Assembly (NCBI GenBank): GCA_013398955.1
Contig: VWPU01003086.1
Span: 32,498 to 96,497 of the forward strand
DNA: 64,000 bases
Source of the DNA: Callaeas wilsoni
Lineage: Eukaryota; Chordata; Aves; Passeriformes; Callaeidae
Direction: 5' to 3'
Shown here piece after piece: positions 1-64,000 of the stretch. A program made the position numbers and the translations under genes. Below the pieces are notes generated by a model. That model had not been told where the DNA came from and did not search any database. It worked only from the letters and a program-made list of their open reading frames with translations. Position 1 is the first letter of the stretch, and each line of letters opens with the position of its first letter.

Positions 1-1957
1 ATGCCTCATTATTACAAGTTGTAGTACACCCATCCTTACACAGGTATACCTTGACATTATACCCACTGACCTTTAATTTTCGATTTTTCTAAGCTGTCAA
101 AGCTGAGCATAGGTGCAGGAGCATAAATTAGAATCAAGTAAATGCCACTTTTCTTGCAAACTGAGTTTTTGTGACAGTTGTAGCTCAGATGAAGCCAACA
201 AAGAAACCTACTCCCTATCTTTATTTTTGGAATACAAATGAAGAATTTTTCTTCCTTTTACTCAAATTTTCCCCAGAAGGAAAGAAGGTAAAAAGATTCC
301 AATCAGCAGGTAGAACAAAGGTTGAAAAAGTGTCATCTTGCTGAGTATGATTGCATTTTTTGATATGGACAGAAATAATTGAGATCATGTCTTGTGAAAC
401 ACACTTGAAATTTATTGAAATTGACTTAGGAACACTTTTGTGTGGAAAAAAAATTGGGAAAGGAAAATATAAAAGAAATTGCCTATGTAATTTGGTCTAG
501 AATAGAGGATTAGGTCTTGAACATGTTTCACTACATATACAATTACAATAGATGACTAAGCCAAAACTCATACATATTTATCTTTATCAATAGAAATAAA
601 CAGCTATGGAGAGTTTCTGTCATTATTAGGCTTATTTTTGGAAAGGAAGAAGAGAGTATCTATACATCCCATCAGTGGATAGAGGTCAGACTTTTTCCAT
701 AAATTTGAAAGACTTGGAGTTATCAACTAGCAGTAACTTACCTAATAGTTGCTGCTGCTCTTCACTGTAGATCATATTTGTGCCTTCTCTGAGTACTGCA
801 GAGTGCATGCAGGTATTTGTTGTGCTTTCTAATCTTCTAATCCAGATTCTAGGATTATTATTGAAACAGGAGAATTTCAAGGCATCTACAGCGAAACTAA
901 AGAACAGATCAGGAAAGAACATCCAATGCCAATTAAAGGATATATAGAAATATATAGAAATGGGTCCACAGAACAGTTCAAAAAAATGCTACAACCTGTG
1001 TATTTCTCTTACTTGTAAGAAGAAAAAGATTTTCCATCCTACAGAAGGAACTATTTTGCCTTTTTTTCAATGTATTTGAAAGTTCTTAAAGTTGAATTAA
1101 CTTATTTCAGAGATAAATATTTTCATGTATCATATTTTCTAGAGCTCCTGGTTAATCTCTTCATATATTTACTCTGGGAATTAAAGGAAAACTTTCCTTC
1201 ATTTTAGAAACTGGAATAACATACCCAGCTCCTGTATTTTCTAAAGACTTAACTCTGTCCTATCGATCTTCATTTATGGATCTGTTTGGGTTTTTTTTAA
1301 ACCAAACTATAATGTTGCAACATGAGATGCTAAATGTGGCTTGCACAGAGCCATTTGGAAACAGTACTGTTAGCAAGTAATCTCGTTTAAACACCCCTGT
1401 CCTCAAAGAACAAAAGCTGAGTCCCCATGAGCAGTGTCTGGTAAGAAAATTGAGCAAATGTTCCTTTCTTGTTCAGGAAACTTGATTTTCTAATTTCAAG
1501 ATTAATAACGTTGTTGGGCAGGATTCATGGGACAGGGGATCCCTAGAGAAGCAGAACAGCCTGAAGACAGCAGGTTTCTTATACCTAGAAAAGAAAGGCA
1601 TGTGGTGCTCTACTAAAAACCTGTGCAGTAATTCCTTTCTTATTTCTCATAAATTAGAAGCTTAGAAATCTTTATACTTGGCCATCTGCCAACATCAATG
1701 CAGTGATTATTTCTCATCAATTCAGGCAGAAATAAAGGCAGACTGACATCAAAGGAGAAGAATTTACAGAAAAAAATAATGACATGTATACATCTTAAAT
1801 AATAAGGCATAGATATTGCTAAGGATCATAACACTGGAAACTGAGAATTCATCCTGAAACACCTTCCCACATATATTTTTACTTGCAAGAAATCTTCATC
1901 ATCTCATTAGAAGATTGTATATATTACAGCTTTCACTACCAAGTTGTTTAGGCTGAA
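1..1957. other. AT-rich unique DNA, no recognised feature
   Basis: No repeat, RNA gene or convincing gene was seen. The only point of interest is a minus-strand open segment at about 742-848 that ends in a consensus splice donor (G followed by GTAAGT on the minus strand); it is treated as a finding because I do not recognise the peptide. Confidence 0.5.
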
Positions 1958-2000
1958 AATTTCACTATCAAGAATTTCACTATCAAGAATTTCACTATCA
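1958..2000. repeat. 15-bp tandem repeat, about 2.9 copies
   Basis: The unit AATTTCACTATCAAG is repeated head to tail without mismatch at 1958-1972 and 1973-1987 and almost fully at 1988-2000. It is a simple minisatellite-like expansion in otherwise unique DNA. Identical copies suggest recent slippage. Confidence 0.9.
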
Positions 2001-2529
2001 CTTTTCTTTGGTCTGCTTCCCCTTATCCCTCTCAGCTATTCAAACACAAGATTCATTTGAAAAAGTAGTCCTCAAGATTTCAACTATAGGAAAGATATTG
2101 CTCTGCCATATTACCCTTTCCATTCCCAACATTTGTGCTGCCTTCTTCCCTTATCAAGATTGGTTCATTTTACTTCTGTACAGCAGATCCCATAATCACA
2201 AGGCAAACAAGTTCAACTTATCATCCGAGCACAAAATATTTTCACTTTCTCAGGGCAGATTACTTTTGTTTCAATTGGATCGCTATGTTTCCAGTAAAGA
2301 TGAATATTTATGATCCGAGAAATCTGAGTCATCTCAAGGCAAAGAGCAGATCAAGAAAGTAAGATGTAGGAAGAAGACTGCCACTTTCAGCAGCAAACTA
2401 TGTGGATTCAGTTTTCTCATGCAACTAAATCCTAAATTAAACCATTCAAATATCTATTACATATTTCAGTTTTCTTGATATTTGGACTAAGACCTTAAAA
2501 TCTGAATTTTAGCTCCAGATCCAGTATAA
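2001..2529. other. Unique DNA, nothing recognised
   Basis: Short overlapping open frames are present but have no splice context or recognisable motif. I see no repeat signature before the CR1 piece that follows. Confidence 0.45.
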
Positions 2530-2712
2530 AAACAGTGTTAAGGCACTTGAATGCATCCAAAGAAGAGCATCCTAACTGATGGATGTGCTGGAAGACATGG
2601 CCTGTGAGGAGTGGCTGAGGAATCTGGGTTTGTGAAATTTGGAGCAAAGGAGGCTGAGAGGAAACCTCATTCTCTGCAGCTTCCTGAAGAGGGGAAGTGG
2701 AGAGGGAGGTAC
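2530..2712 (+). mobile_element. CR1 LINE fragment, old, 3' part of ORF2
   Basis: The stretch containing GGCTGAGGAATCTGGGTTTG, then GCTGAGAGGAAACCTCATT and CTGCAGCTTCCTGAAGAGGGG, follows the order of sequence blocks found near the 3' end of the CR1 ORF2 coding region (the run just upstream of the CR1 3' UTR). It is on the plus strand, lacks the 3' ATTCTATG tail and carries several stops. This makes it an old truncated non-LTR retrotransposon copy. Boundaries are approximate. Confidence 0.7.
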
Positions 2713-5700
2713 TGAGCTCTTCTGCTTGGGATTACGCTGGATCTTCATGTGGTGATACTGGTTTACTCTTATCCTTTCTTTTGCTTACTTTATCTTCCTT
2801 ATATAGTTTCTTAAGTGCCATTTTTATGATTTGGTATTGCTATATTATTATAGACAATAATAACCAAAATGACTACATACCTGCTTTCCATTGCAATCAA
2901 ATTGTTCAAAAATAAACACATAAACCCATGGGTTCTGTAACAAGAGGTCAAGATGATTATCTTAATATTTCAGACCTAGTCATCATAAGATAAATTGACA
3001 ATTAATGTTGAACCAAAGACCTCACAGTGGTAGTCAGTACTGGCTGTAGTACACTGCTTGTAAAGGTCTGCCTGTCAGGAGGTCAAAACTTATTAAAAAG
3101 GAAGTCATAGTAATAGTAAAATATTGTTGCTAACATTTTCCAGAAGTGGACATGCAAGTCACCTTGTTATTTGTCATAATAATAGTTACTTAAGGCTCTA
3201 AGTCAAATTTATTATGCTATTCTTTTGATTTTTTAAAATTCAGCTAATAAAATGTGCTGTACAAAATCTGCCAAAGGCATACATCAATTCCTTAAAAACA
3301 AGGGTGTTCTTTTGTGCAGCTCTTTCTCTGCTGACTTGTACTGTGAGTGTTTGTTCTATGTTGTGTTGGTGCAAGAACAAAGTAGGCTTTGAAGACTCTT
3401 TGAAGACTGGTTCAAAAAGGTTCAAACAGACATGGTGCTGTTCCGTGGATGAAAGAAGAAAAAATTGTCATGTATAGTTACAAGTGCAGATGTGTATCAT
3501 TAAGGAGTAAATGATATCACTATCCCCACAAAATCGTCCAACTGAAATGTAAAGTTCTTTCCCATCCTACAGCTGGAGTTTTTACTTATTTTATGACATT
3601 TTGAAGGACAATTTCAATTCAGTGTTTTCCACAGGAACTTGATTACTTCTATTTCTCATTCTTATGTTGCTGGGATGGGGTTTTGTGGCTGTTTGGTACT
3701 TATTTGTCTTTTCTTTAACTCAGTGCCTGTCAAAACCTTGTGGAATCTTTTGTGTCACAGAAGCCACCATTGAGAATGCCAGTCACAAGCATTAAAATAG
3801 TTTTCAATTTCTGTGGTGCTTTTTCCTCTCTAACCTGTAATCAACAAAATGCCAGAGTTGTTAAATACGACCCATAAATATGCCTGTTTCCTAAATATCA
3901 AGTGACAGATGTTTATAAATTGTTATTAAATGAAGGTGGCTTTCAGAGGTTCTTTAGCAGTCAGTATTATGTCAGTGTTGTGCGATGTTACTGGAGTCTG
4001 TAGTTAAAAATACTACAACATATATGTATCCATCAAGATTAAAAATGTTCAAGTGCTTTTTACCTAATGATGTATTGCTCCTTTAGAGGCATTTTAACAG
4101 CCATATGGTGCTTCAAGGAATTATTACAGGATTTAGTGTGAAAATTTTAAACTGATGCAGAGATGCTGCACATGAAGTTATCCACTTGAGATCATAAATC
4201 ATGAAGCATTTCCACCTATAATGAAATTAATAATTTTAGTATTCAGAAATGGCAGGAAATCCTCCTTGTTGCCAAAAAAGGTATCATTGCAACATGCATG
4301 CTCTTGAAAAACATACCTGTATAATATTCTTTTTCCTGCAGATCAAGAGATGCAGTCTCTGGGTAGTCTGGTAAGAGGCTGTTCAAATATGCACATCCAT
4401 GGATGCCATTATGTATCAAACCTGGTGAAACTGAGTGTTCAAAGGCAACAGATATGAGGAGAACCCAGCAGACCCATTAGAGTTTTGTTCTTTATCCACC
4501 GGAGCACAGAGGCTATGCCTCTCTTTATCCAATACAGGTATGAACACAGCAAATAAGAACAATGTCACTACAATGGAAGTATGATATGCTTATGTATATT
4601 TATGCATTTATGATAGGTAGTCAGATAAATCATACCTGCATTATCAGATTCTATTTTTCATCTTCTACATTTGAATGCAGAACCTCTCCTGATTTGTTTT
4701 TACATGCTCCAACTAAAACTAAGTAAAAAATTTGATAGTTTTGTATTAGATAGTTTGTCTACAGATACATCATATTTTCTTAACTTTTACACGATTACAG
4801 CTTCAGGCTATTTATGGCAGATAAGTTGACATTGACCTTACCTTTCACTTTCTAAGCTATCAAAATAGTTCTTTATGGTACTAAAAAAACCCATAGAAGC
4901 TATACAATGTGTTTGGTGAGAGAAAACAATCCTACACATTATTCTTACAGGAAAATGAATGCAAATATAATGTAAGCAGTTCTCCACCCAGAACACAATT
5001 CTGTATGAAGTAATAAACCTTGTAACATCTTGCAACTTTAGATCATAAAGCCAGCAACCAAGCTGCTGTCAATTCAAATCTCCATAGGGATTCTGAGCCT
5101 TCCTGTAACACTTTCACTTTTGCCATATTCCTTAGATGCGATGTAGATGCTATGCTTAGTCACATCATTCATTCTTACAACAGATCCACAACTCATATTT
5201 CCTTGAAATAAACTTGATTTTCTTTTAAATATAGGATAGAGAAACTAAAAGATGGTACTAAATAGATTTTCTGGGATAAGTGCCCTGCTTGCCAGAACAC
5301 TGGATGGCATATTTTGTCTAACTTTGGCTCTTCAGGTGCCAAAAAATATTAAAAAATGAAACAAATACATTGTCAACAGCTATTTAATCTGAAACACCAT
5401 AAGAGAATACAAGAAAGCTTTGAACAAATGAGCATAAAGCTAACACCTGCTTAAAGCTGAGCAGAAAACTACTACATGCTTGACTATTTCTTGTGGAAAT
5501 GAAGTTAAACAGCTATGACAAGAGTTGTTGCAATAAAAGTAACACATAAGATTGGTAAAAGTTGTTTTGATAACTGTCATGAAGTCAAGTTAGAGTGTAA
5601 TATAAGCATAAAAGTGGTTCAGGAGATTTACCTTCTGTCTCCTCAAAGGTAAGGCATTAATACAGTTATCTTTTGACAGAAACTATTCATGAAACATGTC

Positions 5701-7404
5701 GAAAGAGAATTCCAGTGTTAGGCTTCCCACAATATTGTGACATTCTGGTTTTTAGAAACTTCCTTCTATATAAAATGGCATTTAACTTAACTCTTATAGG
5801 TGTGAATACTATAAACACTATTTTCTTTCTTGTTATTATTCTGTGGATAGAGAATTCTGTTTAGGGACTAGGAAGCTTTGTTCTTTTGCTACCTTCCTTG
5901 GACACACTCAAATTAAATTAAAAATTAAACTGAATTTGAACAATGCAATCACATCTGTAGTATCATTACATTGGCTAAATTCTCTCATGAAATACAGAAG
6001 TATTTGAAAGATCTAAATACAAAAGTATTTAAAAGATCTAATTATAAAAGCAATGTTACATAGAAAAATATGGCTTATCAGAATGTTCAACTGTTTTCAA
6101 AATATAATTACTGAAATCCATGTTATCAAACTTGATACACATATTTATTACACCGTTCAAAATTTAAAATGGCAGACACAATATTGGCTATAGAATTAAT
6201 TGCTTAGTGACCTTAGATCCAAGCAATGTATTTAATAAAAAAGTAAGAATCCTTGTAATGAAGCTAAAGCATCTGTATTTTATGTATGATGAAGTCATTA
6301 GTATGTTATTTCCTAGTCTGAAGGTGTAAATTTTGAGAGAAAAGGAAGAACAAATGGCAGAAATAATTTTTACAGAGATCAAGCAAAGTGAACATGAATT
6401 TTGAATCATATGCATAGATTTTCCTCTAAGTAATTTTTTTTTTCCTGTTGGCCAGGACAAAATTTGTGGTCATTTTACTTTTATACCATTAACCCGCTTG
6501 GGCCTTTTAAGGTAACTTCAGGCTGTTAATTCTGGAGACAGGAATTGACATAAAATTAGGAAACTTATTTCTAGGAAAGTGTCTTATGCAGGGACCTTCA
6601 GAATAACGTGCTCATAAACACTCGATAGAATGTCCAGGTTTTTAGGTAAACCAAGAACAAAGGGATATATGGAGGAATGACTGTGGCTATATAAAATCCA
6701 GTGCTTAAACCAGTTCAGTTATGGCAGTCATCCTTGACAGGCACTGACATAGAAGACAGACTTTGCCAATTTGGACTTCAGGCAGTCCAGTGAAAATAAG
6801 TACTAAATCATTTTTTGGAAATCAGTTTCCCACAGCAATAAGACTAAATTATGAAATGAAGTTCTATCACAGCAATGCAGTATTCAATAGTAACTGAACT
6901 AAGTCAAGCTTCATTATTAAAGGCTTCATTTAAGATCCTATCAGAAATTACTGCATTTCATGTTTCCTGCAGCAGATGGCATTTAAGCAGCTAAGCTTCA
7001 GAGGATTGCCATTAAGAGATGATGTCAAGTGTAGAGAACGTTCAGTTGCTAGTTTCTTATACCAGTCAAACACATGCCCAAGGAGCCCATTACAAAGAAT
7101 ATGGGATTTTCTCAAGCTCTGTAAATCATTCAGGACAAACACATCCATTGCTTTAACAAACCCTGAGCACCAATGTATCTTGGTAAAAATCTAAATAAAA
7201 TGGTGAAAAAACTAACTTTGTCCTAGGGCTAGTGGTTTGTGGTTTTTCTGACACCCTCAAAGTCAACTAAATGGAAATAATATGGGAGTTACTCTGCACC
7301 TTGCTTTTGTCAGATAAATAGTCAGAACAGCTTCTTGGTTTTCCATCAGGTACTTGTAGTTTACTCATGCTTGACCTTCTCCCTACACACAAATTTTTTT
7401 CTAG
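2713..7404. other. Long unique AT-rich stretch
   Basis: No mobile element or gene was recognised. A roughly 25-bp direct duplication is visible at about 5999-6046 (AAGTATTTGAAAGATCTAAA and a near copy). A minus-strand exon-like segment lies at 4842-4899, with a pyrimidine-rich acceptor and an AAAG/GTAAGG donor. Two overlapping 66-72 codon open frames on opposite strands at 6948-7194 show no family I recognise. Confidence 0.45.
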
Positions 7405-7456
7405 TGTTCTTTTATATCTATGACTAGAACATGCTAGTCATAGATATAAAAGAACA
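7405..7456. repeat. Perfect 23-bp inverted repeat with 6-nt loop
   Basis: The left arm 7405-7427 and right arm 7434-7456 are exact reverse complements over 23 bp, separated by AACATG. The arms are AT-rich (TGTTCTTTTATATCTATGAC and its complement). As RNA this would be a long hairpin; as DNA it could extrude as a cruciform. It lies about 170 bp upstream of the LTR at 7623 but does not form that LTR's boundary. Whether it is transcribed cannot be seen. Confidence 0.95.
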
Positions 7457-7622
7457 TTTAGGTATGGCAGACAAATGCTTCCTGGGTGCTATTTATCTGT
7501 TTAAAACTCAGCTTATGCATGTTTGTCATCACTAAGTGTAAACACACTGCTTCCAGGTCATTTCACTAGGCTATATAATGGTTTTAATTCCACAAAACAA
7601 CATAAGGTCCATAGTGGCAAAA

Positions 7623-8173
7623 TGTCCTTGTTTCATCTAGGATAGAGTTAATTTCTTCTCAGTAGCTGTTACAGTCCTAAGTTTTGGATTTGCAATGAGA
7701 ATGGTGGTAACACACTGATATTTTAGGTTTTGCTAAGCTATGTTTATCCTAAGTCAAGGACTTTTTTTTTTCTTTTGCTCTGCCAGTGAGGAGGTACACA
7801 AAAGAAATTGAGGGGGAGTAAGGCTAGGACAGGTGACCCAAAACAAACAAAGAGATATTCCAACCCTATAGCACATCATGCCCAGTACATAAACTGGGAG
7901 GAGCTTCCTGGAAGGGCAGGCAATCTGGATTTGGAAGGGGGGTCAGCAATTACATTGTGCATCACTTGTTTTTTCCTTTTTATTGTCATTATTATTATCA
8001 TTTAGCATTATTATTGTATTTTACTTTATTTTTGCTTATTAAACTGTTCTTATTCCAACATACAAGTTTAAGTTGATTCTTCTCTCGCTTCCACTGGAGC
8101 AGGGGATAGAGAGAGAAGAGTTGAGCAAGCAGCTGTGTGGTGCCTACTTTCCAGATGGGCTATATCCATGACA
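7623..8173 (+). mobile_element. Solitary avian ERV LTR
   Basis: The element starts TGTCCTTGTTTCATCTAGG and ends CCATGACA, giving the TG...CA ends of a retroviral LTR. Its internal blocks (AGAGTTAATTTCTTCTCAGT, CTAAGTCAAGGACTTTT, CTCTGCCAGTGAGGAGG, the ATT-rich tract, then ACTGTTCTTATTCCAACATA) are ones I know from a very common avian LTR type. A polyadenylation signal variant ATTAAA is at 8038-8043. It is flanked by AAAA on both sides (7619-7622 and 8174-8177), compatible with a 4-5 bp target duplication, although A-rich flanks make that weak. No internal retroviral sequence remains, so it is a solo LTR of about 551 bp formed by LTR-LTR recombination. It interrupts a minus-strand open segment at 8174-8356. 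Confidence 0.85.
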
Positions 8174-8177
8174 AAAA

Positions 8178-10234
8178 GTCATCATATATTTCTCTTTGTG
8201 GAGCTAACAGCAAGATTCTTTCCATAATATTAAGCAAAGTTTCTTTACTTTTTATTTCCATCAAATATTGCAAACTTTTCTGAAATACTTGCTGAAGGTT
8301 TTTAATACAGTGGAAGGTGTAGTCACTTACTACATTTATTACAGTCAAAATTTCACCTGAAGGTGGTAAAGGACGAACTTTTAAATGTAAAGTTCAAAAC
8401 CTATAAAGTAGATCAACGGGGAGGAAAGCTAAATATCACAGCCTAAAGGCTGATTTACTTTCTATCACAGAAAAGAAATATTAAATGCAGAAATATGAAC
8501 TAAACTGTAGCCACGTAAACATTTAAAAGCATTCTACGTTTATGCATGGTAGGAACTGTGCTATTTATATGTGAATTCCCTCAGAGCTATGTTCATTTAC
8601 TGTGGAAAACAGAAAATGTAATAAAAAGAAAAAAGCTTAAATTTATCAAAAATACACAAAGAATATAGCTAAGGGCATCAAAATATGAGTGCCATTAAAT
8701 GTGTGTTTAGCATTCAAGCAAGAATTCTTAGTGTTAAATATATTTCCTAGTATCATTCAGGGAAACATTCTAGAAACACAGTGTCTGAGAAAGAATCTAT
8801 CTAAAATAAGAAATTAAAAGAGGAAGTTTCCTGATTAAACAAATTAATATGAAAATTATAAAATAGAGCAAAGTAGTAAGCAGCATTTTGATAGGGTGTT
8901 ATAGGCTGAACAAAGTAAATCACCTAACCACAATTCATTTACAAGATGAGTACAAGTACAAAATCAGTATCTCCAGCTGTGTATTGATCTGATGAAAGTA
9001 ACTAAATGATGTGCTGGTTTTTCATTTCCAAGTGTTTGCTGAGATCTGATTATTGAGCAGTGCCTCTGCCTGTGGTGCAAACAAGACCACATGCCAAAGT
9101 CAAAGTTACGGATTTTATGTAACAGCAAAATGTGAGGTAGAGAGAGAGAAATAGAAAAGAGAGGAGAGTGACAGAGGCAGAGAGACAGATTAAGCAGAAG
9201 ATAGTCACCACCTGTGGATCCAGCATCATTATGTTGGTTTCTCTTTACCCTGGGCTTCTAGGAGGATGTCTGGACAAAATGAGCTAATGAAAGATGCAAA
9301 ATCTCTAGAAAGGAGACTATATTACAAAAAGTACTTTAGAGGTGACTGTATGATACATTGTCCACAAAAGTCAGTAAATCTTGGACAAGCAGTAAAAGCC
9401 CTGAATGCTGTCTGAGGCAATATCAACAAGCAAGGCAGTTAATGCTTTTGCAGTGGCAGGATAAAATATCACTAGACTACAAAACAAGAAATTTTATCCA
9501 AGTTCTTAAACAAAATAATTACGTTCAAATGTATGGTATGCTAATAAACAATTTTCCAATACTTTGATATCCCAGCTTTCACATCTGTTCAGTTTTCTTT
9601 CAAACTGACTGATGTTAGTGGTAAAACATCCAGATAATGTCAAAACAAGTCCTATTCAGTAATTCTCTAACGATGAAACAGAGAGTAATACAAACGTATA
9701 CTGAAAGAAGATTTTGCAAAACCATTCAAAAAATGAAAACTTTTTTCCTGATGTTTAACACAAAAATAATTATAACTATAACTACATTATTGTTCTAATT
9801 TCCTTGAAGTCACGGAGGAATATATTCTCTATATATTGGTGTCTTAGCCAAAAAAATTTGATCTTTTTATAAGTATTTTCTGCCTTCATCTCTTATGCCA
9901 AGGTAAAGGGGGTGACAGGTATGGGATGGGGCTGATGCTCTAACAGTTAAAAATAAACCTTTAGCTAAAATGAGGATTTCTGCAAAGACCAAATTAACTT
10001 GTCATTTCAGCCAATTTGCCATTAAGAAATCCCAGAGTCAGTATAATTTCCCAGGGTAAAATCCAAATGAATTCAGGAGTTAAATGCCTGTTTCAAACAG
10101 TGTGCAATGTTTTAGAAGTGAGGATAAGCAGTCCTTTCTCTAGTGAAAAGGTAGAAAAAACCCCAGCAAAAATAATCTTGGAGGTTTCAGGGAGCTGTTC
10201 AACACACCTCACCCGTGAGATGTTCAGACAATGA
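8178..10234. other. Unique DNA with a minus-strand open segment and a purine tract
   Basis: At 8174-8356 on the minus strand an open frame follows a good splice-acceptor-like sequence (pyrimidine tract ending CCACCTTCAG). It runs into the 7623-8173 LTR and its peptide is not recognised. A purine-rich GA tract lies at about 9130-9195. Nothing else was recognised. Confidence 0.4.
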
Positions 10235-10520
10235 GGTTGCACACAGAAAAATTAATTCCCCTCCTAATGCTTTTCTTTTTTGCCATTGAAGAGTGCAGCA
10301 AAAAGGTTGATGAGTACCTCAGCCTTCTCCTAATCTGTTGTTACCAGTTTTCCTGCATTGTTTATCAGTTGGGATACACCTTCTTCAATCTTCCCTTTCT
10401 GGTTAATGTACCTGAAGAAGTCCTGTTATTATTTGTGTCCCTTGCTAACTTCGGTTCCAGCTTTGCCTTGGCTTTCCTGACTCCTATTCTTGTTTTCTAT
10501 CCTCATCCCTCTTGAGGTGG
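10235..10520 (-). mobile_element. CR1 LINE fragment, ORF2 linker before reverse transcriptase
   Basis: Read on the minus strand, the segment runs from GGAGTCAGGAAAGCCAAGGC through GCAAGGGACACAAATAATAA and TTCAGGTACATTAACCAGAA to GAGAAGGCTGAGGTACTCAT. This matches the CR1 ORF2 region between the endonuclease and reverse-transcriptase domains, as I know it from avian CR1 copies. The frame is broken by stops and small indels, so it is a dead copy. The 94-codon plus-strand frame over it is only the antisense shadow of the repeat. Both ends are approximate and no CR1 3' tail is attached. Confidence 0.75.
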
Positions 10521-12263
10521 CTGGATGTTTATTAGCATTTCCTGCCTGCAGAGTGGGAAAGAGCCCTTACCTATTTCCTGTTGAAGTCAGAGCTCTAGCT
10601 CTGCAGTGCTTACTCTACCAACCACCTCCTCCCAGGCAACACAGATGTGGAACAGATACACTCCTGCTTACTTTCACAAAGCAAAATGAGACTATCTGCT
10701 TCTGAATATACACAGCAGGCAAGATTTCCAATTCATCAGAATATATTCACTTGTATGTTTGATTAATAAACCTCAGCAGAATACATTTCTCAAGTCTTTT
10801 ACTGCAGATTTGTCTGTATGGCTACTTTCTTGAGACTTCAGACTTATATGGAGAGGAGTTCCTTTAGCATTTATGTTGCACATAAAATCTAATATTGTGT
10901 GCCTGTGCAGCACAAATATTACACTACAATCCAATAAAGGCAGTTTGTCCTTAGTGACCTTGCAAAGATATTTCCTTCATAAAAACTTACCAATTTTTTT
11001 ATTCTCATTTCATGTAACACTCATTGAGCAAGGATTTTCTCATTGTCTTAAGAGCAATATGTTTCATACTCCTGTTAGGGTCAAGGCACCTGGAAAACTT
11101 CACATGTTTAAGTCAAGTATATTAAAGACTTGCATTAGCCTATCAGCGAAGAGCAGGCCAGTGTATCTCAGCACTTCAAAAACTCCATATATATAATAAA
11201 ACATAAATCACAAATCTGCCTAGAACTTCTAACCAAGCACCAAGATAATATCAAAACTTATATACACAAAGGCATAGACTTGACACAAGAGTGAAACCGT
11301 GTTGTTCATCCACGTCACCGATTTGCATCAGTACAAGGACTACAGTCTAATCAAGTCTCAGACATGAATCTTGCCAAATAACATCTCCGGTTACACAAGC
11401 ATTGTGCCTCAGTTTAGAGAACAAGCCCTAACTCTGAAGCAGTTGGACTGGAGCTGGTTCAGGACTCACACAGCCTGGGTAATCAGAGTAGGAGCATAGA
11501 CCACAGTCAGGAGCTCTATACAATCCAAGCTATTAATGTAGCCATGGATTTTATTCCCCTTACTCCTTCATTTTCCATATTCCCAACATGCCTGACTGAT
11601 TTTCTCTTTGCTTCCTCTCTTTCAGATCCTTCCTTATACAAGTTAGGAGAACAATGAATGTTTAAAATAAAAACAAGATCTCTTTCTCAAATTCTTTGGC
11701 TGCCTTATGTACCCTTGACCCATGATACAAACAGCTGCTGTTATTTGTCCACAGAAAGGTAGTAAGCACATGTATTGAAGTGACTGGTTTATATTTTAAT
11801 TGCTACTGAGCAGTATTTCAAGATCATTAAGTGTTTTAAAATAGATAGAAATCCTCAGAAGAAACAACTATGATTTCAACAATAGTAATACAAGCCACAA
11901 GAAAACATAGCAGGCACATACAGTTGACAATTTCTATTTGAAACATTTTCTGCCATGATTTGAGTAGTTCTATAAGGACTATTCCAGATGCTCTGTAGCT
12001 GCAAAATGTGGGCACTGTGCCATACTGGCAAACATTCCACTTTGGAAAACATTCTCACTCATATTCATTTATCTAACATGCTTTTGATGCATAATCTACT
12101 ATCCTCCTTTGATGCACAGTGTGATCACAGTCCTTAAATCCTTATTTGAGCAAATATTTCACCAACTAACAAGAGTCTAAGAAAATGTAAAAGTATTTTA
12201 CAATCAGGACCAGATTTTCAGCTTTCAGTGCTTCTATATGGAGTTCTAATTCAGCTTTTCCTT
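10521..12263. other. Unique DNA, nothing recognised
   Basis: A plus-strand frame of 107 codons (10873-11196) has no motif or splice context I can support. No repeat family was recognised. Confidence 0.4.
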
Positions 12264-12402
12264 TATTAAAAATATAATATAATACAATACTATGCCATGT
12301 AACACAATGTGATACAATATGATACAATATGATACCATACAATATAATGTGATACAATGTGTTAATATAATATGATACATTATGATACAATATCATTAAA
12401 AC
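12264..12402. repeat. Degenerate ATACAAT/GATACAATAT repeat tract
   Basis: Imperfect copies of 5- and 10-bp units such as GATACAATAT, TATAATGTGA and TACAATGTG are strung together. Unit order is irregular and many substitutions separate the copies, so this is an old AT-rich microsatellite-derived tract. The minus-strand open frame across it encodes only low-complexity sequence. Confidence 0.8.
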
Positions 12403-13425
12403 CATTATTTTTTTCATTCATTTGCAAATAATGCCAAAAGCACTGAATATTCTCTTTCTACAGAGAAGTAATGTCTTTCTGTTCAAATCACCATATAATT
12501 TTTGCAATGCTGTAACTCGGACTTAAGGTTTAAATAGGTTATCATCACTATATTCAAAGTCACCACAAGGAGTCTAAGAAACAGTCAAAAAAACCCTAAA
12601 AATTACCCTCTCTGACAATGCTTTTAGGGGTCCTTTTAAACCATTTTTCATGATGTGAGTTGGAAATTTCTGCATTTCACTCTTCTTACCAGTTTAGTAA
12701 TTCTACAGAAAAACTGAAAATTCACTTCTGGAATGGTTCCTGCATTCAGTAGCTCATGCTGAGCTGAATCACATTGAGCCTTGTTCTTCTGCCATCAAAA
12801 GCCACCAGCAAAACAAGCCTGAGTGTCATACTGAAAATACTAAAATACTCTACTTTTTTCCTGTACTCTCATCTTTTCTTTTTTTTTTTTAAAGTACAAG
12901 GACATCAAACTCAAGCCTGTTTAAGAGGATATTCTGCTTGTGGCTATAACCTAGAATAAAATGAAGAAAATACATTTAACTCTTTGTTCTTAAATGTGAT
13001 TACCAGTGTTACTTTATAACTTTTAATACTTCCTTATTACACCCAAGAGCAATAAAGCCGTTTATTGCCAATTATGCTTTTTAACACCAAATTTTACCAT
13101 AATGTAGTACAACTCGAGTAGATTAATGGCCCAGCTAGATAATCTCAGAATATGTCTGATTTCATTGGTTATATTGATGAATTATTTTAATTAATATTTC
13201 TGGGTTCTGCCTTAACAACAATAATTTGATTTTTATGAAGCAAGAAAGCCAAGTGAGAGTAAAACCAGTTCAAACAGTTACTCCTACACAGTTAATAACT
13301 TATTTTAATGACGGTTGATTTTAATATTTTATAAGTTAAATATTTCATCTTCATTGAATTAGTTTTTAGAAGACTAATTATGTGTGCCCAAGGCAGTTAA
13401 AATTGGTGTTCTTGTCCAGTAAAAA
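12403..13425. other. Unique AT-rich DNA
   Basis: Apart from short T and A runs (T-rich tract near 12880-12890) there is no recognisable element up to the target duplication of the next LTR. Confidence 0.4.
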
Positions 13426-13430
13426 CACTG

Positions 13431-14049
13431 TGTCTTGGGGTGATTCTATGGCACTACTGTATTCCCCATTGCTTTCTTGATCTCTGCTGTACCTTTAAAT
13501 TGCAAAGGGGGGAGAGAGAAGCCAAGAGAACTCTTCAAAGTGGCCAGCTTGACCTTAGAATTAGGATGTTTGCATTTTTCTGTCAGTGAGGAGGGCGAAG
13601 AGTTTGCTCTCTGCTTCTTCGGCTTTCAGTGGAGAAGGGACTGCGATCTGCCTCAGCGGCTTCTGTTCCTTTTTGAACTGTTTTTGGCTCGCTTTTCATC
13701 CCAGCCCAGCTCCCATCTCCGGACCTGCTCGGCGGGACCCTCCCAGGGGGATCGTCGGACCCTGCCTGGCCGGCCCGGCCCAGCTCAGGACTGCAGGTTT
13801 TACCTACAGAAAGAACTCTAAATTCTACAGTCCTCTTGTAGGGGAGGGGAGAGGGGGTTTCAATATCCTTTTTTGCCCTGAGACAGCAGAGGACTCTGTT
13901 AAATAAATAGTTTTTTTCACTTTCATTTGAGAAATTATTTTCCCGAACCCGTGGGGGAGGGGCTGCCGGGGTCTGCTTGCCTGGCAGGCAGGAGAGAGAG
14001 ACGCCTCTTTTGGGTTGTTTCCTCCTGGATTTGTGTGCAAACCGGTACA
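13431..14049 (+). mobile_element. Solitary ERV LTR with 5-bp target duplication
   Basis: The element begins TGTCTTGGGGTGATTCTATG and ends CCGGTACA, and is bracketed by CACTG at 13426-13430 and 14050-14054. A TG...CA element with a 5-bp duplication fits an ERVL-type LTR. A polyadenylation signal AATAAA is at 13902-13907. The centre (about 13600-13800) is GC-rich with many CpGs, in contrast with the AT-rich surroundings. Its 5' end matches the LTR at 62325 (TGGGGTGATTNTATG and the CTATTCCC block) and the AATAAATAG...CACTTTCAT block also has a counterpart there, so the two belong to one family. No internal viral sequence remains. The open frames of up to 155 codons over it are a by-product of its GC content, not genes. 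Confidence 0.85.
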
Positions 14050-14054
14050 CACTG

Positions 14055-15699
14055 TCACACTTTCATCACTTACAACCTCTCTGTATTTGAACTATCTGAT
14101 TTCTTGTCTTGGTCTTCACTTGGTTTCCAGTGTTGATGTTTGGGGGTTTTAGGAACACAAGACACTGTTGATGGTGTCATGATTCCAGAAAGAGTTAAAA
14201 TAGCCCATCATGACCCCAAGAATTCAGCCCAACATACAATATGGACTTAAATTAATTCATAAGGTACACACCCTGTACATATAATTCCTTTTCATGTATA
14301 GTGATTTGCACTAAGATTTAGAGAATACAGTGTCCATCTTCATTTCAGTATAAGCTTTGTTATGAAATGCATTCACTCTCAAGAGTGAAATGCAAGTGAG
14401 GTTATAAATCCTGGTCTGTATATGTGGACTGAGAAATGCAAAGTCCTACCAAATGCTAATGAAATGAGTTGATTTTACCTCTCTTTAGGTTAATGCTGGT
14501 TTTAATTACATTAAAAAAATTAGCAGGATAGTCTTCTGCTGGGAAGGATATATATTCTGCAAAAGAACTAAATACAGATGTTACAATTAACAAATTTTCA
14601 CTTTTGCCTTCAATCTCTAAGATCATCAATTCCAAAATTAGTTTGAATAACCTTTCTCATAAAGACTTCAAAACTGTAAGGAATATGTTCCCGAAAAAAT
14701 TTGAATGGGCCTACATTATTGCACTGCCCAAAAATTCAGAACTCATCATCTTATTTTTGCGGTATCTGACATCCTCGAACCCATACTGCAAAACAGGTAA
14801 GTTATTAATTCATAACTCCTTCACAGCCAGTGATCTCATGGGGTTAGATTCCTTTTCAATCATGCTGTATGTGACAGTCAGATTTCTGCTTACTAGTTAA
14901 GAGTGCGGGTAATTGCACTAGATTTTTTCTCATTCTCAACATTTCTTTTAGCAGGTATCTTTCGACTGTCTCCCTCAGGTGATTAGAGGTGTTGGGTCCT
15001 ATGGCAATAAATCTAACAATAATTTCTGTAACGATTATTCAGTATTCCAATACTTCTAAAATATTGCTACATCAGTGGTACATTATTGCTATTTTAGGTG
15101 TCTCCTCTGGAATCACCATATTACCACACATATTCCAGTACATTATAACTTACATTGCTACATGTATGCACACAGAAATAATACTTATCTTTATGAGGCA
15201 TTCACATGTACCTCTTTGAAAATCATAAGGCAGTGCCATTTCATTAAAGGGTAGTGAGTTTCAAGAAGTCTAGTCTCTAGACATTTAAGTTTCTTTGTAA
15301 TTCAGTGCTAAACCTAGCAATTGTTCTGTGTACTGCAACACACAACACTGACACAAGCATTTGACTATACACTGTCTGTATACTGTATAGCACACAGTGG
15401 GCAGCGTGCAGCACTGGAGACAGCTATAGAGAGGGGCACCTTCTGTCCCCATTCTTTGTCCTTGATGTCCAAATTCAATGAATTCTTTTCTCATGCAACA
15501 GAATAGGAGAGAAATATGTCTATTTCCTGGTATTGTTGCAGAATGTGGAATATGCAAAAATTTTCTTACCAGAGTTCTTTGATGTTTGGTCTTCATATAC
15601 TTTTGAGCCTAATCAACAAGAAGTGAGATTTAATCTGTTAAACAGACAGCACCTAACAAGCTGTCAGTGATGTTCATGTGTTAGAAAAATAAATTCCTG
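14055..15699. other. Unique DNA, nothing recognised
   Basis: Several 60-100 codon frames occur on both strands. None has recognisable motifs. A short minus-strand segment near 15567-15605 has acceptor- and donor-like borders, but this is the kind of coincidence expected in AT-rich DNA. Confidence 0.4.
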
Positions 15700-16180
15700 G
15701 TTAAAGTTCAGGGCTTGATATGCTTTAATAATCTCAGGCCCAGAGGGAGTCTAACAGAGCTGGGGAAAAGGATGCTCACCAATAATGGACACAAAGAACG
15801 CAGAATATATGGGCCAAAAAGACGTCTGGCAGAATTTCCAGGATGAGGAAAAACTACTAAAGATGACTCACTAAACATGCTGAACCAGCTCCAACTGAGT
15901 AAAAGGTAATTCTGGCAGGGGCACACTGCAACCACTGACCCAAGAAACCCATGTGCTGAAAAGACAAGAAAGACTGGGCATGTCGACTTAGCATGAGAAG
16001 TGAGAGACTCATTAACTAATAGGAGATAGAATAATAACTAGTAAGAGAACTATATAACTTTGTTATGGATCGAGTGAGAGCATTAGACAAGCCCTGCCTT
16101 AGGCTCAGATTTTTGGCAGCAGCTCTACTCAGGTGATGTGCACCTAAATAGCTCTGGCTCACAAATTCTCAAGAATGACA
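15700..16180 (+). mobile_element. Probable degraded ERV LTR
   Basis: The stretch holds AAGAACTATATAACTTTGTTATG (TATA-box-like, about 16043) followed about 60-100 bases on by GGCAGCAGCTCTACTCAGGTGATGTGCACC, then CTAAATAGCTCTGGCTCACAAATTCTCAAGAATGACA. The latter resembles the R-U5 end of an avian LTR with a decayed AATAAA. The end is probably GAATGACA near 16180. The start is uncertain and no target duplication was found. It is the first of a cluster of LTR-derived pieces between 15.7 and 17.6 kb. Confidence 0.5.
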
Positions 16181-16822
16181 GATCAGGTTAGATTATAAAA
16201 TGGGTTATTTATTGAATAGACAGGATATTAGCAGACTAAAGGCCTTAAACAAGTTATTTATTACACAAGATTAAAAAAAAAGAACTACTAGTAGATTACA
16301 TCAAACACTGCATGCCAAAAAGGTACCTATGTTACAGCTGGCAGAGAAACAGTATGGATTAGGAGTCAATGGAACTGACACTGAATTGATGATGTGGTAC
16401 ACAGAGCCCTTCACTCAGCCCTCAAGAGAGTAACCACAAAGCAGCACCCTGACTTTGGGAAAAAGACCTCACACATTTCCAGGGAATGTGCAGAAGAGTT
16501 CTGCTTTGCGAAAGTTTGGGTAGCTTTTATAATTTTTAAAGTGAAGTGTCCGTCAGTCAGAAATTCAAGCTTATCTTCCTACAATCTTGCTTTCAAGGCA
16601 AGATGTTTACTGTCAGCGGGGAATGTCACTTCCATGGCACTAGAGATAACTCACCAGAAGACAAGCTGTCCTGATTGAGTAATTTCACCAATTAGCAAAT
16701 TCACGGGAGAGGGAAGATGCCTGGAATTAGTACACCAGCTGATAGGCAACATAAATCCTTTTGTGGCATGGGGAAAGTTGTCCTGCTACAAACTTGTGTA
16801 ACTTGTAGCCAGTGATCACTAT
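16181..16822. other. Unassigned DNA between two LTRs, possibly an old LTR piece
   Basis: GGTTATTTATTGAATAGACAGG and TTATTTATTACACAAG resemble the antisense of LTR polyadenylation regions, so part of this may be another minus-strand LTR. I cannot define ends or family. Confidence 0.3.
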
Positions 16823-16827
16823 TTCCT

Positions 16828-17590
16828 TGTGCTGATTTGAAAGCAAACCAGCAGGAGAAATTAACTCCTACACAAATACCTTAACAGAGATTTCAGGTTG
16901 GAGCTACAATTTAATAGAAAGATTATAATAAATGCAATGATACAGAAAAACTGGCTTAAAACCACAAAGTTCGTACAACCTGGCAGCCTGTTGGTCAGGG
17001 ACGTACTCACAGTGCGGTTAAGTGGTCATTGCAGGGGTGTTGAAGTGATGGTTTCAGTCTTTTCAAAAGCGGTGGTGCTGTGGAAGGTCTGGTCCTCCTG
17101 TGGAAGTTCGGGTCCTGCTCTGGATGTCCAGTGGTGGTGGTGTCCCAATCCCCGAACTGCCCAGATTATATACAGTGGAGTTCAGGTGGTACCTCCCCCA
17201 GGGCGAGGAGTTTCACGACAGAACGATGTAATCCTGTGAGTCATAGGATATTTTTGGAGTCCTTCATGGTCATTCCAGCTGCCTATTCGTCTGATGCCTA
17301 TTCAGTTCATTATGGCCCATTATCAGAGATGATCCCTTCAGGATGGGTAGGATGTGCTGCTGCTTCCCCGGAGGAGTTATAAAGGCTGTCATTGGTACGA
17401 AGGAAAAGAAACATTATCTTGCCTCTCCGGATTGCCTCATTTTCTCTATCTCACGCAGCTTGTAGCCTAAGGGGTGGGGTGTGCACTGGACAGCTGTTAC
17501 AGACAACTCACCACTAGCAGTTCATCAGGAATAACGTAGACGGGTGTAGAATGCATAGTTTGGTTACACCTCACATTGTAACCCAGGACA
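16828..17590 (-). mobile_element. Solitary ERV LTR, minus orientation, 5-bp target duplication
   Basis: Read on the minus strand, the element begins TGTCCTGGGTTACAATGTGA and ends AAATCAGCACA. It is flanked by TTCCT at 16823-16827 and 17591-17595. A minus-strand TATA-like GTATATAATC lies near 17163-17172, followed downstream by ATTAAA near 16912, in the correct order for U3, R and U5. At 763 bp with a 5-bp duplication it fits an ERVL-type solo LTR of a passerine-like type. Open frames on the plus strand at 16898-17382 are antisense shadows. No gag or pol sequence is attached. Confidence 0.85.
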
Positions 17591-17595
17591 TTCCT

Positions 17596-18426
17596 TTTTT
17601 GATAAAATTTACAAATACTAAAATGTTTTGATAGTTGGTGTGCTTGACTTTTGGAATACCACCAAGCACCCATGGTCCGTGAAATAAATAATCAGTGTCT
17701 CTTTTGAGTGTGTCATTATTGACTTGCTGCATACTGGGTAATGAATCTGACTTTTTGCAGACAACAGTACCTAGGGAATAATTTCAGGTTTATGCATGGG
17801 AGAATCAGGTTCAACTCTCTATTATAAAGAATCATTTTGGAAGAAGGCAAGCTCTAATAAGGCAAAGTCTTATATAACAGATAGCCATCAAGTGGTTAGG
17901 GGCATCTTCAGAGTGAAGGGCAAACTCCCACCATCCTTCTCAACCCCATTCTCCAAATTCTAAACAGATAAAATACTTAAATGTACATTGGATGCAGGCA
18001 AACCTTAATATTGATCAAGATGCCAGTTAGGGACAAGCAAATAGACTCTAGACTTTTTTTTCTTAAAGTCATATAAGTATGCTGAACTGAAAATATAAGT
18101 CCATAGAGTCCTGAAAGAAGCAAGTAGATGCAGATATAAAATATAAAACACCTCATTTCAGGTGTTAGTTCCATTGTGAGTCTATCCTTAAATTACTTGC
18201 TAAAGAACACAAAAGGAAATATCTACCAAAAAGTAATCAAGTACATCTTGCTGAAGTTTCAGACCAGCTGTCTGAATGCTTATAACCTTGCATTTATATT
18301 AGTTTGAATAGATTGAAAGTACTGTTACATTTATATCTGTAATAACATGATGAATGGTACTCACCAGACTCAGGAGCTTTTCTTCTTGTTCCTACACTTC
18401 CTCAACCTCTTCTCATTTTGTCCATG
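17596..18426. other. Unique DNA between LTR elements
   Basis: No element or gene was recognised up to the 5-bp target site of the element at 18432. Confidence 0.4.
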
Positions 18427-18431
18427 ATCTC

Positions 18432-18620
18432 CATCAGGGTTATGTAGTTATGTGCTCTAAGGAGATAGTTAATTGGGAATATTATCCTGATGGCTGTCCC
18501 CCATGAGTTGTTAGGAGAGCTAACAATACTGACTAGCAGACCTCTGCCTTTTCAAGCTACTGCCTGCTACGGCCTTTGCATCTGAACATCTTTGTCTCTT
18601 ACCTTGGGCCCACCCTGACA
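18432..18620 (+). repeat. Left LTR of the chromovirus-like element
   Basis: It aligns along its length to 19659-19845. Shared blocks include TCAGGGTT at the start, AATATTAT, AGGAGAGCTAA, GACTAGCAG/GGCTAGCAG, TCTGCCT, CTTTGTCTCTT and TGGGCC near the end, followed by CCCTGACA. Many substitutions and several indels separate the two copies, implying an ancient insertion. The polyadenylation signal of the right copy (AATAAA) reads AACAAT here. Confidence 0.8.
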
Positions 18621-19347
18621 ACCCTTCCAAACAGCCCCTGCGCTGGGAACTCTGGTGAAAGGTGTGTGGTACCCGCAGCCCTGAGCCTGTGTCCACAGGG
18701 GATGCTCCAGAAGTTCTACAGGGGGTGCAGAGAGCAGCGCAAGCTGAAGAATATGTGTGAGATGTGGGACAAGACTCAAGCCATGGTAGAACAGCTCTAA
18801 CATTGTGCAGAGAGTCCAACAAGGGCATGCACTTCTGCTCTCCATTTCCCCACTACTTTTCTTTTTTTGTGTGGTGGGAGTTTTCCCATTAGTCTGCTTA
18901 GCCCCTCCCTGATTTACTGGAAATAGAGACCCCTCTAGTTTTGCATCTTTCATGGAGATTTTTCTTGGAGGATTCTTCTCCCAGTGGTCACATTAAGGTC
19001 AGATTTCTTTTGTCCCATTAGGAGCCAAGTCCTTGGAGCTGGTTTAGTCCCTGAGCACTTGAGGAGACAGGGTTCTGGGATGACCATATCTCCTCACTTG
19101 TGAGGATGGAGGTGTTTTCGTGGCTGCTTCTACCTCTCCTGTTGTGCTTCCTGCTCAGTCTGTACTAGAGACTATACAAGACTTTCTCCACAATGTTTGT
19201 AGAGAAGGACTCCTCTGGGGATGTACAGCTGCTCTGTATCTTGCCCTGTATTTGCCATTGAGGGGACACCCATCAGGGTCTTCTGGAAGTGCAGATACTG
19301 CTTCCACAACTCCTCATTGTACTGGGTGTGGGCAGCTTCTGTATGCT

Positions 19348-19628
19348 CCCAGGATTCATACTGTTGTTCATGTATTCCTGTTAAAATCTCTTCTCCCAGA
19401 TCCCTTTCACCATCACGCTCAAACTCTGACTCCGGTTATGGTCCAGGCCAGAGACATACTGGATCTGGCAATCCTGGACTGCCAAACACCCTGGGGTACC
19501 CTGCAGTATTTGATTGATTGTACTGGGTACAAACTAGAGGACTGTTCCTGGGAGCCGGTGTCAGAGGTGCATATGTCAGATAAAGTTTGGGAATTCCATG
19601 CCCATCAACCTGCTAAGATTGGTGCATT
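19348..19628 (+). pseudogene. Integrase C-terminal tail with chromodomain, chromovirus pol remnant
   Basis: The frame reads PRIHTVVHVFLLK, a form typical of the end of the Ty3/Gypsy integrase C-terminal region. A proline-containing linker follows, then a chromodomain with LQYLIDC, TGY, EDCSWEP, a helix-like VWEFHAHQP and a final K-I-G. The order (HV.LLK, linker, chromodomain, stop of pol, polypurine tract, LTR) is that of chromovirus pol. In the family the chromodomain targets the integrase to marked chromatin. Here the aromatic residue expected after LQYL.D is replaced by Cys, so the methyl-lysine cage is probably lost. The sequence sits in a 212-codon open frame (19120-19758, GTG start) that continues into the right LTR. 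The N-terminal 75 residues are not recognisable integrase, so a deletion joins near residue 75. Confidence 0.8.
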
Positions 19629-19635
19629 GGGCATA

Positions 19636-19655
19636 GAAAGGAGGAGGGCAAAGAA
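19636..19655 (+). other. Polypurine tract
   Basis: GAAAGGAGGAGGGCAAAGAA is an almost unbroken purine run ending four bases before the right LTR. In LTR elements this run primes plus-strand DNA synthesis. Its position right after the chromodomain supports the chromovirus layout. Confidence 0.7.
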
Positions 19656-19658
19656 TGG

Positions 19659-19845
19659 AGTCAGGGTTGTACAGTTATTTGATGAAACAGTGATTTGTAA
19701 ATATTATGTCTGGAGCTGCCCTTGGTGTATTATGAGGAGAGCTAATAAAGCTGGCTAGCAGCCATACTTCTGCCTCTTTGAACAACTGCCCACTAGAGCC
19801 TTAAAACTTTATTTCTTTGTCTCTTTTTATGGGCCTGTCCTGATG
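19659..19845 (+). repeat. Right LTR of the chromovirus-like element
   Basis: It is the counterpart of 18432-18620. It keeps a polyadenylation signal AATAAA at 19744-19749 inside GCTAATAAAGCTGGCTAGCAG. Its end (TCCTGATG) is a decayed form of the CCCTGACA seen at the end of the left LTR. The target duplicate ATCTC follows immediately. Confidence 0.8.
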
Positions 19846-19850
19846 ATCTC

Positions 19851-22849
19851 TAACCTCCTAAACCATTCTCATCGACATATTCCATAATTTATGGCTCAAT
19901 CGCTACTGATTTTCTTCTATTAGTATCCTGGTTTTCAGTGTTTATTAGCATTTCTCTAAAATACCTGAGATGATCTTCACTATGAGAACTGCAGGTATCT
20001 GTTCTTCTTCTGAATATTTGTGTAAGAACAGCGGAACTGTCTCAGGAAGGAAAGAAGCCTGGAAAATAAAGTTTAGCATTTTCTGGTGCAAGTGAGGAAA
20101 ATCTTGTTACCAAAATGTTAAAAGCCAAGTGCTTTACCCTAGACAATAACTTTGCTGTCTATATTATAAGAATTAAACTGTGAATTTATTGAATGGCCAA
20201 GACAGCCAGCACCACAGTGTGTCACTTTAGCTGAAACTGACCAGTGAACAAAACTGTGATGCACATTGGGGCTATCTATCTCAGTGCAAAGTGGAGTAAG
20301 TGAATCAAGTATTAATATCAAAGTATAAGCCCATATGAAGCTCTTGTAGTTCCCAGGCTTGAGTAGCACAGTTTCTGAGATGAAGAATTAAACATAAATG
20401 TAGTGACTTGGTGCCAAAAATTATTGTCTGGTCAGTCTTTAATGAAGGAATATTATTGTGTAATACATTAAACAGCTCAAGTCACAAAGTTACTCTCACA
20501 TAGTTGCAGTGTTTGTCACTACTGAGTTCAGCACCATGACAGTACTATGTTCTTTGCCAGTGACGGATTAACGTGTCTATGCTGCTGCACTTTAACTGTT
20601 CAGAAGTAGGAGCTACTTGTGAAACAGTGCAAGTTTTGTTACACCTGCAAAAAATGCTTGTTGCTGATGGAGAGTGATTGGCTGCTGCTAAGGAAATCAG
20701 AACCTTTATAAGCCATCTCACAATACAGTGAAAAAGAGAGAGCTTCGGTATACTACTTATCCCATGTTTTATCCAATGTAATAAATTATATAATTTTTAA
20801 AAAAATAAAAACAAAACCCAAAACCTCCTCACTTATTTATTCATTATAAATTCTGAAAAATCAAGGTTTCATTTCAGAAACTTTATTCCTTTTGCAATCA
20901 ACACTTATCTGATATTGTGAGGAGGACTGGTAAGATTGCCTTGGGTCTGTGAGGTAGTATAGCTTTAATCTTATTGATCTGTTACTCATCCATCAGTTAT
21001 ATCAGGAACACCAGTCGTTTATTTGCTTAGGTTTGTCCCATTGTTTTTGCATTACCAATTTTTCAGTTGTGAATCTAAGTTAAGTTCAGGCATATAAAGA
21101 GATAACTGATCTGAGTATTTAAACATATATCTTTCTGTAAAGAACAAGCTCTCTTATAGTTTCAGTTATGTCAGTTTCATAATGTAAATTGCATTAGAAT
21201 TAACTCTTGGATGTTATTCCTTATAACACTGACAAGACACTAGAAAGGGAAGGCATAACTATAGGGACTAGAGAAGGTAACTGAGGATTAGATGTGAAAC
21301 ATTTGGGCATGTAAATTTTTAAGTCTTCAGTCCTTGGAAATATAGTAAAAAGCATTGGTATGACATGCTTAATCCTAAAAAAATATGAAACTATTGAACT
21401 CATAGAGAACTATAATTCTGAAAATTGGAAAATTTTTCTCTGGAAAATACATTTCTTTTCACATCTTCATATTACAACTACCTAACTTATCTGATAATGG
21501 TATTTGATAAAGGACACAGAATATTTGTTATAGGCTGTTTAACAAATATACCTTCCAGATTTCAGCTACTATGTGCTTTGGCTGTTTCAGAGAAATGTTT
21601 TATCTTGTGTGGTTTTTCTCATAGAAGCTCCCTGTCCCCACTACTCTCATCATCCATGGATCTCAGTAAAATACCAAAGGTTTAATCTAAATTTCCCAAA
21701 GCTACTAACTCTTGGTATGCAGAAAAGTCAATTGTACTGGCCAATGAGCTAATAACCTACAAGCAAAACCAATGTCCATCTTCCGATTTAGTTATCCCAT
21801 TTGCAGCAGCGATACATGCTGAAGCAGTCAGTGAAATCAGGAGGTTTTGGATATTTTAAGAATAAAAAAGAGGCAGAAGAAAAGTCTTAGAAAGCACATG
21901 AAAAAGAATGCACACGGAAAAAGGAATGTTACTTAGCTAGTCTACAATCTTCTTTAATGGCTGTTCCTGTAGCTTTCCTTTCAACTCATTGTAAGTGAGT
22001 CAGTATGTGGCACAAGCCATACACAATGACTCATCAGTAACAGGCAGTGTCTTACATAAAGGATACTTGATTTTGGAATGCCATTATCATTACCTATATA
22101 TTCAAGTGGATTCTTGCAAGGGAAGTATTTACTAATCTGAGCGTGATGGGTGTCAAACCAGGACTCAAATACGAATCTGGAGATTTTCTTTTACATCTAG
22201 ATGGATGAAAACTATCTATGGAGTGGAAGGAAGATGCAGTGGTTAGACATTTAAAGATTCTCCCAGAACAAAACAAAATGTTGGCCTTAAAATCATGATA
22301 GGCTGGATGTGCACATAGAAGATATATATGCATATATACGTTCATGCCAACCATGACCTTTCAGCTTTTCAGAAGCAGGCAGGCAGATCACTAAGAAAAC
22401 TTAAAGAGATAGCTCAGTAAGCAGTAAATACAAATTTAAATTATAGCAACTGACGTCCCTTTTTATCTGTTGGAATCAGCACCTTGTCAGATCTGAACCC
22501 AGATCCTAAATAAGCAAGTAGACTGCAGGAGACCAGTAAGCTACCATGGCCTCACACTTTGCCTTTAATCATGTTGCTGGTTTGTTATTGCTGCTAGCTG
22601 AGGACTCAAGTGATATTGACAATCTTCTCTGATTTTTTCTGTCACCAGCAATTGCTCCACCTTTTCAGGCAGCAGCTAGAAACCAAGACACTCCAAGGTT
22701 CTCTTATCATTTTGTCCCTTTCTCCTGGTCCTTCTTCTCAGGGCAGCAAATTTTCCCTGCTGGAAAGACCTTCAGTTTAGTGTAGAGCCTCAGGTGTTAT
22801 CTTATATCCACAAAGCTGTACAAAGTCCTGTCCCTTTTGAAGGTTATAA
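19851..22849. other. Unique DNA, nothing recognised
   Basis: AT-rich DNA without a recognisable repeat or gene. Minus-strand frames at 20139-20369, 21221-21403 and 22094-22354 lack motifs I can support. Confidence 0.4.
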
Positions 22850-23259
22850 TGGTGCCTTGTAGACGCTGACCTGGAACAGAGGCTGGACAGAGTGAAAGGA
22901 TAAAGAGCAGGTATTTATTGAATGGCCTTCACAGGGCACACCTTGGGCAGTGCAGGAGTCTCGCAGATACTACACCCAGGATGGACACAGTCACACGTTT
23001 TTTGGACAGATCTAAGTTTTGTCTATTTGGATAACAGAGGATAATTGTCCAATTACAGCTTCAGGCAGTGCAGTCCCTTTCTCCTGGTTTGCTCCTGCCC
23101 AACTCACTTTTATTTACATTTCTCGGGGCCTGAGACAGTGAGGTGTCCTTGATTCTCAGGCCTGGAGAGGAATTGTTGTGTCTGGCCAAAATGGGAAAAG
23201 CAGTTGCTCACACTCTGTGTGGAGTTCAGAGTTACATACTAAAGAATTGCAGGATTACA
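22850..23259 (-). mobile_element. Solitary ERV LTR, minus orientation
   Basis: On the minus strand it starts TGTAATCCTGCAATTCTTTA and runs through a GC-richer body (blocks seen on the plus strand as CACAGGGCACACCTTGGGCA, CTCCTGGTTTGCTCCTGCCC and TTTCTCGGGGCCTGAGACAG) to an AATAAA (plus-strand TTTATT at about 22914). These blocks match a passerine LTR type I recognise. The U5 end near 22850 is uncertain and I found no target duplication, so it may be truncated there. No internal viral sequence is present. Confidence 0.75.
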
Positions 23260-24580
23260 AATATATGAAAATATAAAAGTTAAAATCCTAAGGCATCAAT
23301 AAGATGATTCAGAAAGCATAAAAAGACCTCCTAGTCATCTTGAAAGAAAACTTACCAAGGAATCAAAGATGAAATAGAAAACTAAGAATATCTTTTGCTA
23401 GTATTACCAGAGCAAGTATTAACAGAATATATAGGAGATATATGTAAGTTGAAAGACATTTTCATGTCATCTAAGGGATCATTCAGAGGATCTAGAGGGA
23501 TAGGATGTGTCATATTGGTCTTCTATTTTGACGTGATGCCAACACTAAAAATTTTTTGCTATACAGAAGGATTTGCATTACCCATCTTTTTTCATTGTGC
23601 TCCATGTATGACTACAGGGCAATGCAAGATATTCAAGCTAGCTTAAAGACTGGATCCACAAGCCAGTGAAAATAGCAGAAAGTCCAGGTCAGAATCTATT
23701 CAGTTGGAATCAAAAAGCTAGTTCTCTTTGCCAAACATAAAAGGAGAAATCTGCAATTAGAGTTACACTCCTCTATAAGACATTACTTGCTCAACAGACA
23801 TTTATTCATTTGATTCTCACAAGATCAGCAATAAAAATACTCATTTGCGAAGCATCATTAAACCTCTATGTGCAAAATGGTTAGCTGACTTATCGGTTTG
23901 GTGTTGCATATACCTGAACAGGAGATACATTGGTAGGCTAATGACTTTATAGGCTATACTAGGCTATACTGTAATGTATAGGGGATGGAATAATAGAATC
24001 CAAATTCATTCCATTCACAAGACAAACCTGCCTTGAAAATGATCCAACATATGTATCAGAGAACACTTTTTTTTTTAAGAAATTGAAAGATTATCAAAAT
24101 TGAATTCTCAAGAGTTAAAAAAATGGTCAATTTAAGCAAACCACATCCATGACACCAGGTAGCTTGAGATCACTTGTTTTTTAATGCCTGACCTGTGATG
24201 TTGTAATCTGAATTTCTGAAGTGCTGAGATGATGAAAACAGTATAAATTACAGCTCATTCAAATACGGGAAAGTTTTTGTGGTGTTGTCAGGTCTGGCCT
24301 GGTTCAAACCAATTCATCTTAATTTAGCAAATACTATTGATCTCAATCTCTCTGTCTCAATTTTTAATCTTAAATTTGGAAAGGGTGAATAATGTCCCTA
24401 TTCATAAGTCTAAGTGAAAGCAAGTGCACTGGCACATGAGCCCACTGAAAATTTAGCAGACTAAATACAGCAGCTCACATTTAGATAGTGAGGCCAAATG
24501 AGTATTTAGCTGCTCATTAAATTTCTCATTTCGTTTGTCCAATTCTCTAAATAAAACTACCACCCAAATAAACCTAGTTT
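23260..24580. other. Unique AT-rich DNA
   Basis: A short duplicated AGGCTATACT pair lies at about 23952-23971. The 83-codon plus-strand frame at 23395-23646 has no recognisable domain. Confidence 0.4.
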
Positions 24581-24586
24581 GTAGTT

Positions 24587-24840
24587 TGTGGAGAGAGATA
24601 GGATAGAATGGAGTTACAGGGTGTGGGACGCGCCTGCAGAAGGCCATGGCAGCACAGAGCAGCTTGTCTCCGCCTGACCTGGGGGGAGGAGGTGCCACAG
24701 GGCAGAGCCCTGCAGAGAGGTGCCTGCCCGAAGGACACCTGAGCAGCGCGTGATCACCCCGTGTAAGGACACTAAACTCATTTCTCTCAATAAATGTCTC
24801 AGAATCCCCGCCAGTCTGAGTCCATGCCTCAGTCCTTACA
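24587..24840 (+). mobile_element. Short solitary LTR (254 bp) with perfect 6-bp target duplication
   Basis: The element begins TGTGGAGAGAGATAGG and ends CAGTCCTTACA. GTAGTT lies directly on both sides (24581-24586 and 24841-24846). A polyadenylation signal AATAAA is at 24789-24794, about 46 bases from the end, as expected for a short R-U5. A 6-bp duplication is usual for ERVK/beta-retrovirus-like elements. Its middle is GC-rich against an AT-rich background. Clean ends and an intact duplication suggest a fairly young insertion later reduced to a solo LTR. I do not recognise the exact family. Confidence 0.85.
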
Positions 24841-24846
24841 GTAGTT

Positions 24847-25719
24847 AAAAGCCTGTGTGTGGAAATGCGTTAAGATTAAATAGGCCCACTTAAATCTGGT
24901 ATTTTGTATTGATTGGCTACTTTTAAATAGTAAGGTTTTAATGCAAGAAAATAAAGTGCCAAATACAGCCTAAAGCATCCTGGCCTGATTACTGCAAGTT
25001 AAGGAGGTTTGGAGCTTTCTGATGCAAGGCTTTTATCTCTGAACTAGAATCATGAACAGTGTGATTAGAATGTGTCCACCGTCCAATATTTCAAGCAGCC
25101 CCAAAGATACTACAGATACCAGTTGCTAACTGAGTGTATGCTTGGATTCCCAGCTCCTGGATCCTCTTCCTGATGGCTGACTCAACAATTCAATCTTTTT
25201 TCTGTATCATGTTAATCAACATGACATCTTAGGAGCTTAGGAAACATATCCTCAAACTGCAGTCACAGAAAAAACAACAACAGAAGGCTTGCATAAACCC
25301 ATCTTTCACAATCTGGGAAAACAGCATCTTGAAGAGATTTAGACCCAAGACTTTCTATCAAGCACCTGTGAAATGTAATTTCTTCATCCCGTCACATGCT
25401 CCCTTAGAGATCTAAGTTCTGATTTGATTCTAAGAACATCTCTGTGTTGAGGGAGCACATAAAACAGGCACACATTTCACAAACAGGACAAATCTGACGT
25501 ATCATGGTCTATAATGAGGTCTCCTTCTAAAACTGGGTGTAAAACACTCCAAAATAAGCCATTTTTGGGCTTTGACACCCTGAAAAGACAAAGATGGGAG
25601 ATGGAGACAGAATCAATCTGAAGCAATGATTGATTGCATATTTAAACATAACCTTCAACAGTTTGAAGGTTACAAAAAAAGTTTCTCCATTTAAGAAGAA
25701 CCAGGAGTCCTTCATGTGC
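24847..25719. other. Unique DNA, nothing recognised
   Basis: No repeat or gene signature seen between the solo LTR and the 39-bp tandem duplication. Confidence 0.4.
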
Positions 25720-25797
25720 CATTCTTATTATGAGACAAAATAGTTTTTCTATTGTGTTCATTCTTACTATGAGAAAAAATAGTTTTTCTATTGTGTT
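25720..25797. repeat. 39-bp tandem duplication, two copies
   Basis: Copies at 25720-25758 and 25759-25797 start CATTCTTA and end CTATTGTGTT, and differ at two positions (T/C and C/A). A partial third copy of the end (CTATTGTG) follows. It is a local duplication in unique DNA. Confidence 0.9.
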
Positions 25798-28700
25798 CTA
25801 TTGTGACAAACAGGTCATTTATTTTATGTTAAAATCTGAAACCTTATGATTAGGTAATTTCAAAAGAAAAGTGCGGAATAGGACACATTAAAAGTAATTA
25901 AGTCATAATAAAGAGCACATTAGGAACAATGTGGTTAAATAGTTAAAACATTTATTTTGCTGAAATTGAAGGCCTCATCAACTTTGTAGCTAAGTCTGCT
26001 GGTTAAAAAGATTTCACTTCTAGGATAACGTCTCAAGAATTTGGCAGGGGAGAAACTAAAAGATATTGGAAACAAATTTTACTATGATAATGACTACTAA
26101 TTATTTATTATCTCCCTTGTCTAATCTTGAAGGTCAGTTCAGCGTCCTTCCAAAAAATTCAGTCTGTAGGGGAAAAAAGGACTCAGTTGAATAGTTCCTG
26201 TAGAATTATATTCATAAAAGAATTCTATCAACACTACATAATCCTTACAGGAGAGCATATATTCTTAGAAAGGTGGAGAAAGGTGCAATATTTGTACAAA
26301 CAACCATGGAAATAAATATATAGATCCTATTACATTCAAATTTGTTTAAATGTTTGTATTGGAATATATTTCAACTTGTTTCATTCTGCCCTCTTTTTTT
26401 CTCAGACCAGTTTTCAAAGCAGAAGTTCTACTTAATAAACTGAAGGCAGCATTTACAATTTTTCTCTGGGATGCAAGATTACACTGTTATGGGTTTATGA
26501 AGATTTTTCAGATTATAATTTTAAAATATAATAACTTAAAACTGGAGAGAACTGAGAAATTGGGAAAGAATGCTTAGAGGAAAAAATATGTATGAAAGTG
26601 CCTTTTTTTTAGGGTTTTATTTGGTATTGAGAAGAATCAAGAAAGACATATAAATTGAAAAATGTGGAGATGAAATTAGATACACGACTAAGAAAAAGTT
26701 TCAAATGAACTGTATTCTCAGAGACTGCGGTTGAACACTTGTCCCATGGAGTGTGTGGTTTGGAGCAGCACTGCAGACAATATGAGGTGTAATTATTGTT
26801 TGCTGCCTCACTAATTACATGGAAGGAAGTTGTTTAAGGTTGATTAATTTAATTTTTGAACAACTGCAATGTAGCAACTTTCCTCTGCATTCTGCTACCA
26901 CTACATAGTAGCAGTTGTCATGAACTCATTTATTTCACACCCACACAGAGAGGAATTTTCCCAGTACTTCAACAGCCCTGAAATTTGCTCAGAGGAAAAA
27001 AAATTTGGAAAGCATAGTAATAATGGTAGGTTTCAAATATATGTGAGGACTAGTCACAATAAATTGTAGCTAAAGTAGCTGAGCACAATTTTTTATGAAA
27101 TTCTTGTTAATTGTTAAACAATTGTTAAATTAATTAAAAATTGTTAATTTTCTTGTTAATTCTTAAAGAATTCACAATTTCTTTACGAAATTTTTAATGA
27201 CATTATCTCACAATATAATTCTTGAAAGAGTATTATTTAAGTGGTTAGTAAACCACCTTAGAGGAAACCCTTCATTTGGAAGCAGACATGATTTTATAGA
27301 ATGCCTGACACTGGTCCACAAGCAAGATAACAGAAAATAATTAGTGACTAAGCTCCAAAGGGAAGAAAATTTTGTTCAGGTAAATATTTGTCATGGTACT
27401 CCCACTTTAATCCTTCCTCCAGAAAGACAGCATTGTAAGAAATTGATACTGGAAAGGAACTGCAGATTTCGTTTCCCCAATTTTAAGTGGTGCCTGTGAA
27501 AACTCAGGTAAAAACATTCCCAGACATGGCCAAGTCTTAGCAGGAACTCATCCAATCAATAAATTATTATTTTTTAATGACTTGTGAATTACCCGCCACC
27601 ACCTACTCTATGAATCATGGGAAACATCCCACCCAAATGTTGAAGGATTAGAGTCAGCACCTATTCCTCCTGGAAGAATACCTTTTCATGCACCCTGAGC
27701 TACAAAGAAATTGGTTAATTTGCAGGAAGGCTCCAGAGAAGACTTACTACAGTTGTGGCTAATTCACATTTAGCTGAGGGCTGGCTACAGTTTGTCTCAT
27801 CATGCTGAAAAAAACATTTAGGTTGGTGGGAAGAAGGCAAAAAGGACAGGGTTCTTTGCCATTTGTCCTCCAGGCCCAGGGCAGCTGACCAATATTGTTA
27901 CAGTTTATTGGGATATATGGGTTAAAAAGTTTAAACAGCATTAAACAGCACTGGAAATTATCAGGATATCATAGGACTTAGGTGTTACATCTCATTACTC
28001 CTTTAATTAGGAGTATGCATCATTGAGTGCATTCTTTTATAATGCTTAGCCCAGCAAGATTTAACTGAAGACTAAGTTGTTAAGAACTGGAGAATGTGGA
28101 GGAGGAAGTAGTTTCCATCTCCTATTCATTTTGAAACTGTTCACTGAAAAGCTAAAGATTTAATCATCTAAAGATCAGCCTAGAAATTGATTATGTTAAT
28201 TTTTTTATTTTATGTTCAGAGTAAAGTTCAGAATTCATGGGTAAAAATGTTTATTTTGCATTTCTCAAGGACAATACAGAAGGCACAGAATAAGAACATT
28301 TTATGGAGTGAAGTGACATTTATTCCCTCACCTGATTACTGTATCTTAAATTTGGTATAGATTTTTGTAAAGATTTTTTATCATACAGTAGTATACAACC
28401 TCTTTGAATCTTACTGAACTGTCTATTTCTGACAGTTACCTGTGTATTGTAGACAAGCTGTTTACATTGATCCCAGGGTCTTTTTCTATCTTCTATTGCT
28501 TCTGTTCCACAGTAATCTCTTCATCTCCATGAAAAACATGATTTCATAAAGCAGACTTCCAATTCATTCCATATCTATCTTAGCAAGGATTTTAGTTTTT
28601 AAAAAAATAATTTTTTCAGCCACCTTTAAAATGCATTTATAAAACTTGTGTGACATGTCCTTGAACCATGCTCAGTGTTTCTTAAACGTACTGGTAGCAA

Positions 28701-29397
28701 AACACTTTCTTTTTTTTCAGTACAGAGTTGTCACACTCTGTGGGGCCTAAAGTCCTCATTAATGCTTCTGTAGTTTTGCTTCAGCAATCCTATCCCAGAC
28801 AATATAGCTGATGCAGCTCAAGAGGATTCAGTTAAAAACTTTCCACTGCCCTAGTCCTAATGTCTGTTATTTGTAGGTTTAAGAATCAACAACCACCAAA
28901 AATGTGGCTGATACTCTAGGTGACACCTCACTCTTCCAAGCTCAGCCCAAGTTCTCTCTCACCACTCAGATCTGCACCCCAAGACCAAGCACCACACAGA
29001 GAAAGTTATTTTTCAGCACCAAGTTCTCCTGAAACCCAAACTCAGGAAGACTAACTTCCTAAAGAGAAATTGCCATCCATCTCTTCCTTCCAGGTCCTGA
29101 TCCTTCCCAATATATACTCAGCTGTTTTTCTTGAATTGCAAGGATGTTTATTAACCCCTTCCTCTCTTGTTTGGAGGAAGAACGGTATTTTTCAATGCAC
29201 AAATTTTTTATCAACTTAGTAAGAAAAAAAAAAAGGTTAAGAGCTTAAATCTCTCTCCACATAGCAGAAAATTTAAATTTTTACCTTCTTCCCTCCTGTG
29301 AATTACCATCTACTGAGCCTAGGGAACATTTTGCAGTTTTGAAGCTGTCATTCCAAGCAAGGAGTAAAGTAACTGGTGTATAATTTTTGTTCAGGTA
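25798..29397. other. Unique AT-rich DNA with a possible conserved element near 26.7-26.9 kb
   Basis: No mobile element was recognised. At about 26720-26940 the sequence is less AT-biased and contains AGGTGT, ATTGTTTG, CTAATTACAT and CAACTG, which resemble T-box, SOX/FOX, homeodomain and E-box sites. This is only suggestive of a regulatory element. An AT-rich stretch with repeated TTGTTAATT words lies at 27100-27190. Confidence 0.35.
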
Positions 29398-29806
29398 GGA
29401 AACAGGCTGAGAAAGTCAGGGCTATTCAGCCAGGAGAAAAAATGGTTGTATGAAGACCTCATAGCAGCCTCCCAGGATCTGAAAGGGGCCTCCAAGGAAG
29501 CTGGAGAGGGACTGTTCATCAGGAACTGTAGTGATAGGACAAGAAGTAATGGATTCAATCTGAAAGAGGGGAAATTTAGGTTAGATATATGGAAAAAATT
29601 CTCTGCTATGAGGGTGGTGAGGCACTGGAGTAAGTTATCCACAGAAGCTGTGAATTCATCATCCCTGGAAGTGGTTAAGGGTTGGATGGAGTGCTGAGCA
29701 ACCCGGTCTAATGGAAGGTGTCCCCATCTATGACAGGGGTTTTGGAATGAGAAGGTTTCTACTGTCCCTTCCAAAACAAATCATTCTATGATTCTATGAT
29801 TCTATG
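29398..29806 (+). mobile_element. CR1 LINE 3' end, 5'-truncated
   Basis: The copy runs from AGGCTGAGAAAGTCAGGGCT through GAGGGTGGTGAGGCACTGGA and GAAGTGGTTAAGGGTTGGAT to TTCTATGATTCTATGATTCTATGG. The last block is the hallmark CR1 3' terminus, (ATTCTATG)n, with three units at 29783-29806. It contains the end of ORF2 and the 3' UTR only, the usual product of incomplete reverse transcription. Frames of 83 and 127 codons over it are remnants or antisense shadows and carry no intact enzyme domain. Confidence 0.92.
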
Positions 29807-29916
29807 GAACTCACTAATTACCCCTGATATCACTAAGTAATACAATATTTAGACTAGAGTATTCCTTAGAGAGATCTTGTTTGCTTTCTACCCTCCATAT
29901 TCCTGGAATGGATTTT

Positions 29917-29952
29917 CATATATCATATCATATCATATCATATTGTATCATA
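29917..29952. repeat. (TATCA)n microsatellite
   Basis: About six to seven units of CATAT/TATCA, the last ones imperfect (TATTGTATCA), located 110 bases after the CR1 3' end. Confidence 0.9.
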
Positions 29953-30307
29953 CCTCTCGGAGAGAAAGCACCATAACTTACACAGTGACATATTGTGTGC
30001 ACTCAGTGACACAAGGTGACAGTATAGATGCATTTTCAGAACTATGAGAAGCCGAATATACCACTTTTAATGTTAATGAGTTTAGTGCATGAAAGACCCA
30101 GAGCCCTGTGTGGGTGTTTGCCCCTGTGCTTGGAATGATTAATTCCGGTGAAGAAGTCCCTAAAGTACAATTTGCAATGCAGACATGAATATACACAGCC
30201 AGATGCTGCCCTTTCCAAGGGAAAAAGGGTACTTTAAATTAAAGTTTCACTATGAGTTTTCCATTTGATTTAATGTTACTCTTTGACTCCATAAAGCAAA
30301 CCCTTAT
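29953..30307. other. Unique DNA, nothing recognised
   Basis: Short unique stretch between two microsatellites. No gene or repeat was recognised. Confidence 0.4.
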
Positions 30308-30431
30308 TTGCAGAGGGAGGCAGGCAGGCAGGAAGGGAGAGAAAGAGGAAGAGAAAGAGGAAGACAGAGACAGAGAGGAAGCGAGAGAAAGAGAGAAAGA
30401 GAGAAAGAGAGAAAGAGAGAAAGAGAGAGAG

Positions 30432-30502
<71 letters not shown>

Positions 30503-30652
30503 NTTGCAGAGGGAGGCAGGCAGGCAGGAAGGGAGAGAAAGAGGAAGAGAAAGAGGAAGACAGAGAAAGAGAGGAAGCGAGAGAAAGAGGGAAAGAGGGA
30601 AAGAGGGAAAGAGGGAAAGAAAGAAAGAAAGAAAGAGAAAGAAAGAAAGAAA
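30308..30652. repeat. GAAA/GAGAAA microsatellite with single N and duplicated flank
   Basis: A purine-only tract is made of GAGAAA, GAAA and GGAAA units. The unresolved base N is at 30503. The sequence that begins the tract (TTGCAGAGGGAGGCAGGCAG and the next ~65 bases) starts again immediately after the N at 30504, with one difference in the first ~85 bases (GACAGAGAC versus GACAGAGAA). This pattern suggests two reads, contig ends or alleles of one locus placed in tandem rather than a true duplication. All open frames here are low-complexity artefacts. Confidence 0.9.
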
Positions 30653-33600
30653 ATTCCTCTAACTGTGCATGACTGGGACATATTTTGGACTATTATAGCA
30701 GTGTTTAATATAAAATCATTGTTGTGCATCACATGAATCATACTGACTCTCTTCTTTGAAACTGCAGTACTAGGGAGTTTGGATATCTCATCAACCTCCA
30801 TTCTGTTGCCTCCTGCTCTTTCTGCAATTGATTCTTAGAAGCGTGATTTTTTTAGAGTGCAGATCTGCTGTTTGTTGATGCGATTGCCCTTTGTTTTCTC
30901 TCACCAGTTTTCTTACCCAAGTTAAAGACAGTGAGACAGGGGTAGGAGTTGGTCAGCTGATCCATGACTCTGAGATAAATCCTTTCCCTAATGCTACTTC
31001 TTTAGTCAAACCTGTAGAAATGAAAAACTTCAATCAGTATCAGTATGGTTTATTGTTTTATGAAGGATTAACTGATAATCAGTGATCTATAATTCAGCAC
31101 CAGTATCAGATATGTAGCAAATAAGCTGCAATCCTTAATGACTACAAAATTTCATCCTTCTTTTATATTTTTCAAAATTCTCTCTGAGATTCCTCAATTA
31201 CTGTATAATCCTGATGGCAATCTTCTTCTTCAACATAATTTTTGATAAGTAGCATTTCGGGCAGATTTACGCATTTTATCCACACATATTAGTTATATTC
31301 ACATTCCTAATTTACCAGCTAATTCTGTCTGGGGTATTTTGCTATGGATAGGCAAAGAAAACACCCCAGTAGAGCCTATTAATAAAAAAATCCCAAGAAG
31401 ATGTGACCTGGAATCAAGCAAGCGTTGCTGATAGGAACTGGGGCAGGACTGACACGAGGAGCAAATAAAAGTATTCATTACATTATAAAAAGATTTGTGT
31501 TCAGATGAGAAATACTGGCATGCAGAAAAAGGAGCAACAGAAGAACTGAACCACGTGGGCCCATATTAAAAATAAAAAAAACTGTGTAGGGCCTGTGCAT
31601 TGCACACTGACAGAGTTGAGCACGAGTCATCGGGTGATGGTCGTATCTGTCTTCCTTTGAGTACGGGTCTTCAGGGCAAACAAAAGGTCAGAGGTGTGGA
31701 AGCAGCACGCCCAGCACTCACCTGCAGCACTCCTGCAGTGTGCATTTGAGATGACAGAGGATTTGGCCTGGCAATCTGACAGTTTCTTCCTTTTGAAAAC
31801 ACGCACTTAGCTCCTTGCTACTCTCTATCAACAGTGCCTTGCTCGTTCTCCCTCTCTGGGCTCTGTGACAGCTAGTTCCGATGACATGATGCCTCACAAA
31901 ACCTCTCCCATTTTGACACTGTAAGCAGCAGCAGGAGCAGCGTTCCCTCTGTAGGCCACTTTAAGACCTCCCTCTTTAATTCTGTAAATTAGACACACAT
32001 TTTTTGGCAGCTGCTCTCTGAGATCTGCAGGCTAAATTGTTTTCATTGCTGAAGAGGCTGTTATACCACCTGGGGGTGAACTCAACAACCAGCCTGACCC
32101 TTGTTAAACGTGCATTTTCTGGGAAAGTGCCTGCTTTTGAGAACAGAAAATCATTCCTGCTGCTCTGATGACTAGCTTAATTTCTGAAGGCTGTGTCCGA
32201 TGCCAGGTCACAATACAGCTGTCATCTTTCTTAAGGACTATATTTCCTTTCTAGAACTGTATACAGAATCAGAATCATCTTGCGCTTAATGCCTGCATGA
32301 TGAGTGGGAAATACTCCAAATCATTTGGACTTAAATTTATGCTAAGCTTTGAGAGGATTATGAATGTATGTATGTACTTTCTTTGAATAGAAGAATGCTG
32401 CAAATTCAGTTGAAAATAAGGATGCAAACCCATGCACACTAGAACTGAAGAAAAAAGTTTCCACAAATATTTTTGAACAGAAATCAGTCAGTTCCCATAG
32501 AGTAATTTCCATGTGACAGGCTATGGGGATCTCTTTCATCTTCTCTTGCTGATCTGCTGGACAAACCTTCATTCCTACATTGATTGGTGTAGAACTATGC
32601 TCTGATCTCTTTTTTCTTGTTCTTCCAGAAACGCAGATTCTAAACTAGAAAAACCAAGTCTGTAAAGTGAAGACAAAATTGTGCCATGAAGGCTGAAATG
32701 GAATTACTACATAAGCTTCACAAACTAAATCATTTTAGTAATAACATAAATAATTCTGCAAGATGCACTGTGTTTTGCATAGGTAAATTGAGCATGATTT
32801 CATTACAGTCATCTACTTGATATGTTGGATTTCAATGATGGCTCATGAATACTGCATATTAGTTTCTATTAACTATATATTGAGGATTTCTTTTGGTAAC
32901 TATGTAATTTTGCATTTTGTTTTTGGTTAATTCCAAGATGAGATAGAAAATAAATGCCCATAACCAAATACAGTATAAAAGCTAACATAGCTTTTATATT
33001 AGCAAGTGTAAGTACTATATTGAATCTTTCACTTCTTTCTGGTCATTTGAGCATATATATTATGTATAACAATTATGTATAATAATAACCACATAGAAAT
33101 CCTATAAGACATGCTGGTAGCACCACCAATTGTTAAAGACTGTCTCATGGAACAATTGCAGCTACAGTTCTCATATAGTAGTCCTTCCTCTTCTGTACCA
33201 TATGAAAACCCTAAGAATTAGTTACATCTATTATGCATCTATTAAAATTCTTCTTTTTCATTGAGATCTTTCTAGTGAACTTCAAATGAAAAATTTTATA
33301 ACCATATTTTATGTGGTTTATACTTTTAAACAGTTAGAGTTACAAGAATAAATACTGCTTTTTATTTCTCTCTTTCCAACACAAGAAATATATTATTTCT
33401 GTGGAACATGATTCTCCAAATACTCAGTGTAGGACAAATATCAAGGGTGTTGAAATGGAAACTGCAATGGTGTGCTGCAGAATATGTAGAAATGTCAATG
33501 AATAACTCTGTATTTTAAGAAGGCCAGAGATGTGACTAAACACAAATGATTAGTTTTATTCTTTTTATTGAAAAATTTGTTACTGAAGTACAAGCATCAT

Positions 33601-35213
33601 GGCGAAGTGATGGAACAAAATGACAGGTTAAAAATCTTGAGAAACTTATATTTGCAGTCTGTTTCCATGAGCAAAGCAGATCTTTGCTGGTGGAGAACAA
33701 CGCCGTGAAAGTTAGCATCACAGAGCAGGTAGGCTGGCCCAGAGCAATCTTAAGGTGAATCTTGAGCTCCATGCATCTAAACTTCCTTTGTACTCACTTC
33801 AGGGAGTCTTATTAGAAGTTCCAGCTTTGATCGGCCTCCTGAGTCCTCTGCCATGCCACACAAATCCCTGTTTGATAGTCTAGGATCTCAGTGACTCTGA
33901 CGTGACCAAAGGCAGACCTGCAGACAGGTGGTGGGAGAAAACTGATCAAAGGTATATGACTGACAGGTAGAGGCAGAATCACAGTTTTGGACTGAATCAC
34001 GGCAATTAAGTACCAGGTTCTGGTGTGAATCTAGCTCTAAGACATTCAAGTAGCTCAAGAGCTGCTTAATTTAATAGATTTTTATGCGATATATATGAGG
34101 TTATCTGCACGAAATGTAAAAAAAACCCCAACCCACCCATTAGGATGAACACATGCCCTCAGCTAATTCCCAACAATCTGAGCACATATAAACAGAGGAA
34201 TGATTTCCCTCCAAGGGCTGTAGGCCGCAAACAATCCACACAGAGATCTAGCATACTTAAGTGAAAGAATCACAGTAAATTACTGAAGATTAGTCTCTGC
34301 ATTATTTCTCCATGCTGTAAGAGACATTTAAAAAAAATGTTGAAAGTAACCACTTGAAATAGTTTCAGATCTGATGGAAATGAGCTGTGGTGATAGAAGC
34401 CTTGTGCCTTGCAGGAAGCATTCAAACCCCTGGGGACTGATATCTGCATCATTTTTCATCAAAAGAACGAGTGCCCCGAGTCCTTTTGTGCCCCAACAGA
34501 CAATGAATCTTTCCCTTCTTTTTCAGGCTGCATTTTACAGTTCTGACTGTGAAGCATACATCTGCTACTTCAAGTCCTCTGCTGTACCAGTTTTGACTTG
34601 TCAAGCCATGGACTAAACAAAAAGAAAAGATGGCAACTGTTCTTTTCAAAAAGTACTCTGTGCAAACTTCATGAGTTTTTCGTATCCTAATGAGGAAATA
34701 TTGATGCCTGGCCACATTCATTACTGCAGTTGATGCCCCTTTAGTAATGAAGATTAAAAACAGAGAAAAGACAAAAATTTGCATTTGTATTTACACTTTT
34801 ACTTGTGTTTCTAATTTTTTTTTTTATTTTTTACAAGATTTATATAGGCGTTCAGAGATGATTCAAAAACACCTGCCATGGGTTTAGAAACAAGGCAAAG
34901 CCATGAGAGGGCTAGATCTCTCAAATGCGTGCTGCTAAGCTCCCATTTATACAGCACCACACATTAAATGCTTAGCATACTGCTTCTCATATATAGACAA
35001 AACTGGAACTTTCTGTTACAGAAGTATTTTGTCATGGTTTTCTTGCATTCACTGTGACACATGGATATTTTTCTCATAAATTTTCAAGGTGTAGTTGTTT
35101 TTGTTTAACGATATTTCCTGAACAAGCATTGTAAACCCTAGTGTAGCCTTCTAGAAAGAAATATTAAGGTAGTAAGTGGATAAAGTTCTTCCAAATCATA
35201 AATTCAGGCATAG
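30653..35213. other. Unique DNA with a possible conserved block at 31.5-32.3 kb
   Basis: No mobile element was recognised. About 31560-32260 has more balanced base composition, several CpGs and no repeat signature, unlike its neighbours, and could be a conserved non-coding element. The remainder is AT-rich with unsupported short frames. Confidence 0.35.
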
Positions 35214-35233
35214 GTGTGTGTGTGTGTGTGTGT
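35214..35233. repeat. (GT)10 microsatellite
   Basis: Ten uninterrupted GT units followed by ATACATG. A standard dinucleotide repeat, likely polymorphic. Confidence 0.95.
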
Positions 35234-38200
35234 ATACATGCCAGGCATCTTCTATTTCAATACCAGATTCTTTGCTGATGTCCTCGATAATCTATGGGGT
35301 GTTTGGCTGAGAAACAGGAGACTCCACGGTACTGGAAAACCAGAATTTATGTGGAGCTTTACTTCGAGGGTTCCTAGAGACTGTCAACTCAAACAATAAA
35401 TAATGTTCAGAAGAAAAGACATTAAAAGATTTCATGCATGCTGCTTAAGTATACTTGGACTGGGAAAAAAGGTTGTCAAGGCTAGAAACTTCTGTTACAG
35501 ATATATATGCATCTTCTTACTTGCAGGTACCTGATTTATAACCTGAAAATATTCCTAATGCAATTAAGAATCTGTTTCAGACACCCAATTCATCACAGCC
35601 TAGTTTTTGTTTACAGCTCTTGGAAGCTCTTGCTGTTGGAAGGCTGAGGAGGCGAACAACCAAAGGCAGCCTTTAAGCACATGTAGTTGAAATTGGACAT
35701 TGAAATTAGGAGGTTTTCTGAGGCTAGAAAAGATGACTCCATCAGAAGAACAGATTAAACACACTTTTGAGCATGTGAAGCACCATTTATACTGTGTGCC
35801 TGAGTCTGGATTTAGGGTCTGAATATATCCAAGGACCTGTGGAGTCAAAGCTACTTGAGAAGACGGAGAGACCTGTCCACCGCAGTAATATTTAGGAAGA
35901 GACTCATCTGAAGGACTCATCAGAATCTGTTATTGATACTGACTTTTAGCAGACTGTGCTTGTCCCTATCCCTTATGTATCCCTTTATCCATATACCCTT
36001 TATCCATACTTACAAGTTACATAATCTATGACTCCCTGTCATCCTTACCTCAGAAATTTCTGTGGTGAGAGCTGCCCCGCAAGAGTTGTACCTTATCCTT
36101 GAGCATTCTTACTTCATGATGAGTGAGTTTTTCTTCACCCTTCCCTTCTTCCATCAGTCTCCTTTCTCCAATTTTGTATTCCTCCAGAGAACAGTTGAAA
36201 TTCAGCTTTCAAGCTGCAGTTACTATATTTTTAAGATAGACACATGAGCAGCTAGAAGTCTGGGAAGGCAGCCAAGCTCCCTTATCACTGGAAAGAAATG
36301 GGAGCACCAGGTTCAAAGGAAGGAAGAAGATTGGAGGAAAAGAAAAGAGACAACTAAGCATGTCATCAGTCAAAAGCCCTGTGGATAGGTAAATTACCCC
36401 AGGAGCAGTTAAATATTTAGAACCTATTTCAAATCACTTAGCAACTAAGCTGATGGCCTGACATCATCAACATGTTAACTTATGTTGCTGAATTTACACA
36501 GAGTCTTAAAATTTGGTCTTGCTAGATAAGCTTTTAGCATTTCAATACAAGAGCAATATCTGACTTTGGTAGCTGTTGACATTTGATGGAAAGTGGTAGA
36601 ATTCATGTCTAAGTAATACACCTTCACACAAAGCCAAAGGACAGTGTCTGAAAGAAGCACTCAGTACCAGTTCTGATTAACTCTGAGAGGGTGATGGAAA
36701 GAACTAAGCAATGGAGCAAACAGGTGTCAGATCTCACCAGGAAAAATTAGAGAATGGCAAAAAATGAAGACATTTAAAATCATAAAAATAGAACCACTCA
36801 AAACCAGACTCCTTCAGAATCAGACTTCACAGCCTCTCTGGGCATTCTCTTCCAGGGCACAGGCACCTGCACAGTAAAAATGTTCTTTCTCATATTCATT
36901 TTGATGAACCTATTTTTTATGTACTGCATCTAAAACAAAGACTTCTTTTTCATTGAATAACAACGATGTAGAACTTTTTTTGCCTATTTTATGCTTTTAG
37001 TATTGATGCCTAATAACAGAATTTGAGGATAACTTGATGACTAATGATACCTGCATTATCAGTGTCTATGTCAATTTTATTATTTGGACATTCAAATCAT
37101 AAGACCACAATGTTAGTCTTATTACCAAGACTTAAAGCTGTGGTTAACTTCATGTGAAGAGCTGTTTTCTGTCCCTTAAACATTATGTGAATTATGTACC
37201 TTTGGGCCAGCCCTGCTCTTAAGTAAATGTGTGACAGATCTACTGAAGTGCATAGATTTACACATCAAAATGTAAGCTACTCTGCTCATGCCCTGGATTT
37301 ACCTATGAAGCACAGATTTGGATTGTAACAAAATACCACAATAATTCATATATTAAAGCCTGTAACTTGCATTGCATGTGAGCTCTGCACAAATGAAACA
37401 CTGCTCCTCAGGAATCACACAAGTCAGGTGTGCGTACATACCTAGGTTATAATGCTTTCAAACCTGACAGTGAAACAGTAGGGGGAAAAAAAAAGGAAAA
37501 AAGAAAAAGATTAACTACTGATTTTGGTGGGATCAGGTTTCTACCTAAGTTCTATGTTCAAAATGAAATCTTTAGTGGCATTAATTTTCTTTTTAGCTGT
37601 CTAGTTTATACATATGCAAATATAGGAGCACAGTAATCTATACCATACTCCCCAGCTGACTGCCCAAGACTCACAGTTTTAGTTTCATCCTTTTTCTCAT
37701 TCAGATGCAAAGAATGTTGGATGTTCTCTGAAAAATGGAATTTATGCCAACAGGGCCTCGCTCATCCTCCCAGGCTGTGAAAGCCTACAGCTGAGTAAGT
37801 AGAAAGAACAGGATGAATGTTTGGAAATACCTGTAGGCTTATGGAATTCAGGGATCCCAGGCCTGTGTGGGATGACCATCTCAGTAGCTGTGTATGCTTC
37901 CAGCTTTTCTTTGGCCTCATGGTAAAGTAAGAGAAAAGACCTGACCAGTCTGAGAGATTTTCTGTTCACGTGCAAAGACGAGCCATAGGTGATGCTGAAG
38001 GGAGAAAAAAGAAAACTCCTCTGGAAGGTAAAATTGTGAACTAATGCTGTCAGACAGTTTGATCTACAGAGTTCAGAATCACAGCTATGGATTTAGGTAC
38101 TTCACAGCAGGCTCAGAACAGCTCTGCATGTTAAGTACTCTCAGATTTAAGATCCTGAAGACGCCTTACAGAGAGGGTATCAAAACAGAGCTCAGAGTTT

Positions 38201-41059
38201 GTGCCTTCACAGAAGTTACATCTTTAGAGTTTTTCTAGCTTTGGTAAGCACTACCCTAGTCTTTAATAATGAGAAGCTGCCTGGTTGTTTGAGCTGACAT
38301 ATCTGACAATCAGGTTAATATTTGCCTTCTCTGAGTCTAGACTGTGATGAAAAAAAAAGGGTTCTCTACTCCCTCAAAACTACAGGTGAATTGCCAAAAT
38401 TGCAACTGGTTCAGCCATGTGTTTGTAACAATTGCTTATGTTTGTAATTTTGCTTATGTTAATTTAAATCTTCCTTCTCTGTAAACACCCTGCTTGTGTT
38501 AATAGTTCTGTCTGTAAGCAATGAGCATATTTCTGTCCTAGTACAACTTTTAGACTCTCAAGATGCAGTCTTAATAAATTTCTATAAAATATACTGTAGA
38601 GGATGTGTAGTTGCACTTAAATTAATACGTGACAGGAACACAGAGCATGTACACAGGGCTGAGTGGTTTCAGAGGCCAAACCCAGCAAGCCCCTGCCAAA
38701 TTATAGAGGTATACCTTTTGAAAAACAGAAATCAAGGCTGACCTTTTGTAGAAGAAAACAGGAAATTTCACTAGTTAACTTAGCATACTCAAAGATTCTT
38801 CTTGTCCTGTCTCAAATAGTTTTATTTCCTTATCAGATTTAGGCTGACACTAACTATAAGCCATACAATGTGAAGGCTGACATATGTTTAATATTCTAAT
38901 TCCTGCCCTCAAACTTCTCATTTTTTAACATGGATCTTTGTCATTCCATGGCTCTCCTACTTTACACTAGTCTTTGATTCCTGTCTGCATATTATCGCTT
39001 CAGTGAAGGAGAGTTGCCACCAAGAATTTTAATCCTTAAGGACACATGACAGAGACTTTAACTCCACCATGAAATGATGTATAAGGTATTAAAATCTTAT
39101 AACTAAAATTGGAATTCAGTTAAGTGAGCACAGAAAGCTTCGACAGAGTTAAGCAACCAAAAGCTTTTTTCATTTGGATATAATGGAGCTGAAACAATCT
39201 TTGTTAAAGCCATTTATTATGGTACAAAGTTATTTTACAAATTATAAATTGTTATATAATTAATTGTAAAGTAGACTATGATGCAGATTTCTATAGGATG
39301 TCTCCTTCAAGACAAGCTTGAATAATTATAGAGGCTGAAAGAGTGTAATTGATAAAGACACATCTTTCCCTCATTGAGATTATGTATTATTTGATGGCTT
39401 AAGGAATCTATAGAAACACCCTATTTGGTTAGAAGGATTTAATCTTCCCTCTTCCATTCACTTTTTCACTGATCTGTGGCTCCATAATTGATTTATAACT
39501 TAACTGGCATGAAGTTGGAACTCATACTTCAGCAAAACAGTTGGATTTTCTATTTATAATCTTCAGCAACTGTAATAGGGGTATTAGCAAGTTCTTCATT
39601 CTTTTGCATCATGAAATAGGCCCTCAAAGAGTCTGAAGGAGAATTTTTCCCCATGCAAGAAAACTTGTCAAGCCAGTAGAGATGCTCTGTCAATTCCAGT
39701 TCCAGCAGTGGTTCAAAGGTGAACATTTCAGTTAGTTTCTGTGTTTGGTGTTCCTACAGGCAGAAGGATGCCGTTATTAGTTTTGCTTAGAAATTATAAT
39801 TAACCATTATAACTTCTGCCAGCTTTTAGTCTCCTAAAGCTACTGATTTTTATTTTTTTTTTAACTTTTTTGGGGTTCTTGTGACTGATGAAAATTTTCC
39901 TCTTGTGTTTCTTTTTTTCTGGGTTGTGGACAGTACAATTAACTTTTTTTTTTTCCATGAAAATATTTCTAAAGATATCCAGATAGAAATGCTTTTTAAG
40001 AAAATAAACACGTATAGGATGGGAAACACTCACAGAAATGCAGTGAAGCTTTTCTAAAGTGTCTTAGCTAGACTCAGAGTGACCTTTGGTTAAGATATCT
40101 TCTCAAGGTGATAAGCTTGTATTTCTGTCTTCTACAAAGATTAGCTTGGAAGTCATTACAACTACCTGGAAATCCCCTTCAGGTGGTGTAATACAGATAT
40201 ATTGACACTTCAGTGAACTCCAAATATATCTGTGTCTTTCTATTATATAAATACGCAATTTGTGCTCTTCCCAAATCGTTCCTCCGTTGGAGAAGCACTG
40301 CAGAGCAAAAGCTTCGGTGGCTTATCCATAGCACCATCATGGTGACTGTCACTTTTGGGCAAATGGATAATCATGGATCTTACATCACAAATGCTGATGT
40401 GGGAAAGCCATTATAATGTCTTTTACAGTACTTGGACAAATCAAGAGATACTGCTTGTGCACTGCAGTGTAACCACTCTTAGTACCAAATTGTTGAATTC
40501 CCTCTCAGAAGGAATGGGAAAAAATATGCCATCATTTAGGGAGAATCAGAGATTTAAATCAGAGATTTAAATGGCAACTACTTAGCAGAAAAGCTAGCTT
40601 CAGTACAGAAATTGACTTCTGTTGCCAGTAGCAATGGCAACAATCAAATAGTTTTGTGACCAGTCAAAGGATTGATATCTTGGAAAATTCCGATACATTG
40701 AAACACAAATTTCGTGTGGGTACCATTTTGAAAAACTGTCAGTGAAAACACTTGGCATTTGTAGTCAAACTTAATGGATGCTAGAAAAGAACAAATAGTG
40801 CAGTTAAATGTAGTGTAGAAATCTTTATTCTGTCTAATTCAGACCAGGGAACTGTACCTTCTAACACCACTATTGAAAGTGAGCCCTTTGGCCTTTGGAT
40901 TGTTACCTCACTTGCGGTGAATCCCGCTTTGTGTTTCAGCAGGTTCTTAAAGGTACTGTTTCTGTTCCTGTAAATAACATTATTGGTTTTGACATGATAA
41001 ATATATTTTCTTGATAAGGTAATTTTTTTCATTTTATTCTAACGTAGGTATGCATATCA
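35234..41059. other. Long unique DNA stretch
   Basis: No mobile element was recognised. Minus-strand frames at 35600-35920 (106 codons) and 37742-37975 are the most protein-like but unrecognised. The latter contains an 85-base segment (37831-37915) with acceptor- and donor-like borders. A 13-bp tandem repeat (ATCAGAGATTTAA, two copies) lies at 40545-40570. Confidence 0.4.
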
Positions 41060-41430
41060 AAAATTATTGCTCCTCCTGGAGAGGGATGTAGAAAAAAGCT
41101 GGTTAAATGCATGTATCCCCTTGCTGAGGAGGGAGACTGAGGCCCTGAAGGAAACTTCAACCCTTGGATGGAACAGGATCCTGGCAGGAGCCATCACCTG
41201 TGTAAACAAGCCCACACAGGAGCAGAATTTCTAGTAATAACTGTAGCCTGTCAGGCACCCACATTGGAACACTCTGTTCCTCATGTGCCTGAGGAAGATG
41301 ATCCACCTTGGAGCACATCTTGGATGACTGCAGCCCATGGGAAGTACCCATGGGCAGCAGTGAGTGAAGGACTATATCCCATGGGTGGCATCCCATTCTG
41401 GAGTTGTGAGTGTCTTCTCTGGGAAGGGTT
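41060..41430 (+). mobile_element. Avian interspersed repeat fragment with degenerate ~42-45 bp subrepeats
   Basis: From GCTGAGGAGGGAGACTGAGG through GGAACAGGATCCTGGCAGGA to GACTGCAGCCCATGGGAAGT and GGACTATATCCCATGGGTGG the sequence repeats a theme of 'GGA.CA..., GACTG.AGCCC.TGGGA.G.ACCC' about every 42-45 bases. It is clearest at 41308-41403. I associate this subrepeat pattern with a known avian repeat linked to LTR elements but cannot name the family. The copy is old and has no clear ends. Confidence 0.55.
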
Positions 41431-44372
41431 AGGAAGGTCTGACAGAAATGCAGGAGTATTCTTGTCCTTGTGAGGAACCTGCGAGTTTGCCATAATGGTT
41501 ACATTAGGCCTGGATTTTGTGTTTTCTCCTTGAATTAATGTGGTCCCGGCAAAGTTCTCTTTCCCATCTGAAAATTGGTTGACTATTTGATTTAGCAGTG
41601 TACCTAATTTAGTCTGTTTTGAGTCCTTTTCTGTCTTTGAGTCCTCCACTATGAACTCAAAATTCAAGGGGTTCCTGGACTAAGGTTAAAACCAACAAAC
41701 CCTATGCCCACCGTATCTCTTGTACAGCTTGAATGAGGTGCCAGACAGCAATGCACAGGGAGATGTATATTATGTAGATGTATAAAGGTATTTTTTTGCA
41801 TGTAGACTGCCTGGAATTATGCCTTGGAAGTGAAAAATATTTGCCTGTACAGCGCAATCCCTCCTGAAAAGACTCAGTCTCTTTCTGCGGCAGAATCAAT
41901 GAATGCACTTATTCATAAATACTCAAGTCTTATCAAAGTTAGGGCACACATTTATATTTGGCAAGAGTTCTTTGTAGGAGATGACCTGGAAGCACAGTTA
42001 GCCTCAGGAGTTTCAATGTTTGAATAAATATGACATTTGAATTCAAAAGGCAATAATGTGTATTATGTTCTGGAACCATATGTTGAAAAAGTATTATGAT
42101 TATTGCTTAGCAAATAATGTACTAGCAATATGTCCATTGTGGATGTAGTCTTGACAGCAGTGTTAACTCCTTAACATTCTCTTTTCCATATTTCAGTCAG
42201 ATAGCTCATGCAAAAACACGAAAATATTCTATCTCATATCAGCGTTCTGAAGTTTGATGATACCAGAAGAAGAAGTTTGAAATTTCTTATGTGCTGCATA
42301 TGGGGTAATACAATTTGGAGTATTACAAAAAAGATCTGAATCAAGGGTCAGGTGTCTAATTGATATTTAATTGAAGTAGGCAGTGAGGCAGTAGTGGGAG
42401 GTAAGCTTGACATCATACATATTAATCTTTCCAAATACTGATCCCAGTTACAACTTCTATGTTTTGTAGTTGCAATATGCACAAGAAAATTCCCATTTGC
42501 AAGCACAGTGATAGCGGTGTGGTAGTTGAGCTTTCATTCTAGAAGCAACTGTCTCTGGATTTCACAGCCCTGAGCTCGTGGCCCATACACCTCTGAAGTT
42601 TCATTTCCTGGTCTTCTGAGGAGGTGCATGAGCTAACATGCCTACACATATTTCGTCACTACAGAAGCAAGTGGCAAGTAAGAAAGTTTACAGCTTTGCC
42701 ACTGCAGAGTGCTGTAGAGAAGCAGAGATCTCATTTCTCTCTGTTCTCTTAAAAGACCTTGGGAAAACATTGGAGAATTGTAGAAAGTTTTTAGATAATG
42801 TTAATTAGTTTTCTGTTCTAAGCTGAGGCTAATGAAATTTTTGTAGGTCTGTTTCTATATCACCTCCAATTTGTGTAAACTTTGTCTGACTGGACCTTTC
42901 ACATACCGCGATATAGTAATAATGATATGAACAATTAAAATGCCGTGTTAATAAACTGTTAATGTTTAATTGTTTTATAAAAAATGAAACATGAGTAAGA
43001 GTCAGTTCATATGTCTTTTCTGAAGTAATTAATTGTGAGGCATATATTTTGTTTTCTTTCCCAAACCCTGCTGTCTACTACAAAACATTTTGCATTTAAA
43101 CAAGCTCAGCTCAATAATTTTTTGAATTTTAAATTACTGCTTTTGGACAGTTTCATGAGTTTGTATTCTTGTCCCTTTTGAAACTATAAATATGTATCAC
43201 ATTGTACTGAATTTTAAAATTAACTTAAAAAAATATATATTCCAGAAGGGGCTGTGGGATGAAAAGCAATAGGTCAAGCTTCAAAGCTTAACTGTGCAGG
43301 GCAATGGGAACTTCTATAACTGTTTCCCTGTTCCCACAACAAATGGGAATACCTAACATTAGAGGCATGAACAATAACCCAGAAGTCCTGTTTGTTTTCC
43401 TGTTGATAATTGGTCCTTAGTACTCAGTGGTCCATTGGAAATGTTCCTAACTGTAGAATCTGTAGGGAAAATTACAGAATGGAAAGAATAACTGTTTTAA
43501 ACACTCAGAGGACACAGTCTTGAAAGAATGTTAGGCTATTTGGGATTATTAAATCCCTTCATGGGCTACAAGGCCTGCTGTGCTTACTTTTAATAGTAGG
43601 CTCTTGTAATGGTACAGGTGGACATGGAGATGAAGAAAGACTTTTAAGTTCTAAACAGCCTAACATTTCTTTCTTGTGCATTTATGAATTTTTTTTGCCT
43701 GTGTATTTAATACTTGATGCAGCTCCACCACTTAAAAACTGCAGGGTGAGTGGGATTTATAATAACTTTTCTTCCACTACTGGGGTTAGAAGTATTTTAT
43801 AAAGACACTATAAATTAAATTAAACTAAGTTAGGGATTATACTGAGCATGGAATAGACATCTTTCAAATTTTCACAGATTTTATGTTGTGAAGAGTACGT
43901 AATGACTAGGCCCTGGATGATGAAGTTACTGCTTTAAACAAGTTTGCCACTATGCTGCAGGATTTGATAGGCTTTGGACAAGACAAGGATTGTCCCTGTG
44001 AGGTTACTATTAGGTATTGGTGAGCTACTTTTTTGTTCACCAAGTGGAATTAATATTCTGAGAAGGTGGCATTGATCTAAGTATGCTTTGAGTTTCACTG
44101 TGACTCTTTTAGTATAAGCATATAAGTCTCTAATATATTCCAAAGTAATCAGAAAATTTTAGTTCCTAAAATATGCTATACAAGATCTGTAGATTTTCGT
44201 GAAAAAGACATGCGTACACATGAACATATGTTGGCAGCAGTGCTGTCATAGCCTGACCAGTCCAGAATTTCCACAATTTCAGCACAATCCTTGCTGCTTT
44301 CTTTTTTTACCCTCTTTTAAATTTCTAGCAGTCTGTTAAACGTTAGGTTTTTTCCCTTTTGTTTTTCTTTCT
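41431..44372. other. Unique AT-rich DNA, nothing recognised
   Basis: No gene or repeat family seen. A minus-strand frame of 128 codons (41281-41667) starts here and runs into the repeat at 41.3 kb; it shows no domain. Confidence 0.4.
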
Positions 44373-44838
44373 TGTAGGGAATTTTCCCTCATTCTTTTGC
44401 TGAGGAACACTAACTACTGGATAGTTACGAGAGACAAAAGACGTGGCCAAGCTCAGGGGAGGAGGGCACCTGGCTGCACTTCTCGTGAAGCCGGAGCGCC
44501 CCCTGCAGCCGCGGGGGAATCACTGCACCTGCCCTGCCCACCGGGAGCCACCAGCGCCCCTGCTGGCCGTGACCGGAACTGCGCCAAAGGGGAAAGCGCC
44601 TGCGGCCGAGAAGGCGTCACTGGGTTCTGGTTCTGGTTGTTGTTAATGCTACGGTTGTTGTTGTTTGTTTGGCTTGTTATACATACTAGTAGAGAACTGT
44701 CATTCCTTTTCTCATATCTTCATCTGAAAGCCCCTTAATTTCAAAGTTATAATAATTCAGAGGGAAGGGGGTTGTATTTTCCATTCCAAGGGAGGTTACT
44801 GCTTTCCTTAGCAGACACCTGTCTTTCAAATCAAGACA
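44373..44838 (+). mobile_element. Solitary ERV LTR, CpG-rich
   Basis: It begins TGTAGGGAATTTTCCCTCAT and ends TTTCAAATCAAGACA. Blocks such as GCTGAGGAACACTAACTACT, GCCCCTTAATTTCAAAGTTA and CATTCCAAGGGAGG belong to a passerine LTR type I recognise. The part at 44455-44625 is strikingly GC- and CpG-rich (for example GAAGCCGGAGCGCCCCCTGC) in a region that is otherwise AT-rich. CpG retention suggests a fairly recent insertion or little germline methylation. I could not find a convincing target duplication. The 113-codon frame across it is not a gene. Confidence 0.75.
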
Positions 44839-46781
44839 CAGTCCTAACACCTAATTTCTTTAAGCAACAACTTAATGTATTTATGCATTCTCACAGTCTT
44901 GTAGCTGTAAAAAGTCACTTCTTCCTGGAAATGATCAGACTTAATAATTCAAGTGATGCAACACACTTTTGCTTCTCGTCTCTTCTGTCACTGCCCAGAA
45001 GACATCAACTCAACTAGTTCCATTAATGCACAAATAGCTCTGTAAGAATGTGAACTGCACTATTATGCTTATTTCAGAGAATATAGTGAATATATCTCAT
45101 GTTCCTGTGTAACCTGCCTATAATTCCAGAAATATGTTATCCTGGGATATGGAATGCTGATATTTACCAGAGTTCCTGCTACGAAAGACTGCTAGGAACC
45201 CAGCTATATGTCAACTTCTCTTCCTCTAAATGCTAAATGAGTCACATCATTCCAAAGATGAAAAACCTAAAAATCATACTCATTTTTCTTCCTACCTGCA
45301 CTTTAAATGAAGACTGCATAAGCTATTAAATAGTTCCATTGTTATCACTGAGTAAGAAAATTTTCCAGTCGTGACAAATGTGAACAGCTAACATCCAAAC
45401 AGCTTCTATACCTGGATCACTGACAGTTTGCACAGGACTGATTAAGAAAATTTTCAGAAAAGGAAATAGCATACATTGGGTTTCCATGGTATAGGCCCTG
45501 TGGACCTACACTTTGCCCTGGCATGCACATTCCTTTACAACAGCAACAGTGAAAGGTTCTTAGTCCCCTCCCCACTTCCCGGGTCTCTCTGTACTTTGAG
45601 CTACACAGCTTTATTAGGAGGGCATTAAAGCCTCCTGGAAGGTAAGGGAATGACATAGCTGTCTCTCAGGATTATTTCAGCAGGTGCCCTTGGGGCTATA
45701 ATAACTTTGGCAGCCTTTTCCAGTTTATCCCTGTAACCCTGAGGATTGAGAACACAAGTTCTTGTTTAAAGGAGGATCTCTAAGGTAAGAGATATTCCTC
45801 AAGTACAGAAAAGTGCAACCTCTTCAAACAGATCTTGAACTGAAAATAAATGGTGAGAGGGCATACAGGGCACACAGTAAACTTCTAGTTTTCAAAGCAC
45901 TGACACTAAGAACAAAGAAGTACCTAACTGAGCTATCACATAATTAATTCTCTAGTATGCAGTTCCATTCCTCAAACATAATGAAATCTGCCTGTGCAAC
46001 AAGTCATCACAACGTTTATAAACCATGCAAAATGCAGCACAAATAAGAGGTAAGTGATACTTCAGTGATACTTGCTCAGCGACGTGTTACTCCCTCCAGA
46101 GAAATGGAGCTTCCTCCAACGTTGCTCCCATCATGCGTATGATAGAAAGTACAACATTCTTACATATAAAGACTGTGTGTCAGTAAGAACAAGTTTCAGA
46201 AACAGTGTTAGTGGTTCCTGGAACAAAGGAAAAGAGTTTCTACTTTGAGTACCTTTGGTTAATTGTAAAGAGCAAAAAAATCTGTGCAGAAAAAAAAATA
46301 CCAAAAATATCTGCTAATTTATAAAAGTCTTCCTATAGAATCACAACAGTACTTTCATTGAGCAGACAAGGAATAGGAGCGAACAGCTCTTTTCTCTGCA
46401 ATTTCTGGCTATCAAATTGATTTTCTATGTGTAATTTCACTAATCTCTTGTTCTAGAGCATGGCAAAATCTCTGAAACAATACAGAAGTAGGCAATAAAA
46501 GGAGCATCTCATCTGCCAATCAAGAAAGGAAATGTCGAAGACTAATTATTAATAATTAGACTGGTTATTAAACTGTCAGGAAGCAGAAGACTGCTTTCTT
46601 GGTAAAATTAGACCTTCCAACTGAAGGAGTAGGGAATACTGAACAGCAGTGAGCTATTTGGCCTGACAAGCCTATCCAAAAGGATGTGTGACTCCACAGC
46701 TCATTCTTCCACTCCAATCACATAGAAATTACTTACATAAATGCTTTGACAACATAAATTGTCAAATATGGTTTAAATTCT
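44839..46781. other. Unique DNA, nothing recognised
   Basis: AT-rich sequence with no recognisable gene, repeat or RNA up to the CR1 piece. Confidence 0.4.
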
Positions 46782-47010
46782 CTACATTAAACCAGCCAGC
46801 CAGTTCCTTATCCACCAAATTATCCATCCACGAAATCCATATCTCTTCATTTTAGAGAGAAAGACATTGAAAGGGACCATGTCAAAGGCCTTAAGGAAGT
46901 CCCAGTAGATGCCAACCATAGCTCTGCTCTTGTCCACTGACACAGTCACCCCATCACTGAAGGACACTAGTTTGGTCAGGCAGGACGTGCCCTTGGTGAA
47001 GCATCTTTTA
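46782..47010 (-). mobile_element. CR1 LINE fragment, reverse-transcriptase region
   Basis: On the minus strand the frame reads [14 protein letters not shown], then [20 protein letters not shown], then a [10 protein letters not shown] segment and IRNWLAG. This is the central part of the CR1 reverse transcriptase, including the DFLKAFD segment that corresponds to the first catalytic-aspartate motif of LINE enzymes. About 76 codons are open but nothing continues on either side, so it is a non-functional internal fragment. Neither the CR1 3' tail nor an endonuclease part is attached. Confidence 0.9.
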
Positions 47011-49910
47011 TGAAATTACTACAGCATGCACACAAGTAATACATAATGGAAACCCATAATATGTGCATGGCATATAGTGCCAGTCAGAAATATGAAATGA
47101 CCAACACACGATTTTGAGTGTGATTAAAGATATAGCTGCAATGCCTGTGAAATGCTTTACTGTCAACCAAAACTTAAAACCTAGTTATGGTTCTATGTTC
47201 AAAATGCCTTTTAGAGGTTTATTCATGTGCATAAAATCCTGAAAGTTGAAACCTCTTTAAGAACTGGCTTTCAAAACACGCAGAGAAAAAATAAAAAATG
47301 TTTTATGTGGCCACTAATTTTATAATCAGGATGCCATTCAGCTTAAAATAGCAAAGCCTTCCTTCTATTCAACAAAGATGAACGCTTCACGGTTTTTTTT
47401 TCACAGATTCTTTCTCATACACTGTGTTAATTAACATATTTGCTCAAAACCACAAAAGCTCCACCAAACCAGGTATTATTCTTTTCCTTCAGGAAAATTT
47501 TATATCATCTGCCAACCCCTGCAGCCGATCTGCTGTTTACTACCCCTTCCTAAATAAGAATGGAGCAAAGCACAAAGTAAAAAAAAATTAAAATCAGTGG
47601 CTTCATGGCCTGATTAATGAGCAGAGAAACAAACCTTTTATTTAAGAAAATGATGAACACAAACCCTGGACAGGAGGTAAAAATGCAGAAAGCCTCACAG
47701 AGCACAAGCTTAAAAGATCAAGTCACAGTCCCACATTCCACTTTATTTCTTTCCTTCAAACACTCATAGAAGCTGAAGCTTTGAAGCAAAACTAAAATTT
47801 ACTGGCTGAAGATATTCTCCTATGTTATCTTCTAACAAGGCAATGTAAAATTAACAAACATATATGCATATTTTATCACAAAATTTCAGTCAATGTCTAA
47901 CCATACTTTACCTTTTGAATCAAGACTGGAAGAACATTGAGATTAATACTTTTAAGTTGAAAGTTTTATTTATTTCTAAATATATGTTCACTCTTTACTG
48001 AAAGAAAGATAAGAAACCAATAAAAAAAAGATAATGCAGTGCCCAGACCCACATACCACCTATAATTATTCAATTATTCTCCTTAAGTAAGAACCCAAAC
48101 TTTTTTCTGCTCCCTTTTAAAATTAATTTTCATGAATACTAAAGGACAAAAAAGTCAAGAAGCTTTCATAGACTTAGTTAATGGCCATCAGATCAGATAA
48201 AATCAACACAGGATACCAAATGTCCTCCTTTTCCAAATGCAGCTATTAAATATGATGCACCACACTTGAAATATTTGTTGCCTGTTTCTTTCTTTACAAA
48301 TTGTTTAGGTTCACTTTTGTGAGCACACTTTCCAAGTACTAGATAGTAATAATAGCAATATTTTCCAATTTGTCTTCATATGAACCAATTCAAATAGCAC
48401 AATCCTGCTCCTGCTTTGGAACAAGATATCAATCAGCTTAAAGAAAGGTAACCTCTCTTTTCCAAGAACATAATGAAGGCCGGCAAAAAGCCAAGAAAAC
48501 TTCCAACAGATTTCAGGGAAAAAAAATTCACTGAAAAGTAAGAAGTAGGTCTTACCTGTTCCCTAGAGGACCCAGCACATCAAGTTTCAGTTTAAAGACA
48601 AGAAGGAAAAAGGGCAAAAAAACCCAAGGTATTTTTAGAGTTATTGTTTTTGCAACCTGAACAACTTAAACAATATCTTCAAATGTTTTATGAATCTTGA
48701 TTCAGGAGGAGAACAAATTCCAAACAAAAGAAAGGATTTCTTTATGCTTCTTCTCATCAAAAAACCCCAAACAACCCAACCCAGACTATTTCCAATTGGT
48801 GTTTCTACTGAAAGAACATCATAAGGAATGTATTTTGGAATATATTTTCTAGAAACCAATAAGAGAATATTTTTTGTAAATAGTTAGTTAGCTGTTACTA
48901 CATTACCATAAACAGCTGTGCAGCATGCAAGAATATGCTATTCAACCACATGGTTTATTAAAAATGGAAAAATCTGCACTAACTTCACTCATAGGAAAGG
49001 TTTATTCTGAAATTCTACCGAGTTAGTGAGTACTACTGAGGCTGAGAACACTTCTACAATGTCAAAAACAACTTAGGTTTCACTTCTGCAACTCCCAAAA
49101 AGACCTAAGCCCTGAAAAATCTCTCCTCTTTAAATCAAAAACCACTAGGAGGACACATAGCAGAGTAGGAAATTTCTAAAGTTTTCTTCTCTGCATTTTG
49201 TTCTGCATTTTGACAACCAAAACCAATAGCAAAGTTCCCATTCACTCCAGATGACACTCAGAGCTGCAGTTAATACAGGCTGACCTGCAACAAGAGGAAG
49301 CCTTGCAAATCTCAATATGAAGGAGATGCTTCCTTGGGATCGTCAGGTGGTATATTAGGCCAGAAAGTAAGATTCCCAGAAACTATTCTAGATTTTCAGA
49401 ATAAATTACATTCACATCAGCAGAACTCTGAATTATTCAACAGTCTCAAGCATGTGTCAACATACTACCTTGACTCAAAATTCTGAATAGCACTAGAATG
49501 TGCTGTCATTCACCATTAGTCTCACTAACAAATTCATTGCCTAGAGGCCATGAACTTACAGAGCTTAGTATGGTATGTCAGTAAAGATTTATAGTAACTC
49601 TTATAAAGTTTACGTCAGTGTATTATTAGCAAAATCTCTGTAGGAAGTGCTCGTGAAAAATTCAAAGTACATATAAATACTTTTCCTAGGATAAAAATCC
49701 CTGCATATGGCTAAGGCATAAAAAAATATTCAGACAACCCAAACTGAAACGCAAGCATGGCCACGTATATCTAAGATACAGTACTGTATAATAGAAAAGT
49801 GGAAAACAAATTTATTTTCTTTTCTAATTTCCTCTTTCTAAATGCTATTTCTCTACATTACTGCCTTCAGCGCCAAGCCTCAGCATTATGGTTTAGTTAA
49901 AAAGGTAGTG
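47011..49910. other. Unique AT-rich DNA, nothing recognised
   Basis: No gene, RNA or repeat family recognised between the two CR1 pieces. They lie on opposite strands and therefore are not one split copy. Confidence 0.4.
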
Positions 49911-49978
49911 TTAGTTTACAGGTTGGACCTGATGATCCCAAAGGTCTTTTCCAACCTAGTTAATTCTGTGATTCTGTG
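49911..49978 (+). mobile_element. CR1 3' terminus, very short copy
   Basis: GGTTGGACCTGATGATCCCA, AAGGTCTTTTCCAACCT, then ATTCTGTGATTCTGTG is the CR1 3' UTR end with a variant of the terminal repeat. Fewer than 70 bases remain, showing extreme 5' truncation. Confidence 0.88.
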
Positions 49979-52201
49979 AAGCTCTGTCACCATGTTTATT
50001 GCTTCCATAATTATGCTGCAAAATATGGGAGAACCATAACTTTTTGAGGGAGATATAATTTTGTCCATAAGAATGAAAACTAAATGTTGTCCATACTAAT
50101 TGGTTATGGATGGCCAGTATAAATCTTTTGTGCTCTCTGAATTGGCATGTAGCACTTAACTCCCTCTAATCTCTTTGTCCATATTTTTCTTTATTAGTTC
50201 AGCATGTCAAGGTAGACAGATTACACTACTCAGGATGTAATTCTTGTCAGTCACTGCAGCCCTGTCTCTCTGAACCGAAACAGTATTCTGCCAAGTATTT
50301 CAAAGGTCTTGGATTGGTACTGCAACCCAAAAAACCACAAGCTAGGAATTATGCTCAGTCTAAAAGAGATTAGTTTTAAAAATGCCTTTAGTTTTAAAAC
50401 TAAAGACTAGTTTTAAAAATGGGAAGATAGGGATGTCTGTTAGGACTATTCATATAGTAAAATGCTCACCACTCTGAGACTCCTTAGGTTCTGAATGCCA
50501 TTTCTACAAGGGTCAAGATCCCATCTTTCATGGATTTGTACTAAGCTTCAGTGATGATTGAAAACCTTACTCCCTTTGACTTACCTAGGAATCATCTAGG
50601 GGTATCATGCAGTATAGGTTTATGAATCTCAAACTACTATTGGAGGAAAAACTGCCACAAGTTCACACAGACTTGATGCACATCACAAAGTTTTTTGAAA
50701 ACAGAAGGATTACTTGCAAAATAAAATTCCTAATGTTCCCATTTAAAAATTTAATTTTTTGATCAAAACCAGGTATGGACTGTCATAGACTGATTACGAC
50801 TATGAACAGGCTGAAAAACAGTGTTTTAAGGTGTAAGGTGCCTGGCTTCCCTTCAGCATGAAACCTGCAAAACCTGAGGCTTTATCAATTTCACTCCTGA
50901 TTTGTTAGGAAGAGGTGAGGAAAATGGAAGTGTTAATGTGTCAGCATGGCAACCAGATGAGTGTAAGGAAAAGTGAGAAGAATCTCACTGAAAAAGAAGG
51001 AGCAGGGAAATGGGAAAAACTGAAAAGATAAAGAAGAATCAAAACGGCCATAGAGGTAGTCTGCCCATTTGGTTTGCTTGCCATCTTTTTGGATTTAGTT
51101 TTTAGGGGCAATAAAAGTAATCCATCCACAAACACCAAAGAAGCTAAGAAGTAAATGACCATTAAAGAATATATTTAAATATAGAAACAAGTGCGGTGAA
51201 ACTCTAAGGAGAATATTTAGGTGTTCAATAAAGCTCAAATTAGTTAATAGATGCAAAGGCTGAAAGAAAATTGGCTGTGGTGTTTCATCGCATTTTAGAA
51301 AGTTTTATACTTTCTGTTTGGTGACAAGCTCATCAGAGTGCCTTAAAAGTACTTAGACTGTCAAGTTCCACTACCCTTACTGGATTTTTTTCCAAACTTT
51401 CCACTATTTCTGATAGTTGAACATTTTTCCTGGTTTTCTAAACTTTAATGTAGTTATTTTAATTTGGTGTTTTATCAGTCTTGTTATATAGCTAAACTAG
51501 TCCTTTTCCTTTCCTAGAGGTCATGCTTTCATTTTGCTATGCCAAACAAACCATAGTTTATCTCGTTTTTGCTCACAACAGGTTGCATATTGACTCTTGT
51601 CTGTATCCTTTTTCCTAAACACTGTATTAGAAACACTCCTACTGTAAAAGAACATAGAATGCTAGCAAGGAACCCTGGGATCTCGCCATCTCTTCCCTTG
51701 GAAATATCTTTTTTCATAACTCTTGACTTGCACTTTTTCTGTTATCAACTGTTACACTTAATTCCCCTAATCTTTTGTCATTTCCAGCTAAACAGTTTTC
51801 AGTTAATAATGAATTTTCTTATTACCACTCCCTAAGGATAGGACTAAGCAGCTGTACTATTAAATTTCATCTCATACCTTGCAGGCTATTTCACAAGGTG
51901 ACCCAGTTTTTCATCCCTCTTTTTGATGATGCTGAACAACTTTGTTTTATCAGCAGGCCTCATTAGCTCTCTTCTGCCAAAAACTTTAATGAAAATATTA
52001 AATTATGTTGGTCCAAAGACTGATCTCTGAATCTCTGTAAGTTTCCTCCAAACTGATAATTTTCTTCTCAGATCAGGCCAATGCAATTTCCTCTTCAACC
52101 ACATTAAAGCCTTTACAAAATATATTCTCAAGTAATGGTTTCAAATTATTTTCTGATATGTTATCTTTGCTTAATCCATGAGGTGTTGGTTGTGGTTTTT
52201 T
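49979..52201. other. Unique DNA with one 20-bp palindrome
   Basis: Besides the palindrome at 50386-50405 nothing was recognised. Short frames on both strands near 50941-51162 and 51529-51966 show no motif. Confidence 0.4.
50386..50405. repeat. Perfect 20-bp palindrome
   Basis: CTTTAGTTTTAAAACTAAAG is its own reverse complement with no spacer. Near copies of TAGTTTTAAAAATG stand on both sides (50371-50384 and 50408-50421), so the palindrome lies inside a small direct repeat. Confidence 0.92.
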
Positions 52202-52288
52202 TTAAATTACACTTTCAATTTCATTGTAAGTGTAATTTAAAAATTTTTCATTGTAAGTGAAATTTTTTAAATTTCACTTACAATGAAA
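52202..52288. repeat. Cluster of direct and inverted repeats
   Basis: A 20-bp word TTTCATTGTAAGTG(T/A)AATTT occurs directly at 52219-52238 and 52246-52265, and inverted at 52269-52288. The latter two form a perfect 20-bp stem with a 3-nt loop. A second hairpin (12-bp arms, 52202-52213 and 52229-52240) overlaps the first copy. The cluster could fold into two competing hairpins. Confidence 0.92.
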
Positions 52289-55200
52289 CTTATTACACAG
52301 GTAGTGAAGGAACATGGGGCACTTTTTTCATCATTCAAGGGAAAAGGTTAGATAACCTGGTTTGAAAACATTCATTTGAGTTTCACTTCCACTCCAGTGG
52401 AAGTAGTTTTCATATTCTAGCCTTTCCTCCACCACTGTTTAGTTTACCTCCAGTTATAAGCCTCCAGTTATAAGATGAAAATTTAAAACCCAGTTCAAGG
52501 GCTCTGCCCAGACTTCTCCAAATCTCTAGTTTCACAAGATGCTATCTTTGTTTCTTCACCTTATTTTTTTTTATTGGTGAAGTTGAAGAACATTGAGGTT
52601 TTTGGGTTACTCGTTTTACAAAGTTAGACAAAATTTTCAGCAATTGTTACTCTTAATTCTTCGATGTATCTAAGAGTTAAAAAATAAGCCCAGAACACTG
52701 AGAAAATATTTTTGCATTTCTGAAGACTTTGGCTAGTCCCTGGCTTTACTACAGCAAATATTTCAGGCTTTCTCCTGTGTTTAATACACAAGTTCTAGCT
52801 GTTTTGTATATTTGATCTAATTACTTTCCAAAGTGCTTAACTTCATTCATTTGACTTTTTCAAGTTGACCTCTAATGTCTGAGTTGTTGTTATTTTGCAG
52901 CTGACATACTTACATCTGTTTTTTCTTTATTTACAGGTAAACAGTCCTTATTGACTCTTATTATTTATCAAAAATACATCTGAGGCTCTCAGCATCTTTT
53001 GTATTTTATGTGAATTTGGAGAAATGTTAGCTATCACATCTGCATGTGTACCTGGCAGTACACTTATTTTCTGATATTCATAACATAAATTTAATTTTGA
53101 CATCATTCCAATAAACCCTCAGCTCTAAAACCCACACAACTAATAGCAGAATGACAGACATTTGATCAACATCCAAACCTGGCACAACTCCAACATTTTT
53201 TCTAATGAATCTTACCATACACTTCTTAAAGTCATTTTGGCAGAAAAACCTTCTTTTTGTACCATTCTCATATCTCTGAAATCTACTGCACCGTAAACAC
53301 TATACCTCTGCCTTCAATTGGAAAGCTCTGGTCCTTCCAAGACTACTATCCTACCACGAATTTTTATGTACCTTCCCTTCCCTCCAAGAGCTAAAAACTA
53401 CAAACTGGGATGAAATCCTGATCTGTGATAACAATAAATGCCAGTGAAGAAAGAGTTACCAAGCCACCTCATTCACACTTACACTTCTACAAAAGCTCCA
53501 TTTCTTTTTCATTAATTCCTAGCTTGCTGATTTTGTGCAATGTTTACTACAGTTCATTATCTCCAGAATTATATTCCACTTCCCTGCAAACCTATTTTAC
53601 AGAGCAACTGCTTCAGAAAACATGCATTTCCTCGCAAAACTTATAATGTTCAAAATATTTGGGAAAAAGCACAGATGCAAAATACCAACTTCATTGTCTG
53701 TCACAGAATTAGAAAAATCTCCTTACAAACAAGCAGTTTTCTCCTGGGCAGGAGGAGGAAATAGTGCACAGCACACCACTAGGAGAGAGTAGCTTTAATA
53801 AAAACTCACACTACAGAGAATACACGTAAAGCCATGGTGTTTATGACTCCCATAAGCAGCAAATTGAAATACATATTTTTGTGCTTGTAAAGAATGTGTA
53901 GGGTGGTGAGTGGAATGTGCTTTCCCAGAGAATGAGCAGGAGTTTACCAGGGTTGTAGTGGAGAATCTGCAGAGTCCGGATGCAGAGCGGAAAAAGGTGA
54001 GGTAGCAAGGACAGCCATTAGCAGGGTGGGGAAGGCTGGAAGCCTGCTCCTGTTCCACCTCCACAAGTTCAACTTAACATAATCCTAGCTCCCTGGTCAA
54101 GAGTGAGGAATGCCAGGGAATTCATCGGGACCAGCTAAGTCTGAATTTAATGTCTGCAGGAAAGAGGAAGGTCACGGGAACGCTTTAGGAAACTCCCTCC
54201 TGCAGGCACCAGAAACACTACTGTGATCCCCATCTGAAATCTCAGGAGACCTTTTGCTTGCTGGTCTCCCTCAGCAGGCCTGTGGATCGCAGAAAATTGT
54301 TATGAGAAGCAAATAGTGCTACCTTTTAGGGGAATTTGGACAGGCTGTAGAAACAGACTGACCTGAATGTCACCCCACACCCTGGAGAAGTGCCCTAACC
54401 ACTGCAGGAATTCTGTGGTTTGGGTTTTTTATTTCCTTTTTCTTCACTAGATCACTCACTCCAAATGACAGTGCAGGACTAATGGTCTTAATTAACAAGT
54501 CACTTTAATCTGATTTCTGAATATTCTTTCTTGCTCACCACTTCAATGATTTGAAGTCAGTAAACATGTATCAGGTCTTAACACTCTAGGAATGCTACCC
54601 TATGGCCAGTCAAATGGTACAACTAGTGTTTTGGAGATTCAAGCTTTCAGAAAAATTGTAGCTGCACATCATACTAGGTAACCTTGAGATAAACAATAAT
54701 CATCTAAGAGCCATGATGTATTTGTTAAGGGGCAGCAACAAAAGAAGAATTATACATATTACTCTTCCATTAAAAAATAAACAAAAAATATAGTTGCACA
54801 GTTGCTGCAGTTTCAGTGAGTCAGGTTTCTTTTATCAGCTCAAAAACCAAGTCACTGAATATATTTTGTTAGGGAGAAAAGAATCCTGAATCTAAATTTG
54901 TGTGATATCTGCTTCAAGGGGGAAAATCCCCAACATATTTTTCTTTATTTATCAGATAAGACACTCACAATAGAGTCTGAAAAGTGTACTTATTAAATAA
55001 CTATTATAAAGATCATCATATACTTCCATTTTCTTCCCACTCTTTTGCGGGACATAATTGCACATACGTACATTTTTGATCAAACTACTAAATGGAAACA
55101 TCTGCTATTTGATTATCTTTCATATTGCTGCATATGACATTTTAAATACTGCATTTTATCTGAACATTTTAAAATAAGGAAACAAATACTTCAAAGCATC

Positions 55201-58200
55201 CAAGCTCAACAGCTGGCTTTTACAGTTAGTTTATCATTGAAGTGAGGTTTTCAGTTCCAGTTTCACATTGTCCAAAATATTAAGTAGTGTCATCAGTGTG
55301 TTACTGCCCACTACTGGGCTTGGTAGTGATCCATGCATAGGTAAGAATATATATTTTAATTGAAGGAAGGTATCTTTACCATTGTTTAGCTTGTATTTAC
55401 AAAACCAAAACACACAAGAAGTTTTGTTCATTAAACATATTGACAGAGTTGTCACTAATATTTGAAGGTATGAGATAAACTCCTACCATGAAAGCATGAA
55501 ATATTAATCTTCCTGGTTTCAAAGCAGAGAACAAAAATATACATAGATTTTGTCGTTAAACCACACAACAACTAGTATTGACAAATCTGCTGTTTTCCTT
55601 TAATCTGACCTTGTACTGAGCTTGCTGAAAATTTTGGGTTAGATATATTGTGTATTATTTTTAGTCTATCCAAAGTCAGCAAACATAATTTAAACATAGC
55701 AGTAAAATGGCAACAAAAGCCATGCTGACCGCAAAAATAAGCTACAGGAGCTGGCCCTGCTTGCAGCCATAAAGGGCCTTGCAGGACAGTACCGCCAAGG
55801 AAAAGCTGGATGACTCATGATGAACGATTTTCAGTGGCAATGGTGGTCAGTGCCCAGCTTGCATTGTACCATTCACTGGTGTTAAGCAGCACCTCTCTCC
55901 CACCAAACCAATGCACTGTGAGCACCACGAAGATGTACTTCCCTTCTCTGCTTAAAGTGGCCTCCAGCAGCAAAGGAGAAAGGAGAGCCAGCACCACCTC
56001 ACAGAGTCTCAGTGGAAGGAAAACTATGTGTGAGCAAGTAGGACAAAGATTCAAATACAGATAATGCAGAACCATTGGCATAACTCTTACCACAGTTCAG
56101 AGCTTGTGCCCCATGTACACCTTCTAAAAGCACTGAACTCTACTTACTGGACTGGAGATTTTAGATAGGGTTAAATTATAAAAGCCTAAGCCTTTTAAAA
56201 GGGTATTTCTTTTAAAATCCAATTTATTAGATTTTAAAGTCACTATGAGTTGGCAATTCTCTAGGCATAGCTACAGACTTAAATTGTAATAAGGCTGTAG
56301 CCAACTTTCTCCTAAAGAAGATGTCCTCTTTATAAGAAAAAGACTCAGAAAATTATGTATACATTCTCAGAACAGCTTCAAGACACTAACTTCATGAAGT
56401 CTTTACTCCTAATCCTGAAATAGCAAAAGGTGGATTTCCTAATCTCTTATATTACATTTTACTGAATTTTTGTATTGCTTTGTCATTTCTGGAAGCTGTT
56501 CACAGTGATCCAGCTCCAGAATCTGCACAGTCTTTCTGGGAAACATCCATGTTCTCCTTTTCTTTGCTGTAATTACTGTCTGCTCCTTGAGGTATTCTTC
56601 CTGTCTTTAGACATCTTTCCTCATCACAAGGACTCCTGCCTTTCTGGGACTTTCACATCTGTGTTCCTGTCTTGTTCTTGGACCTTCAGTTCTGTGTTCC
56701 TTCCTCCTACTGGTATATTTTTTCCACTGTGTATGGAGCTGTTGAGGAAAAAGACTTTGCAAGACTGAAATAAGTAAATAAAGAGTCCTTCTTATTGTAA
56801 GTGGCCATTTAGGAAACTAGTTATTTTTCTCAGCCATGGAGAAGCAGCCTTTCTTGGAGACACATTTTTCATGTAGTTTTTCATGTACCTGTGCTGGTCT
56901 CTGTGGACAAAGTAGCAGAGAGAAAAACTGACTTTTCTTCCTGCTTCTAAAGCAAGGAGTGAAACAGTAGAGAATAACATGTGTGTGAGAGAGGAAGGAG
57001 GAAGATAATCAATTTAGCAAAAAAATCCTGCAAATCCTCCTCCTAACAGATCATTATTGAAACTGGCTATTATATTGAAAATATGCCATAGCAGACCTTG
57101 TTTGAATCAAATGGGAACATATTCAAAGGTTCTAAAGTGATATTGGCGTCAAAACCCAACGTTTTGAGATCAGAGCAGGGGAGCATATCATGAAGGGAAA
57201 GAGGAAACTAACACTGCACAGCTAAGTTCCCAAGCAAGGTGGGAACCAAAATCTGTACAGACCGTAGCTGTGAGCATCACATTTTCCTTCTTCCAGGGAT
57301 CAGTAGCCTGTATTGATTTTGCTCGGGAGAAGTCGTCCTGAACATTCAGGATGTGCCATCATATGCCGGTAGGCCCCATACTGAGTGACCAATAGGAAAG
57401 ATTTTTCCAGTTTTGCAAGTTAAATTGAGAAGTGCAATGCAACTGAAGTAAAAAGGCTAAAGATGCAGTAGGATGCTGCGACTCCCTGCCAGCACTAATA
57501 AAATTGAGGTATCTACAGCCTATTTCTTATGAAGAAACACATAACTTGTCATCTTGTGAACATTTTAAATTGATCCATGGAACAGTTTTTTTAAAATTTA
57601 GAGCATCCTGGAGTACAGACCATCTCCACAATAAGCATGAAAATGCAAAAGAATTTTGATCATTACTAGATTTTGATAACACAAGGGCTCACAACTTAGT
57701 AATAGGAAGGATTTGAATGATTATTGGCTTTTTTTAACAAGATCAGGCCAGAGACTGTAGAGTTTTCTAAAGTACAGGAAGTAGGACAACTTTCCATCTG
57801 ATTAGAAATCACAAGTTCTCTATAATCCTCCTTAAATCCTGCAAATTTTAAATAACCCTTGAGTATGTACAGATGTATCTGCCATCAGTTTACCTTCTCA
57901 TATTCATATATCATAAACGAAAATCATTGCCACCTGTGATTTGTCTTTGAATTACTGAAAAATATCAATCATCATTCCAACCTCCCTGAGCACAGCAACT
58001 TTAAAATCCCGCACGAACACAGTGCAGTGAAGAATTGAGACATCCTTTGTGATAATAGAGGCTAAACTGAAAACAGAGGGAAAAAAACAATTTCTTTTTT
58101 AGTTGATTTTATCTTTTAGTAAGAATAACTTAGCAATCATGACCCTGAGGCTGGAAAACTGTTCAGGTTCTGGGACCAGGAGTTCTCTGAGTGGAACATG

Positions 58201-61200
58201 AATTTCAATGAAGTATCAGACAGCTTGTAGCAGACAAAACACTTTTTAAAAAATACTTTCCAGCATTTAGAGCTTGTGGGATTTATTGTATTTTACAACT
58301 GTTGCATCAGTTTACCCAGCCATCAGCACCTTTTCATGGCATTTTGTGCTTCCAGCCTAGCAGGGATACATTCTGTTCAGAGGTAAGGGTTATTATTGTG
58401 GCAGTATGCAAGCACTGAATATGTGGCCAAGGCAAATTATGCTATCCCCTTTCTAGAAATGCCTAAAAATCAAAGGAATGTGATCCCATGCCACCTATAA
58501 TAGCTTTGACAGCCACAGTCTAAGTTAGTGGTCAGACTAGAGAACCCCCATAGGTCCCATCCAGTGTAATTTATCTTACAAGTCTGCAGTGCTTGTCTAT
58601 GTCCAAAGTTAAACCCTCCCTTCAAAAGTAAAATAAGTTTGATTTTTTTCCCTTGTCTTTACTGTTTATATAATTTGTGGGAATATCCAGCAACTACAAA
58701 ATCACTGTACAGTATACTCTTAGGGTCAATTCCTCATCCCACTTAAAATATCTTATGTGAATAGAATTAAGGCCTTTAGTGAATTTTTACTTAATTCCTC
58801 GCATTTGAAAACAAGGATAGCAGCAGTACTCTGTCACAATATAATACAAAGGCATTATAAAAATTTTATAGGACATATTGTGCTAATTTAAACTTAACAT
58901 TATCCATGCAAGACATATCCATAGATGCCTACATAGAATTATATGACTTCACGAAAGGAAGAGAAAAATCTTAAACATTTAAATGGCTAAGAAAAAGCTA
59001 TTTTGCTGAAGTCTACAAACATCTTAAGAACTTGCAAACTGGTGGGTTTATAGTTACATAAGAAATACATGTCTTTGATCTAAAAAGGTATGATAAAATT
59101 GCAATGTCGATCTTCTCTGCTAATAGTTTACTCCTAGTGAGAAAAAAGATCATAGATAAAATTCTTATTACTGAGAAGAAAAAAAATATGCATAAGCACA
59201 AAGTGCAGTAAACACAGTCTAACCACATTCATTTTTAGAAACACTTTGCATATATTTTACAGATGTTTATGGTGTATACAGCTGATTTGATTTCTCAAAT
59301 ACAAAGGATGATAAAGCAATACATTCTTCCTGATCTGTAGTACGTATTTTTTGCACAGAGCACTTCTGTATAAACACACTTCTGTGCCTGAAGTGAGTCT
59401 TGTGAAAGTCAGTGTGCTTCTGAGAAGATGCAGAGCCTTCCAATGCCTAAGAGCCTCAAGATAACAACGTGTGCATGTTATAGTACCAGAGCCATATTTT
59501 CAACCCAGTATGAAACCACATTTGATTTTCACAACCGTGTGAAACATATCAGCCTTTCAAGGATCACAGGCCACCTGCTGTGCTTGTTGGTGATGTAAGG
59601 CTCTCAGTCATCAGTGAATATGTGAAGAGTTCTAACTGTAATGCTATTTTGCAGTTTCAGGATTTTCATTGTTCACTTTTTTCAACCATAACTCTCCTTG
59701 TTTTAACAACAGCAACAGTACAGGCTATGCTTTTATTCCTTTAACAAGAAAAGGTATGTTTGATTTCACTTTAGTGGAAATTTGTTCCTTAGTGGAAAAA
59801 TTTATCATATTTTAGGCAATATCACCCCAGAGCAATTGCATCTAATTATACACATTAGACCTTGCAGAACATCTGTGGAAATTACATCTTCTCCCTTAAA
59901 GATATCAGTCACAATACTTCCAGCTGACCCTTTTCCATGTTGCACGAAGAAAACAAAAGCAGACCTTAAATCACTGCGAGCTCCTCTTTTCCCCAAATGA
60001 ATGCTCACGCCTGCTCTTCTGATAGCGGTGGTAAAAGATGTGTGCAGATCTGTACATATGTAGCTGCAGCAGTGACACCCAATGGTCACTCACAAATTAT
60101 ACTTTCCACAGGGAGCATGAGCCACTGAAAGTGAATAGGTCAAAGTAGTAGCTCAAACTGAATTTCATATCCACGCATTTTTCATCATAACCCTGCTACG
60201 AACATGGTATTTTAAGTTCATTTGAATTGATCTTTTATTTGGATCAGTCAACAATAACAGTCAAAATAAAAACAAACTACTAGCAAACAAAAATCGTAGC
60301 CTGTTAAATGCTTACACATCGTAAAATACTTCTGCACTTGTAAGGCATTTTAAAACATGGAATGTAATGGGGAAGAAAAAAAGACTAAGACTACTTTAAA
60401 ATGTTTGTTTCAAATAACAATAAAAATTCCAGGCATCATACGAAGTTCCTTATTAAAAGTTTATCAGTTAACAATTACTGCTCTGAGTGACATATAATTG
60501 TCTTTTTTTTAGACTAATCTATGAGTTGTGATAAAGCAATATAAACATCATTAATATTAGCAGTTTCAATCTTACAACAAAAACAAGCTACTCTCAACCC
60601 TAGTGATAAGGATGCTGACTCTGATCAATAAATTAAACGTAAATCATTGAGGTTTACTCTCCATCTCTCATCTGCTTATTAACTTTGCCAAACAAGATGC
60701 AGCCAGTAAAAGACATTTCATGTTAGTGAAATGGTCAGTAATGGCCCAAATGGAAACTGGCTCTGTAACACCTAGTCAAGATTAATACTGAAGCTGGAGA
60801 GAAGTAAGACAACTATTTCTGATACCACAGGACTGAAATTTGCAGGAATTTCGCACCACTAAAGCATCAGGGAACTGTCAATCCAAAAACACTTTCACAA
60901 TCAACCAGCTGCAGCAAGTTCCTTCAGGACAGGTTCTGTCTGCTCTGTAAATTGTTTGTACCATTTGGGAAATAATGGAGACCCACAAGGAGGATTTATT
61001 CCCTTACCTTTACTAGCATGTCCTGGAGGCCACCTTCACTCCCACACAGCAAATGGCACAAAGCCATGAAGTTACACAGCCCTAAGGTACGTAGAGCTGA
61101 GCTTGGATCGTCCTTTACCCTCATGGGTGCATAGTGAAGGTATTTCCACCACCTCTGTGATGTGCTCAATTTGCAGATAAACCTTGTAAATTCAAGCCAG

Positions 61201-61732
61201 ATCAAACGTTTCTGTAGCTGACTTCTATCTTAGGTACTCTCATGAAATCACAGATGCAAGGCTAAACAAGTGCTTTTTCCTCTAACCCCATCACATTTTA
61301 ATTTTGTTGCCTTGTAAAATTGCATTGCCCTGTTTTTCTCACGTCTTTATAAGATGGTAATAGTACAAAGACCTAGAACAACCCCTCAATCAAACAAATA
61401 CTCCCATTAGTGATATTTTATATAAATCTGATTACCAATATTTTCAAATGGCAGAAATGATAAGTCATAAAAAATAGATACACAACATGTGATGCCACGT
61501 ATACAAATAATGCCTAAATCAATTTTAAGAAAATGTGATTCAGTAGGAAGAGTAATTGCACTGTGAACTTTTCCAGCATCCTTCATCTTGTCAAAAGTAA
61601 ACAGTGCTGAATCTTTCAGCACCTCAGAAAAATTTCTTCTGGTTTCGACTGGCCTTTTTATTCAACTGCTAACTACAATAGTAGTTTCCTGCTCTATAAA
61701 TTAGAGAAAGATGGATTCAGTGGATCAACTGT
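52289..61732. other. Long unique stretch; exon-like segment at 61.0-61.2 kb
   Basis: No mobile element was recognised in over 9 kb, a low density for the window. The minus strand at 61008-61211 is open for 68 codons between an AG and a consensus AAAG/GTAAGG donor. The minus-strand frames at 55815-56093 and 59805-60089 are protein-like in composition but unrecognised. A direct repeat CCTCCAGTTATAAG, two copies, is near 52448-52475. Confidence 0.4.
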
Positions 61733-62324
61733 TAGGAGGATAAGGAGTTGGTTTGGTGGTCACATCCAGAGGGTAGGGAGCACATAGGTATCTCATGTAT
61801 TTGAATATGACCAAGTGCTGGTGCTGCACATGGGTCAGGGCAACCCCCGCTGCCAGCCCAGGCTGGGGATGAACAGATGGACAGCAGCCCTGCCCAGAAG
61901 GACTTGGGGGTGCTGGGGGTGAGAGCTGGACATGAGCCAGCCATGGGCACTCCCAGCCCAGCAAGCCAAGTGTGCCCTGGGCTGCAGCCAAACCCCGTGG
62001 GCAGCAGGGGAGGGAGGGGATTCTGCCCCTCTGCCCTGCTCTGGTGAGACCTCACCTGCAGAGCTGCCTCCAGCCCTGGGGTCCCAGCACAGGAAGGACG
62101 TGGAGCTGCTGGAGAGAGTGCAGAGGAGGGACACCAAGGTGATCAGAGGGATGGAGCACCTGTCCCATGGGGAAAGACTGAGAGACTTGGGGTTGTTCAG
62201 CCTGGATAAAATTAGAAGGCTTCTGGGTGACCTAACTGTGAGCTTCCAGTGCCTGAAGGAAGCCCTCAACAGAGAAAGGGACTTTTTAAGAGTACGTGGC
62301 GATAGGTCAAGGAGGAATGGCTTC
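61733..62324 (+). mobile_element. CR1 LINE copy, first part (split by an LTR)
   Basis: It contains GGTTTGGTGGTCACATCCAG, then GTGCTGCACATGGGTCAGGG, AGAAGGACTTGGGGGTGCTG, GAGAGCTGGACATGAGCCAG, GAGAGTGCAGAGGAGGGACA, GGTTGTTCAGCCTGGATAAA and GATAGGTCAAGGAGGAATGG, in the order of the CR1 3' ORF2 region. There is an internal deletion near 61770-61810. The copy stops abruptly at AATGGCTTC where an LTR begins, and the expected continuation is found at 63146. The frames of 107-144 codons on either strand are retroelement remnants with stops. Confidence 0.88.
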
Positions 62325-63145
62325 CGTCCTGGGGTGATTTTATGACGATCCTCTATTCCCTAATCCTCTGCTCAATGCCCAGAAATGGTTGTTGTAGCTT
62401 TAAGATGGGTCCGGGGCAGGGAGGGACCCTGCGGGCTCTCGCGTTAGCTCAGGCAAGGTTTTTTCCCTTTTCTCCAGCCCTGGAGACTGCAATTCTCCAG
62501 CGGTATTTTTTTTTTTTATTTCTTTTTTTTCTTCTTTTTTTTTTTTTTTTTTCCTCTTGAACTGTTCCGCTTGGTTTTGGTGCGAGATCAGAGAGGACAA
62601 ATCGATGGGAGAAGCATCGGCCGTGGACCGGCGGGGACCCGAGGAGTCGCTCCGTCCCGGCCCCAGACCGCAGAAGGGGCCGGCCCGGCGAAAGTAAGGC
62701 CCCTGAATCCACCCGCCTCGTCTTCTGTGACCAGGAGACTAACATCGGAGACTCGCCAGGTTCCCATCTGCTTTTTTCCCGAGCTGCTGTGAGAACTTTT
62801 TTGATTTTCTCTGAGACAAAAGCCGGCACTATTTTGTTCCTCCTTGCCACGTGGCCAGCCGTTTTTTTTCTTCCCCTGGGATTTTGGTTTTTTTTTTGTT
62901 CTGGCGTGGGAGGTGTGTGTATGTGTGGGGTAAGGTTCTGACGATTTAATATCTAGCATTTATTCGTTTTTTTCCCATGCATTGTGGACACCCGGTTCGT
63001 CAATAAATGGTTGAGTTTTTTCTACTTTCGTCCACTAATATTCATTTTCTCATTGGCAAAAAGGGATTGTTGGAACCCTTTTTTTGTTAGCGGAAACAGT
63101 CATTCCAGAGTGTTCTTCTCCTAAACTTGTCTCTAAACTGAGACA
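62325..63145 (+). mobile_element. ERV LTR nested in a CR1 copy
   Basis: The start CGTCCTGGGGTGATTTTATG matches the start of the LTR at 13431 (TGTCTTGGGGTGATTCTATG); the first TG appears mutated to CG. The end is CTAAACTGAGACA. AATAAA is at about 63003-63008. The body is GC- and CpG-rich (62580-62720) with T-rich runs (62506-62552). The flanks (GCTTC on the left, ATTTC on the right) could be an imperfect 5-bp target duplication. Because CR1 sequence resumes exactly after 63145, this is an insertion into an older CR1. No internal viral genes are present, so it is a solo LTR of about 821 bp. Confidence 0.8.
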
Positions 63146-63388
63146 ATTTCAGACTGAAAGTCAATAGGTTTAGATTAGAGACTGGGGAAAAAGTTTTTGC
63201 TATGAGGGTGGTGAGGCACTGGCACAGGTTACCCAGACAAGTTGTGGCTGCCCGATCTCTGGAAGTGTTCGAGGTCTTTTTGGATGGAGCTGTAAGCAAC
63301 CTGGTCTTGTGGAAGGTGCCTTTCCCCTGGCAGTGGAATGAGATGAGCTTTAAGGTCCTTTCCTACCCGAGCTATTCTATGATTCTAC
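63146..63388 (+). mobile_element. CR1 LINE copy, second part with 3' end
   Basis: It continues the CR1 interrupted at 62324: CAGACTGAAAGTCAATAGGT, TATGAGGGTGGTGAGGCACT, GGAAGTGTTCGAGGTC, GCAACCTGGTCTTGTGGAAG, ending TATTCTATGATTCTAC, a decayed (ATTCTATG)n terminus. A run of 15 A follows at 63406-63420 but is separated from the CR1 end by unrelated bases. Confidence 0.9.
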
Positions 63389-63420
63389 AATTAGTGACGT
63401 CCTTGAAAAAAAAAAAAAAA

Positions 63421-64000
63421 GTGGAATTTCTCTCAATTGCTCCCAGAATAAATATTCAAAGTATAAACATATTCATAGTTTCACAAACATAGTATTCATA
63501 AACATGGTACTTGATGTTACGATGTCAGCAACTGTAAATTAAAGGCCTTTGGTGTTGTAAATATAGACCTATCCTTTTTGCATTTTTATATTAATTAATT
63601 GTGGGTTCAGTTTTTTTTCTCCTGTTTTATCGATTAAAAGATGCAGTACATGTAGTTAAGTAAGTTTTTAATAGTCAGGAAATGAGCCAAGGTTAATATA
63701 TGTGTTTGCAAGTTCAGAGTACTGATAAGCACTTAGCTGGGACTTGAGTTAAGAAACAAGTCTAGAAAACAAACTGGAATGCTGGTTCATTCAGTGCGGT
63801 GCAAGAGATGGAGGCTGCATGTGTCCATGCGAGTCCTCTGCTGTGGGAGGTGCCTTACTGGAGGCATGCCCAGTCAGGCTGAAGGCTGCACTGAGTCAAC
63901 TGTGTCATCTTCCACTGTGGGGAACTGCGAGGGATTATTTTAAACTATCGCAGACAAAATTAAGCACAAACGAGGCTAATATTGTATCTGAGATGCATTT
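63421..64000. other. Unique DNA to window end
   Basis: No gene or repeat recognised. The sequence at 63780-63925 is somewhat richer in GC but without an element signature. Confidence 0.4.

Follow-up and report, generated by a model that had tools for sequence, protein, structure and literature searches.

An ancient chromodomain Ty3/Gypsy relic in a 64,000-nucleotide window of the Callaeas wilsoni genome

Whether the genome of a bird can hold the remains of a chromovirus, i.e., of a Ty3/Gypsy retrotransposon with an integrase ending in a chromodomain, is the question raised by a short locus of Callaeas wilsoni. In the window (the whole stretch of 64,000 nucleotides that was analysed) the first-pass annotation had marked a fossil of such an element, with an integrase-tail segment and a chromodomain placed before a polypurine tract and a long terminal repeat (LTR). 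This identification is strongly supported by the LTR pair, by BLASTP, and by profile scores in comparison with shuffled sequences; since both the LTR pair and the match to a Gypsy profile stand far above their controls, the locus is recognised as a chromovirus relic. With high confidence, the locus goes back to the ancient insertion of a chromovirus into the genome of a host ancestor, and the copy is now dead.

Terminal repeats and interior of the element

Two direct repeats with starts separated by ~1.23 kb lie within positions 18432-19865. The alignment of 18434-18632 with 19661-19863 is identical in 137 of 192 columns (71%) and contains 34 transitions, 21 transversions, and six gaps, which corresponds to a K2P distance of 0.373. 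Its score of 58, against a maximum of 18.5 among 500 dinucleotide shuffles, establishes the homology of the segments 18432-18620 and 19659-19845, which had been proposed as an LTR pair. The collinear repeat blocks D1, D3, D6, D8, and D10, with a spacing of 1222-1227, were found among the 20 of 33 families listed by the repeat finder.

The 5' LTR (18432..18634, + strand) is delimited by alignment with the 3' LTR, its outer ends being inferred, and the 3' LTR (19659..19865, + strand) by the reciprocal alignment, its 3' end being placed from the CA end and a candidate target-site duplication. More generally, the LTR ends were set by TG/CA-like termini together with this candidate 5-bp duplication, whose 5' copy ATCTC (18427..18431) and 3' copy TTCTC (19866..19870) were read by eye and agree in 4 of 5 bases, which is weak evidence when taken alone and without a chance control. 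The 3' LTR of the first-pass annotation is real, but not its end at 19845, since the repeat extends ~20 bases further, to ~19865. It carries an AATAAA polyadenylation signal (19744..19749, + strand) in the sense orientation to the pol fragment, the sole AATAAA or ATTAAA on the + strand from ~18400 to ~19900 as judged by eye without a chance control.

Approximately 1.0 kb remains between the LTRs. The polypurine tract was correctly anticipated before the LTR: the segment 19635..19658 (+ strand) has 22 purines among 24 bases (counted by eye, without control) and abuts the 3' LTR. The order of the parts is integrase tail, chromodomain, purine tract, and LTR, with which the sense poly(A) signal agrees. 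The pol fragment is held by a stop-to-stop open frame of 224 codons (19084..19755, + strand), which continues into the 3' LTR, while the internal remainder of ~0.7 kb (18635..19347, + strand) is unrecognised and may be a leader or gag remnant or other DNA. Pfam matches to the ORFs of this remainder all stayed above E 0.07, the US22 match of E 0.072 in a minus-strand ORF being taken as noise; inspection of 18635-18670 by eye gave nothing recognisable as a primer-binding site or self-priming leader, and Rfam at gathering thresholds gave 0 matches.

Neither reverse transcriptase (RT), RNase H, integrase core, nor gag was recognised in the window by phmmer with 10 whole Gypsy pol or gag-pol proteins, picked by hand from 120 relatives and run over 2931 segments. 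The nine rows of hits on the chromodomain ORF reached a best E of 1.3e-11, and elsewhere in the window just two stray rows were obtained (E 0.69 and 0.72). Because RT, RNase H, and the integrase core were not recognised with these 10 proteins, a tree cannot be used to assign the copy to a clade.

By analogy with the family, the living element would have been transcribed from its LTR and reverse transcribed, synthesis of the second strand starting from the polypurine tract as primer. Its integrase would have inserted the product, probably steered by the chromodomain towards marked chromatin. Most of gag-pol is missing from the copy, having been lost either before insertion, the inserted copy being a deleted non-autonomous one, or by later deletion, and what remains has decayed and is dead.

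The window contains few self-matching repeats, and no host gene was recognised in it. Two segments, which we take to be 3' ends of CR1-like elements, lie at 62171-63392 (+ strand, with a ATTCTATG unit at 63374) and at 29398-29801 (with three ATTCTATG tail units at 29783-29806); CR1-like 3' ends with ATTCTATG tails fit a bird host but are not known to be unique to birds. The former is split from ~62324 to ~63148 by ~0.8 kb of CpG-rich DNA, which may be an LTR-like insertion of recent date or else a CpG island, with a CpG observed/expected ratio of 0.83 over 62344-63100 compared with 0.17 in the window. A long GA-rich simple repeat occupies 30333-30652 and includes the sole N of the window at 30503. 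Three A+T-rich palindromes (7405-7456, 50374-50418, and 52219-52288) of 45-70 bases are 83-92% self-complementary and, judging by their letters, could fold into hairpins.

The pol fragment and its decay

The C-terminal pol fragment, consisting of the integrase tail and the chromodomain, is located at 19348..19623 (+ strand). It was recognised with a joint Gypsy profile of 128 positions, built from 123 pieces, namely, 120 proteins (those listed of the 236 matched by the C-terminus of locus L006) and the loci L006, L008, and L009 described below. The profile was run over all 2931 six-frame segments of the window with 15 or more residues, where residues 89-180 of the ORF scored 49.5 bits (E 5.6e-14), the next best segment 6.6 bits, and the maximum in 40 dinucleotide-preserving shuffled windows 10.7 bits. 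Thus the chromodomain reported from the letters alone is well founded; it covers 19471..19599 (+ strand) and positions 6-51 of the 53 in Pfam PF00385.

When the two halves of the profile were scored separately, that of the chromodomain reached 40.5 bits; the score for the tail was 9.5 bits with E 0.14, which is not significant alone. The joint score exceeds that of the chromodomain half, and the tail is collinear and in frame with the chromodomain, so that the integrase tail claimed in the first-pass annotation is supported mainly by collinearity and frame. Within the translation of 19120-19758, which that annotation named, homology to Gypsy was confirmed for 19348-19623 and is limited to this part.

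The general Pfam Chromo model (PF00385) matched the ORF weakly, at E 0.0018, its 18.6 bits falling short of the 25.1 set as its cut-off. This match ranked first in a Pfam scan of 93 ORFs of the window (those of at least 78 residues among 138 of at least 70, ORFs starting at 30200-30900 within a simple repeat being dropped), but the next matches followed at 0.0023 and 0.006, and with E values so near each other Pfam alone does not decide on the chromodomain.

Searches in protein databases yielded 223 candidates for the window ORF, none at E 0.1, and three candidates for a 101-residue region, none at E 10. A scan of a prokaryote genome collection for the chromodomain motif returned four loci, three of which (L006, L008, and L009) are real Gypsy pols with SH3_Tf2-1 and Chromo domains above the Pfam cut-offs, and the fourth (L007) is a 24-codon frame that looks like chance. 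In BLASTP with the window ORF the three pols scored 39.7 (L006), 43.5 (L008), and 44.7 bits (L009), and each best alignment begins in the integrase tail and runs through the chromodomain. These pols with chromodomain were found in bacterial bins, L006 and L008 (MAG labelled uncultured Trichormus) and L009 (MAG labelled Deltaproteobacteria), and the contigs are evidently eukaryotic contamination of the bacterial reference bins. The search for related loci in a viral contig collection gave three pattern matches, none of them confirmed; the chromodomain-motif patterns found 1, 4, and 0 stretches there, and the five, read in frame, look unrelated: they stand outside any chromodomain context, and four of them share one frame.

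The fragment is considerably decayed. Its identity to the 123 relatives is 24-38%, compared with a median of 53% among the relatives themselves, and it keeps 21 of the 42 covered columns that are conserved in at least 80% of the relatives, the first few columns of this alignment being poorly placed. The chromodomain tryptophan, present in 123 of 123 relatives, is replaced by cysteine. The CpG observed/expected ratio is 0.10 in the element, against the window value of 0.17.

An open frame in so decayed a copy may suggest that the host took over the chromodomain fragment as a small gene and kept its frame open. The frame is open over 92 codons, whereas 1.66 stops would be expected in them under neutral simulation. 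Of 5000 neutral runs, made at half of the LTR divergence with frameshifts outside the simulation, 17% remained free of stops, and the six gaps between the LTRs imply that some frameshifts should be expected, yet the fragment reads in one frame. Nevertheless, such an exaptation is considered very unlikely, since the invariant tryptophan is now cysteine, one in two conserved columns has been lost, the frame continues into the LTR and, upstream, into unmatched sequence, and readability itself caused the fragment to be noticed. Given this ascertainment, the open frame of 92 codons is not evidence of function.

Age of the insertion

With the copy read as a dead chromovirus, the LTR divergence (K2P 0.37) means that the element is old. 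The average substitution rate of birds is 1.9e-9 per site per year, and at this rate the K2P of 0.373 corresponds to ~98 million years. The chicken calibration, in which an LTR divergence of 10% equals 13.5 million years (PMC5006616), gives ~50 million years. By the crocodilian rate of 3.9e-10 (PMC4299795) the same distance amounts to ~480 million years, which is older than crocodilians, and an insertion of this age in the crocodilian lineage is implausible. The divergence favours a host that evolves faster, such as a bird, and the scarcity of self-matching repeats in the window likewise speaks against a turtle, crocodilian, or other sauropsid host.

The first-pass annotation had left the choice between an early fossil and an unusual later arrival, and the LTR divergence (K2P 0.373) fits an old insertion, which may be early avian or pre-avian, rather than a late one. 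That a chromovirus reached a bird by recent horizontal transfer can be given hardly any credence: no support was found, the relic being a single copy in the window, and such a transfer is opposed by the divergence of the LTRs, by the nearly complete loss of CpG (0.10), and by the loss of most of the element. An origin from a host gene of the CBX, CDYL, or MPP8 kind, as a retrocopy or exon lying between the repeats by chance, has practically negligible probability, since its weak matches in a phmmer search of solved structures (MPP8, 18.0 bits, E 0.02; CBX1, 17.8 bits) are opposed by the three Gypsy pols with 39.7-44.7 bits in BLASTP over tail and chromodomain (a rough comparison, as the programs differ) and by the half-profile with 40.5 bits, the LTR pair and the purine tract are placed where an element needs them, and no host protein with a solved structure matched better, so that this check, too, came out in favour of Gypsy.

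Gypsy elements in birds and other amniotes

The ancient chromovirus insertion has to be considered against the printed view of this superfamily in amniotes. In a review (PMC7397244) Gypsy elements are stated to be absent from avian and mammalian genomes, while they make up ~3% of crocodilian genomes. Likewise, Gypsy is named among the clades of fish and reptiles in contrast to birds (PMC5486457), and chicken elements were classified with the use of Gypsy references, no Gypsy find being noted in the available part of that study (PMC5006616). On the other hand, Gypsy protein fossils that predate amniotes are described in human (PMC9004415). In the same paper a turtle repeat is classified as Gypsy. 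At least four Gypsy rows stand in a table, one of them naming alligator, and Table 5 of the paper lists another 83; the word "chicken" is absent from the text as available. Among the matches listed in the literature search, which consist of titles and the beginnings of abstracts and cover few subscription papers, none reports a chromovirus relic in a bird.

Thus the statement of the first-pass annotation that such elements are missing in birds agrees with print (PMC7397244), but the same sentence of the review extends the absence to mammals, where fossils are known (PMC9004415). Because the printed absence also covers these mammals, such a relic in a bird comes as less of a surprise than the first-pass annotation implies.

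Because Callaeas wilsoni is a bird, what has been printed as an absence would be better termed an extinction of Gypsy, with the relic as its fossil, and a Gypsy copy with both LTRs would date chromovirus movement in the avian lineage. There is about an even chance that chromoviruses were active in the bird line into the Cretaceous or early Palaeogene and left relics that went unrecognised, which would turn the printed absence into a datable extinction. The LTR and the chromodomain of the relic may serve as a probe for further relics possibly filed as unknown LTRs. The current view of how the family works is left unchanged by the relic.

In comparison with known systems, the relic resembles the Ty3/Gypsy chromoviruses (chromodomain-bearing Metaviridae) in that an integrase tail and a chromodomain end pol and are followed by a polypurine tract and an LTR, and in its short LTRs (about 205 bp). 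Unlike them, it has only ~1.0 kb between the LTRs with no recognised RT, RNase H, integrase core, or gag, and it has lost the chromodomain tryptophan. The element of Anolis in Piskurek et al. 2009, reportedly and by the title of that paper a full-length chromodomain Ty3/Gypsy element, is similar as a chromodomain Gypsy in a sauropsid and differs in being full-length. The amniote Gypsy fossils (PMC9004415) are, like the relic, old pieces of Gypsy coding sequence preserved in the genomes of amniotes; unlike these protein fossils, however, the relic keeps both of its LTRs.
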